Positions 1-64,000 of a stretch of 64,000 nucleotides of DNA are shown here, piece after piece. The stretch comes from Pseudooceanicola nitratireducens (GTDB taxonomy: Bacteria; Pseudomonadota; Alphaproteobacteria; Rhodobacterales; Rhodobacteraceae): positions 1 to 64,000 of the forward strand of contig NZ_FNZG01000007.1 of NCBI RefSeq assembly GCF_900109195.1. The letters run 5' to 3'. The notes under the pieces were generated by a model, which was not told the DNA's origin, did not search any database, and saw only the letters and a program-made list of their open reading frames with translations. The first letter of the stretch is position 1, and each line of letters begins with the position of its first letter. The translations under genes were made by a program, and so were the position numbers.

Positions 1-459
1 CCCCCCCATGCCGGTCTCGATGATGTGCCACAGAAATCCCGCGGCCCAGAAGCCACCACTGAGCGCCGTAAACAGCCGCTGGCGTGCAAGATGGGCCGCC
101 TGGTCGACCGACGCGTTTTCGGCATCCCAGGGCTTGGCGGTCATGCCGGTGCTTGCGACCAGTTCTGCAATTTCGCCGTCCGATACACTCTTGGCGCTGT
201 CGAGGATAGTCATCCGTCCATTGATCACGTCGAACGCAAGATGTTCGGCCCCGCCGATCTTCGGGCCGACCACCTTGTTTAGGATTGCTACCTCCTCGGC
301 GCAATCGAGGCCGGACACCTGAAAACTGCGCCCGCCCGCTGGCGCGGGGGTCGCCGGAACGATGTCGCCGCACGTTCCGGCGACCCCGCAGCAGCTGCCG
401 CCGCTTGTCTGGGCATCTTCGGCGTGATCGTGGTCGTGACGATGGGTGTCGGACGGCAT
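1..459 (-). CDS. Heavy-metal P-type ATPase, N-terminal part (runs off left edge)
   Basis: Reading the minus strand from an ATG at 459 gives 153 codons open to the window edge. The product starts with a His-rich leader (HRHDHDH), then a Cys pair (SCCG), then a heavy-metal-associated domain whose metal motif reads GLDCAEEV, as in ZntA/CadA-type Zn/Cd/Pb exporters, where C-A-E-E often replaces CxxC. The last residues seen look like the start of the first membrane helices (FWAAGFLW). The catalytic domains lie outside the window. A MerR-class promoter sits just upstream at 492-522. Such ATPases pump divalent soft metals from the cytoplasm to the periplasm; the exact metal cannot be told from this part. 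Confidence 0.85.
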   Translation of the reverse strand, partial: MPSDTHRHDHDHAEDAQTSGGSCCGVAGTCGDIVPATPAPAGGRSFQVSGLDCAEEVAILNKVVGPKIGGAEHLAFDVINGRMTILDSAKSVSDGEIAELVASTGMTAKPWDAENASVDQAAHLARQRLFTALSGGFWAAGFLWHIIETGMGG

Positions 460-491
460 GAATGGACCTCTGGATTCGGGTGCTTTACCAT

Positions 492-522
492 GACATAGCC
501 CCTACAGTGGCTAGAGCTTCAA
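492..522 (-). promoter_or_regulatory. MerR-type promoter for the P-type ATPase
   Basis: On the minus strand: -35 TTGAAG, a 19-bp spacer CTCTAGCCACTGTAGGGGC containing a CTCTAG-type dyad, and -10 TATGTC. An over-long 19-bp spacer with a dyad in it is the mark of promoters activated by MerR-family metal regulators. The same layout occurs at 1695-1725, 61625-61655 and 62901-62931. A PbrR/CadR-like regulator is encoded at 62367-62795. Confidence 0.8.
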
Positions 523-640
523 GAGCAAAATACGGTGGTATTTCAGATTGTTTTATTGCTACACGGTTTGATGACCGGCTCGTTCACCCCTTGAGGCATG
601 AGAACCGATCGAAGGAAAACCAGAAACGAAAGGAAGCTCG

Positions 641-925
641 ATGCGGGGTTCGATGCTGAAGCAAAAAATGATGGTTGCGACGGCGCTGTCGCTCCTCGCT
701 GGATGCGCCATTGCTCCAAGTGGCAGTAGCGACCCGGCGAATGCGATCGGGAATGTGCCTGAGAGCGTGGTGGCAATGGCGGCGCCCGATCAGAATATAT
801 CGACCGCCCGCCTCAGGCCGGAAGACGGCTGCTATTGGTACGAGCACAGCGGCCCGGTGGAGGTGACCTTGCTCCCTCTGCGAACAGCGAACGGCAACCC
901 GATCTGCGCCGCGCGCCCAACCTGA
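641..925 (+). CDS. Small putative lipoprotein, paralog of the 46798 gene
   Basis: Codes for 94 residues. The N-terminus is basic, then hydrophobic, and ends in a lipobox (LLAGC), so export and lipid anchoring are likely. The mature part holds a conserved tail with GCYWYEHSGPVEVTLLPLR and GNPICA. The same tail occurs in the protein at 46798-47079, and both genes lie convergent to an L,D-transpeptidase gene. The start at 641 has AGGAAG a few bases upstream; an internal ATG at 653 is also possible. No known family is recognised. The fixed pairing with the transpeptidase suggests an envelope role under metal stress (inference). Confidence 0.7.
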   Translation: MRGSMLKQKMMVATALSLLAGCAIAPSGSSDPANAIGNVPESVVAMAAPDQNISTARLRPEDGCYWYEHSGPVEVTLLPLRTANGNPICAARPT

Positions 926-970
926 GATCGATCGACGGACCGCAGGCACGTTGGCCGACCGAGCGCTCCC

Positions 971-1633
971 TCAGCTGCGGGCTGTGACGCTGTCCTCTGC
1001 CGAATACAGGTGAGCTGTAGAGCCGAGTTCTACATTCGGATAGAGATCGTTGATGTGGGCCATGACCATCCGCACGCAGCCTGAACTCGCGCGACCGCCG
1101 ATGCTTCTCGGGTAGGGTGTGCCGTGGATCCGGAGATAGGTGTCGCGATCCCCGACATAGAGATAGAGTGCCCGTGATCCGAGAGCGTTTTCCGGCCCTG
1201 GTTCCATCCCATCGGCCCATTGTGCGTTCACGGGATCGCGTTCGATCATGTTTTGTGTTGGCGTCCAGTGCGGCCACCTGACCTTGCGCTTGATGGTATA
1301 GACACCTGGCTCGTAGAGGTTGCCCCGCGCGATCGCCACGCCGTAGCGCATCGCGGTTCCACCCTCTTCAATGTGGTAGAGATATCGCGCGACCGCATCG
1401 ACATGGATATCTCCCGGCACGAGACCGTCCTTCGCGACGACTCGTTGCGGCAGGAACCGCAGGTGCAATCCCCATGGGTTGGAAGTCTCGGCAACATAAC
1501 CCTGAGGCGTCACCTGTGCGTCCCATTCAGCCTTCTGAGCCTCGGTGGGCCAAGTGTCGGCAAAAGCCATACCGGGACCGGTCACCGAAAAAAGCGCCGT
1601 TGTTGTCTGAATGAAGTGTCGTCTTGTCAGCAT
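971..1633 (-). CDS. L,D-transpeptidase (YkuD family), exported
   Basis: 220 residues. The N-terminus TRRHFI followed by a hydrophobic stretch ending AFA looks like a Tat-type signal peptide. The C-terminal half has the YkuD catalytic signature: H170 and SSGCVRM with the nucleophile C186. These enzymes make 3-3 crosslinks in peptidoglycan or attach proteins to it. The sequence is closely similar through its length to the protein at 47114-47782 (shared motifs GDIHVDAVARYLYHIE and RSIGGRASSGCVRM). A MerR-type promoter lies upstream at 1695-1725, so expression is probably metal-induced. It is convergent with the small lipoprotein gene at 641-925. Confidence 0.9.
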   Translation of the reverse strand: MLTRRHFIQTTTALFSVTGPGMAFADTWPTEAQKAEWDAQVTPQGYVAETSNPWGLHLRFLPQRVVAKDGLVPGDIHVDAVARYLYHIEEGGTAMRYGVAIARGNLYEPGVYTIKRKVRWPHWTPTQNMIERDPVNAQWADGMEPGPENALGSRALYLYVGDRDTYLRIHGTPYPRSIGGRASSGCVRMVMAHINDLYPNVELGSTAHLYSAEDSVTARS

Positions 1634-1694
1634 TTCGTACCCTTTCGGTTCTCACCGGCGATTGATGGCAAGAACGGTATGTGTTCTCCTTGAA

Positions 1695-1725
1695 CAGATA
1701 GGACTTCTAGTGGCTAGAGGTTCAA
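1695..1725 (-). promoter_or_regulatory. MerR-type promoter for the L,D-transpeptidase at 971-1633
   Basis: Minus strand: -35 TTGAAC, 19-bp spacer CTCTAGCCACTAGAAGTCC and -10 TATCTG. The first 12 bases of the spacer are nearly identical to those at 492-522, so the same MerR regulator probably serves both genes. The distance to the ATG at 1633 allows a leader of about 55 bases. Confidence 0.8.
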
Positions 1726-2164
1726 GGGCAAATTTTCGTAAGTAAACATGCGATCCTTGCAGTTTCCAGTTTGCTAGGGAGGAGAAAACTGCTCGCACGA
1801 TACCTGGTCCGAAGTTGCGCAGCGACAATTCGTTAAGTCGCAGATTGTCTGGAAATTTAGGCACAGCGGCTTCGATATCGCGACCATGAGATCGGGAACG
1901 TCACGGCACAGGGAACTTACGCCACTCGCAAATGCTACGATGCCATCTCTGGCTCCGGCTCTCATTCCGTTATTTCGCCCCGTTACAACCTTCACCCACT
2001 GGAGCTTCAAGCGATCAATTGTCACAAAAACGTGAGACGAATGGCTAACGAACGCTTTGGGCTGGAAAAGCCTTGTCGCATTCGAACGGAAAGTGGCTTA
2101 AACGATCATCTGGGGCGGCACTAAAGCGTGCCAGGTCAAGCCGGTGTCAGCCTCGACAAATGAC
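1726..2164. other. Intergenic stretch without a convincing gene
   Basis: About 440 bases. A minus-strand reading frame at 1774-2025 (83 codons) has no recognisable domain, no clear ribosome site and unremarkable composition, so I do not call it a gene. No repeat or tRNA-like structure was seen. The stretch marks the border between the metal genes at the left and the plasmid backbone. Confidence 0.4.
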
Positions 2165-3235
2165 CTATATTAGGTCAGCTTTCCACATGCGATACCTCCC
2201 GTGCCCCGTCACCTCGCGGATCAAACCGCTTGCCTCCATCCATGCGAGATTGCGCTGAACGGCGGCGCGGCTGGCTCCGGTCATGGCCTCAGCCATCGGG
2301 GCGGAGACCAAGGGCCATTCCGTGAAAACCTTTCGCAAGGCAACCGGCGTGCGGCCAGATAATTGCGCCATGACGTTTTCTGCCCGCCCGATCCACACTT
2401 CAATATCATCAAGTGTTCGCATCGCCGTTAGAATTGCGCTGTTCATCCCATCCAACCAGCGGGCCAAACGCTCGGGTGGCAAGCCCGAAACGCGCAGCCC
2501 CCCGGCCCCGGCCATAGCGAGCGGCGCGAAGATGGCACCGCTTCCATCGCTGGTCGCGATCCTGGACGCGGTGACGGCAGCTTCGATCTGGTCGCCGTGG
2601 CGTCCGAGGCCCGCCAAGCTCCACAGGTGATACCCCATGCACGCCCGCGTGATCGGGTGGAGACCCTTTGCGGCTGCCATGACGTCCAGCCACCCACCCG
2701 CGCGATCCTCGAAACGCTCAGCGCTGTCTTCAATGTTCTCGGGATCGCGGCGATCCAGGAAGGCGGCCAAGTCAGCTTTCGGTCCAGGACCGCCTGTTAG
2801 GCGCCGAACAGCCCATCCAACTCTTGCCAGTGCATTTGGGTCATCCTGTGCACCTGACAGCCGCATCGATATCCAGAGCGCCAGACGATCAGAACTCACC
2901 CGATCCCCTGCGAACCAGCTGAGATCCGCTGCCTCGATAAGAGCGAGGCGATGCCGCCAGCCTTCCGGGCCACGCAGCAGCCGGTCATCCAGAGCTCCCA
3001 GGCGTCCAGCCACTCTTGCCAGTCGCGCAGCGTGAACGCCTTCTGCTTTTGCCCAGTCTTCGACGACAGCAGTGTCGGGCGGTTCCGCCCGTGGCCCTGG
3101 AGGCAAATCATCCGGTTCTTCTTCAAGTGACCTAGGTAGAAACCAGAGATCGTCTTCGTGAGCCTCTTCATCCTCCTCGATGGTGATAAGGGGGTCGTCG
3201 TAATCATCAGTCAAAGAAGAGGCTTGCGTCACCAT
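2165..3235 (-). CDS. DUF1612 / HTH plasmid protein (RHE_PE00001 family)
   Basis: 356 residues. An acidic N-terminus (about 1-50) is followed by an alpha-helical body and a C-terminal winged-helix-like segment with the motif RAAVQRNLAWMEASGLIREV and ending RYRMWKADLI. This matches the RHE_PE00001-type family (DUF1612 plus a helix-turn-helix domain), often found on rhizobial and roseobacter plasmids; its function is not established. A 26-bp palindrome at 3237-3262 touches the start codon and suggests autoregulation. A decayed copy of the C-terminal part lies at 59638-59808. Confidence 0.75.
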   Translation of the reverse strand: MVTQASSLTDDYDDPLITIEEDEEAHEDDLWFLPRSLEEEPDDLPPGPRAEPPDTAVVEDWAKAEGVHAARLARVAGRLGALDDRLLRGPEGWRHRLALIEAADLSWFAGDRVSSDRLALWISMRLSGAQDDPNALARVGWAVRRLTGGPGPKADLAAFLDRRDPENIEDSAERFEDRAGGWLDVMAAAKGLHPITRACMGYHLWSLAGLGRHGDQIEAAVTASRIATSDGSGAIFAPLAMAGAGGLRVSGLPPERLARWLDGMNSAILTAMRTLDDIEVWIGRAENVMAQLSGRTPVALRKVFTEWPLVSAPMAEAMTGASRAAVQRNLAWMEASGLIREVTGHGRYRMWKADLI

Positions 3236-3236
3236 G

Positions 3237-3262
3237 TGTGCAAAATACTGATTTTTTGCACA
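3237..3262. promoter_or_regulatory. Palindromic operator candidate at the DUF1612 gene start
   Basis: Perfect 9-bp arms TGTGCAAAA and TTTTGCACA are separated by 8 bp. The left arm begins two bases upstream of the ATG at 3235 (minus strand). The symmetry and position fit a binding site for a dimeric repressor, perhaps the DUF1612 protein itself through its helix-turn-helix domain. The recombinase promoter on the plus strand also lies nearby, so both genes could be controlled. Confidence 0.5.
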
Positions 3263-3461
3263 TTGCCCAGGCGTTTTCGTGGCCGCTGCCTGCGCCCTTT
3301 ATATAGTACGAGCGCGCGACTGCAGGTGAAACCTCTCAGATCGCTTTCAGCGCAAGGAAACCAAAGGTTTTTGGACGAGCACGACGAGAGAGCACCTACT
3401 TGCATTTGTTTACAAACGGTCGTTTATTAGCGATATCTTAAATTGCAAACGGCTCTTTTCC

Positions 3462-4343
3462 ATGCCCCTGATAGGCTATGCGCGCGTATCCACAGAGGAT
3501 CAAACCCCCCTGCCCCAGTCCGAGGCCCTTCAATCTGCGGGTTGCGCAGAGATCTTTGAAGAGCACGCCTCAGGTGGCAATCGGGCGCGGCCGGTGCTTG
3601 CACGTGTGCTGGAGCGGATTGGCAAGGGCGACACGCTGGTCGTCGTGCGGATCGACCGGCTTGCGCGGTCTCTGTCGCACTTGCTTGAGGTGATCGAAAG
3701 ACTGGAGGGCAAGGGGGCGTTCTTCCGCTCGCTCCAGGACCCGATCGACACTGCCTCGCCCCAGGGCAAGTTCACGTTGCAGGTTCTGGGCGCTGCGGCT
3801 GAGTTCGAACGCGCTCTGATCCGCGAGCGTACCAAAGCCGGACTTGCCTCGGCACGCTCAAAGGGCCGCGTCGGCGGCAACCCAGGTCTTCGCGCCAAGG
3901 ACCCTGAAGCGCTGCGCAAGGTACGGCTGGCGCGGCAGGATGGCTACATGGAGCGCCTCAACGAGACCGCGCAGGATTGGGTGCCCCATGTGCGCCGCCT
4001 GCGCCCCGATATGGCTTGGGAAGACGTGCTGCGGATCATCAATGGCCCCCTGCCCCATGATCGGCGCTGGACGCAAAGCCGCCTGCTCCGCGCCGTGAAG
4101 GCATACGTGGCGGACGGATTCCTGCCGGCTGAAGTGCTTGGGCGCGCCGGTCGTCGCGAAACCGACGATCGCCTGCCTGCGATTGTCGCCGCAATCAAAG
4201 GTGCTGACCCCGAGATCACCTTGCAGGCAATCTGCGACCGACTGGAATCCATGCGTGAGCGCACCCCTCGCGGTCGCACCAGCTGGCAGCCTTCCTCAGT
4301 CAGAATGCTGCTGGAGCGGGCAGAGCGTCTCGGCCTTTTGTAG
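3462..4343 (+). CDS. Serine recombinase (resolvase/invertase family)
   Basis: 293 residues. The N-terminal catalytic domain shows YARVSTEDQ with the nucleophile S10, then VVRIDRLARS and the helix region with ERALIRERTKAGLASARSKGR, as in Tn3 resolvases and DNA invertases. The C-terminal 150 residues are longer than in small resolvases (about 185-200 aa) and hold a probable DNA-binding region. On a plasmid it most likely resolves multimers, or it is a leftover of a transposon; no terminal inverted repeats were identified. The 226-bp upstream region is AT-rich near 3400-3460 and could hold a res site or promoter. Confidence 0.85.
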   Translation: MPLIGYARVSTEDQTPLPQSEALQSAGCAEIFEEHASGGNRARPVLARVLERIGKGDTLVVVRIDRLARSLSHLLEVIERLEGKGAFFRSLQDPIDTASPQGKFTLQVLGAAAEFERALIRERTKAGLASARSKGRVGGNPGLRAKDPEALRKVRLARQDGYMERLNETAQDWVPHVRRLRPDMAWEDVLRIINGPLPHDRRWTQSRLLRAVKAYVADGFLPAEVLGRAGRRETDDRLPAIVAAIKGADPEITLQAICDRLESMRERTPRGRTSWQPSSVRMLLERAERLGLL

Positions 4344-4709
4344 GCGGCGATGGTCGGCAAACTACTCCTGTCACTCGGCCAAAATCTTACAGAATCATCG
4401 CCTCAACTGGACGAAAACCACGTAAATATCCAACAAAGCCTTGGGGTTAGTTCGCGCGAGCAGAAAATATCTCGAAGGGTATCGGCTTCGCCAGACGCGG
4501 CCTTTATCGTTAGGAATCAATGCGTTATATAGCGCGGGCCCCGCGCGGCCAAATTGATGCTGTGGATAACTTTTGCACTACATCTAGATTCTTCTTGCCG
4601 GACTCAGATGTTCGTGGCATTTCCATTCTGACGGCAAAACGCGTCAGACGTGGCTTTAACCGTCAGAACGACAAAGAGCCTTAGCAAAGGCCATGAGAGG
4701 CGGCAGAAC
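4344..4709. promoter_or_regulatory. Region upstream of repA with DnaA box and dyads
   Basis: No gene fits here. TGTGGATAA at 4561-4569 is a perfect DnaA box (TTATCCACA on the other strand). A GC-rich dyad with 7-bp arms lies at 4532-4546 (GCGCGGG / CCCGCGC), and inverted CTGACGG / CCGTCAG arms lie at 4628-4634 and 4660-4666, in front of repA. In repABC plasmids the operon promoter and RepA/RepB operators lie here, so these dyads are reasonable operator candidates. Confidence 0.4.
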
Positions 4710-5909
4710 ATGGATGATCGAAATACGGGCTACGCGCAAGGCATAGGCTCTTCTGACATCGGAGCATTCGCAGACAGTCTTGCTGAGTCGCTTGACCGGC
4801 AGATGAAAGTTGCGTTCGAGCCAGAAGAACGCAAGTCCTTGCGCCGCTTCAGCTCGACCGAGGTCGCCGAGTTGCTGCGCGTTAGTACGTCGAACCTGCG
4901 CAACCGCCACAAAGATGGCAGCTTCCCAGAAGTTCACACTGACGGTCGCGGTCATAGGTTCTACACGGCCGAAGAAGTTGACGACCTCCGCAACATTTTG
5001 GCGCGGACAGGCAAAAATGCTGACGCGTACAGACCTGGCCGCCGAGACGGTGACCGTCTTCAGGTCATTTCGGTCGTGAATTTCAAAGGCGGCAGCTCGA
5101 AGACAACAGCGACAATCCATTTGGCACACAGGTATGCCCTGCGTGGCTACCGCGTGCTTGTTCTGGACCTCGACCCGCAGGCCAGTTTGACGACATTTTT
5201 CGGCTTCCGGCCTGAGCTCGAATTCGCCGAAGGCGGCACAATCTACGACGCATTGAGATACGATGATCAGGTTCCGCTCTCGGAGGTCATCCAGAAAACA
5301 TACTTCCACAAGCTCGACATGGTCCCGGCTGGCTTGATGTTGTCCGAGTACGAAACCGAGACAGCGAATGCCCTTGCGCGCAGGGTTCAGCCGATTTTTG
5401 CAGAGCGTCTTGCTCTGGCGCTAGAGGAAGTCGACTCAGACTATGACATCGTGCTGATCGATTGCCCTCCGCAGTTGGGCTTCCTGACATTGACAGCATT
5501 GGCAGCGTCCACGGGCTTACTTGTGACGGTCGTCCCCGGCATGCTCGACATCGCTTCGATGAGCCAGTTCCTCAAACTCGCTTCGGAAACGGTCAAAGCC
5601 GTCGAAGAGGCGATTGGACGACATGTCACTTGGGACTTCGTAAAGTTCCTGATCACACGCTACGAGCCGTCGGACGGACCACAAACGCAAATGGCCGGGT
5701 ACCTACGTTCAATCCTTGCGGGCCAAGTCATGACTGAACCGATGCTGAAGTCGACAGCCATTTCTGACGCCGGCATGACTCAGCAAACCATCTATGAGGT
5801 AGACCCGAGCCAGCTCATTCGGAAGACCATTGATCGGGCTTTGACCAGCGTGAACAGCGTTGCCGATGAGCTGGAGCAGACAATCCAAATGGCATGGGGG
5901 CGTCGCTGA
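4710..5909 (+). CDS. repA: Plasmid partition ATPase RepA (ParA family)
   Basis: 399 residues, the usual length for RepA of repABC plasmids. An N-terminal MerR-like helix-turn-helix (about 47-95: SSTEVAELLRVST...) precedes the ATPase domain with deviant Walker A FKGGSSKTT at 125-133, Walker A' near LVLDLDPQASL and VLIDCPPQLG. RepA binds ATP, autoregulates the operon with RepB and moves plasmid copies. The ATG at 4710 is preferred because it has a GAGAGG-type ribosome site and matches family starts; an in-frame ATG lies 60 bases upstream. The stop overlaps the repB start. Confidence 0.95.
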   Translation: MDDRNTGYAQGIGSSDIGAFADSLAESLDRQMKVAFEPEERKSLRRFSSTEVAELLRVSTSNLRNRHKDGSFPEVHTDGRGHRFYTAEEVDDLRNILARTGKNADAYRPGRRDGDRLQVISVVNFKGGSSKTTATIHLAHRYALRGYRVLVLDLDPQASLTTFFGFRPELEFAEGGTIYDALRYDDQVPLSEVIQKTYFHKLDMVPAGLMLSEYETETANALARRVQPIFAERLALALEEVDSDYDIVLIDCPPQLGFLTLTALAASTGLLVTVVPGMLDIASMSQFLKLASETVKAVEEAIGRHVTWDFVKFLITRYEPSDGPQTQMAGYLRSILAGQVMTEPMLKSTAISDAGMTQQTIYEVDPSQLIRKTIDRALTSVNSVADELEQTIQMAWGRR

Positions 5910-6877
5910 TGGCTCGAAATATCTTCAACCAGCCACCGAAAGACGAGAAAGAGTTGGCAGCCCCCTCCCCTGCCCCGGTCAAATCCTCGAAGCTACCTGG
6001 CTCGGTTGGCGGATTGCGGGACTCTCTCCGGGAAATCACTGCCAACTCAATCCGAGATATCGAACCCGACCGGATCGATATGGATGGCCTCCGGGATCGC
6101 CTGATCCTGGAAGATAGTAGCATTGAAGATCTCGCCGAAAGCATTCGCAAGCATGGTCAGCAAGTGCCGATCATGGTTCGCCCCTCTGACCAACCGGATC
6201 GATACCGCATCATCTACGGGCGTCGCAGACTTGCAGCCATTCGAAGAGTTGGTGGAACCGTCAAAGCGATCGTTCGAACGCTCGATGATGATGCTTCTCT
6301 GATCGCGCAAGGTCAGGAAAACAACCTGCGGCTGGATCCGTCCTTCATTGAAAAATCTCTTTTTATCAAAGAGATGCAGGAGGCCGGTTACAAGCCTGGC
6401 GTCATTCAGGACGCCCTAGGCCTCACCCGGCAAGGTGTGTCGAACCATCGTGTAGTCATCGAGCAGCTGCCTGACGAACTTGTCCGGCTTATCGGCCCGG
6501 CTCATGGCGTAGGTCGACGCCAATGGGGTGATCTTGCTGCACTTTCAGAGAAGGTTCCGCTTGTCGACATTGCGCGTGAGACACTTGCCTCTCTGCCTGA
6601 CACCACTCCAAGCTCGGACAAGTTTCAAGCCGTCTATGTTGCTTGCTCCAGCAAGGCGCGTGGCGCAGCCGACCAAAGCGCCCGTGGCCAAACGACCGTG
6701 GTAAAGGACAATAGTGGTAGCCCTGTCGGCACACTTTCAGTCGATGGCAAGTCGATCGCTATCAAGATCACCCGCAAGGACAACCCGGAATTCGGCCAAT
6801 GGCTCGAAGAGCGCGCGGAAACCACGCTGCGACAGCTTTTTGAACAATGGCAGAATGAGAGAGGCTCGGGGAGCTGA
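5909..6877 (+). CDS. repB: Plasmid partition protein RepB (ParB family)
   Basis: 322 residues. The ATG at 5909 overlaps the repA stop (TGATG), typical of translational coupling in repABC operons; an in-frame ATG at 5894 is an alternative. A ParB/Srx-type N-terminal domain (SIEDLAESIRKHGQQVPIMVRP, YGRRRLAAI) is followed by a helix-turn-helix region near ALGLTRQGVSNHRV. RepB binds centromere-like parS sites and works with RepA. Two identical 16-bp palindromes at 7726-7741 and 8175-8190 are the likely parS sites. Confidence 0.93.
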   Translation: MARNIFNQPPKDEKELAAPSPAPVKSSKLPGSVGGLRDSLREITANSIRDIEPDRIDMDGLRDRLILEDSSIEDLAESIRKHGQQVPIMVRPSDQPDRYRIIYGRRRLAAIRRVGGTVKAIVRTLDDDASLIAQGQENNLRLDPSFIEKSLFIKEMQEAGYKPGVIQDALGLTRQGVSNHRVVIEQLPDELVRLIGPAHGVGRRQWGDLAALSEKVPLVDIARETLASLPDTTPSSDKFQAVYVACSSKARGAADQSARGQTTVVKDNSGSPVGTLSVDGKSIAIKITRKDNPEFGQWLEERAETTLRQLFEQWQNERGSGS

Positions 6878-7117
6878 TCCCCGGTCATAACCAAAAACAC
6901 GAGCAGAGGAGAAAGGCGAAGACCAAAAAGAAAAGAGCCCCCCAAGGTTTCCCCCGGAGAGCCCTCATCATCTGATTAGCACCTGTGATGTAGCAATCTC
7001 CGACATACCGGTCAAGAGTCACCGATTCGGTGGACGTCTTTTTGTTGCCTTTTCTCGCCAAAAACAGCGGGAAGAGCCGGGGAAGTTGTGGGCCGCAACG
7101 GTCGTCGTTCAACAAAC
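6878..7117. other. repB-repC spacer, the place of the repABC counter-transcript RNA
   Basis: About 240 bases. In known repABC plasmids this interval encodes a small antisense RNA on the minus strand that limits RepC synthesis and sets incompatibility. The spacer holds a C-run-rich segment near 6940-6965, but I could not trace a clear terminator hairpin with a U-run, so the RNA itself is only inferred from gene order. Confidence 0.4.
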
Positions 7118-8173
7118 ATGGCATTCACAAAGCTTTCCGTTCAGACCTTTGGCGTCGGCAAGGGCACCCCCGCCACGTCAACACCTGAAACCGACATCTG
7201 GGCAGTCTTCCGCGCGCTCAGAGATACTCGCAGCCTGTTCGGTCTCCGTCCAGGACATGTTCAAACGCTCCAAGCGATGCTGAGCTTTCTCAAGCCTCGG
7301 CATGGAGACACAGTCTTCGCTTCCAACGACGAGATCTGCCGTCGAGTTGGCGGGATCGATGAACGAACCCTCCGTAGGCACATCGATCGCTTTGTTGAAC
7401 TCGGTTTCATGAAGCGCCACGACAGCCCAAATCGCAAGAGATACCGAGTGAAGTCCTCCGAAGGTCAGTCCATTAGCTATGGGTTGTCGCTGGCTCCGTT
7501 GCTCGCGCGTGCCGGCGAACTACTTGCGACAGCCCAAGCGATGGAAAACGCTCGTCGGGATCGCGTGTTTTTGCGAAAGCAAATCCTAACCAAACTTGCT
7601 CAGATCGACGAAGCTGACCCCGAGAACGAACTCACTCATCAGGTACGCCGAGTTCTTCGGAGGAAGCTCTCGATCGCGGAGTATCGTACTTTGCTCGGCG
7701 AACTGGAGGCTCAATGCAAACAGATGTCCACCGCGGTGGACGCACCAGAAACAATGAAACTGCCCGCCAATGACGGGCAAACTGTCCGCCACCATTCTAA
7801 GTCTAAAAAAGAACAAAAAGATTTAGAAAGCGGGACCAACAGCCAAACACCTCCCCTGCAAACGCTCACAACCGTTTGTGACCAGGCTACATCGTTCGCA
7901 ACGAACTCACTTAGGAACTGGCACGATGTCGAAAGCCACGCGAGAACGCTCGCTCCAATGATGGGAATCCACGAAAGCACCTTCGAAAAGGCTGCTAAGA
8001 AGATAGGCTCTCAAAAAGCATCATGCGCCATCTTCATAATTCTCCAGATGAGCAATCGCATCCGAGACTTTGGAGCGTATTTCCACAGCATCACGCTCGG
8101 TCGCAGAGAAACTGACTTCAACCCATCACTGTTGTTGGAAAGGCTTTCTCGTTCTGGGGCAGCAACTGCGTGA
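7118..8173 (+). CDS. repC: Replication initiator RepC
   Basis: 351 residues, in line with RepC proteins. The N-terminal part has the winged-helix DNA-binding region (FASNDEICRRVGG, RTLRRHIDRFVELGF). It is followed by a low-complexity linker encoded by an AT-rich stretch (about 7790-7830), which in repABC plasmids is where oriV lies, and a C-terminal domain starting near NSLRNWHDVESHARTLAPMMGI. The ATG at 7118 gives MAFTKLS; an upstream in-frame ATG at 7088 is less likely. A 16-bp palindrome lies inside the gene at 7726-7741. Confidence 0.93.
   Translation: MAFTKLSVQTFGVGKGTPATSTPETDIWAVFRALRDTRSLFGLRPGHVQTLQAMLSFLKPRHGDTVFASNDEICRRVGGIDERTLRRHIDRFVELGFMKRHDSPNRKRYRVKSSEGQSISYGLSLAPLLARAGELLATAQAMENARRDRVFLRKQILTKLAQIDEADPENELTHQVRRVLRRKLSIAEYRTLLGELEAQCKQMSTAVDAPETMKLPANDGQTVRHHSKSKKEQKDLESGTNSQTPPLQTLTTVCDQATSFATNSLRNWHDVESHARTLAPMMGIHESTFEKAAKKIGSQKASCAIFIILQMSNRIRDFGAYFHSITLGRRETDFNPSLLLERLSRSGAATA
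7726..7741. repeat. Candidate parS site 1 (inside repC)
   Basis: GTCCACCGCGGTGGAC is a perfect 16-bp palindrome inside repC, identical to the core of the palindrome just after repC. Palindromic 16-mers near repABC genes are the known form of parS, bound by RepB. Confidence 0.7.
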
Positions 8174-8192
8174 TGTCCACCGCGGTGGACAT
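8173..8192. repeat. Candidate parS site 2 (immediately after repC)
   Basis: A perfect 20-bp palindrome whose core, GTCCACCGCGGTGGAC at 8175-8190, repeats the site at 7726-7741. It starts at the last base of the repC stop codon, a usual place for parS in repABC units. Confidence 0.75.
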
Positions 8193-8279
8193 GTCGAGAG
8201 GTAGAGATGGGCTGTGAAAGGGGTGACGGGAAGTGAGATCGGGAGAGTGGCTTCCGGCGCCCGTCGCGGAGAAGATCTG

Positions 8280-10448
8280 ATGGCGAAATCTGCCCAGAAA
8301 GTCACCCTGTCCCCGTCCCGGGACATTCCCATCGACAAACTCATGCTGAGCCAGTCCAACGTCCGGCGCATCAAGGCCGGCATCTCCATCGAGGAACTGG
8401 CCGAAGACATCGCCCGCCGCGGGTTGCTGCAGAGCCTGAGCGTTCGACCCGTTCTGGCGGATGATGGTTCCGAGACCGGCAAGTTCGAAATCCCCGCTGG
8501 CGGTCGGCGCTTCCAGGCCCTGTCTCTCCTGGTGAAGCAGAAACGCTTGGCCAAGACCACGCCCATTCCCTGCATCGTGCGGGATGCCACTTCCGCGATC
8601 CTCGCCGAAGACGACTCGCTCGCTGAGAACATGCAGCGTGCAGCCCTGCACCCGCTCGACCAGTTCCGCGCCTTCGTTGCGCTTCGGGAGAAGGGCCAAG
8701 GCGATGAAGAGATAGCGGCCGCGTTCTTCGTCACGCCGCAGGTGGTCAAACAGCGCCTGAAACTCGCTGCCGTGGCCCCTGCCCTGCTCGAACTTTATGC
8801 CGAGGATGAAATGACGCTGGAGCAGCTGATGGCCTTCACCGTCAATCCGGATCACGAGCGTCAGATTCAGGTCTGGGAGGCGATCAAGTCGTCCTGGAAC
8901 AAGGAGCCCTATCAGATCCGGCGCATGCTGACGGAAACCTCCGTGCGGGCCTCTGACCGGCGCGCCGTCTTTGTCGGCGTCGAGGCCTACGAGGCGGCGG
9001 GCGGCACCATGTTGCACGACCTCTTCCAGGGCGACGACGGCGGATGGCTGGAAGACCCTGCCCTGCTCGATCGCCTGGTCAGCGAGAAGCTTCAGGCTGA
9101 AGCCGAAGCCATCGCGACCGAAGGTTGGAAATGGATCGAGGTCTCGCTCGACCTGCCCTATGGCTACAGCCACGGCCTGCGACGGCTCAACGGTAATCCG
9201 GCGCCGATGTCGGATGACGAAGGCGCGGCCCATGCCAAGCTGCTCGCCGAATACCGGGCGTTCGAAGAGGAGTACGAGGGCCAGGACGAATTCCCTGAAG
9301 AGACCGACGCCCGCCTTGGCGAACTCGAAGTCGCGATGGAGAAGCTCGAGAGGCGGCCGCTGATCTTCGACGCGGAGGAGATCGCGCGGGCAGGGGCCTT
9401 TGTGACGCTTGATCGCTCTGGCGAGCTTTCCGTCTATCGGGGCTTTGTGCGGCCGGAGGATGAACCTCGGACAGAGGCCGACGTCCACAGCGGTGAACAG
9501 GCGGCAGACAGGCAGGGCGCTGAGCTTTCGGCGACGAGCAACGTGGATGGTATCGGCCATGGCACGGTGATCACCTCTGCTGGTCAAGCGCTCGGGGCGG
9601 GTCTGTCGGACGAAGAAGACGATGGTGCCTTGAAGCCCTTGCCCGAGCGGCTGGTCATGGAGCTGACGGCGTACCGCACCTTGGCATTGCGCGAAGCTGT
9701 CGGGCGTTCTCCCGACATCGCGCTGACGCTGCTGCTCCTGAAGCTCGTCAACGACACTTTCCGGATGTCGAGCGCTTCAGGCGGGTGCTGCGAGGCATCG
9801 GTGCGTCACGTCTACATGTCGGCGCAGGCCAGCGATCTGAAGGACAGCGTGGTTGCCAAGCTGGTGGACGATCGCCACGCGGAGTGGGAGGCCGACCTTC
9901 CGCTTGGCGACGATGCCGCTCTCTGGGAATACCTGACCTCCCTCGATCAGGTGAGCCGGCTGTCCTTGCTCGCGCATTGCCTTAGCTTCGGGATCAACGC
10001 GCTCCACGAGAAGGTGAACCCCTACGGTGCCGGTATCTCCGCCAGTGGTCTGACCCGACGGATGGCGCAGGCCGACTTGCTTGCACAGGCAGTCGATCTC
10101 GATATGGTCGAGGCTGGCTGGGAGCCGACGGCCGATACCTACCTGAACCGCGTGCCCAAGGCCCGGATCCTTGAAGCCGTGCGCGAGGCAAAAGGGGAGG
10201 GGACGGCGCAGCTCCTCGATCACCTGAAGAAGGCCGAGATGGCGACCGAGGCCGAGCGCCTTCTGAAGGGCAGCGGCTGGTTGCCGGAGGTGCTTCGCCG
10301 TCACGATCTGGCGGCACTCGAAGGTGAAGAAGGGCAGGGGGCGTCTGGTGACGTTCCCGACACCGAGTTGTCCGAGGATGTCGATCTGCCCGCCTTCCTC
10401 ACCGCTGACCTGCCGGGTGATGATGCGTCGATGATGGCCGCGGAGTGA
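8280..10448 (+). CDS. Large ParB/RepB/Spo0J-family protein
   Basis: 722 residues, about twice the length of RepB. The N-terminal ~250 residues form a ParB-type domain (IPIDKLMLSQSNVR, SIEELAEDIARRGLLQSLSVRP, IPAGGRRFQAL, AENMQRAALHP), followed by a long alpha-helical part without a known fold to me. Proteins of this type are common backbone genes on alphaproteobacterial plasmids next to conjugation and stabilisation genes; their role is unclear. The ATG at 8280 has GGAGAAG at good spacing, so it is preferred over 8214. A degenerate copy of the parS palindrome (14 of 16 bases) lies at 9483-9498 within the gene. Confidence 0.85.
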   Translation: MAKSAQKVTLSPSRDIPIDKLMLSQSNVRRIKAGISIEELAEDIARRGLLQSLSVRPVLADDGSETGKFEIPAGGRRFQALSLLVKQKRLAKTTPIPCIVRDATSAILAEDDSLAENMQRAALHPLDQFRAFVALREKGQGDEEIAAAFFVTPQVVKQRLKLAAVAPALLELYAEDEMTLEQLMAFTVNPDHERQIQVWEAIKSSWNKEPYQIRRMLTETSVRASDRRAVFVGVEAYEAAGGTMLHDLFQGDDGGWLEDPALLDRLVSEKLQAEAEAIATEGWKWIEVSLDLPYGYSHGLRRLNGNPAPMSDDEGAAHAKLLAEYRAFEEEYEGQDEFPEETDARLGELEVAMEKLERRPLIFDAEEIARAGAFVTLDRSGELSVYRGFVRPEDEPRTEADVHSGEQAADRQGAELSATSNVDGIGHGTVITSAGQALGAGLSDEEDDGALKPLPERLVMELTAYRTLALREAVGRSPDIALTLLLLKLVNDTFRMSSASGGCCEASVRHVYMSAQASDLKDSVVAKLVDDRHAEWEADLPLGDDAALWEYLTSLDQVSRLSLLAHCLSFGINALHEKVNPYGAGISASGLTRRMAQADLLAQAVDLDMVEAGWEPTADTYLNRVPKARILEAVREAKGEGTAQLLDHLKKAEMATEAERLLKGSGWLPEVLRRHDLAALEGEEGQGASGDVPDTELSEDVDLPAFLTADLPGDDASMMAAE

Positions 10449-10547
10449 TCCGCTCCATCCGAGGGCGGGGAAACCTGCGCTCAATCACATAAAATGCAAC
10501 AATATCAATAAGATGAATGCAAAATGACGCATTCAGGATGAGGAATC

Positions 10548-11021
10548 ATGTCTCCAACCACCATTCTCGAAACCGCGCCCCTGGGCGCGCTCATTCGCTA
10601 CACCGATAGCACAACGAAACCGCCCGCCCGGTTCACAAAGAAGCTCGCGGCCTGGGAGCGCTCGAACGGCGTCGGCCGTCTCGTCAAGAAGGAGCCGCCG
10701 CGACCCTATCCGACCTGGACGGCGCCGGCGTCGTTCACGCTGCACGAGGGGAACTTCTCTTCGGACGGGGTCATTCTTGTCACCATCATGCGGACTCATT
10801 CGGCTGACAGTGCGTTGACATTCGAAGTGGCTGAGGAGCCGAAGCCCGGACAGGTGCGCGTCGTGCTGGATTTCGGCGGCTGCACGGAGCTGTTGCATCT
10901 GGCCGAGTCCGTCACGGCTGCCGAACTCTGGATCGCCAGGGAAAGCTATCGCAATGCGCGGCTGGAGATCGTCGGCGAAGAAGACGCTGGCAGGGCAGGG
11001 GGCGCGGAGCTTGCCGCCTGA
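10548..11021 (+). CDS. Hypothetical plasmid protein
   Basis: 157 residues, preceded by a purine-rich ribosome site (GGATGAGGAATC) that supports the ATG at 10548. No signal peptide, membrane segment or catalytic motif is visible. The sequence has a basic N-terminal third and a beta-rich middle. It follows the large ParB-like gene by 99 bases on the same strand and is probably part of the conserved plasmid backbone. No function can be given. Confidence 0.65.
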   Translation: MSPTTILETAPLGALIRYTDSTTKPPARFTKKLAAWERSNGVGRLVKKEPPRPYPTWTAPASFTLHEGNFSSDGVILVTIMRTHSADSALTFEVAEEPKPGQVRVVLDFGGCTELLHLAESVTAAELWIARESYRNARLEIVGEEDAGRAGGAELAA

Positions 11022-11424
11022 GCCCATTACGAGCCCAAGGGGCCTGCCCAAGCGCTGGCCTCTCACCCATCACGTCCCTCTCCCGCGAGATCGCGGGGCA
11101 CCATAGGATCCAATCCAACACGGAAGGAGGTCTTCCACGATAAGCCTGCCCGGGAGGCTGGCAGCGAAAGCATCAGCGGGACACCCGGCTCCAATCAGCG
11201 GTCGCACCATCCCCCGCTCGCCATTCCCTTCCTTGCCCCGAATCCCGTCTTCGAGATCAACCCGCGAGGGGTCGGACTACGGGCGAGCCCGTGCCGCCGG
11301 GTGGATTCGGCCCCGTTTCACTTTTTCGGGCCGAACGCACCCGGTGATGTCAGCCAGTCTTCGGGCCTGCGGGGTCCTGTCGCGCGGGGGATGGTCCTCC
11401 GCCTCCAAGACAGGAGCCAAACAG
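11022..11424. other. Intergenic stretch without a convincing gene
   Basis: About 400 bases. Frames open here on both strands, but none shows a domain or a ribosome site that I trust. GGAAGGAGG at about 11121-11129 resembles a strong ribosome site but no sensible reading frame follows it. It may be a remnant of a lost backbone gene. Confidence 0.35.
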
Positions 11425-11589
11425 ATGTCCCGCAAAGACGCACACGCCTTCGCCGCCTCCCTCGCCGCCACGCTCATGGTCTCGATCGTCGTCTTCCAGG
11501 CCGGTGATGGAACCTATGGCGCCGTCCCCGCCGATGAAATCGACGGCGACGAGGTCGTGATCGTCTCGGAATACGATCCCTTCGGGTGA
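11425..11589 (+). CDS. Small hypothetical protein with one hydrophobic segment
   Basis: 54 residues from an ATG preceded by GGAG about 10 bases upstream. A hydrophobic stretch (FAASLAATLMVSIVVF, about 9-24) suggests a membrane anchor or signal peptide. The rest is acidic (DEIDGDEVVIVSEYD). A perfect 7-bp hairpin overlaps the stop codon at 11586-11603. The role is unknown. Confidence 0.45.
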   Translation: MSRKDAHAFAASLAATLMVSIVVFQAGDGTYGAVPADEIDGDEVVIVSEYDPFG

Positions 11590-11644
11590 GGCTTTAGCCT
11601 CACTTCCCGAGGGCCCAGGCGTGGCACAGGTGTGCACTTGGGCC
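11586..11644 (+). terminator. Two hairpins after the small ORF
   Basis: GTGAGGC/GCCTCAC with a 4-base loop (11586-11603) overlaps the stop codon of the small gene. A second structure pairs GGCCCA at 11612-11617 with TGGGCC at 11639-11644. Neither is followed by a clear T-run, so factor-independent termination is possible but not proven. Confidence 0.4.
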
Positions 11645-11955
11645 TAGTAATGTCCCCGTGACCGGGGATAGTCAGTCGGCTAACAATCGCTTCCGACAGT
11701 CTGCTTCTACCATGTTCGGGAAGCCTTTTCGTCGATCATCCCTATATGCTGGAAACAGCGGTCACCCCCATGGTGAGCGCTGGTTACATGACGTTCATCA
11801 GCGCGGGGTCCATTCCGAACAGGCTGCTGGCGCTGTGCGCTGCCTTTCCGAGCGTCACGCTGCATAGCACGGTAACCGACGCGCCAGGCCAGGCCCTGAT
11901 GATCTTGATCCCGAAGCTGCATTTGGCCCTTTGGGAACCAAAGTGGATGTCGCTG
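11645..11955. other. Border between plasmid backbone and redox cluster, no gene called
   Basis: About 310 bases between the hairpins and the histidine kinase stop. An open frame from 11746 on the plus strand continues antisense into the kinase gene and has no recognisable domain, so it is left out. Confidence 0.35.
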
Positions 11956-13293
11956 TCACTCGCTGCCGTCTACCGGCAACCTGAGCGATACTTGAAAACC
12001 TGTGGTCCGGCCCGGCCGCGGCGATTGAAGGACAAGGCGGCTGCTGATCCGCTCTGCGATTGCGGCGACGATGGCAAGACCCAGGCCGCTGCCGTCGGAG
12101 GTGGCAGAGGCCCGCTCGAAACGCGCTGTCAGCCGGTCGAGTGTTTCGCCTGGCACGACAGGGCCGTCATTTGCCACGGTGAACTGGCCAGATGCGGTCA
12201 GCGTGACGTCGACCGGGGTAGTCTGTCCCCCATGACGAAGAGCGTTTTCCACGAGGTTCCGGCACAGAATGGCGAAGGCGTCGGGATCAAGATATGACAT
12301 GACAGCCATGTCGGGAAGATTTAGCCTGATACGATCTGGCGTGCCCGTGCGGCCAATATCGTCCACCACAATTCTCGCAACGCCCCTCAGATCCGAGCTT
12401 TTGTCCATCCTCAATCGCCCGCCTTCTGCCCGCGCCAGTTGCATCATGCGTTCTGTGCGTCGCGTCAGCCTTTTCAGCGTCTCCTCGATGTCGGTCGCAC
12501 GTTGTGCAGCCGCTCGGTCCTTGGTTTCTGACCTAAGCCTCTGCGCCTGCGCGATCGCTCCCGCGAGTGGTGTGCGTAGCTCGTGAGCGGCATTCGCAGC
12601 AAAGCTTCGCTCGGCCTCGAACGCTTCGCGCAATCTGGCCAGCAGGCTGTTCAGGGTGTCAGCCAGCGGGCCGATTTCGGTTGGAAGCCCCTCGTGAGGA
12701 ACCTGCGAAAGGTCGAGAGCGCCACGTGCGTCCAGCCGCGCACGGAACCGGCGCAGAGGATCAAGGCTGAAGCGAACTGCCAGGATGATCGCGATCAAGG
12801 CCACTGGAAGCACGATCAGCAAGGGCAGGCCGAGACCCATCTGGATTTCGCGAGCCACCGACATGCGATGAGCCAGCGGCTCGGCCACGGTGATGCGGAT
12901 CGTGCCTTGAAGCGCCGCATCGCTGTAGAGACGGTGCGTCGTGGTCTGGCGAAACCCGGGCCCGTCATAGGAGGGGAACACGGTGGGGTCCGCCGCATGC
13001 GATTGCAGCAGGACGCGGCCTTCGGCATCGCGCACGAGATAGGTGAAGAACTCGTCGTGCGCACGGATCGGGGCGAGCCGCTGGGTCACACCCTGATCTT
13101 CCCGCCCGACGATGTCGGTTACTGCCAGCGGCAGGATCCGCTCCGCTGTCTCACGGAGCGCGCTGTCGAAGACCTCGTCCATTTCGGCCCGGACGATCAC
13201 GGCCGTCACCGTCGCAGCGAGCAGCCACAGCACCGTCAGCACCAGCCCCACTGATAGGCCGAGCCGCGCCTGAAGGCTTGCGGGCCACCTCAT
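11956..13293 (-). CDS. Sensor histidine kinase (QseC/PmrB type)
   Basis: 445 residues. Transmembrane helix 1 (about 10-32), a periplasmic domain, helix 2 (about 150-172), a HAMP segment, the phospho-acceptor box AANAAHELRTPLAGA and the ATP-binding boxes (NLVENALRHGG and GSGLGLAIV). The ATG at 13293 overlaps the regulator's stop by 4 bases, so the two form an operon. The pair is divergent from the PepSY/ferric-reductase genes, like the qseBC or pmrAB type systems. The ligand is not clear; the periplasmic part shows no striking metal motif. Confidence 0.92.
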   Translation of the reverse strand: MRWPASLQARLGLSVGLVLTVLWLLAATVTAVIVRAEMDEVFDSALRETAERILPLAVTDIVGREDQGVTQRLAPIRAHDEFFTYLVRDAEGRVLLQSHAADPTVFPSYDGPGFRQTTTHRLYSDAALQGTIRITVAEPLAHRMSVAREIQMGLGLPLLIVLPVALIAIILAVRFSLDPLRRFRARLDARGALDLSQVPHEGLPTEIGPLADTLNSLLARLREAFEAERSFAANAAHELRTPLAGAIAQAQRLRSETKDRAAAQRATDIEETLKRLTRRTERMMQLARAEGGRLRMDKSSDLRGVARIVVDDIGRTGTPDRIRLNLPDMAVMSYLDPDAFAILCRNLVENALRHGGQTTPVDVTLTASGQFTVANDGPVVPGETLDRLTARFERASATSDGSGLGLAIVAAIAERISSRLVLQSPRPGRTTGFQVSLRLPVDGSE

Positions 13294-13949
13294 GGCCTGC
13301 CCAGGCGGTAGCCCATGCCGCGCTCGGTTTCGATGATTGCGCTCCCCAGTTTCTTCCGCAGGCGGCTGACATGGACCTCGATGGTGTTGCTCTCGACCTC
13401 GGCGTCGAAGGCGTAGAGCTTCTCCTCCAACTGCGCCTTGGACAGGAGCTGCCCGGGGCGCGCGAGGAAGGCTTCGAAGAGCGCCCATTCCCGCGCCGTC
13501 AGCGGCACATGTCTGCCATCCCGATGGACGCTGCGCGCAGCAAGGTCGATGTCGAGCGGTCCGTGGGTCAGGATCGGGTTGGGGTTGCCGCTGTAGCGCC
13601 GCGCGACCGATCCGATCCGCGCCGACAGTTCCGACAGGTCGAAAGGCTTCACAAGGTAGTCGTCTGCGCCCGCGTTGAGGCCTTCGATGCGGTCCGACAC
13701 TTGGTCGAGTGCGGTAAGAATGATGACCGGCGTCACGTCGCCCCGCGTGCGCAAAACCTTGAGGAACCCGATGCCACGCCCGTCCGGCAGCATCAGGTCG
13801 AGCAGGATTAAGTCGTAGGACGTAGCAGCCATGGCATCGCTTGCCGCATCCAACCGCGTAACCCAATCCACTGACTGGCCATCGGCTGCGATCTGGTCGC
13901 GCACGGCAGCGCCGAGGGTCGTGTCGTCTTCGATCAGCAATATGCGCAT
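13290..13949 (-). CDS. OmpR-family response regulator
   Basis: 219 residues. Receiver domain with the acidic pair IEDD, phospho-acceptor in LLDLMLPDG (D51) and K in YLVKPF, then a winged-helix output domain (TAREWALFEAFLARPG, NTIEVHVSRLRKKL, RGMGYRL). The start at 13949 (MRILLIED) fits the family. It is the first gene of a two-component operon. A shared element (CTGAC, 3 bases, AAGCTGAAGC) occurs in front of it and in front of the second PepSY gene, and is a candidate binding site. Confidence 0.93.
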   Translation of the reverse strand: MRILLIEDDTTLGAAVRDQIAADGQSVDWVTRLDAASDAMAATSYDLILLDLMLPDGRGIGFLKVLRTRGDVTPVIILTALDQVSDRIEGLNAGADDYLVKPFDLSELSARIGSVARRYSGNPNPILTHGPLDIDLAARSVHRDGRHVPLTAREWALFEAFLARPGQLLSKAQLEEKLYAFDAEVESNTIEVHVSRLRKKLGSAIIETERGMGYRLGRP

Positions 13950-13993
13950 GGTCGTACCCGTTCTTGTCTGATGTCCCTGCATGATCCGTCTGG

Positions 13994-14012
13994 CTGACAC
14001 GAAGCTGAAGCC
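13994..14012. promoter_or_regulatory. Candidate operator 1 of the 13.3-kb response regulator
   Basis: CTGACACGAAGCTGAAGCC lies in the divergent region between the two-component operon and the first PepSY gene. It matches the site at 15841-15859 in 15 of 19 positions. Both matches lie in front of PepSY genes, which supports a shared regulator. Confidence 0.45.
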
Positions 14013-14094
14013 TGTGGGTCGCGCCCGTTCAGGCTGTCGTCAGTTTCGCAGCGCATGAAGTGCATCAAGAGGCGAGCCACTAGGAGTGTGCCCC

Positions 14095-14412
14095 ATGAAG
14101 AAGACATTGACAATTATCGGCTTTCTCGCGGTCTTCCCGGCCGGCGCGGCGCTGGCTGACGACGACTGCTTCGTTCCGATGGCTGATTGGCAGCCGCGCG
14201 ACGCGGTTGCCCGTCTTGCCGAGGAAAATGGCTGGGCGGTGCGCCGCATCAAGATCGACGATGGCTGCTACGAAATTGACGGCCGGGATGCCCAAGGGCG
14301 TGCGATCGAGGTGACGGTCCACCCGGCGACGTTGGAAGTAATCGAGTTCGAGTTTGAGGACGACGATGATGATCGTCGCGACCGCGATCACGAGAGACGC
14401 GACGATGACTGA
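14095..14412 (+). CDS. Secreted PepSY-domain protein
   Basis: 105 residues: a signal peptide ending ALA-DDD, then one PepSY domain (WQPRDAVARLAEENGWAVRRIKIDDGCYEIDGRDAQG) and an acidic and basic tail rich in D and R. AGGAG stands 8 bases before the ATG at 14095. Its close paralog is at 15936-16316. Small PepSY proteins of this type are often next to two-component systems and b-type cytochromes or ferric reductases; they may modulate the sensor or the reductase from the periplasm (inference). The 3' end overlaps the next gene by 8 bases. Confidence 0.85.
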   Translation: MKKTLTIIGFLAVFPAGAALADDDCFVPMADWQPRDAVARLAEENGWAVRRIKIDDGCYEIDGRDAQGRAIEVTVHPATLEVIEFEFEDDDDDRRDRDHERRDDD

Positions 14413-15754
14413 TACGGCGCATCGTGATGGTAATGTCTCTGCGCCGGGCCTTCCCACACTCCCTCGGCTTTCCCTCAACTCTCCTCTGGCCCTGACGGGC
14501 CCGGTGCTGGTGGCGCTGCCATGCCTGCTGGCGGCTCTGTTCGGGATGAACACCTATGCGCCTTATGGTGCGGATGCAGCATTTGGTATTGCCGTCGGGG
14601 CCGCGGCAGTTGTCGCGATGGCACAGACCTTGATCCTCGCCGCACGGCCGCCACTGGTGGAACCATTGTTCGGCGGTCTCGATCGAATGTACCGGGTCCA
14701 CAAATGGCTCGGCATTTCCGCGATGGTCCTGATGATACTGCACCAGCAGATAGAGCCGGATTTCGAGCGTTTGGTGCGTGAAACCTCCCTTGGGGACCTA
14801 GGTGAAGAGGCGGGCGAACTTGCCTTCAACGCGCTTCTCGCCCTGGTTGCTGTCAGCTGGTTCCGGAGATTGCCCTTCATCGGGCTCGAGATTCCCTATC
14901 AGCTCTGGCGGTTCAGCCATCGTTTCATGGGAGCCCTTTTTGCAATCGTGGTGTTTCACCAGTTTTTTGTCGACATGCCTGCTGGGGTAGACCCGACATT
15001 CATGTTGGTGCTGAATGCTTTCGGCATCGCCGGAGTGGTCGCCTGGATCTTCACCGAGTTGCTCGCTCCGCACCTACGGCGTAGAGACTTCACCGTCAGC
15101 CAGATCAGGCAGACCGGTGACACGACCACCTTGACGCTCACCCCCAGAGGCCGGGCCATGCGGTGGCGGCCCGGGCAATTCGCTTTCGTTCGAGCGCCGG
15201 AAGCTGGACTGTCCGAGCCGCACCCGTTCACGATCGCCAGTTCCCCGCGCCCTGATGGCACTATGACGTTCTCCATCCGGGCTCTGGGTGGCTGGACACG
15301 GAGCCTTCCCGCAACCTTGCGGACCGGAACGCGCGTGCAGGTTGAGGGCCCCTATGGCCGCTTCGATTTCCGCAAGGGCGGCGTGCGCCAGATCTGGCTG
15401 GCCGGCGGCATTGGCATCACGCCGTTCCTCGCCTGGGCGGAAAGCCTGACGGAGGCGGAAAGGCGCGACATTCACCTTGTCCACTGTGTTCGGACGCAAG
15501 ACGAGGCGATCGGGTTGGAGACGCTGCGCGCTGCGGCCGCCCGCAATCCGAGATTCAGTTTCGAGGTGGTCGTCACGGCGCGCGATGGCAGGCTCACGGC
15601 TGAGCGGCTGATCAGCGCCACCCCTTTCGCAGTCCGGCAAGCCGATCTGTGGTTCTGTGGCCCAACCGGCCTGAAGGACGGGGTCCTCAAGGGCTTGAAA
15701 GCGCAAGGTCAAACGCCTCGCCGTGTCCGTTTCGAGCAGTTCGAATTCGCTTAA
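14405..15754 (+). CDS. Ferric-reductase-like transmembrane flavocytochrome
   Basis: 449 residues. Five to six membrane helices carry candidate haem ligands (HKWLGISAMVLMILHQQ and RFSHRFMGALFAIVVFHQF). They are followed by a FAD-binding domain (HPFTIASSP), a NAD(P)-binding domain (GGIGITPFLAW) and a C-terminal WFCGP motif. This is the NOX/FRE layout: cytoplasmic NAD(P)H electrons cross the membrane through haem to ferric iron, another metal or a periplasmic partner. The start at 14405 overlaps the PepSY gene, indicating translational coupling. A GC-rich hairpin follows at 15811. Confidence 0.88.
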   Translation: MTDTAHRDGNVSAPGLPTLPRLSLNSPLALTGPVLVALPCLLAALFGMNTYAPYGADAAFGIAVGAAAVVAMAQTLILAARPPLVEPLFGGLDRMYRVHKWLGISAMVLMILHQQIEPDFERLVRETSLGDLGEEAGELAFNALLALVAVSWFRRLPFIGLEIPYQLWRFSHRFMGALFAIVVFHQFFVDMPAGVDPTFMLVLNAFGIAGVVAWIFTELLAPHLRRRDFTVSQIRQTGDTTTLTLTPRGRAMRWRPGQFAFVRAPEAGLSEPHPFTIASSPRPDGTMTFSIRALGGWTRSLPATLRTGTRVQVEGPYGRFDFRKGGVRQIWLAGGIGITPFLAWAESLTEAERRDIHLVHCVRTQDEAIGLETLRAAAARNPRFSFEVVVTARDGRLTAERLISATPFAVRQADLWFCGPTGLKDGVLKGLKAQGQTPRRVRFEQFEFA

Positions 15755-15810
15755 CCGCGGGGCAGGGCGCATCGCCATGTCAGCCCTGTGGCCTGCGCTC
15801 GCACCTTTTT

Positions 15811-15834
15811 GGCCCCGCCCTCATCGGCGGGGCC
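15811..15834 (+). terminator. Strong GC-rich hairpin after the ferric-reductase gene
   Basis: A perfect 9-bp stem GGCCCCGCC/GGCGGGGCC with a 6-base loop, followed by ATTTTC. It stands 56 bases after the stop codon. The short T-run makes it a likely intrinsic terminator or at least a transcript-end hairpin. Confidence 0.65.
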
Positions 15835-15840
15835 ATTTTC

Positions 15841-15859
15841 CTGACGGCAAGCTGAAGCG
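15841..15859. promoter_or_regulatory. Candidate operator 2 of the 13.3-kb response regulator
   Basis: CTGACGGCAAGCTGAAGCG, about 77 bases before the second PepSY gene, repeats the element at 13994-14012 (15 of 19 positions the same, with AAGCTGAAGC identical). It directly follows the terminator hairpin, where the promoter of the next transcript should lie. Confidence 0.45.
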
Positions 15860-15935
15860 GGAATCGCCGACGCGTCAGGAAGGCCTCAGGTCCTGTCTCC
15901 AGATTGTCCTCAGCAGATGACAAGGAGACCCTGCC

Positions 15936-16316
15936 ATGAAGAAGACCCTGACCGCCTTCGCCCTGATCGCCCTGTTGCCCGCTGGCGCCGCCCTGGCCGA
16001 CGACGACGAGTGCCGCGTGCCCCGTGACCAGTGGCAGCCGCGCGAGGCCGCGATGCAGCTGGCTGAGCAAAACGGCTGGACCGTGCGCGACTTCGAGATC
16101 GACGATGGCTGCTACGAGATCGAGGGCCGAGATCAGGATGGCCGGGAGATCGAGGTGAAGCTCGATCCGGCGACGTTGCAGATCGTCGAGATGGATTACG
16201 AGGATGAGGACGACGACCGTGGCGGCGCCCGCAATCCCGCGCCCGCCGGCACGGTCGCCCCTCCGCAGAACGGCCTCTTCGGGAACGGCACCCCGCCGCA
16301 GGTTCAGGTGAACTGA
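15936..16316 (+). CDS. Secreted PepSY-domain protein, second copy
   Basis: 126 residues. It has a signal peptide (ALIALLPAGAALA), a PepSY domain nearly parallel to the one at 14095 (WQPREAAMQLAEQNGWTVRDFEIDDGCYEIEGRDQDG), and a Pro/Gly-rich tail. The ATG follows AAGGAGA at good spacing. It heads the DUF2271 / reductase / ApbE / P-type ATPase / VIT1 gene row. The duplication, with one copy per electron-transfer module, suggests one PepSY partner for each reductase. Confidence 0.85.
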   Translation: MKKTLTAFALIALLPAGAALADDDECRVPRDQWQPREAAMQLAEQNGWTVRDFEIDDGCYEIEGRDQDGREIEVKLDPATLQIVEMDYEDEDDDRGGARNPAPAGTVAPPQNGLFGNGTPPQVQVN

Positions 16317-16354
16317 ACCGCTCTCAAGCTCCTCTCCGAACAAGGATCAACCCG

Positions 16355-16825
16355 ATGAAATCGCTTCTCGCAACGCTCGCGCTCACCACCGCGCTGACGC
16401 TCCCCGGCCTCGCCATGGCGCGGCCGGGGACGCTCACCACGACCCTCAACAATTACGGCGGCGACGGGGCCTATCTCGCGCTCTACGTCACCGACACCTC
16501 GGGCGCCTATGTCGGCAGTCTCTGGATGGCTGGCGGCAAGTCCAAGTACTACGAGCACCTCAGCGATTGGTACCGCGCCACCGGCGGCGACACCGCGCAG
16601 GTGAACGGAATCACCGGCGCCAGCGTCGGCGCGGGCCGCACGCTCGAGATCACGCTCGACCTCGCCGACGCGCTCTTCGACGCGGGCTACACGCTCCACA
16701 TCGACGCGGCCGTCGAGGACATGCGCGACAGTCCGAACGAGGTGGCGGTGCCGCTCACGACCGATGGCGCGGGCACGCCGGTGCGCGGGCGCCGGTACAT
16801 CGCCAGCTTCGCCTACGACATGTGA
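16355..16825 (+). CDS. DUF2271 periplasmic protein with candidate flavinylation motif
   Basis: 156 residues with a signal peptide cut after AMA. The body fits the DUF2271 family (LTTTLNNYGGDGAYLALYVTD...). NGITGAS at 84-90 resembles the ApbE target motif D-x-x-S/T-G-A-S/T, with N in place of D; S90 would be the FMN-bearing residue. ApbE is encoded two genes downstream, and DUF2271 proteins are often neighbours of ApbE. I infer a small periplasmic flavoprotein that accepts electrons from the PepSY-TM reductase of the next gene. FMN attachment is not proven. Confidence 0.75.
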   Translation: MKSLLATLALTTALTLPGLAMARPGTLTTTLNNYGGDGAYLALYVTDTSGAYVGSLWMAGGKSKYYEHLSDWYRATGGDTAQVNGITGASVGAGRTLEITLDLADALFDAGYTLHIDAAVEDMRDSPNEVAVPLTTDGAGTPVRGRRYIASFAYDM

Positions 16826-16836
16826 GGAGCGGGGCC

Positions 16837-19044
16837 ATGATCCGTGCACTCCATCGCTGGCCGGGTCTTCTGGCCCTCGCGCTCGTCACCATCCTGAGCC
16901 TGAGCGGCGCGGCTCTGTCGGTCTTCCCTGCGGCCGAACGGCTTGCCGCCCCGCAGCCGGAGACCGGGCTCACGGTCGCCGCCCTCGCGGACCGCATCCA
17001 GACGGTCTATCCGGGCGTCGAGCAGATCCGCCGGTCGCCCTCAGGTCGGATCACCGCCTACTGGTTCGATCAGGGCGCGCCGGGTGCCGCCGTGATCGAC
17101 CCTGCGACGGGTGAGGGCGTAGCCTCGGCCGACCCGAACCAGGCCGAACGCTGGCTCACCAACCTGCACCGCTCGCTGTTCCTCGGGGACGGCGGCCGCA
17201 TCGCCATGGCCGCAGGGGCGGCCGCGATGCTGATCCTCTCGCTCTCCGGCGCGACGCTGGTCGCGCGGCGGGTGGGCGGCTGGCGACGCTGGTTCGCGCG
17301 CCTGCGCGGACCGCTTGCCGGGCGGCTGCACGCCGAGATCGCACGGATTGCAGTCGTCGGCCTCGTCCTGTCCTCCACGACCGCACTCTGGATGACGGGC
17401 TCCACGTTCGATCTTCTGCCGGACGGAGGCGCTATCCCGGCCATGCCGACCAAGGTGAGCGGAGAGACGGAGTTTGCGCTGGACCGGATGGCCACGCTGC
17501 AGCAGACGCCCGTCGCCGAGTTGCGCGAGCTGAGCTTTCCCTATCCCGGCGATGCGACGGACGTCTTCACACTCAAGACGGACCGCGGAACCGGATATCT
17601 CGATCAGGGCGACGGGGCCCTCCTGGCCTGGGCCGATCTAACGGGATGGGAGCGCCTGTCGGAGACCATCTACATGCTGCACACCGGACAGGGTGCGGCG
17701 ACGCTTGGCCTCGTGCTGGGGCTCATGGCGCTCGGCGTACCCGCAATGGGCGCGACCGGCGTGCTGGTCTGGCTGGCCGGGCGGCGCGGTCGGCCGCGCA
17801 TCCGGGGCAACCAGCCCGCGGGGCGCGCTGAGACGGTCCTGCTCGTCGGGAGCGAGGGCGGCAGCACATGGGGCTTTGCCGCGACGCTTCACGCCGCAAT
17901 GACGCGGGCCGGGCAGAGCGTCCATGTCGCCCCGATGTCGGGCTTCGCCCCCGAACGCTACACCAACGCCCAGCGGATCATTCTGCTCGCGGCGACCTAT
18001 GGCGACGGGGCGGCGCCGGCCTCGGCGAAGGGCTTCCTCGACCGGCTGAACGCAACCGACCGCGTGCCGGACATTCCTTTGGCGGTGCTCGGCTTCGGCG
18101 ACCGCAGCTTTCCGGCCTATTGCGCCTTCGCAAGGGACGTCGCGGCAGCGGCGCAGGCGAAGGGTTGGCCCGAGCTTCTGCCGCTCGACACAATCGACGG
18201 GCAATCGCCGCAGGATTTCGCCCGCTGGGGCCGGGCACTTGGAGACGCGCTCGGGATCGACCTCGAATTGTCGCACCGGCCTGTCCAGCCGAAAACGACC
18301 ACCCTGACTCTCGTCTCGCGCCGCGACTACGGCGCCGAGGTGCAGGCCCCGACCGCCATCCTCCGCTTCGCGCTTCCCCGCGTTGCGCTCTGGCAACGGT
18401 TGCTCGGGGGCGGGTTCGCCCGGTTCCAGGCGGGTGACCTGATCGGCATTCTTCCCGAAGGCGGGACCGTCCCGCGGCTCTATTCGCTCGCCTCTGGGTG
18501 CCGCGACGGCTTCATCGAGATCGTGGTCAAGAAGCATCCCGGCGGCCTCTGCTCGGGTCAGCTCACAGCGCTGGAACCTGGCGACACGGTGAGCGCCTTC
18601 TTGCGCCCCAACCCCGGCTTCCGTCCGGGCCGAAGCCGGGCGCCCCTGATCCTGATCGGCGCAGGGACCGGCATCGGGCCGCTAGCGGGCCTTGTGCGCG
18701 GCAATACGCGCCGCAGGCCGATCCACCTGTTCTTCGGCATGCGCCATCCCGACAGCGATTTCTTCTACGGCGAGGAGTTCCCCGGATGGCAGGACGAAGG
18801 GCGTGTAAGCCGGCTGGTCACGGCCGTCTCGCGCGGGGCGCGTCCCCATTACGTCCAGGACGTGCTGCGCGGCGAGGCCACTCAGGTCGCGGAGCTCATC
18901 CGCAATGGGGCGCGCGTGATGGTCTGCGGCGGACGGGACATGGCCGCCGGTGTGGCCGAGGCGCTGGTCGAGATCCTCGCACCAACCGGGCTGACGCCGG
19001 CGGCCCTGAAGGCGGAGGGGCGGTATGTCGAAGATGTCTACTGA
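16837..19044 (+). CDS. PepSY-TM / flavodoxin / FAD-NADP reductase fusion
   Basis: 735 residues. The N-terminal half (about 1-325) is a PepSY-associated membrane protein with helices near 8-30, 125-145, 170-190 and 295-325. A flavodoxin-like domain follows (VLLVGSEGGSTWGFA, AATYGDGAAP, about 340-480), then a CysJ-like FAD/NADP part with RLYSLASG and GAGTGIGPLAG and C-terminal KAEGRYVEDVY. It should move NADPH electrons via FAD and FMN across the membrane. Start ATG 16837 follows GAGGAG. It lies 12 bases after DUF2271, its probable partner, and its 3' end overlaps apbE by 20 bases. Confidence 0.88.
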   Translation: MIRALHRWPGLLALALVTILSLSGAALSVFPAAERLAAPQPETGLTVAALADRIQTVYPGVEQIRRSPSGRITAYWFDQGAPGAAVIDPATGEGVASADPNQAERWLTNLHRSLFLGDGGRIAMAAGAAAMLILSLSGATLVARRVGGWRRWFARLRGPLAGRLHAEIARIAVVGLVLSSTTALWMTGSTFDLLPDGGAIPAMPTKVSGETEFALDRMATLQQTPVAELRELSFPYPGDATDVFTLKTDRGTGYLDQGDGALLAWADLTGWERLSETIYMLHTGQGAATLGLVLGLMALGVPAMGATGVLVWLAGRRGRPRIRGNQPAGRAETVLLVGSEGGSTWGFAATLHAAMTRAGQSVHVAPMSGFAPERYTNAQRIILLAATYGDGAAPASAKGFLDRLNATDRVPDIPLAVLGFGDRSFPAYCAFARDVAAAAQAKGWPELLPLDTIDGQSPQDFARWGRALGDALGIDLELSHRPVQPKTTTLTLVSRRDYGAEVQAPTAILRFALPRVALWQRLLGGGFARFQAGDLIGILPEGGTVPRLYSLASGCRDGFIEIVVKKHPGGLCSGQLTALEPGDTVSAFLRPNPGFRPGRSRAPLILIGAGTGIGPLAGLVRGNTRRRPIHLFFGMRHPDSDFFYGEEFPGWQDEGRVSRLVTAVSRGARPHYVQDVLRGEATQVAELIRNGARVMVCGGRDMAAGVAEALVEILAPTGLTPAALKAEGRYVEDVY

Positions 19045-20005
19045 GCTGACGAGGCACGCCCTGAACGGGGCGACCATGGGCACGCGCTGGTCAGCGCTGT
19101 TCTTCGCGGAGCCGGAGTTCGACCCGGCCCCGATCCGCACCGCGCTGCAGGCGGCCGTCGACGAGGTGGACGGACAGATGTCCACATGGAAGCCGGACAG
19201 CGACGTGATGCGGCTCAACGCGGCGCCGGTGGGAGAATGGGTGGCGGTGCCCGCGCAACTGGCTGCGGTCCTGCGCCTCGGCCTCGAGATAGGGCGCGCC
19301 TCGGGCGGAGCCTTCGATATCGGCATGGGCGATGCGGTGACGGCCTGGGGCTTCGGACCGGAGGCCGCCGCGCCGGATGGCATCCGCGCCGCTATGGAAA
19401 CCTCGCGCCGCCGGGCACATGAGGTTCTGGAGATGGACGACGCCCGCGTGCGCAAGGCCGCAGTCCTGAAGCTCGACCTCAACGGCATCGCCAAAGGCTA
19501 TGGCGTCGACCGGCTCGCCGAGACGCTGCGCGATCATGGGATTTCCGATGCCCTCGTCGGGATCGATGGCGAGATGCGTGCAATGGGCCTCCGGCCGGAC
19601 GGCGAGGCCTGGACCATCGCGGTCGAGGCGCCGGACGCCGATCGCCGGACGCCGCATTCGATCCTCGCGCTGCAGGATGCCGCCGTCGCCACCTCCGGCG
19701 ATTATCGCCACTGGGTCGAGGTTCGGGGACGACGCCTGTCGCACACAATGGACCCGAGGCGCGGTGCGCCGCTGATCGCATCGCCGGCCTCCGTCACTGT
19801 CGTTGCCCGCAGCTGTGCCGAAGCCGACGCGTGGGCGACGGCCCTCATGGTGCTTGGGGAGGACAAGGGCGTGACGCTTGCAAGACAAAGCGGCCTCGAC
19901 GCCCTGTTCCTCTTGCGCGATGATGAGGCCAGCGTAAGAGGCGTGGGAGTCGGACGAGTATTTTCCGAAAAACCAACAGCAATCGCCTCAGCCAAGAGGA
20001 GATGA
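19025..20005 (+). CDS. apbE: ApbE family FAD:protein FMN transferase
   Basis: 326 residues. Family marks: GATMGTRWS near the N-terminus, EVDGQMSTWKPDSDVMRLN, the LDLNGIAKGYGVDR motif, and near the C-terminus HTMDPRRGAPL and an ATALMVLG segment. ApbE splits FAD and attaches FMN through a phosphoester bond to Thr or Ser of extracytoplasmic proteins. No clear signal peptide is visible at the chosen start; a longer N-terminus is prevented by the overlap frame, so export is uncertain. The likely target is the DUF2271 protein at 16355. Confidence 0.9.
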   Translation: MSKMSTELTRHALNGATMGTRWSALFFAEPEFDPAPIRTALQAAVDEVDGQMSTWKPDSDVMRLNAAPVGEWVAVPAQLAAVLRLGLEIGRASGGAFDIGMGDAVTAWGFGPEAAAPDGIRAAMETSRRRAHEVLEMDDARVRKAAVLKLDLNGIAKGYGVDRLAETLRDHGISDALVGIDGEMRAMGLRPDGEAWTIAVEAPDADRRTPHSILALQDAAVATSGDYRHWVEVRGRRLSHTMDPRRGAPLIASPASVTVVARSCAEADAWATALMVLGEDKGVTLARQSGLDALFLLRDDEASVRGVGVGRVFSEKPTAIASAKRR

Positions 20006-20010
20006 GCCGC

Positions 20011-21918
20011 ATGGAAACGACCCGAGCCGATCGCTTGAAGACCGCTATCCTGCTCGGTGCCGTGGCCGGCCTGCTTGTTGGTCTTGCGGTCTACTTTTCC
20101 GGCGAACCCGACGTCGCGAACGCGGTCTGGATCGCGGGCGTCGTTCCCGCGCTCGCCGCGCTCGTGGTCGAGATCCTGCGCAGCCTGCGTTCCGGCGAAG
20201 TGGGCCTCGATATTGTCGCCGCGCTCTCCATGTCGGCGGCGCTCGTCTTCGGCGAGACCCTCGCCGCGGCGGTGGTCGCCGTAATGTATTCCGGCGGCAC
20301 CTTCCTCGAAGCCTTCGCGGAAGGGCGTGCCCGCCGTGAAATGCACGACCTGCTGTCCCGTGTGCCCCGGACCGCGACAAGACACCGGAATGGCGGGCTG
20401 GAGGAAGTGCCGCTGAACGAAATTGCGCCCGGCGACCGCCTTCTGATCCGGCAGGGCGACGTGGTGCCGGTGGATGGCACCTTGAGCTCAGAGACGGCCT
20501 TCGTCGATACCTCGGCGCTGACGGGGGAATCCCTGCCCGTCCGGCTCCGTTACGGCGCCGAGGCCATGAGCGGATCGACCAATGCGGGCGAAGCCTTCGA
20601 CCTGATCGCAACTCACGAGGCCAAGGACAGCACCTATGCCGGGATCGTCCGGCTGGTGGAAGAGGCGCAGGCCTCCAAGGCGCCCATGTCGCGACTGGCC
20701 GACCGTTGGTCGCTGGGGTTTCTGGCCGTCACGGTCAGCATCGCCTTCGCGGCATGGTGGTTCACCGGCGATCCGATCCGGGCCGTCGCCGTGCTTGTCG
20801 TCGCAACGCCATGTCCCCTGATCCTGGCCGTGCCGGTCGCGCTGGTCGCAGGCCTGTCGCGCGCGGCGCATTTCGGGGTGCTGATCAAGGGAGCGGGGCC
20901 GCTCGAGACGATGGCGCGCATCCTCACGCTGATCCTCGACAAGACCGGCACGCTGACGGACGGACGGCCGCAGATCGTTGCAATCGACAGCCACGACGGC
21001 ATGGCAGAGGAGGACATACTGCGCTTGGCTGCCGCGCTCGACCAAGCGTCCAAGCACCCCGTGGCTCAGGCCATCGTCGCCGCCGCAAAGGAGCGGGGCT
21101 TCTCTCTACCCGTTCCGTCAGACGTGGCGGAGATTCCGGGCGAAGGCGTCGTCGGCTATGTCGAAGGCCGGAAGATCATCGTCGGCGGGGATGCCTTCGT
21201 CGCATCCCGCGTCGGACGGCGGCCCGGCGATCATTCCGCCATCGCCGCTGGTTCGGTCCTCGTTGCTGTCGCGGTCGACGGGCACATGGTAGGGCATCTC
21301 GTCATGTCCGATCCCCTGCGCGACGGCGCGGGCCAGATGCTGGACGGGCTGCGGCGCGAGGGGATCGCGCGTATCCTGCTCGCGACCGGAGACCGCGCTG
21401 ACGTGGCCGAGCGTGTCACCGAAGGGCTTGGGCTCGACGGTCTGCGGGCCGGGCTGACACCGGACCAGAAAGTGTTGCTCGTTCTCACCGAGCGCAAGAA
21501 CGGCCCGGTGATGATGGTGGGCGACGGGGTCAACGACGCGCCCGCGCTCGCAGCGGCAGACGTGGGCGTCGCCATGGGCGCACGGGGCGCGGCGGCCTCG
21601 GCGGAGGCGGCGGATGTCGTGCTGCTTGTCGACCGTATCGACCGCCTCGGGCCAGGGATCGAGATCGCGCGCGGCGCGCGCCGCATCGCTGTCGAAAGCG
21701 TTGTCGCCGGGATCGGCCTTTCGGTCATGGGCATGATCGCGGCGGCTTTCGGCTATCTCACTCCGGTGCAGGGGGCGCTCCTGCAGGAGGTCATCGACGT
21801 TGCAGTGATCCTGAACGCCCTCCGCGCGCTGCGCATCGCGCCCCATGAACCCACTATTCCGAAACCAAAGGCTGTCTCCTCCGGGCAGGATGACATCGCG
21901 CAAGGAGCCACGCCATGA
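20011..21918 (+). CDS. P1B-type heavy-metal ATPase with TPC motif
   Basis: 635 residues from the ATG at 20011, which has GAGGAG at 9 bases; the ATG at 20002 sits too close to that site. Counted from 20002, the membrane motif is T269-P270-C271, the phosphorylated Asp lies in DKTGTLTDG (313), TGES at 174-177, and the hinge GDGVNDAPAL. No N-terminal metal domain. TPC rather than CPC or SPC fits the P1B-5-like group, of which Nia of Sinorhizobium has been linked to nickel and iron. The gene lies between ApbE and a VIT1/CCC1 transporter, so iron or manganese is a reasonable substrate (inference). Confidence 0.88.
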   Translation: METTRADRLKTAILLGAVAGLLVGLAVYFSGEPDVANAVWIAGVVPALAALVVEILRSLRSGEVGLDIVAALSMSAALVFGETLAAAVVAVMYSGGTFLEAFAEGRARREMHDLLSRVPRTATRHRNGGLEEVPLNEIAPGDRLLIRQGDVVPVDGTLSSETAFVDTSALTGESLPVRLRYGAEAMSGSTNAGEAFDLIATHEAKDSTYAGIVRLVEEAQASKAPMSRLADRWSLGFLAVTVSIAFAAWWFTGDPIRAVAVLVVATPCPLILAVPVALVAGLSRAAHFGVLIKGAGPLETMARILTLILDKTGTLTDGRPQIVAIDSHDGMAEEDILRLAAALDQASKHPVAQAIVAAAKERGFSLPVPSDVAEIPGEGVVGYVEGRKIIVGGDAFVASRVGRRPGDHSAIAAGSVLVAVAVDGHMVGHLVMSDPLRDGAGQMLDGLRREGIARILLATGDRADVAERVTEGLGLDGLRAGLTPDQKVLLVLTERKNGPVMMVGDGVNDAPALAAADVGVAMGARGAAASAEAADVVLLVDRIDRLGPGIEIARGARRIAVESVVAGIGLSVMGMIAAAFGYLTPVQGALLQEVIDVAVILNALRALRIAPHEPTIPKPKAVSSGQDDIAQGATP

Positions 21919-22616
21919 GCCGCCTCTCGCATTCCGAAATCCACATGGTGCATCGCATCGGCTGGCTGCGGGCCGCCGTTCTCGGCGCGAACGACGGGCT
22001 GGTGTCGACGGCAAGCCTCGTGGTCGGCGTCGCCGCAGCAGGATCGGGAAAGCCGGAGGTCCTTATAGCGGGGCTGGCTGGCCTCGTGGCCGGCGCGATG
22101 TCCATGGCGGCAGGCGAGTACGTCTCAGTCAGTTCCCAGACTGACGCGGAAAACGCTGACCTTGCGCGCGAGACCCGCGAACTGGCGGAAACACCCGAGG
22201 CCGAACTCGAAGAACTTACCCAAATCTATGTCGAGCGAGGGCTGGACCGAGACCTTGCCGAAAAGGTGGCCGTGCAACTGACCGAACGTGACGCGCTCGG
22301 ATCGCATGCCCGCGACGAGCTTGGCATCTCCGAGACCGTGACAGCCCGCCCGATCCAGGCCGCCTTGGTGTCGGCGCTGACCTTCGCCGTGGGTGCGGTG
22401 CTGCCCTTGATCGTCGTACTGGTCGTCCCGGATGCACGGATCGTTTTCTTGGTCGCCGTGTCGACGATCCTCGGCCTCGCGGTTCTTGGTGGATTAGGCG
22501 CTTCTGCTGGCGGTGCTGGTGTTATTCGAGGTGCTGCAAGGGTCACGCTCTGGGGTGCACTCGCCATGGCGGCGACCGCTGGAGTCGGTGCGCTGTTCGG
22601 GGTCGCCGTAGGCTAG
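21915..22616 (+). CDS. VIT1/CCC1-family transporter (Fe/Mn)
   Basis: 233 residues. N-terminal HMVHRIGWLRAAVLGANDGLVSTASLVVGV and GAMSMAAGEYVSVSSQ are family signatures; an acidic cytoplasmic segment (about 65-130) rich in E carries the usual metal-binding role; further helices lie at about 140-230. Such proteins move Fe2+ or Mn2+ out of the cytoplasm. The start overlaps the ATPase stop by 4 bases and AGGAG stands upstream. Its 3' end abuts a broken H-NS-like fragment on the other strand, marking the edge of the cluster. Confidence 0.9.
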   Translation: MSRLSHSEIHMVHRIGWLRAAVLGANDGLVSTASLVVGVAAAGSGKPEVLIAGLAGLVAGAMSMAAGEYVSVSSQTDAENADLARETRELAETPEAELEELTQIYVERGLDRDLAEKVAVQLTERDALGSHARDELGISETVTARPIQAALVSALTFAVGAVLPLIVVLVVPDARIVFLVAVSTILGLAVLGGLGASAGGAGVIRGAARVTLWGALAMAATAGVGALFGVAVG

Positions 22617-22757
22617 GGAGTAGCCGAGGTCTCGGGCGGAAGCTTCCACGTTGGCGCGGGCTTCCACCTTGTGCCGATCTTCGAATGTGGCAATCGCTTT
22701 GGCGACGTCATTCTGCATTTTCTTCAGCTCGCTGAGCGACAGTACGTCGAGATCGAA
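22608..22757 (-). pseudogene. H-NS-like nucleoid protein, N-terminal fragment
   Basis: In the minus-strand frame, about 50 residues (FDLDVLSLSELKKMQNDVAK... to ARDLGYSLA) match the N-terminal oligomerisation part of alphaproteobacterial H-NS-family proteins. No proper start codon lies in place, the C-terminal DNA-binding part is missing, and the fragment ends at the stop of the VIT1 gene. It is a remnant trapped at a recombination junction. Confidence 0.6.
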
Positions 22758-23038
22758 AGCAGCCGTTGGTGCGGTCCGTGTCCTGAATATTCCGGTATCG
22801 ATAGCCCGTCGCGGCAAGGCCCTGCATTCCGCAGCACGGAAGGGCAGGGGGGCGAGAGCCGGTGATAGCCACTTGGGCCGCTAGCGGCGTGCTGGGCTTG
22901 GGGTAAAGCAGTCCCGATGGGCAAGGGGACATGGTCTGGCATGGGCTCCCCGTCTCTCTCTGTCTTCTGGGCCATCCCTTCGACTGACAATCCCCTAATC
23001 CCGTTCGGTCTCCCGCGCGCATGGCCAATGCCGCCGGG

Positions 23039-24475
23039 GGCAAAGACCCGCGCACCTGCCCGCCGTGCCATGGTCATCAGGAAAGCCGCCAGGACGGATT
23101 TGCCAGAGCCGGGACGGCCGAGGATCAGCGTGTGGCCTCCCGTGGGCTCGCGATCCGGCGCGCCCTGTTCGTGGAAGTTGAAGCGAAAACCGCTGCGCTC
23201 CGGCGTCGGGAAGAGTGTGATCGGCACGCCCCACGGCACCTCTCGCCCAGTCTTTCCGAGCGGGGTGCGGTGGAAGGTAGCGAGATCGGCGAAGTTGTGG
23301 TTCGTGATTGCGGCCTTGCGGCTGCGCGCCCCGGTATTGCCGGGATGCTGCGCCATGAAATGCGCGCGCGCCCCGAAGGCTTCCGAGATCAGGTTGATCC
23401 CGGAAGTGGCGGAGATGTTGCGGATTTCGGCCGCGATGTCGTCAAGCGCCGTCTGGGTGCGGGCATAGACGGCCACGGTCATGTGGTGCTCGCCGAAGAT
23501 CAGGCGTTTGGATTCCAGATCGTCCTGCGCGAGTTCCAGTTCCTGGGCGAGACTGACGGCTCCGTCATTGGCGGCCTGCATCAGCCGCAGCTGCCGCTTG
23601 ATCCGGCCCGCCATGATGTTGGCGTTGATCGGCACAAAAGAGTGCGTGACCACCATGTCGACGGGCAAGTTCAACTCGTCGAGCATCAGGCTATCGGTCT
23701 TGGCGGGGTAGTTCTTCACCGCAAAGATCGCCCCGAGCTTGTCGCCGACGGCACCGTCCGAGAGTGCGATGGTCGTGCCGCGGAAGGTAACGCGGGTATT
23801 TGCTACGTCCTCGGCGATCACACCGAGGCGCGACCGGGGGAAGAGCGGGTGCTCCTCGCCTGTGTTGAGTGAACCGAGGAAGCCCAGAAGCTCGCCGGTG
23901 CTTGCGGCCAGCAGGCGGGGCTTCAGCTCATCGAAGGACGACAGCAGAAACCCCACAACCTCGTCGAGCTTGCGCAAGCGGCGGGTCGTGTCCGCCACAT
24001 GTCGCGCGCGAGACGCCCCCAGACCGAAGGGCAGACGGCTGCTCGCCTCGGGGCGCTTGAGCACGGTCAGGGTCAGCGTCTTGTCGCGCAAGCCAGATTG
24101 ACCCAGATGCGCGCGCCAGCGTTGATCGACGGCAGCCGCAAACCCTTCGCCCGGAACGGGCGGCAGGGTCACATCGACCGCTTTCGACACCTTGTGCAGG
24201 TAGAAGGAGAACTCCGTCCCCACCTGCGCGACGATGCCAGCCAGCAACCCTCCGATCCGGTCGAGATGCCCGTCCTCGCTCGTGGTGCTGTTCACCCCTT
24301 CGAGGCGGATGCACTGCATCAGTTCGTTGCCGCGTGTCCGGATCGTTCGGTCGTTCACGAGGCTCACATAAGGCAGCATCATTGAGAGCCGCTTCTCGCC
24401 CTTGACCCATGCGGGTAGCGCGGTCAGCGGATCGATGGCGTTCTCAACCTCATCGGCAATTCCATCACGGGGCAT
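23039..24475 (-). pseudogene. virB4: VirB4 ATPase, truncated after Walker A
   Basis: The first ~479 residues match VirB4/TrbE-type conjugation ATPases, including LILGRPGSGKSVLAAFL (Walker A, about 451-467). VirB4 proteins usually have about 800 residues with Walker B and other motifs further on. Here homology stops near 23039, and the open frame runs on to 22724 with unrelated sequence. The C-terminal ATPase half and all later vir genes are missing. The start overlaps virB3. The gene cannot give a working secretion ATPase, so the conjugation locus is dead or needs help in trans. Confidence 0.8.
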
Positions 24476-24743
24476 AGCTGTCGCCTCCGTGCAGCTTGCG
24501 GTTCGTCGTGGGCGGGGTTTCCTGCAGGGTGATCACCAGGACATCGAGGAAGTTCGGATCCCAGTCTGCGGCCTTCCAGAGCGCCGGCCAGGCTAGCCCC
24601 GCGAACACAGCCACCACCCAGCTCTGCACCCAGAGGAACAGAAGCGTCGAGCCGAAGAGCCAGACCATGGCGTACATGATCGGCAAGCCCATCAGCTTGG
24701 GTGGCCTGAGAAGGCCGATGAACACGCGGGACTGGTCAGCCAT
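24465..24743 (-). CDS. virB3: VirB3-like type IV secretion protein
   Basis: 92 residues. Typical of VirB3: a short N-terminus (VFIGLLRPPKLMGLP), two close hydrophobic helices (about 20-55) and a polar C-terminus (WDPNFLDVLVITLQE). It sits between virB2 and virB4, with its 3' end overlapping virB4 by 11 bases, the normal order. An inner-membrane component of the conjugation channel. Confidence 0.85.
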   Translation of the reverse strand: MADQSRVFIGLLRPPKLMGLPIMYAMVWLFGSTLLFLWVQSWVVAVFAGLAWPALWKAADWDPNFLDVLVITLQETPPTTNRKLHGGDSYAP

Positions 24744-24752
24744 GTATTTAGC

Positions 24753-25043
24753 TCAGGTGGTCCAGATGGCGGCGACGATGGTGGGTGCTGCGGCGATGCC
24801 GGCGATTGCAACCACGACCCAGAGCGCCTGACGAAAGTCGAGGATGCCAAAGAGCCAGGAAAGGAACACCCCGATCAGTGCGAGCGTGCCAATCACGATC
24901 CCCAAGGGACCGGTGATCGCATCGACAATTCCTTGAAGCAGGGTCTGTACCGGCGAGAGGTCGATGCTCTGTGCAAGCGCTGGACCCGCTAGCACGATAA
25001 GGGCCATCGCGCCGAGCGCGACGATCGAAGGTCTCGATGTCAT
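24753..25043 (-). CDS. virB2: VirB2 / TrbC-type pilin
   Basis: 96 residues: a long signal peptide ([19 protein letters not shown]), then a mature part of two hydrophobic helices ([24 protein letters not shown] and [15 protein letters not shown]). This is the usual form of T4SS pilin. The ATG at 25043 overlaps the virB1 stop by 4 bases, so the operon runs virB1-virB2-virB3-virB4'. Confidence 0.85.
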
Positions 25044-25723
25044 GAAAGATCTCCTCTGAGCCGCTCAAACACGGCAGTCACACGGGCCACATGCCCTTGG
25101 GTTTCTCGAAAAGGGGGGACGCCGCCGTGGCGCGTGACCGCCTCCGGACCAGCGTTGTAGGCCGCAAGGGCCAGAGAGCCTTCGCCGAACTGGTCGAGCA
25201 TCATCAGCAGGTAGCGGGCTGATCCGTCGAGGTTCTGCGCAATGTCATGTGGGTCCACGCCGAGATCGCGGGCGGTATCCGGCATAAGCTGCCCAAGGCC
25301 TATGGCACCGACAGGGCTACTTGCTGCGGGATTGTATGCGCTCTCGACTTCGATGTTGGCTCGGTAAAGGAGCGCCCAATCAGTGACGGAAAGCCCTGCG
25401 CGACGCAGTGCACCATGCCCGGCATACCGTAGAGCCGTGGTCTCGATCGCATGGAGGATTTCTGGGGTGGCGCGGGCGGCAGATCGAGCCGGGATCGCTG
25501 TCTCGACAGTGGCGTCAGGAACGCGAGGTTCTGCGAAGAGAAAAAGGCGCCCGTTTGCCTCTTGAGAAGTGGAAATCAATTGGCCGTCTGGGCCAACCGA
25601 GAAGATGAAGCCGTCGGCCAGGGCCGGGGGCGCGGAACAAACGCCTGTACCCAAAGCAACGACGAGCGCAGTCGCGCGGTCAGCTGCCTTTGACCGGAGG
25701 CGCGGCGTGGCGCTCGCGGCCAC
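25040..25723 (-). CDS. virB1: VirB1-like lytic transglycosylase
   Basis: About 227 residues. A signal-peptide-like stretch ([18 protein letters not shown]) precedes a lysozyme-like SLT domain with catalytic E in [27 protein letters not shown] and [13 protein letters not shown]. It opens peptidoglycan for the secretion channel. No ATG fits; the GTG at 25723, preceded by an AG-rich sequence, is my best choice and overlaps the upstream gene by 44 bases. Other GTG or TTG starts are possible. Confidence 0.75.
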
Positions 25724-26006
25724 CTTCTTCAAGTGGGATGCTAGCGGTTGTACAGCCCATGTCGGCCAGGAAACTGACAAGACCAACGATGGTTTTGAAG
25801 TCGCGGAGCTTGAGGACGCTTCGGCTGGTGACGAGCATTTTATCGTCACGCCCATCAGTGGCGACGGCGCGGATGACCCACGAGCCGTACCAGCTGTTAT
25901 GGCGCTTCTCCGCTCGCTCCTTGCAGACCACCTCAATGAGGTAGCCCTCGGCGAGCAAGCCGCGCAGTCCGTCTTCTGTAACCACATTCGGGGCTTCTTC
26001 TATCAT
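25680..26006 (-). CDS. Hypothetical plasmid protein before virB1
   Basis: 108 residues from an ATG at 26006. It contains [34 protein letters not shown] and no known domain, signal peptide or membrane helix. It is the first gene of the virB row, and a promoter-like copy of the 32-bp repeat lies upstream at 26072-26103 (TTGCTA, 17 bases, TATCGC in its direction). A role in conjugation control is possible but is only inferred from position. Confidence 0.6.
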
Positions 26007-26071
26007 GGCCTTCCCTTGGGTCCTTGTTCTGCCTGGGTGCAGTATCAGGCCCACGGGGTCGCAACACCGTG

Positions 26072-26103
26072 AGCGATACAAAACAACATTAATGATAGCA
26101 AGA
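26072..26103 (-). repeat. 32-bp inverted repeat, left copy, promoter-like
   Basis: The reverse complement of this stretch equals 27478-27509 with one mismatch in 32. Read outward (minus strand) it holds TTGCTA, a 17-base spacer and TATCGC, which looks like a sigma-70 promoter for the 25680-26006 gene and virB. The palindromic core CATTAATG could be an operator. The two copies face outward around the ParDE region. Confidence 0.75.
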
Positions 26104-26200
26104 CAATAATAACGTGTTGACGAAGTTCGCCTTGCTCCGATAACGGTGATAGCCGACAGAATGATAATCTTAAAGGCGGCAAAGGAGTTTTGCCCTGCGG

Positions 26201-26479
26201 TTGTTTATTGCGCGCAACGCACCGTTGCTGTTCGCGTTCCTGCTTGGAAGCATGCCGATAGCCGCGGCAGCAGATTGCGTACCTCCCGAACGACCGTTCT
26301 TGCCTCAGTCGCGAGAAGACGTTCGTGCCTATGCCGATCTGCTGCGTTCTGATTTCGAGGGCTACATTGCCGACATTCAGGAATACTTCCGCTGTCTTGA
26401 TGCCGAGCGCCAACGGGCGTTTCAGGAGGCGCGCGAGGTCAGTGAAGACTATGGAAGACTGATCGAGCTATTGGACTGA
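26201..26479 (+). CDS. Small secreted hypothetical protein
   Basis: 92 residues from a TTG codon at 26201. A signal peptide (LLFAFLLGSMPIAAAA) is followed by a short mature part with two Cys (DCVPPERP, YFRCLDAE), suggesting one disulfide, and a helical acidic C-terminus. AGGAG lies 13 bases upstream, rather far, so the start is uncertain. No family recognised. It lies inside the inverted-repeat region beside ParDE. Confidence 0.55.
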   Translation: MFIARNAPLLFAFLLGSMPIAAAADCVPPERPFLPQSREDVRAYADLLRSDFEGYIADIQEYFRCLDAERQRAFQEAREVSEDYGRLIELLD

Positions 26480-26493
26480 GCAACCGCATGGGC

Positions 26494-26814
26494 TTAACCG
26501 CCGTCGAGATCCTCGTAGTAGACGAGTGCGGGCATGTTGCGGCGCTGATGCACGATGCGCAGGATGACTGCCGCGCCATCCGCCGGATCGAGCCGCTTGT
26601 AGAAGATCACGTGTCGCTGGCAATTGACGGACCGCATCCCCGGGACAAAGAGACTCCTGTCCCGGCCCGCGTCGGGATCCCCAGTGATCCGCTCGAAGGC
26701 GGTGACCAACTGGCGGTAATAGACGAGCCATTGGTCCCTTCCCCAGGTCTCGACGGTGTAGGTGCGTATCTCTTCTAGGTCAGACTTGGCCTGTCCGGAA
26801 AGCCGAATCGTCAT
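26494..26814 (-). CDS. parE: ParE/RelE-family toxin
   Basis: 106 residues with the fold marks of ParE: MTIRLSGQAKSDLEEIRTYT, WGRDQWLVYYRQL, and SVNCQRHVIFYKRLD near the C-terminus. Such toxins poison gyrase or cut mRNA and stabilise plasmids by killing plasmid-free daughters. The antitoxin gene lies 5 bases upstream in the same operon. Confidence 0.85.
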   Translation of the reverse strand: MTIRLSGQAKSDLEEIRTYTVETWGRDQWLVYYRQLVTAFERITGDPDAGRDRSLFVPGMRSVNCQRHVIFYKRLDPADGAAVILRIVHQRRNMPALVYYEDLDGG

Positions 26815-26819
26815 TCGGG

Positions 26820-27062
26820 TCAGCGATCAAACGCATCCGGTTCGAAGGCTTGGGCATCGAACTCGGCGAAATCCCCATTCTCGGCCAGGGTGGCTGCCAT
26901 CTCGAGATCGGCCTTGAGGGCATAGAACTGCCGCGCGCCATCCTTCTCCATCAGCATCCTTACGCCGGCGCGCACGACTTCGCTCAAATTGGCGTAGGCG
27001 CCGGACTCGATCTGCGCCTGCACATATTTCTGCATCGGTTCGGTCAGGTGGACGTTTGGCAT
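26820..27062 (-). CDS. parD: ParD-family antitoxin
   Basis: 80 residues: a ribbon-helix-helix N-terminus (VHLTEPMQKYVQAQIESGAYANLSEVVRAGVRML) and a flexible acidic C-terminus (FAEFDAQAFEPDAFDR) that should wrap the toxin. It is the first gene of the ParDE operon and probably represses it. Confidence 0.87.
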   Translation of the reverse strand: MPNVHLTEPMQKYVQAQIESGAYANLSEVVRAGVRMLMEKDGARQFYALKADLEMAATLAENGDFAEFDAQAFEPDAFDR

Positions 27063-27477
27063 CAGACTCTCCTATCCATGCTCAATCGTATCAGATACTG
27101 CCATAAATCTTCAAGCGCATGTTCGATCCCAACATAGGCCACAACATAGGATCGTTGCTCCACCCGCCCTTCCGTTCCCGGATTCCAGCCGTGGAACCAA
27201 GCCCTACAGTTTTCCGACACTGCCCTTCCCGGGACCATGGGCGCTGCGACACGCCGTTTGACGGGCTCATGCGGTCTGTTCTTCCGTGACCGCTTTCGTG
27301 GCCGCATGGAAACACCACATTTTCCTTTTTCCGCAAATGTTTGTTTGGCATCTAACGTGAAATGAAGCCGCAATTTTGGCCGCTTTCAAGACGCCACAAG
27401 AGCCCAAACCGGCGTCAGATCTTGGAAGCCGTCACGCGACACAAGCGAACAATCGCAGGCCACTATCAATCAAATCT
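27063..27477. other. Intergenic stretch upstream of parD
   Basis: About 415 bases. The parD promoter must lie near its left end. Minus-strand frames here (for example 27091-27351) show no domain. The rest shows no clear structure until the repeat at 27478. Confidence 0.35.
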
Positions 27478-27509
27478 TCTTGCTATCATTAATGTTGTTT
27501 CGTATCGCT
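27478..27509 (+). repeat. 32-bp inverted repeat, right copy, promoter-like
   Basis: Matches the reverse complement of 26072-26103 in 31 of 32 positions. Read on the plus strand it gives TTGCTA, 17 bases, TATCGC, and leads 27 bases later to the ATG of the secreted protein at 27536. The two copies thus look like twin promoters facing away from each other, 1.4 kb apart. Confidence 0.75.
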
Positions 27510-27535
27510 GCACCATTATAGATGGAGTCGGCATC

Positions 27536-28189
27536 ATGAAGCACGTGATCCACGGCGTGGCCACGGCCACGGCACTAAGCATATCCGGACTAATGGCCTC
27601 GTCAGCACCGGCTCAGGCCTATCAGGTGGACTGTGCAATCCTCCTCTGCCTTGCGGGCGGCTGGCCTGCCTCCGCGCCCTGCGCACATGCTAGAGCGGTC
27701 TTCATTCGGCGGATCACACCATGGCCGATCGAGCCGCCCTTACAAATCTGGCGGTGTCCGATGGGTGTGTCGCTCAACGATCCCAGTCCGATGTCGCCTA
27801 TGGAACGCCTTTATGACATCACGTTCCGCGATCCGCCCGAACCGCAGGAAGCGACTCCGATACCCCTTGTCCGCGTCCAGGCGGATGAGCAAGCCGACAT
27901 CGACATCTCGGGCGATGCCTTTGATTTCGTTCGCAGCATTCGCGTTTATCACATCCAGTACCGCCAGCATGAAAACCGAGATGGCGAGTGCAATCGCAGC
28001 GATTCCACGCGATTGGGGTCCTACGGAGTGCAAGGCGATTACCGTTGGACAAGATCCAACGTGGGCCAAGTGCCGACCGCATCCGACCTGAGAATCCCGA
28101 ATGGATGTGGCAGCTACTTTTACCGCTCCGTCTTCGTCGACTGGCGTGATCACGCCGGGAACTACGGCGCTGAGGAAGTTCGCTACTGA
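27536..28189 (+). CDS. Secreted hypothetical protein of conjugative plasmids
   Basis: 217 residues. Signal peptide ending SAPAQA, then YQVDCAILLCLAGGWPASAPCAHARAVFIRRITPWPIEPPLQIW, a Cys-rich, aromatic N-terminal motif. Similar proteins, as far as I recall, occur near type IV secretion genes in Rhodobacteraceae. The ATG at 27536 is preferred over upstream in-frame ones because it starts the signal peptide. It shares its promoter-like repeat with the virB-side gene, which suggests co-regulation with conjugation. Confidence 0.65.
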   Translation: MKHVIHGVATATALSISGLMASSAPAQAYQVDCAILLCLAGGWPASAPCAHARAVFIRRITPWPIEPPLQIWRCPMGVSLNDPSPMSPMERLYDITFRDPPEPQEATPIPLVRVQADEQADIDISGDAFDFVRSIRVYHIQYRQHENRDGECNRSDSTRLGSYGVQGDYRWTRSNVGQVPTASDLRIPNGCGSYFYRSVFVDWRDHAGNYGAEEVRY

Positions 28190-28425
28190 CAAAATCTGCG
28201 CGTGGTTTTGCCGCGCGCGTCCTCACAACCCCGCACGGGCGGCTGTGCAAAACCCGCGAAAAGGAGACGACGCCAGACCGTGAAGCCTGACGCCGTGCAA
28301 GAAAACTCCGTGAACAAGAGTTTCCTAGCGCACGGCCAAGACACCTGCAACCAGCAAAGTTGTTTTGCTGGCAAGAATGTTGTTGTCTCACGACATGGCG
28401 TCGGATCTCCAAGGAGACCTCGACC

Positions 28426-29268
28426 ATGGAACCTACGACCGGCCTGATCCTGCGACGGATCACGCAAACAAATCTCTCTGTTGCAGCGCACAAGCTTGCT
28501 ACCCTGATCCTCGATGCCATCGCCTGGAAGGATGGCTACAACGGCTTGTCGCGCGGAACGGCAGCCTTCACCCTCTCTGCCCTAGCGGAGAAGATGGGTG
28601 TCTCAAGACAATATCTTTCGGTTCTTTTGAACGAACTTGAGACGTCGGAGTTGCAGCTCGAGCGGGCGAAGCCGAATGGCAAGTTCGCGCCCTGGATCTT
28701 TCGGTTTTCAGCCTTCGATGAAGAGAGTGAAACCCATGTTCTCGTGTCAGATGAAGGCGACACATCACTATCTAGAGATAATAATAACAAAACTATCTTC
28801 TCAGGATTGATCGACATCACCGCGAATTCGAACGTTTTTCAGACCAGTTGGGCAGAGCTCATCAAAGCAGCGAAGGCCACGTTGCCCTGCTGGAACATCG
28901 ACACCCAGGTCATCTGGTATCGCTTCCTCGCCTTCAACCGGTCCCGAGGCAACGGCAGGGTGCCTGCCGGCTTCCTGCTTGGCTTCATGCGCCGATGGCG
29001 GAATTCGCCGGGGACTCCGCCTCGTCCCGAGGTGAAACCATCGCAGAAACGGGTACCAGACCCCAAAGAGCGCGAATTAGTGAGACAGATGCAAGCCGCC
29101 CCGACTACGAACCGCCAGTTCCATGCGTCCGACCTGTGTCGTTTGATCGGTCACGCTGCCTACGAAGCGCGAGTACTGGATGTAATCCGCAAGTTTGGGT
29201 GTCAGAGGTTTTCAGCGACGTTGGCAGTGCACGGACGAGCGGTGTTAGCGGGGGAGATTTCCAGGTAG
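28426..29268 (+). CDS. Putative HTH DNA-binding plasmid protein
   Basis: 280 residues. A helix-turn-helix region near the N-terminus (FTLSALAEKMGVSRQYLSVLLNELETSEL, about 50-80) resembles that of replication or GntR-like regulators. The middle holds a hydrophilic loop (SDEGDTSLSRDNNNKT). The ATG at 28426 has AAGGAG 10 bases before it. The function is unknown; its place after the conjugation remnant suggests a plasmid regulator or accessory replication gene. The 233-bp gap upstream holds no clear gene. Confidence 0.6.
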   Translation: MEPTTGLILRRITQTNLSVAAHKLATLILDAIAWKDGYNGLSRGTAAFTLSALAEKMGVSRQYLSVLLNELETSELQLERAKPNGKFAPWIFRFSAFDEESETHVLVSDEGDTSLSRDNNNKTIFSGLIDITANSNVFQTSWAELIKAAKATLPCWNIDTQVIWYRFLAFNRSRGNGRVPAGFLLGFMRRWRNSPGTPPRPEVKPSQKRVPDPKERELVRQMQAAPTTNRQFHASDLCRLIGHAAYEARVLDVIRKFGCQRFSATLAVHGRAVLAGEISR

Positions 29269-29341
29269 GTTCGCTTGCCAAGCTTTGGAGCCGAGAAACA
29301 CTGCGCGATTCAATATCCGATAGTGAAGTTTATGTAAATAA

Positions 29342-30037
29342 ATGATGGTCGCAGAGAAAGTCGACTGTTGTCTCCCGACATGCCAACCTGCTCACATGCA
29401 ACGGTTCTTCTCAACCAAGATGCCGGGCGTGAATTTTGTAATGAACGTCTTGGTCTTCAGCCTAATCGGTCTCCTGCCGGTCTTGCTCGTTTATGTCATG
29501 CGTGCGCCTGGATTTGCTTCGGCATTGATGGACGGTGGACCGGCGCTATCACGATTTCTCAGGCAGGTTCTGACGAATGGCCTACCGGTCATCTTTATCG
29601 TCAACTACGTCGGCTTCTTCCTGTTTGCGATGTTGAAGGCGAAAGACACCAATAGCCGTGATCCGGCGGTATTCATTCTCTTCGATGTGATAACTCGCGT
29701 CGCTCTTTTTCTCGTTCTCCACGCCTTCAATTACGTGCTTTCCGCCAGTTGGTTCGGCTCTTTTGGAGGCAGTCGGGCGACGGCTCTTTCAGTGGTTGCG
29801 CCCACACTGGCGCGGTCAGCACTCTTTGAAAACATATCCGGAGTCTACCTGTACGCCACTTTGGTAAGTGCACTGCCGCTCTATGTTACGGCAGCCGGAA
29901 AGTCGGCAATCCTGAGACCAATCTTTGATCTCTTCCCAAAGAAAATGGGCGCGGTTTCGGTTGCTCTCCTTGCTTTTTTGTCGGCCGCTGTGTGTCTGAC
30001 GGCTACTGCAGCCGTCATCCTGCGTCTCCTGAGCTAG
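29342..30037 (+). CDS. Multi-pass membrane protein of unknown function
   Basis: 231 residues with about five hydrophobic helices (near 32-53, 78-97, 107-126, 165-185 and 205-228). The N-terminus has three Cys (DCCLPTC) if 29342 is the start; the ATG at 29396 (MQRFFSTKMPG) would omit them. No family recognised. The stop overlaps the convergent dsbB by 4 bases. It stands at the edge of the copper island. Confidence 0.55.
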   Translation: MMVAEKVDCCLPTCQPAHMQRFFSTKMPGVNFVMNVLVFSLIGLLPVLLVYVMRAPGFASALMDGGPALSRFLRQVLTNGLPVIFIVNYVGFFLFAMLKAKDTNSRDPAVFILFDVITRVALFLVLHAFNYVLSASWFGSFGGSRATALSVVAPTLARSALFENISGVYLYATLVSALPLYVTAAGKSAILRPIFDLFPKKMGAVSVALLAFLSAAVCLTATAAVILRLLS

Positions 30038-30549
30038 ACTGCCGTCACGCTCTCATCTGAGCGGGACGCGCGCCAAGCTTTGGCAAGAGCCAGGATCCAG
30101 AGCCCTGCAAGAACGAAACTCCAAAGCGCGTTCCAACTCGCCATCGACAGGCTCAGAAATTCCCACGCGACTTCGTCACACATCACCAAGGTTGATGGAG
30201 CGGATGATGCGGAGGGCAAAAGGTCCGAAGCTAACAAGTTCGACATATCAAGACCAGAGCCGGTGCACGCCGTCGGACCTTCCCACCAACCTCGTTCGAC
30301 GCCGGTATGGAACATCCCGATACCCGCTGTCACGAACGCGGCGGCAGCGCCTGCCATCAGTAGCAGTAAGATGGGCAAACCAACCATGAGGAGCACGCCG
30401 ATAGCGATGGCGATCGCGTGAGGGTATCGCTGCCAAATGCACATCGCGCATGGTGCGTAGCCCGCTGCCTGAAACAAGAAGGCAGCCAGCAAAAGAACGG
30501 CCGATCCGCCGGCAGCGATCAAACCAAGTTGTTTCGAAGACAGCCGCAT
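30034..30549 (-). CDS. dsbB: DsbB-type disulfide oxidoreductase
   Basis: 171 residues, four helices. First Cys pair CAMC in APCAMCIWQRYPH, second pair C...C in the longer periplasmic loop (PTACTGSGLD... LVMCDEV). DsbB re-oxidises DsbA with quinone. It lies downstream of cusF on the same strand after a strong hairpin, so it may be partly separate from the cus transcript. A partner DsbA-like protein is encoded at 37223. Confidence 0.88.
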   Translation of the reverse strand: MRLSSKQLGLIAAGGSAVLLLAAFLFQAAGYAPCAMCIWQRYPHAIAIAIGVLLMVGLPILLLLMAGAAAAFVTAGIGMFHTGVERGWWEGPTACTGSGLDMSNLLASDLLPSASSAPSTLVMCDEVAWEFLSLSMASWNALWSFVLAGLWILALAKAWRASRSDESVTAV

Positions 30550-30613
30550 TCACTTTCCTTTCGCCTACACGCAGCTCGGCGGTCGAACTCGGTGTACCTC
30601 TCCAAATACGCGC

Positions 30614-30641
30614 CGCAGTTGCCGATTTCTCGGCAACTGCG
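30614..30641. terminator. Perfect 12-bp hairpin between cusF and dsbB
   Basis: CGCAGTTGCCGA and TCGGCAACTGCG pair perfectly around a TTTC loop. It lies between the cusF stop and the dsbB start on the minus strand. No T-run follows, so it may be a partial terminator, an mRNA-stability stem or a processing site. Confidence 0.55.
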
Positions 30642-30650
30642 CATTCATGA

Positions 30651-30992
30651 TCAGTTCGGCATTATGGCCCCGATTGCGTACATGCCATCCTCGCCCTTGA
30701 CGAGCATCAGGGTCACCTCGTCACCATCGGTCACCTCGCCCATCATCTGCGCGTTTTCCAGAACCGTCATATCCATCGTCATTGCAGGCCAGCCGATCTC
30801 GGGAATCGGGTCATGGCTCACGTTGGCCGTGCCGTCGCCGATGGAATTGATCACGGCCTTTGCGTGAACTGCGCCCTCCATTTGTTCGGCGGACATCGGC
30901 ATGTCCGAATGATCCATATTGTGGTTCATTTGTGCGATAGCCCCTGTCGCGGACAGGGTCAGAAGTGCGAGACTTGCAGTCAGTATCTTCAT
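30651..30992 (-). CDS. cusF: CusF-like periplasmic copper chaperone
   Basis: 113 residues. Signal peptide ending AIA, a Met/His-rich linker (QMNHNMDHSDMPM) and a CusF fold with ligands H in NVSHDPIPEIGWPAMTMDM: H, W and two M as in E. coli CusF. It hands Cu(I) or Ag(I) to the Cus pump. GGAG lies before the ATG at 30992 (itself inside an upstream ATG codon context at 31004). It is third in the cus row after cusB and cusA. Confidence 0.9.
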   Translation of the reverse strand: MKILTASLALLTLSATGAIAQMNHNMDHSDMPMSAEQMEGAVHAKAVINSIGDGTANVSHDPIPEIGWPAMTMDMTVLENAQMMGEVTDGDEVTLMLVKGEDGMYAIGAIMPN

Positions 30993-31025
30993 GAGAAGCT
31001 CCATTCTTGAGGTTTGTGCGTTCGA

Positions 31026-34000
31026 TTATTCGGCAGGCAGTGCTGCATCGACGGGCTGCTGAATTGGGGACGTGATTTCGCGGTTAACGCGTTTCAGCGC
31101 GAGCCGTTTCCAAATCACGAATATGGAAGGAATGACAAAAAGCGTCAGCAGGGTCGCTGTCACCATACCGCCGATCATCGGTGCAGCGATGCGTTGCATG
31201 ATCTCCGAGCCGGTGCCGGTGCCATACATGATCGGTATCAGCGCCGCGAAGATGGTGGCCACGGTCATGACTTTGGGTCTCACCCGAAGAACAGCTCCCT
31301 CAAAGACGGCCTCCTCGATATCGTCTTGTGTCAGCTTGCGGCCTTCGGATTGACCGAGTTTGCGTCGCTTTTCCCAGGCGAGATTGAGATAAAGCAGCAT
31401 GACGATAGCTGTTTCGACGGCCACGCCGGCCAGGGCAATGAAGCCGACAAGGACGGCGATCGAAATGTCGAAGCTGAGATACCACAGAAACCAGACACCG
31501 CCTGCCAACGCGACAGGAAGCGCGGCGAGAATGATGCCAACTTCGATCACCCTATTGAACGCCATGAACAACATCAGCGTGATGATCATAAGCGTGGCGG
31601 GGGCGACGATCGCCAGCCGGTCCTGCATCCGCTCGATGTACTCATACTGCCCGGACCATGTCAGAGAATATCCGGGCGGTAGACGCACCTGATCGGCCAC
31701 GACCCTCTGCGCCTCGGCGACATATCCGCCGAGGTCTCGTCCTGCGATATCGATAAACACGAACCCCGTGCGCCGAGCGTTCTCTGATCGGATCATGCCC
31801 GGACCATCCACAATTCGAACATCGGCCAAGGCGGTCAGCGGCACATGAGCCCCCGATGGGGTGACAACGGGCAAGTTTTCGAGGCGTTCGGGGCTGTCGC
31901 GCCACGCCTGCGGATAGCGCAGGTTAATCGGAAAGCGCTCCAGCCCTTCAACGGATTCCGATACCTGCATCCCACCGATGGCGGTTTGCACCACATCCTG
32001 AACATCCCGCACGCTCATCATGTATCGCGCTGCGGCGTCGCGCTTGACGTCGATTTCTATGAAGCGCCCGCCTACCGGACGCTCCGCATAGGCGGAGGCA
32101 GTTCCCTCGATATCCGACACGGCTCGTTCCACTTCGATCCCGATGTCTGTGATGACGTTCAGATCAGCACCCGAAATCTTGACACCAACCGGCGTTCGTA
32201 TCCCGGTGGCAAGCATGTCGATCCGGTTCTTGATCGGCTGGATCCAGACATTGGTCACGCCAGGGATCTGCACAGCCCGATCAAGCTCATCGCGAATTTT
32301 TTCCATGGTCATGCCAGGGCGCCACTCAGCTTCTGGTTTGAGCTGGATCGTGGTTTCCACCATCGTGAGTGGTGCAGGATCGGTCGCTGTCTCTGCGCGC
32401 CCCACTTTGCCGTGCACAGTTTCGACCTCTGGGATTGTAGCGATCAGGCGATTGGTCTGCTGCAGGACCTCGCGCGCCTTACCGATCGACACGCCCGGGT
32501 AGAAGCTTGGCATGTAAAGGAAGTCGCCCTCATTCAGCTCGGGCATGAACTCGGACCCGAGCCGTTGGTACGGATACCACATTGAAGCCACGAGGGCGCC
32601 GGCAAGCAAGGTTGTCGCCCACGGCCAGGCGATGGCTGCGTCGAGAAAGGGACGATACAGGAAGACCACCAATCGGTTCAGTGGGTTTTTGCGCTCGGGC
32701 AAAATCCGGCCCCGGACAAAGTAACCCATCAAGACCGGAACCAGTGTGATCGATAGGATCGCGGCGGCGGCCATCGCGTAGGTCTTTGTATAGGCCAGCG
32801 GGGCAAAAAGCCTGCCCTCCTGATTTTCCAGCACAAAGACAGGCAGAAAGCTGACCGTGATGATTGCCAAGGAGTAAAAGAGGGCCGGACCGACCTCAGA
32901 GGCGCATTCCTGCACGATCCTCCACCTGTTTTCTGCGGTAAGCTTCTCCTTCTCCAGCCGCCTGTGCATCGCCTCGATCATCACGATCGACGCATCGACC
33001 ATGGCTCCAATGGCAATCGCTATGCCGCCAAGCGACATGATGTTCGCATTCACACCCTGCGCTTTCATCAGAATGAAGGCAGCGAAGATTCCGAGGGGCA
33101 ACGACAGAAGGATCACCAGTGATGAGCGCAGATGCAGCAGAAAGGCCGCACAGACGAGGACGACGACAACGAATTCCTGCGTCAGCTTCTTCTTGAGATT
33201 GTCGATTGCGCGTTCGATCACGCCGGACCGGTCATAGGTCGTGATAATCTCGACACCTTCCGGCAGGTTCGGCCGCAACTCTTCGATGCGGGCCTCCACC
33301 GCTTTGATGGTCGCAAGGGCATTGCCACCCCATCGCATGATGACCACGCCGCCAACGGCATCGCCTTGCCCGTCAAACTCTCCGACGCCGCGGCGCAATT
33401 CCGGTCCTAGGCGAATGTCAGCAACGTCGCCGAGGGTCAGAGCAGCTCCACGCTCGTTGATCATTAGGGGGGCGCTGGATAGATCAGAAAGCTCATCGAT
33501 GTATCCGGACGAGCGGATCATGAATTCTGCTTCGCCCATCTCGATCACGCTTCCGCCGGTCTCTCGATTGGCCGCTTGTATCGCGTTCCTGAGTTGTGTC
33601 AGCGTGATATCGTAGGCCCGCAATTTGTTCGGATCGACGACGACCTGATACTGTTTGACCATGCCGCCAATTGTTGCCACTTCAGACACACCGTCGACAG
33701 CCTGCAGTTCGTATTTCAGAAACCAGTCCTGCAGCGTTCTCAGTTGCGCGAGATCGTGTGTGCCGGTTCTGTCGATCAACGCATATTGGTAGATCCACCC
33801 GACCCCGGTGGCATCCGGGCCAAGCTGAGGGGACACTCCGTCCGGCAAGCTCCCGGTGATCTGCCCAAGATATTCGAGGACGCGGGATCTTGCCCAATAC
33901 AGGTCCGTGCCATCTTCGAAAACGACATAGACAAAACTGTCACCAAAGAAGGAAAAGCCGCGTACATCCTGTGCGCCAGGTACCGCCAGCAACGATGTGG

Positions 34001-34208
34001 CGAGCGGATAGGTGATCTGGTTTTCGACCACTTGCGGCGCCTGCCCCGGATAAGGGGTGCGGACGATCACCTGCACATCGGACAGGTCCGGTATCGCATC
34101 GACCGGTGTCTCGCGGATGGCCCAGATGCCTGCGACACCCATCATGACGGCAAGGACCAGAATAACAAACCTATTGGCCAGCGAGGCGCGGATGATCGCC
34201 GGGATCAC
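31026..34208 (-). CDS. cusA: CusA heavy-metal RND efflux pump
   Basis: 1060 residues, normal size for HME-RND pumps. N-terminal helix (RFVILVLAVMMGVAGIWAI) and TPVDAIPDLSDVQVIV are family signatures, as are the periplasmic porter domains, VDASIVMIEAMHRRLE, a Met-containing funnel, and the second helix bundle up to FVIPSIFVIWKRLAL. Proton-driven export of Cu(I)/Ag(I) through CusB and an outer-membrane channel. No CusC gene is seen in the window. The start overlaps the cusB stop by 4 bases. Confidence 0.95.
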   Translation of the reverse strand: MIPAIIRASLANRFVILVLAVMMGVAGIWAIRETPVDAIPDLSDVQVIVRTPYPGQAPQVVENQITYPLATSLLAVPGAQDVRGFSFFGDSFVYVVFEDGTDLYWARSRVLEYLGQITGSLPDGVSPQLGPDATGVGWIYQYALIDRTGTHDLAQLRTLQDWFLKYELQAVDGVSEVATIGGMVKQYQVVVDPNKLRAYDITLTQLRNAIQAANRETGGSVIEMGEAEFMIRSSGYIDELSDLSSAPLMINERGAALTLGDVADIRLGPELRRGVGEFDGQGDAVGGVVIMRWGGNALATIKAVEARIEELRPNLPEGVEIITTYDRSGVIERAIDNLKKKLTQEFVVVVLVCAAFLLHLRSSLVILLSLPLGIFAAFILMKAQGVNANIMSLGGIAIAIGAMVDASIVMIEAMHRRLEKEKLTAENRWRIVQECASEVGPALFYSLAIITVSFLPVFVLENQEGRLFAPLAYTKTYAMAAAAILSITLVPVLMGYFVRGRILPERKNPLNRLVVFLYRPFLDAAIAWPWATTLLAGALVASMWYPYQRLGSEFMPELNEGDFLYMPSFYPGVSIGKAREVLQQTNRLIATIPEVETVHGKVGRAETATDPAPLTMVETTIQLKPEAEWRPGMTMEKIRDELDRAVQIPGVTNVWIQPIKNRIDMLATGIRTPVGVKISGADLNVITDIGIEVERAVSDIEGTASAYAERPVGGRFIEIDVKRDAAARYMMSVRDVQDVVQTAIGGMQVSESVEGLERFPINLRYPQAWRDSPERLENLPVVTPSGAHVPLTALADVRIVDGPGMIRSENARRTGFVFIDIAGRDLGGYVAEAQRVVADQVRLPPGYSLTWSGQYEYIERMQDRLAIVAPATLMIITLMLFMAFNRVIEVGIILAALPVALAGGVWFLWYLSFDISIAVLVGFIALAGVAVETAIVMLLYLNLAWEKRRKLGQSEGRKLTQDDIEEAVFEGAVLRVRPKVMTVATIFAALIPIMYGTGTGSEIMQRIAAPMIGGMVTATLLTLFVIPSIFVIWKRLALKRVNREITSPIQQPVDAALPAE

Positions 34209-36628
34209 TGGGTAACCCTCCCGTCACGGACAACATCGATCAATGTCATCGAGAAATCCGGGTTGCGCCGCAGGATGAGCGTGACGTCCGTTCCCACTGT
34301 GAGTTGGGAAATCTCGAGCTCCTCAGCCAAGGGAAAATCCATCGTCATTCCGGGCATGCCGATATCGGTCATCGGCCCATGGGTGATGTTCGCCGTCCGT
34401 GATTGAGCATCGATGGAGTTGATTTGACCTGAAACCTGCATGGGCGGTGCCACAGGTTCGGCCGCTGCCAGCACCATGTTCATGCCGTCCGGGCGCGCGA
34501 AAGTGAGCACCATCTCCACATCTGTCATCAAAGCGGCAGCGTCGAGTGACGGATCAATATCAAAGGCCATGGTCATGCCAGGCATGCCGATATCGGTCAT
34601 CGGTCCATGGGTGATCGTGGCCTTTGAGGCGTCTGTATCGACACTATCGATCGTGCCTGAGACCACGATGGGCGGTGCCGCAGCTGCCTCAAGCTCGACA
34701 TCAGACAAGATCATGTTCAAGCCATCCGGCCGTGCAAATGTGAGGGTCATTTGGACGCCGGTTTTCAGCGATGCCATGTCCAAGCCCGGATCGATGGGGA
34801 AATCCATGGTCATGCCTGGCATTCCGATCTCAGCCATGGGCCCGTGGGTGATCGTTGCGGTTCCGGAATGCAGATCGAGGTCGTCGATGGTGCCGGACAC
34901 CATGATCGGCGCCGCGGCATTTGTTTCAGCCGCTTCCACCTCTTCGGGATCGGCGCCCTCGGCGCGGACCGCGACTACGGAGAAAAGGCCGCCATCACCT
35001 GCCGTGAGATCGAATTCGATCGGCGCATCGAGGGGCACGGTCTCGAGATCAACCCCCAACACCGGCAGGTCCATCGTCATTGCGGGCCAGCCAAGCTCTG
35101 GGATCGGGCCGTGCTCCAGCGTTAGCTTGCCATCCGACGTCACCGCGCGTGCAATCCCAGTGCCGGTACCGGCAATTCCATCATCTGGCGCAAGTTCGGT
35201 GAGGCTCAGGAGTCCATCGGCGCCACGGGCCACGAGAAACGCGACTGCCTCCCCCTCCTTTAGCCGATCCAGGGGAACATCGGCTCTCACCGGGAAGTCG
35301 GATGTCATCGCTGGCCAGTCAAGGCTTTCCAGGGCATCATGCTGCACGGTTGCCACCCGATTCTCAGGATCGAGAGCAACGAGAACACCGCTGCCCCGCG
35401 CCGGGTCGGCATCCGTTGGCGCCATGCGCGTGAAGCCTGCGCTCAAAGCGCTTTCGCTGTCGATCAGGAACTGTGCGGAGGCAACGACCTCTTCACCCGG
35501 ACCCAGGCCCTGAAGAATTTCTGTCCGCCCTCCTTCTCCGAAACTGTCCCGGAGACCGGCAGTCACCAATCTCGGTCGGAAGGTCCCCTCCCCTGTTTTC
35601 AGGATGACGCGCTCAGCCGACCCTGTCCGTATTACGGCCTCAGATGGCACTGTCAGGACCGTCCGGCTTTCGTTGGGCCTGAGACTGACACTTCCGAACA
35701 TTCCGGGGCGGAGCACGCCATCGGAATTGTCAAACCTCAGTCGAACAGGAAGCGTTCGTGTTTGGGGATCGAGTTCAGGATAGATGTAGTCGATGTCGCC
35801 TTCAAACACGCGCCCTGGCAAGTGTTCGAACCGAGCGATGGCCCGCATATCCTCAGACAGCCGGGCAATATCACGTTCAAAGACATCTACAATGAGCCAG
35901 ACCTTCGACAAGTCAGCGACGGAGAAGGCAAGCGTTCCAGGTTGCAAATACATGCCATCGGCCGCATTCAGGGCGATGACCACGCCGTTCTGTGGTGCTT
36001 CGATCTCGATGTTGCGAACCAATTCGCCGCCCGCCTCGATCTCCGCAACCTGGCGGGCGGACATACCGTGGCTCATCAGCTTGTTGCGCGCCGCATCCAG
36101 AATGCGGGGGTCACCATCTTCGACAGCGCGAACAAGATCACCCGTCGCGGCTGCGATGAGTGGAGAAAAGAGCTCGAAAAGAACCTGCCCCCCGGCAACG
36201 CGGTCTCCGACCGCTCGGACCTTAAGCCTTTCGACCCAACCTTCTACCCGCGTATGCACATGACTGGTCAGATGTTCGTCATACCCCACGAAACCCACAG
36301 TCTCGATCCGAGGCTGCACTTCACTCATGCGGGCGACCGCCGTGCGTACGCCGATTGCGTTGATTTCGGCCGCGTTCAGTGTGACCTCGGCAGGATCACC
36401 AGATGGTTCCTGTCCGGCATAGACTGGAATAAGATCCATCCCCATGGGCGACTTGCCCGGTCCTGGTTGACGGAAATTTGGGTCCATGGGCGCAACCCAA
36501 TAGAGAATCTCGGGGCCTTCAGATCCGCCTTGCACCGCTGGATTCAGGTACAACCGCTCAACGTAAACCCCACCGCCAAGGCCAGCTGCCAAGGCAAGAA
36601 CTGAAAGTGCCGCGTATCTTCCACGCAT
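34205..36628 (-). CDS. cusB: CusB membrane-fusion protein with five C-terminal CusF-like domains
   Basis: 807 residues, about twice the usual CusB. N-terminal membrane anchor (about 5-22); a heavy-metal-binding motif YWVAPMDP...PMGMDL (43-66); the usual adaptor part (barrel-sandwich and beta-barrel, about 80-400). Then five CusF-like repeats at about 413-480, 490-557, 576-646, 655-725 and 731-802. Each has the His / W-or-M / Met pattern: repeat 1 DWPAMTSD (second Met lost), repeat 2 GWPAMTMD, repeats 3-5 GMPGMTM with Met in place of the Trp. Single CusF fusions are known; five in tandem is unusual. It should bind several Cu ions next to the pump. Confidence 0.92.
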   Translation of the reverse strand: MRGRYAALSVLALAAGLGGGVYVERLYLNPAVQGGSEGPEILYWVAPMDPNFRQPGPGKSPMGMDLIPVYAGQEPSGDPAEVTLNAAEINAIGVRTAVARMSEVQPRIETVGFVGYDEHLTSHVHTRVEGWVERLKVRAVGDRVAGGQVLFELFSPLIAAATGDLVRAVEDGDPRILDAARNKLMSHGMSARQVAEIEAGGELVRNIEIEAPQNGVVIALNAADGMYLQPGTLAFSVADLSKVWLIVDVFERDIARLSEDMRAIARFEHLPGRVFEGDIDYIYPELDPQTRTLPVRLRFDNSDGVLRPGMFGSVSLRPNESRTVLTVPSEAVIRTGSAERVILKTGEGTFRPRLVTAGLRDSFGEGGRTEILQGLGPGEEVVASAQFLIDSESALSAGFTRMAPTDADPARGSGVLVALDPENRVATVQHDALESLDWPAMTSDFPVRADVPLDRLKEGEAVAFLVARGADGLLSLTELAPDDGIAGTGTGIARAVTSDGKLTLEHGPIPELGWPAMTMDLPVLGVDLETVPLDAPIEFDLTAGDGGLFSVVAVRAEGADPEEVEAAETNAAAPIMVSGTIDDLDLHSGTATITHGPMAEIGMPGMTMDFPIDPGLDMASLKTGVQMTLTFARPDGLNMILSDVELEAAAAPPIVVSGTIDSVDTDASKATITHGPMTDIGMPGMTMAFDIDPSLDAAALMTDVEMVLTFARPDGMNMVLAAAEPVAPPMQVSGQINSIDAQSRTANITHGPMTDIGMPGMTMDFPLAEELEISQLTVGTDVTLILRRNPDFSMTLIDVVRDGRVTQ

Positions 36629-36705
36629 AAATATCGTCTCCTGACGGCTGCATTGGATGCAGCGATCGATTGGTCAAACAGCCCGCATATGCGGGCACCG
36701 AAACG

Positions 36706-37089
36706 TCAGGAGTGTCGGGGCGGGCGATCGGGCACGAGGGGCTCACGGGATACATGAGCCCTGGAGAATGCGGCCCGTGTTGGCGCCGTAAACGCGGTTT
36801 CTTCAGACCGATGATCCAGATGTTGCTGGTAGTCCATGACACAGCAAAGACCGGTGTGGCACCCGTCGCCGTGTCCTGCGTGAGCGTCCGTTTGCCGCTC
36901 GCCATTGTTTTCGGGGTGGTGCGCGTGAATGTGGTTGGACACTTCTCCCACAGAAGCGATGTACAGGCCGCGCTCCACGCCGCTGATCTCTCCATCAAAC
37001 GGCATTGCCTGCGTTCCGACGACGGTGATCGTCAGACACACACAGGCAAGACATGCCGATCGCAGGAAAAAGAACGCGTTCCAAACCAT
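36706..37089 (-). CDS. Small secreted His/Cys-rich protein before cusB
   Basis: 127 residues. Signal peptide (SACLACVCLTITVVGTQA), then a region with clustered His (HIHAHHPENN, DAHAGHGDGCH) and Cys (GCHTGLCC) and a low-complexity basic tail. The composition fits periplasmic metal binding, but no family is recognised. It is the first gene of the cus row; a candidate response-regulator site at 37144-37163 lies just upstream between it and the divergent dsbA. A metal buffer role is inferred. Confidence 0.65.
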   Translation of the reverse strand: MVWNAFFFLRSACLACVCLTITVVGTQAMPFDGEISGVERGLYIASVGEVSNHIHAHHPENNGERQTDAHAGHGDGCHTGLCCVMDYQQHLDHRSEETAFTAPTRAAFSRAHVSREPLVPDRPPRHS

Positions 37090-37143
37090 ATGCGAGAAAT
37101 AGCGCTCTTCAGAAGTTGCGGCAATTGGAGCGGGGCTGAAAGA

Positions 37144-37163
37144 TTGTATCAGTTTGTAAAGTT
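37144..37163. promoter_or_regulatory. Candidate copper response-regulator site 1 (cus / dsbA)
   Basis: Two half-sites TTGTATCAGT and TTGTAAAGTT follow each other with a 10-bp period, the pattern bound by OmpR-family regulators. It lies in the divergent region of the cus operon and the dsbA-rhodanese-scsB row, followed by a possible -35 TTGACC. Matching sites are at 46174, 52763, 55096 and 58940. Confidence 0.6.
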
Positions 37164-37222
37164 GACCTTTTCCAAGGCTTCACACTACGAACTTAAGGGG
37201 ACACGGTGAGATCAGGCTTCAG

Positions 37223-38005
37223 ATGGATTCCAAGAAACGGTCAACGCTTCTGACGATCGGTGCGATCATCGCAGGGTACGCCGCCCTGCGCACAGTTCCC
37301 TCATTGTTGCCGGAAAAACTGGAATTGCAGGCACTCGATAGACCAGAAGGATTTCGTAAGTTCGTTGCGGGTGAGACGTCAGGCGGCTTCGATCCTTTCG
37401 TAGGCCTGGGCACGGCGGACAGCACCGAAGTGGCGGCGCAGAAAGCCGCAGCCTTGGAGCGCGTCTCCGATAATATTTGCTCGGCCCTTTATGGTGGTCT
37501 GACTCCCACGCCTACGCAGGTCCCGATGGCGTCGTTCTCGGACTACTATTGCCCCTTTTGCCGCGTGCAAACCAAACGGTTGGCCGACATGACGAGCGAG
37601 ATGCCAGACAAGATCGCAGTGGCTTGGCATGAATTGCCGCTCCTCGGCGACAGCTCAAATCTTGCGGCCAAGGCAGCTCTGGCGGCGAAACGGCAAAATG
37701 CCTATGTCGCCTTTCATGAACGGCTGATGAAATCCCCTTTCCAGGCAACGCCAGAATATCTCTCGCGCCTCGCCACTGATCTTGGCGTCGATGGCAGCCA
37801 ATTGATCACCGACATGGAGAGTGCCGAGATCACGCGCGAGCTGGAAGACAGTGCAGCGCTTGCACGCGTGTTCGCCTTTGTCGGCACGCCGGCCCTCGTG
37901 ATCGGCCGCACTGTCGTCCAAGGTCAGATCAGCGACAAAATGGTTCGGGAAATCATCGAGTTGGAGCGCGAAGAGGGTTGGCAGAATGTTTGTAAGGCTG
38001 CTTAG
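37223..38005 (+). CDS. DsbA-family thioredoxin-like protein (CPFC)
   Basis: 260 residues. An N-terminal helix (about 8-26) anchors or exports it; the active site is CPFC in FSDYYCPFCRVQ; the cis-Pro region is FVGTPALVIG. Thiol oxidoreductases of this group (DsbA/BdbD/ScsC-like) oxidise or isomerise disulfides in periplasmic proteins. It heads dsbA-rhodanese-scsB, in which ScsB would supply or take electrons. Copper causes wrong disulfides, so the row is a plausible copper-repair unit. Confidence 0.88.
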   Translation: MDSKKRSTLLTIGAIIAGYAALRTVPSLLPEKLELQALDRPEGFRKFVAGETSGGFDPFVGLGTADSTEVAAQKAAALERVSDNICSALYGGLTPTPTQVPMASFSDYYCPFCRVQTKRLADMTSEMPDKIAVAWHELPLLGDSSNLAAKAALAAKRQNAYVAFHERLMKSPFQATPEYLSRLATDLGVDGSQLITDMESAEITRELEDSAALARVFAFVGTPALVIGRTVVQGQISDKMVREIIELEREEGWQNVCKAA

Positions 38006-38064
38006 GCTGCAAGGCTCGCCCCGGGAAGTCCTGGCGTTTCTCGTCAATCGACTGTGGAGGCAAC

Positions 38065-38520
38065 ATGGATAGGCGGTGCTTCATCCTGCTTGCATCGACA
38101 TGGGTCATGGGGCCGCAGGTCGTTGCGGCCGCCACGCGCGAGATCTGGTCGGCTGCCGAGACGGCCGACGCATTGGCGCAGAACAGGATTTCCCTGATTG
38201 ATGTTCGATCGCGCCCCGAATGGGTGGAAACGGGCGTCGCGAAAGCCGCATGGCCGATCAGTATGCACGAACCCGTGTTCGAGCAGCGCTTGTTCGCCGC
38301 ACGCGATTTTTCAGGCGAGAAACCCATTGCGCTGATCTGCGCCACCGGGGGGCGCAGCGGCCGTCTTTTGAGCGCCTTGAAACGAGCCGACTACACGGGC
38401 TTCATCGATGTCTCGGAAGGCATGCTGGGATCACAGAAGGGGCCAGGCTGGATCGCACGCGGATTGCCCGTGACGGATCTGGAGGCGGCCTTGGCCAGCC
38501 TGCCTGGCGTACTGCGTTGA
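38065..38520 (+). CDS. Secreted rhodanese-like protein
   Basis: 151 residues: signal peptide (CFILLASTWVMGPQVVAAA), rhodanese fold with SLIDVRSRPEW and the active loop CATGGRSGRL, whose Cys would carry a persulfide. It may act on sulfur species or bind Cu in the periplasm. It stands between dsbA and scsB, 59 and 4 bases away. Rhodanese domains beside copper genes have been seen in other proteobacteria; the substrate here is unknown. Confidence 0.85.
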   Translation: MDRRCFILLASTWVMGPQVVAAATREIWSAAETADALAQNRISLIDVRSRPEWVETGVAKAAWPISMHEPVFEQRLFAARDFSGEKPIALICATGGRSGRLLSALKRADYTGFIDVSEGMLGSQKGPGWIARGLPVTDLEAALASLPGVLR

Positions 38521-38524
38521 CTGC

Positions 38525-40651
38525 ATGCACACCCAAATGACGGTCCGAGTTTTTCACCTCGGGGCTTGGCTTCTGCTCATCCTTATCGGTTGCGTGGGCA
38601 TCTTCCTATCCGATGCCGCCAACGCTGCCGAATCCGAGAGCTTTTCAAACCCCGCCGTCACGGCGCGTCTGATCTCGGCCGAAGACGGGATTGCGCCGGA
38701 TGCCGCCTCCGTCTCACTTGGGTTGGCCTTGGAGTACGGCGAGGGCTGGAAGGGATACTGGCGCACCCCCGGCGAGGTTGGCTTGGCACCGGAGATCAAC
38801 TGGTCGGGTTCGACCAACCTGAAATCCGCCGAGCTACTCTGGCCCGCGCCGGAACGGTTCGAGGCCTTCGGGATCGAAAACTTCGGCTATTCCGGTCAGG
38901 TTGTCTTGCCGATCCGCGCGAGACTTGAGGACGACGGCCACCCTCTGGAACTGCGTGCCCGCGTGTCCTTGCTGACATGTTCGACTGTCTGTGTGCCCCA
39001 TGACTTCGAACTTTCACTCGCCCTGCCACAAGGCATCGGGATCGATACAAACTCGGCTCGCCAAATTGCTACTTATGCCGATCGCGTTCCCGCGGTACCC
39101 GAGAACAGCGACATCAGGATATCGGTCACGGCCCTCGATGCGCGCGACTCGGCTCTCATCGTTGTGGCAACGAGCGACACACCGTTCGGTGAGGTCGACG
39201 TGTTCCCGGAATTCGGACCCCTTGTGACCTTTGGCAAACCAGATATCCGGTTGGATCGCGATAGAACGGAACTCTGGGCACAAATACCGATCAACGCCTG
39301 GACCGAAGAGCATGCAGAGCCTTCGGTGACGATCACAGACACCGCACGTGCAATCACGGCGCCGATCACGCTTACCTCAGATCCCCCTGCCCCACCGTTT
39401 TCAAGCGCGAACCCTCGAACGAGTGTGCTGAAGGTCGTGGCGGTGGCCGCCATCGCCTTTCTCGGTGGTCTGATCCTGAATGTCATGCCCTGCGTGTTAC
39501 CCGTTTTATCGATCAAGCTCACATCCGTTTTGAAGGCAACCGGTCAAACCCGGCAGATGACGCGCAACGGATTCCTGTTTTCAGCCTTGGGGGTACTGAC
39601 ATTTGTCTGGGCGCTTGCGGCTGCCTTAGTGTTTCTTCAATGGATCGGAGTATCCGTCGGCTGGGGTATACAATTCCAAAATCCGGTCTTCGTGACGCTG
39701 ATGTTCATGGTCATCGTCGTCTTTGCCGCCAATCTCTTCGGTGCATTCGAGATAACCCTGCCCGCGGCCCTTCAAGACCGCCTGGGTGCCAGCAATGCCA
39801 GAGCCGGGTACATCTCAGACTTTGGCACCGGACTGCTTGCGGCCATCCTCGCTACGCCGTGTTCCGCCCCGTTCCTCGGCACCGCGATCACCTTTGCGCT
39901 CGCGGGTACACAACTGGACGTGATAGTGATATTCACGGCGCTCGGTCTTGGACTGGCCCTCCCCTACCTGGTCATTGCCGCACGTCCCGAGTTGGTCACG
40001 CGACTGCCCCGGCCCGGGCGATGGATGCTTCTGGTCAGGATCCTTCTTGGCGGTCTGTTGCTGGCAACAGCCGCATGGCTCTTGTTCGTTCTTGTCGGCG
40101 TGACGGGTGGGCGTGCAGCTGCCTTCATCTCGGCACTCACAGCTGTGTTCATTGTCGCCGCATCAATCCCACAGGCAAACCAATGGGTACGGCGTGCGGT
40201 TCTCAGCGCCTGTGTTTTTCTGGCGATTTTCGGGGCAGGTCTCACCTCAACCCCTGACCGCACCACAGCAGGGGTTGATGCGACGTCCCACTGGCAGGAT
40301 TTCGAACCCCTCGGCATCGCGCGCCGCGTCTCTGAAGGCGAGACGGTGTTCGTCGATGTGACCGCGGATTGGTGTCTGACCTGCAAAGCCAACAAGTCTC
40401 TCGTGCTTGACAGGGATCCAGTGCGTGCGCGGTTGCGCGGCGGTTCCGTGATCGCCATGCAGGCGGATTGGACCCGCCCGGATGACAACATCGCGCGGTT
40501 TCTCGAGCGATATGACCGCTACGGCATTCCGTTCAATATCGTCTTCGGGCCAGGGTCGCCTTCCGGCATCGCTCTCCCGGAAATTTTGACGCCACAGGCA
40601 GTTCTTGACGCTCTCGACACAGCGTCTGTTCGAAGTGTCGCGTCGGAGTAA
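38525..40651 (+). CDS. scsB: ScsB/DsbD-type thiol-disulfide interchange protein
   Basis: 708 residues. Signal peptide; an N-terminal DsbC/ScsB-like periplasmic domain with Cys pair TCSTVC (about 153-158); eight-helix membrane part with MPCVLPVLSIKL and ATPCSAPFLG Cys residues; C-terminal thioredoxin domain DVTADWCLTCKANK. Electrons pass from cytoplasmic thioredoxin across the membrane to periplasmic partners, such as the two DsbA/ScsC-like proteins here. ATG at 38525 or 38537. In Salmonella and Proteus scs genes protect against copper. Confidence 0.92.
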   Translation: MHTQMTVRVFHLGAWLLLILIGCVGIFLSDAANAAESESFSNPAVTARLISAEDGIAPDAASVSLGLALEYGEGWKGYWRTPGEVGLAPEINWSGSTNLKSAELLWPAPERFEAFGIENFGYSGQVVLPIRARLEDDGHPLELRARVSLLTCSTVCVPHDFELSLALPQGIGIDTNSARQIATYADRVPAVPENSDIRISVTALDARDSALIVVATSDTPFGEVDVFPEFGPLVTFGKPDIRLDRDRTELWAQIPINAWTEEHAEPSVTITDTARAITAPITLTSDPPAPPFSSANPRTSVLKVVAVAAIAFLGGLILNVMPCVLPVLSIKLTSVLKATGQTRQMTRNGFLFSALGVLTFVWALAAALVFLQWIGVSVGWGIQFQNPVFVTLMFMVIVVFAANLFGAFEITLPAALQDRLGASNARAGYISDFGTGLLAAILATPCSAPFLGTAITFALAGTQLDVIVIFTALGLGLALPYLVIAARPELVTRLPRPGRWMLLVRILLGGLLLATAAWLLFVLVGVTGGRAAAFISALTAVFIVAASIPQANQWVRRAVLSACVFLAIFGAGLTSTPDRTTAGVDATSHWQDFEPLGIARRVSEGETVFVDVTADWCLTCKANKSLVLDRDPVRARLRGGSVIAMQADWTRPDDNIARFLERYDRYGIPFNIVFGPGSPSGIALPEILTPQAVLDALDTASVRSVASE

Positions 40652-40656
40652 CGCGC

Positions 40657-41310
40657 TTAATCGAGCTGAAGATCGGAAATCGACGCAACGATTCTGCCCT
40701 TGGTATCATCGCTTTCGGCCGACACGGCCAATCCAATCAGGGCACCCGGCTCGATCCCGAACGCAGTGCGATGATCTGATGCGAGATCGACCTGCTCACG
40801 ATACTGCCCGATCTCTGAAGGGCGCAGGACTTTGCTGCGCAACCGGGGCGAATAGGGGCTGGGCAATATCGCATTGGTCGGGTGCGCACCGCCCCACACG
40901 TAGATCAGGGCGCGTGCGCTGTCCTCTTGAAGAATGCGCCGCGCGCTCTTTCCGCTCAGAGCGTCCACCCTCTCCGGATCGACGAACACGAAGTAGATCG
41001 CCAGATTTCTGTCGTCACCACCTTTGATCGTAAGATCGGTCGGTCGGACACCCTCGTGGACCCGCCAGACCCAACGCGCAGATTCAACCGAACGATTGAG
41101 GTCCTTAACGGGGCGCCAGAGCAACGAGACCGTACCGTCCGAAACGATGTCCAACTGGCGTCCCCGTTGACCAAAATCGTTCGAGAAAAGGCGCAAGAAG
41201 CCCTGCTTTTTCCAGCTGCCGTCAAAAGAAATGACCTCGTTGGCGATGCCCGCGGCTGGTGTAAACACGGCGCATGTCAGCAAGGTCAGGACTTTGGCGA
41301 CATGGACCAT
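40657..41310 (-). CDS. DUF3047 secreted protein
   Basis: 217 residues. Signal peptide (VLTLLTCAVFTPAAGIA), then a beta-rich body with WVWRV and the conserved LAIYFVFVDPERV and ALIYVWGG segments typical for DUF3047 proteins. The function of the family is not known; it is often in copper and redox loci, in my memory. Start 41310 is 8 bases after the glutaredoxin-MauE gene, so it is the last gene of a three-gene operon. It ends 5 bases from the convergent scsB stop. Confidence 0.75.
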   Translation of the reverse strand: MVHVAKVLTLLTCAVFTPAAGIANEVISFDGSWKKQGFLRLFSNDFGQRGRQLDIVSDGTVSLLWRPVKDLNRSVESARWVWRVHEGVRPTDLTIKGGDDRNLAIYFVFVDPERVDALSGKSARRILQEDSARALIYVWGGAHPTNAILPSPYSPRLRSKVLRPSEIGQYREQVDLASDHRTAFGIEPGALIGLAVSAESDDTKGRIVASISDLQLD

Positions 41311-41318
41311 TGCTCGTC

Positions 41319-42086
41319 CTATATCCAACCGAGTGCGCGCGCGGGCATCCAGACCCCCATAAAGATCATCATCAGATTTTCGGTCAGCGACACAAATCCC
41401 AGTGGCACGTTCGACCCGCCACCAACGCAAGCGCATTTCAATTCTCGCCCGTCGATATAGACCGCCTTGAACACGGAAACCGCCCCGATGGTCCCGATCA
41501 CGAGGGCAATTGGGGCGCTGATCCACACTAGTGCGCCCGCGACCATGAGAACGCCCGCGATGGCTTCACCAAAGGGATAGATGTAGCCGTAACGCACCCA
41601 GCGTTGCGCGAGCAGATCGTAGTTCAGGAACATCGTCGAGAAGCCTTCGATATCCTTCAGCTTCTGGACGGCAAGGAAGCACATGGAGATCGCGATAAAC
41701 CACTCGAAAGCACGGAGCGTACGTATCGACCCAGAGAACGCCCAGCTGAGACCCAGGGCCATCAGAAACGACACCGAGAAGATCGCGATGACCGGCTGAT
41801 AGGTTGTCTCGTCCGCGTCCTTAACCTCTTTCCCGAAGTGCTCGCGCAAGGCGTCATAGCCGCCGATGCGCGTACCGCCGATGAAGGTCTGGGGTGTTGT
41901 CGATACGTCGTGTTCCGCCTTGAACGCGTCCGTCTCTTCGCGCGTCGTCAGATGATGATCTTCGACCTCATACCCTTCGCGCTCCAAGAGATCTTTCGAT
42001 TTTAATCCATAGGGGCAGAGGTGGTCTTCCATGACCATGCGATAAAGAACAGCCTTTCCTGCGGCCTGGTTGGTATCTTTCGGCAT
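41319..42086 (-). CDS. Glutaredoxin-MauE fusion protein
   Basis: 255 residues. The N-terminal ~85 form a glutaredoxin domain with LCPYG (single active Cys, C24) and STTPQTFIGG for glutathione. The rest is a four-helix MauE/DoxX-like membrane domain, with CACVGGGSNVPLG near the C-terminus. Such fusions may feed electrons from glutathione to membrane or periplasmic thiols, or help metal insertion. GGAGG stands before the ATG pair at 42089/42086; 42086 has the better spacing. It is the middle gene of the DUF305 / Grx-MauE / DUF3047 operon. Confidence 0.85.
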   Translation of the reverse strand: MPKDTNQAAGKAVLYRMVMEDHLCPYGLKSKDLLEREGYEVEDHHLTTREETDAFKAEHDVSTTPQTFIGGTRIGGYDALREHFGKEVKDADETTYQPVIAIFSVSFLMALGLSWAFSGSIRTLRAFEWFIAISMCFLAVQKLKDIEGFSTMFLNYDLLAQRWVRYGYIYPFGEAIAGVLMVAGALVWISAPIALVIGTIGAVSVFKAVYIDGRELKCACVGGGSNVPLGFVSLTENLMMIFMGVWMPARALGWI

Positions 42087-42102
42087 CATGTCCTCCATTG
42101 GT

Positions 42103-43041
42103 CTAGCCGTTGCAGGTCCAGTAGCCCATGGAGCCAACCGCGAGCGGGGTTTCACCGGTCAATTCGAACAGAAGGGTAGAGCCTTCTCCATTGTCAGCAT
42201 CGCTCATCGCGACGGTCATCTGGCCACCATCGGCCATCAGAACACCTCCAGAGGCCACACTGCCGGTCGCTTCGAATTGCACCAGCGACCCGGAGACCTT
42301 CGCGATTCCCTGCCCGTTTCCATCGGTCGCCAATATGGGGTCGGCGTTGACGGCGCGAACGAACGTACACATCGGCTCGGTGCCGAGCCCGCTTTCGATC
42401 TCCGCGTCCGAAAGAGGAGCAGGACGGATGCCTGCAATGACCGGCGTCGAGATTGCCTGCGTCAGGCTTGCCACGCTTGCAGGTCCATCGGATTTACCCA
42501 ATGGCCATTCTGGCCCAGCTTCACCATTTGCCTCGATGTCGGCGAGCAGGAAGCGCATCTCCGCAATTTCCCGATCTTGGGCCACGACAATTTCTTCAGC
42601 AAGCGCTTTGACGCGCGGGTCAGTGATTTCCGCCCTCTTGCTGGTCATGATTGCAATCGAATGGTGCGGGATCATGGCACTCATCCAACTTTCATCCTGC
42701 ACGGTTTCTTGGCCGCGGACGAGCCAGAGAGCGCCGGCGAACAGGACTGCCGAGCCTGCGAGAATGGCGACATTGGCGGCGAGGTTTTTGTACATGCCCC
42801 ACATAAACAGGAGCATCACGACTGCCATCGTCGCACCCATGACAAAGGTCATATAGAACCGTGTCTCGCTCCAATAGACATGCTCAATGGCATAGGTGTT
42901 CAGATACATCAGGCCGAACATAATAGCGGTCGACGTTCCAACCATCGCGAGGAAGCGCCCGTAAGAAGACTTGCCGTGACTGTCCGATTTCGCGGAATCG
43001 GCTGTGCGGCTGTCGTGATTTAATATTGCTGAATCTGACAT
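42103..43041 (-). CDS. DUF305 membrane protein with C-terminal periplasmic domain
   Basis: 312 residues. After a hydrophilic N-terminus come three helices (about 30-120), then a DUF305 domain with SAMIPHHSIAIMTSKRAEI, whose His and Met residues fit metal binding, and a further C-terminal domain of unknown type (ELTGETPLAVGSMGYWTC). AGGAG precedes the ATG at 43041. DUF305 proteins are common in copper and silver islands. It is the first gene of its operon; a CueR-like dyad (TTCCAGCGCTGGA) lies near 43074-43087 but with poor -35. Confidence 0.8.
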   Translation of the reverse strand: MSDSAILNHDSRTADSAKSDSHGKSSYGRFLAMVGTSTAIMFGLMYLNTYAIEHVYWSETRFYMTFVMGATMAVVMLLFMWGMYKNLAANVAILAGSAVLFAGALWLVRGQETVQDESWMSAMIPHHSIAIMTSKRAEITDPRVKALAEEIVVAQDREIAEMRFLLADIEANGEAGPEWPLGKSDGPASVASLTQAISTPVIAGIRPAPLSDAEIESGLGTEPMCTFVRAVNADPILATDGNGQGIAKVSGSLVQFEATGSVASGGVLMADGGQMTVAMSDADNGEGSTLLFELTGETPLAVGSMGYWTCNG

Positions 43042-43109
43042 GTGAACTCCTTTCGCTTTTCTCTCAAACAAGATTCCAGCGCTGGAGGGTTCCGAAATAG
43101 AACGCGTTT

Positions 43110-43511
43110 TCAGCGGATGTTCTTCAGGTCACCAGAAAGATCCTTCAAGATCGGGCAATCCGGTCGGTGGTCTCCGCGGCAGGCCTCGACGAGATGGGAC
43201 AAGGTCTCGCGCATGTCCTGAAGCTGCGCGATCTTGTCGTCGATTGCGCTCAGGTGCTCTTCGGCGATGGCCTTCACCTGAGCGCTCGCCCGCGTTTCAT
43301 CCTCATAGAGATTCAAGAGATTGCGGCAATCCTCGATCGAGAACCCGAGCGCGCGCGCGCGACCCAGAAACGCAAGCTTGTGCAGATCGGTCTCGCGGAA
43401 TGCGCGGTATCCGTTGCCGCTGCGCTGCGGCCTGACCAGGCCGATATCCTCGTAGTAGCGGATGGTTTTGGGCGGGATGCCAGACCGCTCTGCAACTTCT
43501 CCAATGTTCAC
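43110..43511 (-). CDS. cueR: CueR-type copper-responsive MerR regulator
   Basis: 133 residues. MerR helix-turn-helix (MNIGEVAERSGIPPKTIRYYEDIGLV), a dimerisation helix and the metal loop CRGDHRPDC with C111 and C119, the same spacing as C112 and C120 in E. coli CueR. There is no Cys at the Zn-regulator position near 77 (S76/A77), as in Cu(I)/Ag(I)-specific members. It lies 12 bases after copA. Its promoters should be those at 46066, 46531 and 55130. Confidence 0.92.
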   Translation of the reverse strand: MNIGEVAERSGIPPKTIRYYEDIGLVRPQRSGNGYRAFRETDLHKLAFLGRARALGFSIEDCRNLLNLYEDETRASAQVKAIAEEHLSAIDDKIAQLQDMRETLSHLVEACRGDHRPDCPILKDLSGDLKNIR

Positions 43512-43523
43512 GACACGATCCTC

Positions 43524-46034
43524 CTATTCCGCGGGTTGGGTCTGTGCACTGATCCGTGGTGCGGTGATGTCTCTGTCTTCACGCAAGGCCGGCGCGATGC
43601 GGCGCAGACGCAGGGCGTTTGTCAGAACCGATACCGACGACAGGGCCATAGCACCCGCCGCGAAGACCGGGGAAAGAAGCAAACCAAAGGCCGGATAGAG
43701 AACCCCGGCAGCGACCGGGATCAGCGCGACATTGTACCCGAAGGCCCAGACGAGGTTCTGGCGAATGTTCGACATGGTGCGCCTGGAAACCTCAACCGCA
43801 TTCACCACGCCGCGCAGATCGCCTGACATCAAGACCACATCGGCGGATTCGATAGCGACATCGGTTCCGGTGCCGATGGCGATGCCGACATCCGCATGGG
43901 CCAAGGCCGGTGCATCATTGATGCCGTCGCCGACGAAAGCAATCATTCGGTCTCCCGCGCGCAGATCGTCGAGCGCTGCGACCTTGCCATCCGGCAGGAC
44001 ACCCGCGATCACGTGGTCGATTCCGGTTTCGCGCGCGATGGCCTCCGCCGTCTCGCGTTTGTCTCCGGTGATCATCGCAACCTTGAAACCGCGCGCGTGC
44101 AGGGCTGCAATGGCTTCCTGGCTGGCGGGTTTCACGGGGTCCGCCACGGCGATCACTGCGGCCAGTTTGCCGTCGATCGCCGCATAAAGCGCTGTCCGGC
44201 CCCGCCCTGCCAGCTCGGCTTCCGTTTCGACCAAGGCGGCGATTTCGATCCCTTCGCGGGACATATAACGGTCCGCGCCGACCATCACCTCCTGACCTTC
44301 GACAGTCGCGGCGACGCCGTAACCGGTGATCGACCGGAAGCCCGTGGCATTCGGAACGGCGATCCCTTCGGCCCGCGCGCCGCGGACAATGGCTTCGGCG
44401 ATGGGATGCTCAGACTGGGCCTCCACAGCGGCGATCAGGCTCAGCACTTTGTCTCGGTCGAAACCGTCGGTAGTGACCAGATCGGTCAGCGACGGCTGGC
44501 CTTCGGTGACAGTCCCCGTCTTGTCGAGTGCGATGACATCGACTTCGGACAAGGCTTGGAGCGCATCCCCCTTGCGGAACAAGACTCCCATCTCTGCGGC
44601 GCGCCCGGTGCCCACCATGATCGACGTGGGTGTGGCCAAGCCCATGGCGCAAGGACAGGCGATGATCAGAACCGAGACGCCGGCCACCAGCGCAAAGGTC
44701 AAAGCCGGGTCCGGTCCGACAAGCAACCAGATCACAACCGTGAGTGCCGCGAGCACCATGACGGCAGGCACGAACCACAGGGTCACGCGGTCAACTAGGC
44801 CCTGGATGGGCAGCTTGGCACCTTGAGCCTCTTCGACCATGCGGATGATCTGCGCGAGTGTGGTATCTGAACCAACCCGTGCGGCCTTAAACGTCAGGCT
44901 TCCAGTGCCGTTGACAGTCCCGCCAGTGACAGCGGCACCAGCGGTTTTCTGCACGGGCACGGGCTCTCCGGTAATCATGCTCTCATCGACATTACTCGAC
45001 CCCTCGGTCACCTCGCCATCCACGGGGATCCGTTCACCCGGTCGGACAAGGATCACATCGCCGACAGCGAGTGCGTCGACATCGACCTCCGCCGTTTCAC
45101 CGCCCCGAATGACGCGCGCGGTGCGGACCTGCAGGCCCAGCAAAGCCTGAATCGCTGCGCCGGTGCGACCCTTCGCGCGTGCCTCAAGCCAGCGCCCAAC
45201 CAGAATGAGGACGACGATGACCGCAGCTGCCTCAAAGTAAACCGCGCGTACCCCCTCTGGCAGGAGTCCGGGAAGAAAGGTTGCGACCACCGAGTACCCC
45301 CAGGCCGCGCCGGTGCCGACGGCAACGAGGCTGTTCATGTCCGGCGCGCCCTTGAAAAGCGCGGGAAACCCCTTGGTGTAGAAATGGCGTCCCGGCCCGA
45401 AGAGGACGAGTGTTGCGAGGACGAACTGGATGATCCAAGACGTTTGGAGACCAATCGTCGTCATCACCAAGTGATGAAATGCCGGAATAAGATGGGAGCC
45501 CATTTCTAGGATGAAGACCGGGAGCGTTAGAATTGCTGCCAAAAGGACGCTGCGACGCAGTCCGTCGGCTTCTTCTGCCTTGCGTGCGGCGCGAGACTGG
45601 CTCGCCTGCGCCTCTGCAATCTCGGCCGGATAACCAATCGCCGCCGATGCCGCCATCAAATCGCCCAAGGACACCGCGCCCTCGAGATACTCGATCGTTG
45701 CCGTTTCTGCCGCCAGGTTCACGCTGACGGAAAGCACTCCGGGCACGTCCGCCAGTGCCTTGTCCACCCGTCCGACGCAGGATGCGCAGGACATGGACGC
45801 AATGTTCAAAGTGACTTTGGATGTCCGCGCGGGATAACCCAAGGAGGCAAGCGTCTGCGTGGCGTCGGTTAGCCGAGACGGATCATCCAGCGAAAGGCGC
45901 GCCGTCTCAGACGCGAGGTTGACGGCGACGTCGGAAACGCCGTCGAGCCCCGCCAAGGCCTTTTCAACACGTCCCACGCAGGATGCACAGGTCATGCCGT
46001 CGATGCTGAGCGTTGTTTGGCTGGTGTCGGTCAT
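43524..46034 (-). CDS. copA: Cu(I) P1B-type ATPase CopA
   Basis: 836 residues. Two HMA domains with TCASC (C16, C19) and SCASC (C83, C86); membrane helices; ion motif CPC in [13 protein letters not shown]; phosphorylated Asp in [11 protein letters not shown] motif in [23 protein letters not shown] hinge. This is the P1B-1 form that exports Cu(I) from the cytoplasm. A CueR-type promoter is upstream at 46066-46096, and cueR follows in the same operon, giving a feedback loop. Confidence 0.96.
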
Positions 46035-46065
46035 AGCGTGTTACCTGGATTGTATGGTCTAGGCA

Positions 46066-46096
46066 GATATAGGGCTTCCAGTCACTGGAAGCTCAA
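46066..46096 (-). promoter_or_regulatory. CueR-type promoter of copA
   Basis: Minus strand: -35 TTGAGC, 19-bp spacer TTCCAGTGACTGGAAGCCC with the dyad CTTCCAG/CTGGAAG, and -10 TATATC. This matches the known CueR operator form closely. The ATG of copA is 32 bases from the -10. Confidence 0.88.
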
Positions 46097-46173
46097 GGGG
46101 TCATCGGAGATTTCTTTTGGTGACCGGCACAGCATCAACCTGAAGCATGTCTAACCCCCTGTTTCCAATTGAA

Positions 46174-46193
46174 ATGTATCGATTTGTAAACTT
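46174..46193. promoter_or_regulatory. Candidate copper response-regulator site 2 (copA / 46241 gene)
   Basis: Half-sites ATGTATCGAT and TTGTAAACTT in direct order with a 10-bp period. It is 48 bases before the small membrane-protein gene on the plus strand and beyond the copA promoter. Together with the CueR promoter it would give this region two copper inputs. Confidence 0.6.
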
Positions 46194-46240
46194 GGCGGAC
46201 AAGCCACCGGTGCGCTATTCCCCGGTCAGGAGAGTGCCCG

Positions 46241-46534
46241 ATGAAAATGTCAGATCAGGAACAGCAGCCGCAGAATTCAAAAATGATGCACGTCGGCATG
46301 TGGGTGTGCTGCGCGGTGATGCTGCTTCCGCTGCTTGTTTTCTTTGCCCGAGGCGGCTCGTTTTTTGGATTGCAGGACATTTTGGGCGTTCTAGCACCAA
46401 TCGCCCTTTGCCTCGGCGCACATGGCGTGATGTTCTTCTTCATGGGGAAGTCCTGCCATGGAAGCGGCAAGTCATCGGATAGCAACGCACCCGCGCCCTC
46501 AAAAGCCCCTTTTCCAACATCGATGGATGCTTGA
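46241..46534 (+). CDS. Small membrane protein between copA and copZ
   Basis: 97 residues. AGGAG stands 8 bases before the ATG. Two hydrophobic helices (about 19-37 and 46-66) with Cys, Met and His near or inside them (MMHVGMWVCCAVML, GAHGVMFFFMGKSCHGSG). The Met/Cys/His content in a copper context suggests a metal-handling role, but no family is recognised. The copZ promoter overlaps its stop codon. Confidence 0.65.
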   Translation: MKMSDQEQQPQNSKMMHVGMWVCCAVMLLPLLVFFARGGSFFGLQDILGVLAPIALCLGAHGVMFFFMGKSCHGSGKSSDSNAPAPSKAPFPTSMDA

Positions 46535-46561
46535 CCTTCCACCCGCTGGAACCCTTAGTTC
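46531..46561 (+). promoter_or_regulatory. CueR-type promoter of copZ
   Basis: Plus strand: -35 TTGACC, 19-bp spacer TTCCACCCGCTGGAACCCT and -10 TAGTTC. The dyad TTCCA/TGGAA is the CueR kind. The ATG of copZ is 24 bases after the -10. The promoter overlaps the end of the preceding small gene. Confidence 0.82.
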
Positions 46562-46585
46562 CTATGAGTGAGAAGAGGATACACC

Positions 46586-46801
46586 ATGAAATTTCACGTC
46601 CCAGACATGAGCTGCGGCCATTGCATTGCAGCTATCGAAAAAGCGGTCAAGGCTGCAGACCCGTCCGCAACCATTCGGCCGGATTTGGCTGCACACACGA
46701 CAGAGATCGACTCGACAGCCTCCTCCTCGGCGGCCCTGCTTCAGGTTCTTGCGGAAGCTGGTTATCCGGCGACCGCTCTGGAAGAAGGTCCGGAGGATTG
46801 A
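46586..46801 (+). CDS. copZ: CopZ-like cytoplasmic copper chaperone
   Basis: 71 residues. One HMA domain with the metal motif MSCGHC near the N-terminus (MKFHVPDMSCGHCIAAIEKAV). It carries Cu(I) to CopA or CueR. The ATG at 46586 is chosen over 46568, since the family starts with a short beta strand. It is followed by the lipoprotein-like gene at 46798, overlapping by 4 bases. Confidence 0.9.
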   Translation: MKFHVPDMSCGHCIAAIEKAVKAADPSATIRPDLAAHTTEIDSTASSSAALLQVLAEAGYPATALEEGPED

Positions 46802-47079
46802 AGAGCCGGATAAACACGATCTTGAAGGCGTCGGGCTTGATCTTTAGTGCTTATCTGCTGACCGGATATTCCACGACACCCGTGGTCGATGCGGACGGTG
46901 CCTTCACCGAATTGCCTGAACCACTCGTCGGTCTCGCTGCGCCATACCAGAACCTCAACAAGGTACGGCTTGATCCGAATGACAATTGTTTTTGGTATCT
47001 TCACAACGGCCCGGTTGAAGCGACCTGGTTGCCTCTCAGAACGCCACAAGGCAATCCAATCTGCCAGGCGGTGAGCTAG
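46798..47079 (+). CDS. Degenerate copy of the small lipoprotein at 641-925
   Basis: About 93 residues from a TTG overlapping the copZ stop; a TTG at 46822 is an alternative, and no ATG fits. The tail (NCFWYLHNGPVEATWLPLRTPQGNPICQ) matches the paralog at 641-925. The lipobox Cys is lost (LLTGY in place of LLAGC), so it cannot be lipid-anchored in the same way. It is convergent to an L,D-transpeptidase gene, as the first copy is. It may be in decay or have become a soluble or membrane-held form. Confidence 0.6.
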   Translation: MKSRINTILKASGLIFSAYLLTGYSTTPVVDADGAFTELPEPLVGLAAPYQNLNKVRLDPNDNCFWYLHNGPVEATWLPLRTPQGNPICQAVS

Positions 47080-47113
47080 TTCAAGACGCTTTGAGCAACA
47101 CCAAAATGCCCCA

Positions 47114-47782
47114 TTAGCCCCCGATCGCATCTTCGGGCGGATACAGGTGAGCGGTTTTGCCCGTTTCCACGTTGGGATAGAGATCGTTGATATGTGCCAT
47201 GATCATGCGCACGCACCCCGAACTCGCCCGACCTCCGATCGAACGCGGCTCAGGCGATCCATGAATACGCAGATAAGTGTCCCGGTTCCCCACGTAGAGA
47301 TAAAGCGCACGGGATCCCAATGGGTTGGTTGGCCCCGCGTCCATCCCCTCCGCATGCTGTGCATAAAGGTCCGGGTCGCGTTCGATCATGTCGTCCGTTG
47401 GACGCCACGTGGGCCACTTGGCTTTACGCCGGATCGTGTAGACACCCGGCTCGTACAATGTCCCGCGTGCGATGGCCACGCCATAGCGCATCGCCGTGCT
47501 GCCGTTCGGCTCGATATGATACAAGTAGCGCGCAACGGCATCGACATGGATGTCACCCGGCACGAGGCCCGCCTTTGCCTCCACCCGAACCGGTAGGAAC
47601 CGCGGATGAACCCCCCACGGATTGGAAGTTGAGGGGTCATAACCCGGAGGTGTGACTTGCGCATCCCAGACATCCCACATCGCGCGCGGGGACGTGGGCG
47701 CTGCCGATATCGACGTGGCGAGTGGCGCCGAAAAGAGCATTGCAGACCCTACCACAAAGTGCCGACGCGTCAGTTTGGCCAT
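47114..47782 (-). CDS. L,D-transpeptidase (YkuD family), copper operon
   Basis: 222 residues, a close paralog of the 971-1633 enzyme. Tat-like signal (KLTRRHFVVGSAMLF), and catalytic RIHGSPEPRSIGG and SSGCVRMIMAHINDLYPNVE. It is the last gene of the operon that starts at 52681. Peptidoglycan 3-3 crosslinks do not need the copper-sensitive normal pathway; in E. coli one L,D-transpeptidase (LdtA group) is itself inhibited by copper, so extra copies under copper control may hold up wall synthesis. That role is inferred. Confidence 0.9.
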   Translation of the reverse strand: MAKLTRRHFVVGSAMLFSAPLATSISAAPTSPRAMWDVWDAQVTPPGYDPSTSNPWGVHPRFLPVRVEAKAGLVPGDIHVDAVARYLYHIEPNGSTAMRYGVAIARGTLYEPGVYTIRRKAKWPTWRPTDDMIERDPDLYAQHAEGMDAGPTNPLGSRALYLYVGNRDTYLRIHGSPEPRSIGGRASSGCVRMIMAHINDLYPNVETGKTAHLYPPEDAIGG

Positions 47783-47836
47783 CAAAATACCTCTTTCACT
47801 CGTCTTGACTGTGTCCGTTCGCCAATTGTCAGGAAA

Positions 47837-48565
47837 CTATTGACCTGCGGCGCGTGCCTCCTGCGTAAGACGGATCATCTGATCGGCCTCGATGACCCCC
47901 GGAACCAGCGCGTCTCCGATCACAAAGGATGGCGTGCCATTGAAGCCGAGCGCGCGGCTCATCTCCATTGACGCCGCGATATGGGCATCGATCTCAGGTG
48001 CCTGCATGTCCCGTCGCAGCTGCGCGATATCCAAACCAATCTCCTGTGCGACCTGGATGACGGACGCTTCCTCGGCCCGGCCTTGCATGCCCATCAACGC
48101 CCAGTGAAATTCCTCGTATTTACCCTGCTCTCGCGCGGCCAATGCGGCGCGCGCGGCAAAAACAGAGCCGTCGCCGAGGATCGGCCACTCTCGATAGACC
48201 AGCCTCACATTGGGATCTTCGTCCAAGAGCGCTTCAATATGCGGCTTTACCCTACGGCAATAGGGGCAGTTGTAATCGAAGAACTCCACGACCGTGACGT
48301 CGCCTTCTGGATTTCCGAGAACCGGTGCGTTCGGGTCGTTCTCGAGGAGATCGCGATTTTCGGAGAGGACACTCGCCGCCGCGGCCGCCTGCCGTTCCTG
48401 TTCACGCCGTTCAATGATCTGAACCGCCTCGAGGACGATCTCCGGGTTTTCGCGGATGGCCTCCAGGACCAATTCCTTGACCCGGTCTTCGCTGAGCGCG
48501 TCAGCATGAGACGCGAATGGGGCGAGCAAAGTGACGACCAGAGACATCGTCATTGCGATCTTCAT
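47837..48565 (-). CDS. scsC: ScsC/DsbA-type periplasmic thiol oxidoreductase
   Basis: 242 residues. Signal peptide, then a helical N-terminal extension (EDRVKELVLEAIRENPEIVLEAVQIIERREQE), typical of ScsC proteins that use it to form trimers, then a DsbA fold with CPYC in FFDYNCPYCRRVK and cis-Pro GTPSFVIG. ScsC works with ScsB (38525) in copper resistance of enterobacteria. It is placed between cytochrome c and the L,D-transpeptidase in the copper oxidase operon. Confidence 0.9.
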   Translation of the reverse strand: MKIAMTMSLVVTLLAPFASHADALSEDRVKELVLEAIRENPEIVLEAVQIIERREQERQAAAAASVLSENRDLLENDPNAPVLGNPEGDVTVVEFFDYNCPYCRRVKPHIEALLDEDPNVRLVYREWPILGDGSVFAARAALAAREQGKYEEFHWALMGMQGRAEEASVIQVAQEIGLDIAQLRRDMQAPEIDAHIAASMEMSRALGFNGTPSFVIGDALVPGVIEADQMIRLTQEARAAGQ

Positions 48566-48575
48566 GAGAGTTCTC

Positions 48576-49052
48576 CTAGTTCACCGGCACACCATGGGTG
48601 CGCGCGTACTGAATATCCTGTATTTCCTCGGGCCAGGTCGACTTGATGTACCCGAGGATATTCCAGATTTCCTGGTCGGACAGTTGGTCGCCGAATCCGG
48701 GCATACCGCTGTCGAACTCCATGCCCTGAGCGGCCATCACCTCTCGGCCCCCAAGCTTTGTGTAGTCGAACAGCACCTGGTCGGCATGATGCCAGGTGTG
48801 ACCCGTTTCATCATGGGGAGGTGCAGGCAGCCGACCGTCCGCGCCCGGACTCCGCCAGTTGTCCTGACCCTCCAGATTGGCCCCATGGCACGCAGCGCAG
48901 GTCTCGGCATAAAGCGCTTCGCCGGCCACGAGATCGACGCTTTCCGGCATCACCACGCTTTGGACATCACCGGCAGACCCGGTCCAGACATAGGCTGCCG
49001 CCCCGAGAGCCGCCAGGACACCAATCCCGAGGATGGCAGCCATCGCTCTCAT
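48576..49052 (-). CDS. Cytochrome c, membrane-anchored
   Basis: 159 codons, with the start overlapping the multicopper oxidase stop by 4 bases. An N-terminal hydrophobic anchor (AAILGIGVLAALGAAAYVW), haem motif CAACHG, and the distal Met likely in GMEFDSGMPGFG. It ends with KSTWPEEIQ. It may take electrons released when the multicopper oxidase or CopC/D oxidise Cu(I), or feed a terminal oxidase. A second cytochrome lies at 51672. Confidence 0.88.
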   Translation of the reverse strand: MRAMAAILGIGVLAALGAAAYVWTGSAGDVQSVVMPESVDLVAGEALYAETCAACHGANLEGQDNWRSPGADGRLPAPPHDETGHTWHHADQVLFDYTKLGGREVMAAQGMEFDSGMPGFGDQLSDQEIWNILGYIKSTWPEEIQDIQYARTHGVPVN

Positions 49053-50434
49053 GCCACATTGACCCATGTCATCATGCCGGACGCCGCGTGTGACAGCATA
49101 TGGCAATGCAGCAACCATTTTCCGGGGTTGTCTGCCACGAAGGCAAGGGCGCGCACTTCGCCCCGGTCCAGCAGTGTGGTGTCGCGTAGCGCGCCGAGGC
49201 TGCCATCGGCTGCGATCTCGTGAAAGTGCATCCCATGGAGATGCATGGCATGCGGAAACGACGTGTCATTGGTGATCTTCAGCCGAACGGTTTCGCCACG
49301 CGACAACTCCGCCAGTGCTGGACCATCCATGCCCCCCACCGCGCCATTGAAGGCCCAGAAGTTTCCTGTCTCCATCATGTCGCGCATCGAAGACATCCGA
49401 CCGCCCATCATGGCACCGCGCATGCCGCCCATGGCCCCCCCTTCCATCAGCAATGCGATGTCCCTTGCCGATCCCAGATCGGGGATGGCATGGGCATTCG
49501 GTGGGAGGGGTTGAGGCGTTCCGCGCCGCGCGCGTGTACCGTCGCCTGTCACCTCGAAGGCCACCTGAGAAAAGCTTTCATCGCGGCTCAATTGCACGAT
49601 ATGGCCTGCGCTGCCGACCTCTGCGGTCACGTCGACGATCAGGTCCACCCGTTGTGCCGACGACAGCAGGAATGAACCTTCCACGGGTTGCGGCACGGCC
49701 AGCGGCATCCCGTCCATGGCCACAATCCAGCCTTCGAGCCCCTCCAGCGCAAGTTGGAAAATCCGGGCGTTGGACGCATTGATCAGCCGCAGGCGCAGAC
49801 GCTCATGCCGTTTCACGCTCTTTGCGAGATTGTAGACGCCGTTCGTTGTGATGTAATTTCCAAGACGCCCGGCATGGCTGAGGTCATGCATCGCCCCGAA
49901 AGTATCCGCAATCTGGGCTGTTTCCGGATCGATCCGCCAATCGTCGAGGATCAGGACCTCTTCACGGTCGATATCGATCGGCTCCGGCTCTTCGACGATC
50001 AGCGCACCCTGAAGACCACGTGCGACTTGCTCGAACGAGCGGTTGTGCGCGTGATACCAGTAGGTGCCCGCATCGGGGACAACGAAATCGTAGTCAAAGC
50101 TGTCCCCGGGGCGAATGGCGTCCTGCGTCAGACCGGCCACCCCATCCATCGCATTGTCGATGCGGATCCCGTGCCAATGGGTCGATGTCGGATCGGGTAA
50201 CTCATTGATAATACGTCTCTGTACCCGCGCGCCTTGCGTAACCCGGATTTCAGGGCCCGGCGCGATACCATCGAACCCCCAGATCTGTGTTTTTCCGTAG
50301 TCATCAGGCAAAAGCTGTATATCTGCGACCCGGGCTGTCACCGCGCGCATGTCTGTCTGCGCGAACAGTGAATTCGGCATGCACGCCAAACCGGCAGCAC
50401 TCATGCGAAGAAAATCGCGTTTTGAAAGTTTCAT
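49049..50434 (-). CDS. Multicopper oxidase (CueO/CopA-like)
   Basis: 461 residues. Signal peptide with a Tat-like KRDFLR. Copper ligands: HWHG, YWYHAHNRS, HLHGMHFHE and LLHCHMLSHAASGMM, the full set for T1, T2 and T3 sites. A Met-rich stretch (GGAMGGMRGAMMGGRM and MRDMM, about 350-380) is like the Cu(I)-binding helix of CueO. It oxidises Cu(I) to less toxic Cu(II) in the periplasm. It lies between copD and cytochrome c. Start 50434 overlaps copD by 4 bases. Confidence 0.93.
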   Translation of the reverse strand: MKLSKRDFLRMSAAGLACMPNSLFAQTDMRAVTARVADIQLLPDDYGKTQIWGFDGIAPGPEIRVTQGARVQRRIINELPDPTSTHWHGIRIDNAMDGVAGLTQDAIRPGDSFDYDFVVPDAGTYWYHAHNRSFEQVARGLQGALIVEEPEPIDIDREEVLILDDWRIDPETAQIADTFGAMHDLSHAGRLGNYITTNGVYNLAKSVKRHERLRLRLINASNARIFQLALEGLEGWIVAMDGMPLAVPQPVEGSFLLSSAQRVDLIVDVTAEVGSAGHIVQLSRDESFSQVAFEVTGDGTRARRGTPQPLPPNAHAIPDLGSARDIALLMEGGAMGGMRGAMMGGRMSSMRDMMETGNFWAFNGAVGGMDGPALAELSRGETVRLKITNDTSFPHAMHLHGMHFHEIAADGSLGALRDTTLLDRGEVRALAFVADNPGKWLLHCHMLSHAASGMMTWVNVA

Positions 50435-51297
50435 GATGGCACCGTTAGAATTGAGGTGAAGACAGCCGTGGCAAGCAAGATGACACCGATACAAACCCAT
50501 TCGAGAGAAATCGATCTTGCAAGGTGTGGCCCAGCTTTGGGATCACCGCTCTGCAAAGCGGGCACAAGCCGTGTTTTGTTGATGGCGGCAAGGGCCAGAA
50601 GCAGCGTCACGACGGCAATCTTTGCCAGAAGTGTCAAACCATAGGCAGTGCCGAGAAGCGCGGGTAACGAACCAACCAGTCGCCAGGTCATTACCACGCC
50701 AGCGAGTAGTAGGAGTGGGACCGCAACAGATGCGACCTGTCCAAAGCGATGTCCAAGCACGGCAGCAACTCGCAATGTGTCCGCAGACCCCGAAAGCTTA
50801 TGGAGTGGAAGAAGGACGCCGATCCAGAATGCGGCAACGATCAGATGACCGAACAAGACGCTCTGAAACCACAGGCGATCTTCGCTGGCGACATGACCGA
50901 TCTCGCAAAAACTCCAGATTGCCAAGAAACTGCCCAAGAGCGCGACCCATAGCCACCGTCCCCCCAAGACCACACCGGTCAGGAGTGCCCCCAGGCCCAG
51001 TAGCCGCAACAGCAGGGCGTCTCCGGGCGGCGTTTCCCAGAGCAACGCCAGGATCGCCAGATCAGTCATGCCTGAAGCATCATCCATGAGCACCGCGCCC
51101 CGCACGGCAAAGCCGAGGAATGACATTGTAGCCGCCAAAAGAGCAAAGAAGACGGCCCAGGCGCGTAGAAAACGGTCGAGCCCAGCCAACTGCTCGGAAA
51201 AGACTTGGCGACAGAGTATCAGCCCGGCACTCGTGAGGACGCCGAGATAGAGCAAAAACTTTGTGGCAACCGCAGCCTGTCCCCAGATATCCGGCAC
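50431..51297 (-). CDS. copD: CopD-family copper membrane protein
   Basis: 288 residues, about eight helices. The N-terminus (FLLYLGVLTSAGLILC) and the motifs FGHLIVAAFWIGVLLPL and SLEWVCIGVILLATAVFT fit CopD. CopC and CopD act together in moving copper over the inner membrane. copC lies 4 bases upstream. Confidence 0.88.
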   Translation of the reverse strand: MPDIWGQAAVATKFLLYLGVLTSAGLILCRQVFSEQLAGLDRFLRAWAVFFALLAATMSFLGFAVRGAVLMDDASGMTDLAILALLWETPPGDALLLRLLGLGALLTGVVLGGRWLWVALLGSFLAIWSFCEIGHVASEDRLWFQSVLFGHLIVAAFWIGVLLPLHKLSGSADTLRVAAVLGHRFGQVASVAVPLLLLAGVVMTWRLVGSLPALLGTAYGLTLLAKIAVVTLLLALAAINKTRLVPALQSGDPKAGPHLARSISLEWVCIGVILLATAVFTSILTVPS

Positions 51298-51300
51298 CGC

Positions 51301-51645
51301 TCACTTCACTTCAAACGAGAAGACACCGTTCATCGGGTGCCCATCAACACCAAGCCCGCGCCATTCAATGTGATACATGCCCGGCCCCATGGGCGTGAGA
51401 GGAAGCGAGAATTCTTTGACAAAACCGGATTGGGTGCCGAGGTCCAGAGCCTCGGTGTGCGTCTCAGCATGGGTCATTTCGACTTTCGTCAATCGCATCC
51501 CATCGTTGAAGCGCAATCCAATCGTCTCCGGTACGGCGTCAAGAATGGCTCCGTCTGCAGGCGTCATGCTTTCCTTTTCAGAATGGGCGAGGGCTTGCGC
51601 GCTGGTCAGCGCCAAAAAAATTGTCAGTGCGACTCTGTATATCAC
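51301..51645 (-). CDS. copC: CopC periplasmic copper-binding protein
   Basis: 114 residues. Signal peptide ending ALA, mature N-terminus HSEKESMTPADGA, whose first His is the usual Cu(II) ligand, and the C-terminal DGHPMNGVFSFEV with the second His. The length and order are those of CopC (about 100 mature residues). It may deliver Cu(II) to CopD or store it. Confidence 0.92.
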   Translation of the reverse strand: MIYRVALTIFLALTSAQALAHSEKESMTPADGAILDAVPETIGLRFNDGMRLTKVEMTHAETHTEALDLGTQSGFVKEFSLPLTPMGPGMYHIEWRGLGVDGHPMNGVFSFEVK

Positions 51646-51671
51646 GGATCGTCCTTCGTCGGTTTCTTCAG

Positions 51672-52112
51672 TCAGTTTATACCATTCGCGCGTTGCAACT
51701 CACGCACATAGGCCACGATCATTTTCACATCGCCATCGGTGACACCTTCGACCGGCGGCATGTTCCCAAAGCGCCAATGATGCGCACGGACACCATTCTT
51801 GGCCGCCAGAAGGAAAGCGGCATCCCCATGGTGGCTGGGTTCGTAAATCTTATGCACAAGAGGGGGCGCCACACCGTCCTGCCCGGCAGCATTTGCGCCG
51901 TGACAGGCTGCACATTTCGCATCGTAGGCCAGTTTGCCGACCTCCGCGTTGGCCGACAGCACTTCCGGCAAGGCGACATCGACCATGGGCCCGTTGGCGC
52001 GAGACGCGTCGTCCGTGGTCGTTGCCACGTCATCGTCAGTTGGTCCTGTCCACCAGAAGCCAATGCCAAGAACCACCGCAAGGGCGACGGATAAGATCGT
52101 GTAACGCCCCAT
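51672..52112 (-). CDS. Cytochrome c with N-terminal anchor
   Basis: 146 residues. Hydrophobic anchor (ILSVALAVVLGIGFWW), haem motif CAACHGANAAGQDGVAPPL and a distal Met in NMPPVEGV. The ATG overlaps the stop of the L,D-transpeptidase gene (TGATG). The pair of cytochromes around copC-copD-multicopper oxidase suggests that copper oxidation is coupled to the respiratory chain. Confidence 0.9.
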   Translation of the reverse strand: MGRYTILSVALAVVLGIGFWWTGPTDDDVATTTDDASRANGPMVDVALPEVLSANAEVGKLAYDAKCAACHGANAAGQDGVAPPLVHKIYEPSHHGDAAFLLAAKNGVRAHHWRFGNMPPVEGVTDGDVKMIVAYVRELQRANGIN

Positions 52113-52681
52113 CAGATCAATTTGACCTGCGTTCCGACCGGTGTCCGATTGTAAACCTCAATGATATGTTCGTTGTAGAGGCCGATGCAGCCGCTCGACG
52201 AACGACGACCAATCTTGCGTGTATCGTGTGTCCCGTGAATGCGATAATATTGCCAGGTCAAATGCAGCGACCGCACCCCGAGCGGATTGTCCGGACCTGG
52301 CGGCATATAGGCCGGCAAGGACGGATCGCGCTCGCGCATGGATGGCGTGGGTGTCCAATCCGGCTCAGGATCTTTGAAAACGATCTCTGTATAGCCCCGC
52401 CGCGTCAGCTCATCCGTCATTGGAACCGATGTCGGATAAAGAAACATTTCACCGTCGGCTGTCCATTGCTGAAGCGCCCGTGAATTGGTGTCCGCGATAA
52501 TGATGCCTTTGCCCAGATGATCGAAGTGGTCTTGCCAATCGTGGGTTCTGAAGCTCGAAGCGTTGCGCCGAACCGGTGCGCGTGGTTCTGCGCGCAGCAC
52601 CGAAGGCGCAAACAGGAGCGCCGCGCCGACGCCGCCGACAAAATGACGACGCGACCAAAAGGATCGATTTCTTGCCTGCAT
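52112..52681 (-). CDS. L,D-transpeptidase (YkuD family), third and different copy
   Basis: 189 residues. Tat-type signal with SRRHFVGG; catalytic H149 (RIHGTHDTRKIG) and nucleophile C165 (SSSGCIGLYN). It is more distant from the other two copies and closer to the ErfK/YbiS core. It is the first gene of an eight-gene copper operon down to 47114; a candidate response-regulator site is at 52763-52782 upstream. A wall enzyme leading a copper operon is unusual. Confidence 0.9.
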   Translation of the reverse strand: MQARNRSFWSRRHFVGGVGAALLFAPSVLRAEPRAPVRRNASSFRTHDWQDHFDHLGKGIIIADTNSRALQQWTADGEMFLYPTSVPMTDELTRRGYTEIVFKDPEPDWTPTPSMRERDPSLPAYMPPGPDNPLGVRSLHLTWQYYRIHGTHDTRKIGRRSSSGCIGLYNEHIIEVYNRTPVGTQVKLI

Positions 52682-52762
52682 GGCTCTGCCTCGTTTCCAT
52701 GTCGAACGCTTTGTTTTCTATCGAAGATCAGTGAGCGACGGAACGCAGGGAGCCCCGGAATT

Positions 52763-52782
52763 TTGTAAGGTTATGTATCAAC
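52763..52782. promoter_or_regulatory. Candidate copper response-regulator site 3 (copper oxidase operon)
   Basis: Half-sites TTGTAAGGTT and ATGTATCAAC with a 10-bp period lie 82 bases before the first gene of the LDT-copCD-oxidase operon (minus strand), and after the kinase stop. The order of the two half-sites is swapped compared with sites 1 and 2 on the given strand. Confidence 0.6.
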
Positions 52783-52802
52783 CCGCCGGTTGGACCGCGG
52801 CG

Positions 52803-54254
52803 CTACACTTTTTTAGTCCGAGCCGAAAATCCGGTTTCGGCGCGCGCTTCGGGATGCTCTGACGGAGATGTCATTGCAGCTTGATGCGCAGTCACGGGCA
52901 AAACAATGTGCGCACGGAGTCCGCCCTCTGCACGGTTCGACAGGGTGATCGCGCCGCCGTGTTGCAAAACGATGCTGCGGGCGATTGAAAGGCCCAGCCC
53001 ATGGCCTCCGGTTTCGCGGGAGCGCGATCCTTCCAAGCGCAGGAAGGGCTGAAACACATCGCGCAAGCGGTTGTCAGGGATTCCCGGCCCATCGTCCTCG
53101 ACCAAAATCTCGATGCTCTCGTCAGAGACGCCCCAGGTTAGGGTCGGGTTGCGCCCGTAGCGCCCCGCGTTGTCGATGAGATTGCGCAAAGCACGGCGCA
53201 GCGCCTTGGGCTTGATCTGCACCATTGCCTCGGGTCCCGGGCGCACGTCCAACGCACCGTTGGTAGCGTCCCGAATGTCGGTCAGGAACGCGCCAATCTC
53301 GGTCCGTTGCAGGGCCTCGTCCTGTCCCACACCGCGCGCATAGGCCAGCGTGGCTTCCACCATATCCTGCATCTCGTCGAGAGAGGCCGTGATGCCGGTC
53401 TTGGTCTCCGCATCCTCCACCATCTCGGCATGAACCCTGAGCGCGGTGAGTGGCGATCTCAAGTCATGGGCCAGGGCGGCCAGCATTTGCGTCCTGTCCG
53501 TGACGAAGCGAGCCAGGCGCGTTTGCATGTCATTGAAGGCCGTCGTCAGGTTCCGCACTTCATTTGGGCCGACCGGCGTGAGGGGTCCTTGCCCGCCACC
53601 GCGCCCGAACTCCTCGGCTGCCGCGGCGAGATCATTCAGTGGCCGCGTCAGGCGCGTCAGCAGAAACCAGAAGATCGCAAGCAGCAACACGGCGGCCGTC
53701 AACACGAAAGAGAGGGTGGAGGCCCAAGACCATTGTATGGGCGGCCGCTCGAACCGGGTGGCGACGTTCAGCCATTGGCCTCCGGCAATGGCGATCGAGA
53801 CCTCCATCTCGAGGGCCGCCAGGGTGCCCTGCATCATCTCGGCGTGCATTTCCGCCATTTCCGGAGAGAGGTTCGGCAGCGGCAACAGCCCCTGTTCAAT
53901 CTCATGCACTTCGACCCGGATATCGCGGGTGTAGCCATCGTTCAAAAGCGCACGCACGCGCGCTTCTATCGCTCCGTTCTCATCATGGTGGGTGTGCGTT
54001 ACGGCAGGCGTGTCGCCGAGATCGAAGCGTACAAGGGGCGAGTTTGCCGCCGCCACAATATCCTCATGCAACGTCGGCGGTGCCTCCTCGATCAGACGGG
54101 CGACGTTTGCCGCGCGTCCGGCTGCCTCGCTGCCGATGGCCGCTTGCACGGCCAGCGACCGTTCATCGACGAAAAGCCACAAACCCACGACCTGCGCCAC
54201 GAACAGAACCACCACCACCAAAAGGGCGATCTGTGAGCGGAACCCCATTCGCAT
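52803..54254 (-). CDS. Copper-sensing-type histidine kinase
   Basis: 483 residues. Helix 1 (about 9-28), a periplasmic domain of about 150 residues, helix 2 (about 178-200), HAMP, H-box LAALAHDLRSPLTALR, N-box NLIDNAGRYG, G-box GHGLGLSIAR. The periplasmic domain holds THTHH (86-90) and a Met/His run MAEMHAEMM (133-141), which fits sensing of copper or silver. The start shares one base with the regulator stop. Likely partner: the response regulator at 54254-54982. Confidence 0.92.
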   Translation of the reverse strand: MRMGFRSQIALLVVVVLFVAQVVGLWLFVDERSLAVQAAIGSEAAGRAANVARLIEEAPPTLHEDIVAAANSPLVRFDLGDTPAVTHTHHDENGAIEARVRALLNDGYTRDIRVEVHEIEQGLLPLPNLSPEMAEMHAEMMQGTLAALEMEVSIAIAGGQWLNVATRFERPPIQWSWASTLSFVLTAAVLLLAIFWFLLTRLTRPLNDLAAAAEEFGRGGGQGPLTPVGPNEVRNLTTAFNDMQTRLARFVTDRTQMLAALAHDLRSPLTALRVHAEMVEDAETKTGITASLDEMQDMVEATLAYARGVGQDEALQRTEIGAFLTDIRDATNGALDVRPGPEAMVQIKPKALRRALRNLIDNAGRYGRNPTLTWGVSDESIEILVEDDGPGIPDNRLRDVFQPFLRLEGSRSRETGGHGLGLSIARSIVLQHGGAITLSNRAEGGLRAHIVLPVTAHQAAMTSPSEHPEARAETGFSARTKKV

Positions 54255-54982
54255 CAGGCCTCGACCTCCACATCACAGTTCAGGCAATATCCACCATTGC
54301 GCACGGTCGATATGATCCGGGGGCGAAGCACATCGGGTTCGATTTTCCGGCGCAGGCGCGAAACCTGATTGTCGATCGTTCGGTCAAATGGTCCGGCAAC
54401 ACGGCCGGCGCTCAATTCCAGGAGCTCATCCCGGCCGATCACCGCCCGAGGACGCTCAAGTAAGACCGTCAGCAGCTTTGCTTCGGCCGTGGTCAATGTA
54501 TTGACCGTGCCATCGGGGCAAATGACATGGCTGGCGTCGTGATCGAATGTGATCCCGGCAAAAACGGCCCGCTTGCCCGCAAATGTTCCGCCATGGGGTG
54601 CATATCCGTCCCCCGCACGGCGCAGGATCGCATTGATCCGGGCCAGAAGCTCGCGCGGATTGAAGGGCTTGGCCAAGTAGTCATCTGCACCGGTGTCGAG
54701 CCCCTTGATCCGAGCGTCATCGTCGCCGAGCGCCGTCAGCATGAGAATCGGGGTATGCTGCTGCTCCCGACGCAACCGTGCACAGGCCGCGAGCCCGTCC
54801 TCTCCCGGCATCATGATATCGAGCACGATCAGATCGAATTTGTCCTCGCTCAATCGCGCATCCATCTCGCCCGCACTTTTGGCTCCCGTCGCGCGCAGCC
54901 CGTTTTTCTCCAGGTAGCGCGTCACGGAGTGCCGGATCTCGGCATGATCATCGACGACCAGAATATGCGCCGATGCCGCCAT
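54254..54982 (-). CDS. OmpR-family response regulator, probable copper regulator
   Basis: 242 residues. Receiver with VVDDHAEIR, phospho-acceptor in VLDIMMPGEDG, K in YLAKPF, then winged-helix output domain (TTAEAKLLTVLLERP, RTIDNQVSRLRRKIE, VRNGGYCL). Start MAASAHILVVDD at 54982 fits the family better than the upstream ATG at 55009. Five copies of a 10-bp-spaced direct repeat in front of the copper operons, one of them next to its own promoter (55096-55115), are probable targets. Confidence 0.93.
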   Translation of the reverse strand: MAASAHILVVDDHAEIRHSVTRYLEKNGLRATGAKSAGEMDARLSEDKFDLIVLDIMMPGEDGLAACARLRREQQHTPILMLTALGDDDARIKGLDTGADDYLAKPFNPRELLARINAILRRAGDGYAPHGGTFAGKRAVFAGITFDHDASHVICPDGTVNTLTTAEAKLLTVLLERPRAVIGRDELLELSAGRVAGPFDRTIDNQVSRLRRKIEPDVLRPRIISTVRNGGYCLNCDVEVEA

Positions 54983-55095
54983 CAGCGATCGGGTCCCACA
55001 CATCGGCACGTCTGGCTGATCGGCCTACTATTCAATAGATTGAGTTCCATAACACCCAGAATAGATTGTTCTTTCGGGAAAGACCCGCACCTCGT

Positions 55096-55115
55096 TTGTC
55101 GCAATATGTATCAAT
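55096..55115. promoter_or_regulatory. Candidate copper response-regulator site 4 (regulator gene / DUF6010 row)
   Basis: Half-sites TTGTCGCAAT and ATGTATCAAT with a 10-bp period, between the regulator-kinase operon (minus) and the CueR-type promoter at 55130 (plus). It could give autoregulation and a second input to the plus-strand row. Confidence 0.55.
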
Positions 55116-55129
55116 CGACCTGACATGTC

Positions 55130-55160
55130 TTGACCCTCCAGCTGCTGGAAGCCCCATCTG
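55130..55160 (+). promoter_or_regulatory. CueR-type promoter of the DUF6010-TVP38-CDF row
   Basis: -35 TTGACC, 19-bp spacer CTCCAGCTGCTGGAAGCCC and -10 CATCTG. The dyad CTCCAG/CTGGAAG is close to those at copA and copZ. Transcription would start near 55167, so the ATG at 55168 cannot be a normal start and the ATG at 55228 is preferred. Confidence 0.8.
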
Positions 55161-55227
55161 ACGCGGCATGACAGGCGCAAGACCAGACATATCGGGGCAA
55201 CATCCCGCCCAATCAGTGCACCGGACC

Positions 55228-55614
55228 ATGGCGGCGCCCGCGTGGATCGGATTTGCGCTTTTTGTGGTCACAATGCCCGCCCACCTCCTCCTGGAACAGG
55301 CAGACTCGCTTGCCTTGGCAGCGGTCACACTGGCCCTGATCGGCGGGGCCTATATCGGGTTCGGTGCCGCCGATGGCCGTCGCTCCGTGTTCTGGTCTGA
55401 GCTGGCGGTTGCTCTCGTCTTTGGTGCGGCGGCCGTAGCGGGTCTCCTTTGGCATTGGGCAGCCTTGCCTCTGGGTCTCGCGCTCCATGCGCTGTGGGAT
55501 CTTGCCCATCACAATGCGGTCCGGCTTGCCCGGGTCCCACACTGGTACATCCCGTTTTGCGTCGTCTTTGACCTGATGGCGGCAGCCTTTCTTGTGCTGC
55601 TTTATACGAGGTAG
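55228..55614 (+). CDS. DUF6010-type membrane protein
   Basis: 128 residues, four to five helices. It carries HALWDLAHHNAVRLARVPHWYIPFCVVFDL, which resembles DUF6010 proteins with several His residues. The function is not known. The CueR-type promoter places it in the copper response. The start at 55228 is set by the promoter position, though the frame is open to 55168. Confidence 0.7.
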   Translation: MAAPAWIGFALFVVTMPAHLLLEQADSLALAAVTLALIGGAYIGFGAADGRRSVFWSELAVALVFGAAAVAGLLWHWAALPLGLALHALWDLAHHNAVRLARVPHWYIPFCVVFDLMAAAFLVLLYTR

Positions 55615-55617
55615 GCC

Positions 55618-56277
55618 ATGGTGCGTGTCGTTGTTCTTGTCCTTCTGGGGCTCTTGCTTCTCGTCCTGGCGCGTCCGGACCTTGCGGGGCTCGATGCCGA
55701 TCTGCCGGAGCGCGACGACCTGCGCCTTTGGATCGAGGCAGCTGGTCTTCTTGGTCCGCTTCTGGTCGTGGCGCTGATGACGCTGGCGATCGTGGCCAGT
55801 CCCCTGCCCTCGGCGCCGATCGCGCTGGCTGCCGGGGCCGCCTATGGTCACACCTACGGAACACTGCTTGTCGTGCTCGGCGCGGAGATCGGCGCGCTTG
55901 CTGCGTTTCTACTCGCGCGCGGGCTGGGGCGCTCTTTCGTGGAACGCCATGTCGGCGAGACGATCGGGCGTGGACTTCTGGGGTCACAGAATACACTGAC
56001 GTTTCTGGTGTTCGGAAGCCGACTGCTGCCGTTCCTGTCCTTCGACATGGTCAGCTACGCTGCAGGATTGAGCGTCTTGCACCTTTGGCGGTTTGCCCTG
56101 GCGACCCTCGCGGGGATCATTCCGGCCAGCTTCTTGCTCGCCCATCTCGGCAGCGAAGCCATGAATGGGGACGTGCAAACCGCCACCTGGACGGCGCTGG
56201 CGCTTGGCGCATTTACCGCCGCGTCCGTCCTCTTTGCGGTATGGCGTGACCGCCGCACGCCGAAAAAGGAGATCTGA
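55618..56277 (+). CDS. TVP38/TMEM64 (DedA-like) membrane protein
   Basis: 219 residues. Helices throughout, with the family core: ASPLPSAPIALAAGAAYGHTYGTLLVVLGAEIGALAAFLLAR followed by FGSRLLPFLSFDMVSYAAGL. The family has roles in lipid scrambling or transport in the inner membrane, often with unknown substrate. It starts 3 bases after the previous stop and the CDF gene follows by one base, so they form one operon under the CueR-type promoter. Confidence 0.88.
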   Translation: MVRVVVLVLLGLLLLVLARPDLAGLDADLPERDDLRLWIEAAGLLGPLLVVALMTLAIVASPLPSAPIALAAGAAYGHTYGTLLVVLGAEIGALAAFLLARGLGRSFVERHVGETIGRGLLGSQNTLTFLVFGSRLLPFLSFDMVSYAAGLSVLHLWRFALATLAGIIPASFLLAHLGSEAMNGDVQTATWTALALGAFTAASVLFAVWRDRRTPKKEI

Positions 56278-56278
56278 C

Positions 56279-57292
56279 ATGGCCACTCATTCACATGCGG
56301 GACATATGCCGTCGTCGGGAAAAGCTCTGGTCATATCTGCCTGGCTGACCGGCATCTACTTCGTGATCGAACTGGCCGTCGGGCTCTGGACCGGCTCGAT
56401 CGCGGTGCTGTCAGATGCGTTTCACACGTTGTCCGCCGTCGGGGGCGTGCTCGTCGCCATCATTGCGCAGCGGATCGCGCGCCGCCCGGCGGATATGGCG
56501 CGCAGTTACGGGTGGTATCGCGCAGAGATCATTGGCGCGCTCGTGAATGGCGGCTTTCTTCTCGGCATGGCGCTTCTGGTGATCTGGATGGGGGCGATGC
56601 GGCTCGGAAATCCGATCCATCTGCCCACGGGACCGATGCTCTGGGTGGCCTTCGGTGGCTTGGTCACCGAGGTGATCTCGCTCGGCCTGATGTGGAAATC
56701 CAGCCAGGATGATCTGAATGCCCGCGGGGCCCTCTGGCACATCATCCAGACCTTCGTCGGCAGCCTGTTGATCATCGTGACCGCGCTCGTCATCGAGTTC
56801 ACCGGCTTTCTGGCGATCGATCCGATCCTTGGTATGGCCTTCGGGGTCGTGCTCCTCTGGGCCTCGATCGGAGTTATCCGCGAGGCGGTGCATATTCTGT
56901 TGGAAGGGACCCCGGAAGAAACTGATCTCTCGGCCGTGACCGCTGATCTGCGCGCGCAGGACGGCGTTCTCGATGTCCACCATGTCCACGCCTGGACCCT
57001 GACCAGCGGCAAGCACGCCTTCTCGGCCCATCTGCGCCATGCAGAACCTGCCGATGCCGCGCGCATCCTTGAGACCGCCTATACGCACCTTACCAAGCAT
57101 CACCGGTTTCACATGGTGACCCTGCAGCTTGAAACGGACTGCCTCGACGAGCGCCACGCGGACGATTTGGACGTCACGCAATCGATGGGGCCGCAGGCAG
57201 AGCTTCATGAACCACCTGCGCACCGCGATCACCTCGACAGTGCCGCTCCGGATGCTAATCTCGAACGCAATTCAAAAGGAAACGACACATGA
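56279..57292 (+). CDS. CDF-family cation efflux transporter (CzcD-like)
   Basis: 337 residues. His in the N-terminus (ATHSHAGH), six helices with the metal sites AVLSDAFHTLSAV (D and H) and NARGALWHIIQTFVGS, and a C-terminal cytoplasmic domain VLDVHHVHAWTLTSGKHAFSAHL. CDF proteins exchange Zn, Co, Cd and similar divalent metals for protons. The setting in a CueR-type operon is curious, since CDFs do not usually move Cu(I). The stop overlaps the DUF411 gene by 4 bases. Confidence 0.92.
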   Translation: MATHSHAGHMPSSGKALVISAWLTGIYFVIELAVGLWTGSIAVLSDAFHTLSAVGGVLVAIIAQRIARRPADMARSYGWYRAEIIGALVNGGFLLGMALLVIWMGAMRLGNPIHLPTGPMLWVAFGGLVTEVISLGLMWKSSQDDLNARGALWHIIQTFVGSLLIIVTALVIEFTGFLAIDPILGMAFGVVLLWASIGVIREAVHILLEGTPEETDLSAVTADLRAQDGVLDVHHVHAWTLTSGKHAFSAHLRHAEPADAARILETAYTHLTKHHRFHMVTLQLETDCLDERHADDLDVTQSMGPQAELHEPPAHRDHLDSAAPDANLERNSKGNDT

Positions 57293-57738
57293 AACGACGT
57301 AGCTTTCTGCTGACCGGCGCTGCCGCCACAATCGCGCTCCCGGCCATGGCTGATGCCGGGCCCATCATCAAGGTTGTCAAAACCCCGACCTGCGGATGCT
57401 GCACGGCCTGGGTCGATCATGTCCGGCAAGCCGGATTTCTGGTCGAGGCCCAGGATGTCGATCAGGACGCCCTCTATGCGCTGAAAGACAGGCTCCGGAT
57501 CGCGCCGGAACTGGCCGGTTGCCACACCGCCGTGGTGGGCGATTATTTCATTGAGGGCCATGTGCCGGCTGAGGACATCGCCCGGCTTCTTTCAGAGCAA
57601 CCGGCGGCGCGCGGGCTGAGTGTACCGGGTATGCCGATGAGTTCCCCCGGCATGGGCGGTCCCGGTGCCGGCGATACGTTTGATACGCTGCTTGTCGGGC
57701 CTGATGGCGCGACATCGGTCTTTGCCAGTCATAGCTAG
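57289..57738 (+). CDS. DUF411 periplasmic metal-binding protein
   Basis: 149 residues. Signal peptide ending AMA. Core motif KTPTCGCCTAWVDHVR and ELAGCHTAVVGDYFIEGHVPAEDI, the standard DUF411 pattern with CGCC and a further Cys/His. A Met-rich C-terminus (PGMPMSSPGMGG) may bind Cu. Members are found in copper and silver loci. It is the last gene of the row from 55228; its stop overlaps the convergent Crp/Fnr gene. Confidence 0.9.
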   Translation: MKRRSFLLTGAAATIALPAMADAGPIIKVVKTPTCGCCTAWVDHVRQAGFLVEAQDVDQDALYALKDRLRIAPELAGCHTAVVGDYFIEGHVPAEDIARLLSEQPAARGLSVPGMPMSSPGMGGPGAGDTFDTLLVGPDGATSVFASHS

Positions 57739-58298
57739 GCCAATCGGTAGGTCCCACGGGACGGGTTTGTAACCCGGCCCGCTTCGACAAGCGCCCGCAG
57801 CGCACGGTAGGTCGCCTCATGCGTCAGCTGGAGGCGCGCGGCAAAGTCGACGACGGTGCCATCCAGAAGACCCGCAACGATCCCCGCCATCACCCGATCC
57901 TCGGCGCGTCGGATGCCGACAATTCCCATGATCTGCCGGTGCGCCTGAACCTGTTGGGCCGCATGGCGTCCATAGGCCCGCGCAAAATCCGGGTTCGCGA
58001 AGGCGGCGAGAACCGCGGACTTGTCGATCCGGACCAACTCACCTGCATCCATCACGATGGCATCGCAATGATAGCGCTCCGAAAAGACCGAGGCTTCGGC
58101 AAAGCTGGTCCCGGATGTCGCCCGGTGAATGATGAGCCGCTCGCCATTCGGACCAACCCGTTCGAGATGCACACGCCCGGTTATCAGCACATAGAGGCCC
58201 AGGGTCCTTGCACCCTGTCGGAAGAGCACGTCGCCAGCCGCAATTGTGTGCGACTGACGCGCAGTTGTCGGGAGAAGGTCGTAGGGCTCTGGCAGCAT
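57735..58298 (-). CDS. Crp/Fnr-family transcription regulator
   Basis: 187 residues, rather short for the family (about 200-250). A cyclic-nucleotide-binding-like domain (GDVLFRQGARTLGLYVLITGRVHLERVG, SFAEASVFSERYHCDA), a long dimer helix, and a small winged-helix end (LQLTHEATYRALRALVEAGRV). No FNR-type Cys cluster is present, so it does not carry the oxygen-sensing iron-sulfur cluster. A palindrome with ATGAT/ATCAT cores overlaps its start codon. Confidence 0.85.
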   Translation of the reverse strand: MLPEPYDLLPTTARQSHTIAAGDVLFRQGARTLGLYVLITGRVHLERVGPNGERLIIHRATSGTSFAEASVFSERYHCDAIVMDAGELVRIDKSAVLAAFANPDFARAYGRHAAQQVQAHRQIMGIVGIRRAEDRVMAGIVAGLLDGTVVDFAARLQLTHEATYRALRALVEAGRVTNPSRGTYRLA

Positions 58299-58314
58299 AT
58301 GATTGAAATCATAT
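58297..58314. promoter_or_regulatory. Crp/Fnr-type palindrome over the regulator's start codon
   Basis: Arms ATATGATT and AATCATAT are perfect complements around a GA centre. The core ATGAT-N4-ATCAT is like the FNR/DNR box TTGAT-N4-ATCAA. It overlaps the ATG at 58298 on the minus strand and is 61 bases upstream of the plus-strand gene at 58375, so autorepression and control of the neighbour are likely. Confidence 0.65.
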
Positions 58315-58374
58315 TCCAGAGCAGGCCTGCGTGCTACGAAAAACGGGTATCGTGCCGTTCAAAAGGATCCCCCC

Positions 58375-58899
58375 ATGCGCCTTGTTGCTCTCCTGCTTGC
58401 CCTGTCATTTTCTGGACCCGTCGCGGCCCAGCACAGCCATTCCGCGACCGGGCATGCGATGCCGGGTCCGCAGGAAACCGGGCAATCTGCCTTTGCCGCC
58501 ATGGCCGAGATCGTGGCGCTCCTACGCGCCGATCCCGCTACCGATTGGGCAAATGTCGATATCGCGGCCCTGAGGCGACATCTGGTGGACATGGAGCTTG
58601 TGACGATGGAGGCCGAGGTTACCCGCAGTGTGCGGCCCGCCGGTATCCGGTTCGAAATCCGCGGAGCACCGCGCGTTCTCGAGGCCATTCGCGCCATGGT
58701 GCCTGCCCATGCGCCGTTCCTGGCTGCCGAGACGGGTTGGGAGGTCACGACAGAGGATCTCGGGGATGGTGTTGCCCTCCTCGTCGATGGCGATTCCGAC
58801 CAGATACAGGGTCTTGGGTTCTTCGGGCTGATGACCATCGGCGCGCATCACCAGGAGCATCACCTCATGGTGGCAAAAGGCGAACCGCCCCACCATTGA
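58375..58899 (+). CDS. Secreted hypothetical protein next to the Crp/Fnr gene
   Basis: 174 residues. Signal peptide ending VAAQ, then His-containing linker (HSHSATGHAMPGP), a helical middle (VDIAALRRHLVDMELVTMEAEVTRS) and a His-rich C-terminus (GAHHQEHHLM, PPHH). The clustered His residues suggest metal binding. No family is recognised by me. Its promoter region is shared with the divergent Crp/Fnr gene. Confidence 0.7.
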   Translation: MRLVALLLALSFSGPVAAQHSHSATGHAMPGPQETGQSAFAAMAEIVALLRADPATDWANVDIAALRRHLVDMELVTMEAEVTRSVRPAGIRFEIRGAPRVLEAIRAMVPAHAPFLAAETGWEVTTEDLGDGVALLVDGDSDQIQGLGFFGLMTIGAHHQEHHLMVAKGEPPHH

Positions 58900-58939
58900 G
58901 CTGAAGATCCGCCACAGTTTCCCTCCGCCAGCCCCCGGG

Positions 58940-58959
58940 TTGCAGACAAAACATTACAA
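58940..58959. promoter_or_regulatory. Candidate copper response-regulator site 5 (Rieske gene)
   Basis: On the minus strand half-sites TTGTAATGTT and TTGTCTGCAA follow with a 10-bp period. It is 48 bases before the Rieske gene start at 59008, and TTGACG at about 58968 may be the -35. Confidence 0.5.
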
Positions 58960-59007
58960 AACCCGCGTTGACGTTCCGGGGCGGGAAGGTTGCACACTCG
59001 CTGTGCT

Positions 59008-59565
59008 ATGGATGCCACCGACGACACTGAACGCAGGGATTTCCTGTATTATGCCACTGCTGGCGCGGGCGTGGTCGCGTCCGGTGCGGCGCTCTGGCCG
59101 CTGATCAATCAAATGAACCCATCGGCGGATGTGCGCGCCCTGGCGACGATCTCGGTGGATATCTCCGGGCTCGCGGAAGGCACCCAACTGACCGTCAATT
59201 GGCGCGGAAAGCCCGTCTTCATTCGCCACCGGACGCAAGCGGAGATGGCCCAGGCGCGTGAAGAGGCGGTCTCCACCTTGCCGGACACCGATGCGCGCAA
59301 TCCCAATCTTCCCGGCGAGGCCACAGCGCAGGATGAGAACCGGGCCATTCCGGGCCATGACGCCTATCTGGTGATGATCGGTGTCTGCACGCATTTGGGA
59401 TGTGTCCCGCTTGGCGATGGCGCGGGCGATTTTGGAGGGTGGTTCTGTCCCTGCCACGGGTCGCACTACGATACCGCGGGTCGTATTCGCAAAGGGCCTG
59501 CGCCGGAGAACCTACACATTCCACCCCTGGCCTTGTCCGACAACATGGTGCTGACGCTAGGCTGA
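59008..59565 (+). CDS. petA: Orphan Rieske iron-sulfur protein (PetA-like)
   Basis: 185 residues, the size of ubiquinol-cytochrome c reductase Rieske subunits. N-terminal helix after [32 protein letters not shown]; cluster ligands CTHLGC and CPCHGSHYD. Normally encoded with cytochromes b and c1; here petB and petC are missing, so it is an extra copy that may replace the chromosomal subunit when copper damages iron-sulfur clusters (inference). A candidate copper response site lies upstream. Confidence 0.92.
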
Positions 59566-59637
59566 ATAATATGAACTTTTTGACGTAGTCGCGCCGTGTG
59601 AAACCAGACCATATTCAGACGCCTTCCGATCACCATG

Positions 59638-59808
59638 GATTGCGTCGCACCACATCCGAATTATTCTTTGCCCGGATATTTCGCGAAGTGGGGCTCTGGC
59701 TTCCATCCAAGCGAGGTTGCGGTTGACGGGTGCGCGCCTGTTGCCCGAAGCGATCATCGCTCCAAACACGGCCAATGTGAGTCCCCATGTGAAGTTTGGA
59801 ATGACTGA
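59638..59808 (-). pseudogene. Remnant of a DUF1612/HTH plasmid protein
   Basis: A minus-strand stretch reads ASGNRRAPVNRNLAWMEARAPLREISG and RIIRMWCDAI, which matches the C-terminal end of the protein at 2165-3235 (RAAVQRNLAWMEASGLIREVTG, RYRMWKADLI). The N-terminal 300 residues are absent, and the open frame that holds it continues from unrelated sequence. Its presence shows that a second plasmid backbone segment once stood at this end of the metal island. Confidence 0.7.
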
Positions 59809-59926
59809 TCTTTCGCTGTTCGGAGACCAAATGTGCCTAGATGGGTGGAAGATTGGGCAAAGAAGCGCGCTAATCAATACCAGACCGGACAGGAGGCCAA
59901 TGACCATTAGATGCTTTGAACCACCG

Positions 59927-60844
59927 TCATGAGCGGTGTCCGAACACCTGTGCCTCTTTATGCGCATTGTCGCTCGCTTCAAACTCAAGCGTGGAATGCT
60001 CAATTGAAAAACGTTCATGCAGCACTGATTTGACGTTTTCTTTAATTTTGTCGGCCTCACTCATCCGGTCGCGTTCGACGACAATATGGCAGTCCAATGC
60101 CGCAGCGTGCTCCTGCATTTGCCACAGGTGGACATGATGCACGTCCACAACGCCATCGACACACTGGATCGCTCTGACCACGTCGTTTCCATCCACATCC
60201 GGCGGGCTTCCAAGCATCAGGGTTCGAATTGGGCCCCCTATTTCGGTGAAGGACAAATACAGGATGTAGAGCGCGATGCCGATGGTGATGGCCGGATCAA
60301 CCCAACGCATTTCATAGAGTATAATGAGCGTCCCGCCGACTATGACGGCCACTGAAGCCAACGCATCCGAAAGGTTGTGGAGAAAAAGCGCACGGATGTT
60401 CACGCTCCCCTTCTGCATCGAATAGGTCAGCATTGCGGTCAGCGTGTCGACCACAAGCGCGATTCCACCGAGAATGACGACGGTCCACCCCATGACTTCG
60501 GGTGGATCAATCATGCGCATGCCACCTTCGTAGATCAGATAGAAGCCGATCACGATGAGGGTGGTGTAGTTGATCAGGGCCGCGACGATTTCGACCCGAC
60601 CATAGCCGAAGGTCATACGCTCATCGGCTGGGCGGCGCGCGATCTTGCGTGCGGCAAAGGCAATGACAAGCGAGGCCATATCGGAAAAGTTGTGCAGCGC
60701 ATCGGCGATCAGTGCCAGGCTGCCCGACAATATGCCCCCGACGATTTGCGCAACGGTAAGAAGCCCGTTCGCCCAGATCGCGATGGCAACCCGCCGATCG
60801 CCAGAATCCGGATCGATATGCGCGTGCCCGTGGTCATGTGGCAT
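59927..60844 (-). CDS. CDF-family cation efflux transporter
   Basis: 305 residues. His-rich N-terminus (MPHDHGHAHID), six helices with ALIADALHNFSDMASLVIA and RALFLHNLSDALASVAV metal sites, a C-terminal domain VVDVHHVHLWQMQEHAAALDCHIVVE. This is the ZitB/CzcD form, most likely Zn, Cd or Co export. It is second in an operon: its start overlaps the transglutaminase-like gene by 11 bases, so the MerR-type promoter at 61625 drives both. Confidence 0.92.
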   Translation of the reverse strand: MPHDHGHAHIDPDSGDRRVAIAIWANGLLTVAQIVGGILSGSLALIADALHNFSDMASLVIAFAARKIARRPADERMTFGYGRVEIVAALINYTTLIVIGFYLIYEGGMRMIDPPEVMGWTVVILGGIALVVDTLTAMLTYSMQKGSVNIRALFLHNLSDALASVAVIVGGTLIILYEMRWVDPAITIGIALYILYLSFTEIGGPIRTLMLGSPPDVDGNDVVRAIQCVDGVVDVHHVHLWQMQEHAAALDCHIVVERDRMSEADKIKENVKSVLHERFSIEHSTLEFEASDNAHKEAQVFGHRS

Positions 60845-61589
60845 TGGCAGGCTCCTCATGCGCGTGTGTCGCGCGTCGGTCAGTCTTCAGGCGGCCGCTG
60901 CGGAAACCACGTACGCGCGCATTCATCCAGTGGCGTATGATATGACGGTATAAGGCACCACGCAGCCATCCAAAGGATTGCTCATGGGACAAATAGAAGG
61001 CGTCCGGCGTATCAAACACGCCGAAATCCTGCACGATGCCGGTTTTCTGAATGTAGGTATCTTCTCCGTTCCAGGCGACGGGAGGCGCGCCAAGGCAATC
61101 CGTGCCCGCGCCATAACCGCAGAGACTGTCCGTGTCCGAGAAAGACGTTTGCAGGACTTTGAGGAAAGCGTCATCCAGGATGAAGCCTTCAAGGTTGATC
61201 CAGGCACCTTGAAATTCGATCTCGACCCATGAGTGGAGAATTTCCTGCGGAGCAAGCGGATACACCAGCTCAGGTACAACACCGCGCTGCAAGCCTTTAT
61301 GGATCGTAAACCCATGCAACCGGCAACGAATGCCGACACCACGCAGCAGCGCCATCAAGAGCGTGCCTTTGGTATTGCACTGCCCATAGCCGTCGGAAAG
61401 CACTTCGGATGCGGGGATGTCGTCAGCTCGATTGTATCCGAACGCGATTTCATTCCGAACGAAATCATAGGCAGCTCCGATCCGATCGTATTCGGATAAG
61501 CCGCGCCAGCTGCGGTTCTCAATTAGACGCGCAAGAGGCGCGGCATCAAAATCCAGTAGTTTGGTGGGTACAAGTAGGGGGTCGGTCAT
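60834..61589 (-). CDS. Transglutaminase-like cysteine protease-fold protein
   Basis: 251 residues. Core motif SDGYGQCNTKGTLLMALLRGVGIRCRLHGFTI with the catalytic Cys, then HSWVEIEFQGAWINLEGFILD with His and Asp/Glu: the transglutaminase-like triad. No signal peptide, so it is cytoplasmic. The start at 61589 is set by the MerR-type promoter at 61625-61655; the ATG at 61625 would lie inside the -10. It is cotranscribed with the CDF transporter, which suggests a role in metal stress, such as handling a thiol peptide or amide bond (speculative). Confidence 0.82.
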   Translation of the reverse strand: MTDPLLVPTKLLDFDAAPLARLIENRSWRGLSEYDRIGAAYDFVRNEIAFGYNRADDIPASEVLSDGYGQCNTKGTLLMALLRGVGIRCRLHGFTIHKGLQRGVVPELVYPLAPQEILHSWVEIEFQGAWINLEGFILDDAFLKVLQTSFSDTDSLCGYGAGTDCLGAPPVAWNGEDTYIQKTGIVQDFGVFDTPDAFYLSHEQSFGWLRGALYRHIIRHWMNARVRGFRSGRLKTDRRATHAHEEPANAT

Positions 61590-61624
61590 CTGCAACGGGT
61601 CGCTCCTCGAATCGTCTTGGAACA

Positions 61625-61655
61625 AGACTAATTGCTATAGTCACTGTAGCTTCAA
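61625..61655 (-). promoter_or_regulatory. MerR-type promoter for the transglutaminase-CDF operon
   Basis: Minus strand: -35 TTGAAG, 19-bp spacer CTACAGTGACTATAGCAAT and -10 TAGTCT. The spacer dyad CTACAGT/CTATAG is a looser version of the CTCTAG dyads at 492, 1695 and 62901. The start of transcription would be near 61617. Confidence 0.75.
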
Positions 61656-61684
61656 TCCTTTCTTTCAGAAAGAATCTCCCGCAA

Positions 61685-62284
61685 CTATTTGTCCGTGTGA
61701 ACCGCTTTGTGGTGTTCGCCGTGTGCATCGCGCAGGATGTCGATACCGCCCCACGCCGCGATCCCGGCCACGACCACACCCACGACTATGTCCGGCCAGT
61801 TCGTTCCCAGCCAGGCGACGAGACCGCCAGCCACGACGATCCCGAGGTTTGCGGCGAAGTCGTTCCAGCTGAAGGTGTTCGCCGCGCGGATGTTGACGTC
61901 CGGTTCGCGAAGTCGGGCGAGCAACCAGACGCAGACCGCGTTGATCGCCGCGGCGATCAGGGCCATGGTGATCATGATCGTCCCGAGCGGATCCGACCCG
62001 CCGACATAGCGCCGCCACGCATCGTAGAGGATGCCTGCAGCGAACAGGATCAGCAGCCCACCGGAGATGTTCGCCGCCCCGCGTTTCCATTTGTCGGATC
62101 GGGACAAAGCGAAAAGGCTGATCGCGTAGACGAAGCTGTCGGAAAGGTTATCGAGCCCGTTGGCGATCAGGGCACTTGAGTCGCCGAAGGCGCCTGTTGC
62201 GAAAAAGGCCACGGCCAAACCGATATTGAGCGCCAGAACGATCCAAAGCGTCCGTCTCTCCATTGAATCTTGTCTAGCGGCCAT
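61685..62284 (-). CDS. Cation transporter, short CDF type
   Basis: 199 residues, without the C-terminal cytoplasmic domain, so only the membrane part. It has NIGLAVAFFATGAFGDSSALIANGLDNLSDSFVYAISL and DVNIRAANTFSWNDFAANLGIV, with D-x-x-x-D and N/D metal sites, and ends HGEHHKAVHTDK, a His tail. Such shortened CDF proteins (DmeF/Co-Zn-Cd type) occur near MerR regulators. The gene follows merR on the same strand with an 82-base gap. Confidence 0.85.
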   Translation of the reverse strand: MAARQDSMERRTLWIVLALNIGLAVAFFATGAFGDSSALIANGLDNLSDSFVYAISLFALSRSDKWKRGAANISGGLLILFAAGILYDAWRRYVGGSDPLGTIMITMALIAAAINAVCVWLLARLREPDVNIRAANTFSWNDFAANLGIVVAGGLVAWLGTNWPDIVVGVVVAGIAAWGGIDILRDAHGEHHKAVHTDK

Positions 62285-62366
62285 TTTGTGGTTCCAGCTT
62301 GTGTTGTAGGACACATTAACTTCTGCGGCTGATCTGCGTTCCAGCCGGAATGTTGGCTGAATTCCT

Positions 62367-62795
62367 TCAGGCCCCGATTTCCTCGTGCTCGGTCAAGCAT
62401 TCCGAATGGTCCCGCAACACCTCAAGCACCTTGCAATCTCCCGTCCGCCCGCCGCTGCATTCGTGAACCATGCGTTTCAGTTCCGTGCGCAGCGCCTTCA
62501 GGCGGTCCATGCGCTGCTCCACCTGTTTGAGCTGGCGACGCGCGATGGCATCTGCCTCGTCGCAGGGGCGGTTGGGATGGTCGCTGAGGTCGAGCAGCTC
62601 GCGGATCGCATCGAGCGAAAAACCGAGTTGCCGCGAATGGCGGATGAAGGACAGTCGGTCGAGCTGTGCATTGTCGTAGCGCCTCTGTCCGCCTTCGGTC
62701 CTGCCAGGTTCGGGCATGAGTCCGATCTGTTCGTAGTACCGGATGGTCTGCACTTTTGTGCCAGTCTTCTTTGACAGAGTACCGATCGTGAGCAT
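62367..62795 (-). CDS. PbrR/CadR-like MerR regulator
   Basis: 142 residues. MerR helix-turn-helix (LTIGTLSKKTGTKVQTIRYYEQIGLMP). Metal Cys at C78, C113 and C121, plus C133, near the C79-C132-C141 or C77-C112-C119 sets of PbrR and CadR proteins, so Pb, Cd or Zn is sensed rather than Cu. GGAGG before ATG 62795 supports this start; the frame is open to 62864. Divergent to a SCO1 gene that has a MerR promoter. Confidence 0.9.
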   Translation of the reverse strand: MLTIGTLSKKTGTKVQTIRYYEQIGLMPEPGRTEGGQRRYDNAQLDRLSFIRHSRQLGFSLDAIRELLDLSDHPNRPCDEADAIARRQLKQVEQRMDRLKALRTELKRMVHECSGGRTGDCKVLEVLRDHSECLTEHEEIGA

Positions 62796-62900
62796 TTTCG
62801 CCTCCATGAAAAAGATACAGTTTGTGTAGGTTTTGCCGTCGGAATAAACAAGTGTCGGATTCATAGACGCGTGAGTTCAAGCTATACCATGATTTCGTGC

Positions 62901-62931
62901 TTGAACCTCTAGCAGCTAGAGGATGTATCCG
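62901..62931 (+). promoter_or_regulatory. MerR-type promoter of the SCO1-dsbB row
   Basis: Plus strand: -35 TTGAAC, 19-bp spacer CTCTAGCAGCTAGAGGATG with the dyad CTCTAGC/GCTAGAG, and -10 TATCCG. The dyad is the best of the CTCTAG group. The regulator at 62367-62795 stands just on the other side. Confidence 0.85.
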
Positions 62932-62966
62932 CACAGGCAATAAGAATCAAAATCAGGCGAACAGGA

Positions 62967-63569
62967 TTGTCCCTTACATCGGCACAGAAGTTTCTTTGGG
63001 TTTTGGCAGGCGTGGCAGCGCTTGCCTTCGTATGGCTTTTGCTATGGTCCGATTATCGTGCCGATAGCGCCCGAACCGACGCCGAACCGCCTTTTTTCGC
63101 TGAGTTCGAACTGACGGACCACCAGGGTATGGTTCGAACCGAGGAGGACTTTGCGGGGCGCTGGATGCTGGTTTTTTTCGGCTTTACCAACTGCCCCGAC
63201 GTCTGCCCGACGACCCTATCCGAGGTCGCGGCGGTGATGGACAGTCTGGGCGACGATGCCGCCAAGGTCCAGCCGATTTTCATAACAATCGACCCTGAAC
63301 GAGACACGCCCGCAGCACTCGCCGAATACGTCCCGCTGTTCGATGCGGGCATCATCGGGCTGACCGGCACGCCGGAACAGATCGCCGCTACATCCGAGAC
63401 CTTTCCGATCTTCTTCGAACGCGTCGAAGAGGCTGCGGCGCCGGATGGTTACACGATGGGCCACACGTCGCATCTGTTCCTCTTCGATCCCGACGCGGGC
63501 TTCGCCGACTCGTGGCCCTACGGCACCTCCGCCGAAGAGATCCTCGCCGATCTGGAAGAGAGGATCTGA
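62967..63569 (+). CDS. SCO1/SenC-family copper metallochaperone
   Basis: 200 residues from TTG at 62967 (no ATG fits). An anchor helix (FLWVLAGVAALAFVWLLLW), the thioredoxin-like fold with FTNCPDVCPTTL (two Cys) and the His in MGHTSHLFLFD, the metal-binding set of SCO proteins. It supplies copper to cytochrome c oxidase CuA or acts as a thiol reductase. It begins a row under the MerR promoter at 62901, followed by dsbB. Confidence 0.92.
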   Translation: MSLTSAQKFLWVLAGVAALAFVWLLLWSDYRADSARTDAEPPFFAEFELTDHQGMVRTEEDFAGRWMLVFFGFTNCPDVCPTTLSEVAAVMDSLGDDAAKVQPIFITIDPERDTPAALAEYVPLFDAGIIGLTGTPEQIAATSETFPIFFERVEEAAAPDGYTMGHTSHLFLFDPDAGFADSWPYGTSAEEILADLEERI

Positions 63570-63574
63570 CCGAC

Positions 63575-63997
63575 ATGATCCGTATGTCCGGAGAAACAGC
63601 CCTCGGGCTGGCGTGGATCATCGCGCTCGTCGCCTCGCTTGCCGTGCTTTTCATCGGCGAGGTGCTGGGGCAGACGCCCTGTGTGCTATGCTGGTTCCAG
63701 CGCGCCTTCATGTTCCCCTTGGCCATTGTCCTCGGGCTCGGCCTTTGGTGGCGGGACGGCCGCGTGGGGCGCTACGGCATCGCATTGGCGCTTGGCGGCG
63801 GCGCAATCGCCCTGTGGCACATGGGGCTGTACGTCGGTCTTGTTCCCGAACGCATCCAGCCCTGCACGGCCACCGGCCCCTCTTGCACCGATGACAACCA
63901 ACTGGTCTTCGGCATCCCTATCCCGCTGATGGCGCTCGCCGCCTTCGCGCTGATCGGGGCGCTGTCGGCCCTTTCATTGAAGGACACACGAACATGA
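63575..63997 (+). CDS. dsbB: DsbB-type disulfide oxidoreductase, second copy
   Basis: 140 residues. Four helices, first Cys pair CVLC in GQTPCVLCWFQRAFMFP and a second pair in QPCTATGPSC. The ATG at 63575 is 2 bases after the scoI stop. It oxidises a DsbA with quinone; the first copy is at 30034. The stop overlaps the start of the next gene by one codon phase (ATGA). Confidence 0.9.
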   Translation: MIRMSGETALGLAWIIALVASLAVLFIGEVLGQTPCVLCWFQRAFMFPLAIVLGLGLWWRDGRVGRYGIALALGGGAIALWHMGLYVGLVPERIQPCTATGPSCTDDNQLVFGIPIPLMALAAFALIGALSALSLKDTRT

Positions 63998-64000
63998 ACC
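63994..64000 (+). CDS. Start of a further gene cut by the window edge
   Basis: An ATG at 63994 overlaps the dsbB stop as ATGA, the usual form of translational coupling. Only two codons are visible (Met-Asn). In comparable rows a DsbA-type thioredoxin follows SCO1-dsbB, but nothing in the visible bases proves it. Confidence 0.35.

Follow-up and report, generated by a model that had tools for sequence, protein, structure and literature searches.

CusF is a familiar example of a cation-pi metal cap. In E. coli, it exchanges Cu(I) with the N-terminal methionine site of CusB, which in turn passes Cu(I) to CusA (PMC4446572 and PMC6235853, in the excerpts available). A CusF-like domain can also form part of the adaptor itself, as in SilB of Cupriavidus metallidurans CH34, where it is located at the C-terminus (excerpt of PMC4446572). 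Two CusF motifs, HWMM and HMMM, the letters standing in order for His, cap residue, Met and Met, have been searched in 1,081 genomes (excerpt of PMC5552934, citing Kim, Rensing and McEvoy 2010), and the Met-type form of CusF is thus already known. The window, meaning the whole stretch of 64,000 nucleotides from Pseudooceanicola nitratireducens analysed here, encodes a protein that resembles SilB (2l55) in joining a CusB-type adaptor to a C-terminal CusF-like region. Unlike SilB, for which one such domain is described, the protein and its relatives carry four or five, of two site types and in a fixed order. We conclude that the window gene is genuine and represents a distinctive multi-site form, conserved in marine bacteria, of the known fusion of CusB with CusF. 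Its domains, with the evidence for each, are located as follows.

34205..36628, minus strand: gene for a CusB-like periplasmic adaptor of 807 residues, whose C-terminal part comprises five CusF domains (ORF translation, Pfam, alignment)
36422..36502, minus strand: HMBD metal-binding segment, residues 43-69, with three Met residues (Pfam and alignment with E. coli CusB)
35696..36319, minus strand: HlyD_D23 adaptor core, residues 104-311 (Pfam)
35189..35401, minus strand: CusF repeat 1, motif DWPAMTS, site HWMS, Ser replacing the last Met ligand (profile and motif)
34967..35164, minus strand: CusF repeat 2, motif GWPAMTM, complete Trp-type site HWMM (profile and motif)
34715..34903, minus strand: CusF repeat 3, motif GMPGMTM, Met-type site HMMM (profile and motif)
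34469..34663, minus strand: CusF repeat 4, motif GMPGMTM, site HMMM, probable tandem duplicate of repeat 3 (profile, motif, repeat comparison)
34256..34438, minus strand: CusF repeat 5, motif GMPGMTM, site HMMM, corresponding to the last repeat of four-repeat relatives (profile, motif, repeat comparison)

The gene boundaries given in the original prediction proved exact. Judged by its sequence, the protein is a CusB, a periplasmic adaptor of the RND heavy-metal type, and its adaptor part is real: residues 30-407 align with E. coli CusB (3ne5_B) at an E-value of 7.1e-42, and the HlyD_D23 core matches PF16576 at 3.1e-69 (Pfam). The HMBD segment scores 24.9 bits, barely above its cut-off of 23.6 bits, and its three Met residues align with Met residues near the N-terminus of E. 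coli CusB. A scan for promoters and terminators around the cusB start found none.

After the adaptor part, where five CusF-like repeats had been read from the motifs, Pfam places five CusF_Ec domains (PF11604) at about residues 410-802. The whole-protein match has an E-value of 2.1e-78 and 258.6 bits, for a cut-off of 27, and each of the five repeats lies above the curated PF11604 cut-off in a six-frame search of the host genome; as a profile match, this five-fold agreement is far beyond chance. The His and both Met ligands are present in repeats 2-5, repeat 1 being without the last Met, and the cap is Trp in repeats 1 and 2 and Met in repeats 3-5. The motifs are therefore those originally described, with W in repeat 2, GMPGMTM in repeats 3-5 and no last Met in repeat 1, to which it can be added that repeat 1 also keeps the Trp. 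The absence of a Trp cap from repeats 3-5 does not settle CusF membership, because Met is common in PF11604. Each domain of the tail is acidic (net -6 to -9), and 26 of the 408 tail residues are Met. An alignment was built from 27 of 30 chosen tails, leaving out L032, L049 and L045, the last of which carries a stop codon; the 26 other tails in it are 48-77% identical to that of the window, the two closest relatives aside. The mean column identity of the 27 tails is 51%, whereas the four ligand residues are invariant in all 27 at repeat 2, repeat 3 and the last repeat.

The AlphaFold model of residues 400-807, for which the 27 aligned tails served as input, has a mean pLDDT of 85.3 and a pTM of 0.36. 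In this model, the tail is composed of five separate and confident barrels, whose relative arrangement is unsettled. The predicted repeats form the small OB-type barrel expected for CusF, and Foldseek matches the tail model to CusF (1zeq and 2vb2) at a TM of 0.83 of the target and to SilB (2l55) at 0.75 of the target; two matches rank above CusF, both of them proteins with several nucleic-acid-binding domains and a very large rmsd. The expectation that the repeats fold as CusF is in agreement with this prediction. The repeats share the predicted fold and the H, (W), M, M site with E. coli CusF (1zeq, 2vb2, 2qcp) and SilF (PMC10656224, in excerpt), but the latter are separate proteins with a Trp cap, whereas repeats 3-5 are Met-capped. 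When repeat 3 was compared with the PDB, ten sequences matched, and the cap position is Trp in four of the five alignments shown and Ala in the other, 3e6z (W44A). The E. coli W44A variant is thus changed at the same cap position, with the difference that the change was made in the laboratory, while the Met of the repeats is natural and conserved. E. coli CusF W44M, which was not found in the open-licence literature, is reportedly a laboratory cap variant in which the Met form binds more tightly.

A broader survey places these sites within the diversity of CusF. A CusF match is present in 119 of the 398 genomes of a phylum sample, and the matches listed, string loci being left out, comprise 138 ORFs, of which 47 have a CusB core and 91 do not (classed by a CusB-core test rather than by length; three ORFs change class). 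Among the CusB-core ORFs listed, 26 of 47 carry one CusF domain (20 HWMM, 6 HMMM) and 21 carry two CusF-like domains, with a broken second site in 16 of the latter. The earlier statement that some CusB proteins carry one CusF domain was accordingly an understatement. The present lineage thus keeps its extra sites intact where most sampled two-domain proteins do not. The listed ORFs without a CusB core have HWMM in 49 cases out of 91, HMMM in 40 and another site in two, and repeats 3-5 resemble these HMMM proteins, whose motif is named in print (excerpt of PMC5552934). Among the 158 distinct domains in the matches listed from the phylum sample, the cap residue is most often W (103 domains), followed by M (45), R (nine) and L (one); the Met count is 54 of 173 when the window and the loci fetched by a Met-motif pattern are included. 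Other genomes of the window's genus contribute 12 distinct domains (13 stretches), all Met-type. The replacement of Trp by Met noted in repeats 3-5 is thus confirmed, but it cannot be considered a new form of CusF, given these 45 of 158 listed domains and the motifs in print (PMC5552934, in excerpt). A different CusF fusion was observed in L248 (G111:C17:72600-75300), a 706-aa ORF that reads as multicopper-oxidase-like and ends in a CusF-profile domain, coded HMMM with the unusual motif GFMGAMTM.

The strangest features of the string are the fixed order of its sites and the conserved defect in repeat 1, and both recur in the mixed-string relatives. A scan of named genome contigs, with seeds that included the motif peptides GWPAMTMD and MPGMTMDF, yielded 78 loci from the best 80 candidates, and the relatives exclude L001-L006, which belong to the window's own genome. 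Among these best candidates, 51 of the 78 loci encode a protein with at least three CusF domains, and 46 of the 51 are mixed strings (38 with four domains, seven with five and one with three), a number that excludes L039, whose domains are split over two ORFs, and L050, which is cut by a contig end. The other five, from Gammaproteobacteria, have three domains each, all Trp-type, and in four of these proteins the third domain is broken. In the mixed strings, among the matches listed, repeat 1 has the Trp cap and either Ser or Thr at the position of the last ligand (46 of 46), repeat 2 is HWMM (46 of 46), and the repeats after the second are HMMM in 97 cases out of 98, with a single HTMM. It could be argued that this order is an artefact of the motif seeds. 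A Pfam search without any motif gave the identical order in all 15 complete strings: it covered 296 family genomes, that of the window among them, of which 43 have any CusF match and 15 a complete multi-CusF CusB (12 four-domain, three five-domain). This set and that of the named loci are not independent, several genomes being probably common to both. In one further genome of the Pfam survey, a contig end carries two Met-type repeats (L247). In addition, four plasmid records match the whole query at an identity of at least 97%, their domains not being counted singly, and the protein of Roseobacter litoralis is 97.2% identical to the window CusB. The supposed rarity of a five-repeat CusB is partly contradicted, and five repeats are not unique to the window, since such proteins occur in seven named relatives among the best 80 candidates and four-repeat proteins are more frequent still. 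No description of a mixed, ordered CusF string on CusB was found in the open-licence literature, which is a weak negative. The original prediction did not contain the fixed order of sites, nor did it note that repeat 1 is consistently defective or how the fifth repeat arose.

Other arrangements were also observed. In L039 (5956-7989), the cusB ORF carries repeats 1 and 2, and the next ORF, in the same frame, carries one Met-type repeat; either a pseudogene or a sequencing error may lie behind this split. L081 has three CusF-like domains, all HWMM. The Alteromonas-type CusB proteins L064, L065, L066 and L072 have three CusF-like domains, the third site being lost (RRAL), an instance of a surplus copy degenerating in a separate lineage.

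The fifth domain of the window protein is most simply explained by a putative tandem duplication of repeat 3. In the window, repeats 3 and 4 share 64% identity over aligned stretches, and in the near-identical relatives L007 and L008 they share 69-70% over profile columns. Across L007-L010 and L057, they are 69-80% identical to each other and closest to position 3 of four-repeat proteins, with repeat 5 closest to position 4; L051 has the same pattern, at 59%, and that of L047 is less clear. As for the Met cap, the Met repeats of the strings (100/97 support) are placed in trees beside Trp-type alphaproteobacterial CusF and apart from the stand-alone Met clade. When the cap column is taken out, a tree of 77 selected domains, based on 64 columns only, implies four W/M changes, and a single change is found in 0% of 200 bootstrap trees, the bootstrap itself being unsettled. 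One origin is not rejected by the AU test of a single Met clade (p 0.113 for all Met rows, p 0.117 for string and stand-alone proteins), and a quick tree of 247 domains came with a warning of long branches that meet.

Copper-related genes surround cusB, and three of them are located as follows.

31026..34208, minus strand: cusA-like RND pump gene, 1060 aa, sharing 4 bases with the end of cusB (ORF, Pfam, alignment)
30651..31004, minus strand: separate cusF gene, 117 aa, Trp-type motif GWPAMTM (Pfam and motif; CusF match at 30660-30869, above the cut-off in the six-frame search)
43524-46034, minus strand: heavy-metal P-type ATPase gene

The window CusA is closely related to E. coli CusA, and its Met 566, 616 and 665 align with Met 573, 623 and 672 of the latter, which we take to be the Met triad of the metal pathway. 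The Trp-type cusF and dsbB lie downstream of cusA, and genes for DsbA-like, rhodanese, DsbD-like and DUF305 proteins are found near cusB, as are those for the P-type ATPase, a multicopper oxidase, CopD and a two-component system. The order cusB-cusA-cusF-dsbB is annotated on plasmids of R. litoralis and Phaeobacter inhibens, where cusF is named "copper-binding protein", and the Phaeobacter plasmid has cueR, copper resistance protein B and a copper multicopper oxidase near the cusB relative. An ORF of more than 900 residues starts at most 400 bases from the cusB end in 40 of the 46 mixed-string loci; two of the remaining six reach a contig end, and four lack an ORF of that size at that distance. 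Unlike CusCFBA, the window system is not encoded together with an outer-membrane channel CusC: PF02321 has no match on its contig (C14), the six matches in the genome being on C19, C16 and C7, and the annotated neighbours displayed for R. litoralis and P. inhibens include no such channel. Either another locus would thus supply the partner channel, or the pump may not assemble into the customary complex that spans the envelope. Two further observations concern this region. Thiol-redox genes (DsbB, DsbA, rhodanese, DsbD) cluster with the copper genes at 30034-30549, 37223-40651 and 47837-48565, partly also on the related plasmids, and a further DsbA in this cluster has an ScsC_N match below its cut-off. 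A palindrome, AGCTTCCAGTGACTGGAAGC, at 46073-46093, just upstream of the P-type ATPase gene, resembles a CueR-type operator; a scan for CueR-type motifs gave nine matches in the window where 4.3 were expected, and four of 100 shuffles reach nine, so that chance is possible.

We propose that the tail is a tethered string of CusF-type chaperones for Cu(I)/Ag(I) that feeds CusBA, which we regard as the most likely reading and a probable one. The tethered domains would collect Cu(I) in the periplasm, by putative binding, and hand it to the N-terminal Met site of CusB and then to CusA, as free CusF does in E. coli. As the corresponding E. coli transfer elements are present in the window, tethered feeding is the simplest reading. 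It is supported by the computed domains, predicted fold, ligand sets and conserved order, and also by the conserved N-terminal Met residues of CusB, the Met triad of CusA and the linked Trp-type cusF. The idea of a multi-site copper tail beside the pump, already put forward in the original prediction, is a natural one in view of the CusF domains, their predicted fold and the adjoining CusA with its three metal-pathway Met residues. The string would raise the local number of loaded sites, with four complete sites per CusB. The order of the site types suggests a division of labour, in which repeat 1, a weakened site next to the adaptor body, may be a structural or docking spacer, the Trp-type repeat 2 an exchange site, and the distal Met-type repeats a buffer or capture bank. 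The acidity of the tail domains (net -6 to -9) counts against this feeder role, as it is unlike the electropositive residues suggested for the docking of E. coli CusF (excerpt of PMC5552934). The missing channel gene on the contig and the copper sensitivity of R. litoralis, described below, also count against it.

A more elaborate form of this proposal is an ordered Cu(I) relay of two chemistries, with distal HMMM sites for capture, one HWMM site for exchange and the weakened HWMS/T site at the adaptor. Position along the chain would set direction or buffering, and the Met cap would have arisen in the string from a Trp-type CusF, independently of the stand-alone Met family. We consider this reading possible but doubtful.

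It can also be hypothesised that the tail is mainly a periplasmic sponge for Cu(I)/Ag(I), which protects the periplasm by retaining metal firmly at its Met-type sites and passes little of it on. Of the complete sites, three out of four have the Met cap, one of them apparently gained by the tandem duplication of repeat 3 as if capacity had been selected, and the Met content of the tail (26 of 408 residues) is in line with such a role. However, a complete Trp-type repeat 2, needless for pure storage, is kept in all 46 mixed strings among the matches listed, and the domains remain fused to a pump adaptor, so that storage as the main function appears unlikely.

Soft thioether ligands suit Ag(I), and on this general ground the pump might mostly serve silver or another cation, with a tail tuned for that metal, although we find this improbable. 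Copper inhibited R. litoralis at 0.04 mM, while Roseobacter denitrificans grew at 0.1 mM, and the authors suggested that the efflux genes might serve other cations (excerpt of PMC3141670). R. litoralis, which has a near-identical gene, therefore tolerates no more copper than R. denitrificans does, and the presence of the 97.2%-identical protein in a copper-sensitive species counts against a strong copper role. This evidence weakens a copper role without excluding it, because the comparison is between species, which differ in much else, and not between mutants. The neighbours of the window gene (P-type ATPase, multicopper oxidase, CopD) and those on the Phaeobacter plasmid (cueR, copper resistance protein B, copper multicopper oxidase) also argue against a pump tuned to another metal. 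Lastly, a neutral expansion of a fused CusF domain, with repeats devoid of their own function, is very improbable: it would agree with the second copy broken in 16 of the 21 listed two-domain CusB-core ORFs outside the strings, with the third copy without ligands in four of five gammaproteobacterial three-domain relatives and with the incomplete repeat 1 here, but 97 of 98 distal sites and all 46 copies of repeat 2, among the matches listed, keep all four ligands across tails that are only 48-77% identical to that of the window (26 others, the two closest aside).

The tethered feeder remains our preferred reading, and its interest extends beyond this locus, as the role of the CusF Trp is not fully understood (PMC6235853, in excerpt). 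One chain with Trp- and Met-capped sites in a conserved order is a natural side-by-side comparison of the two caps. If the ordered relay were true, the cap residue would be a recurrent evolutionary switch. With the chaperones tethered to the adaptor, a single molecule would also allow the passage of metal from chaperone to pump to be followed.
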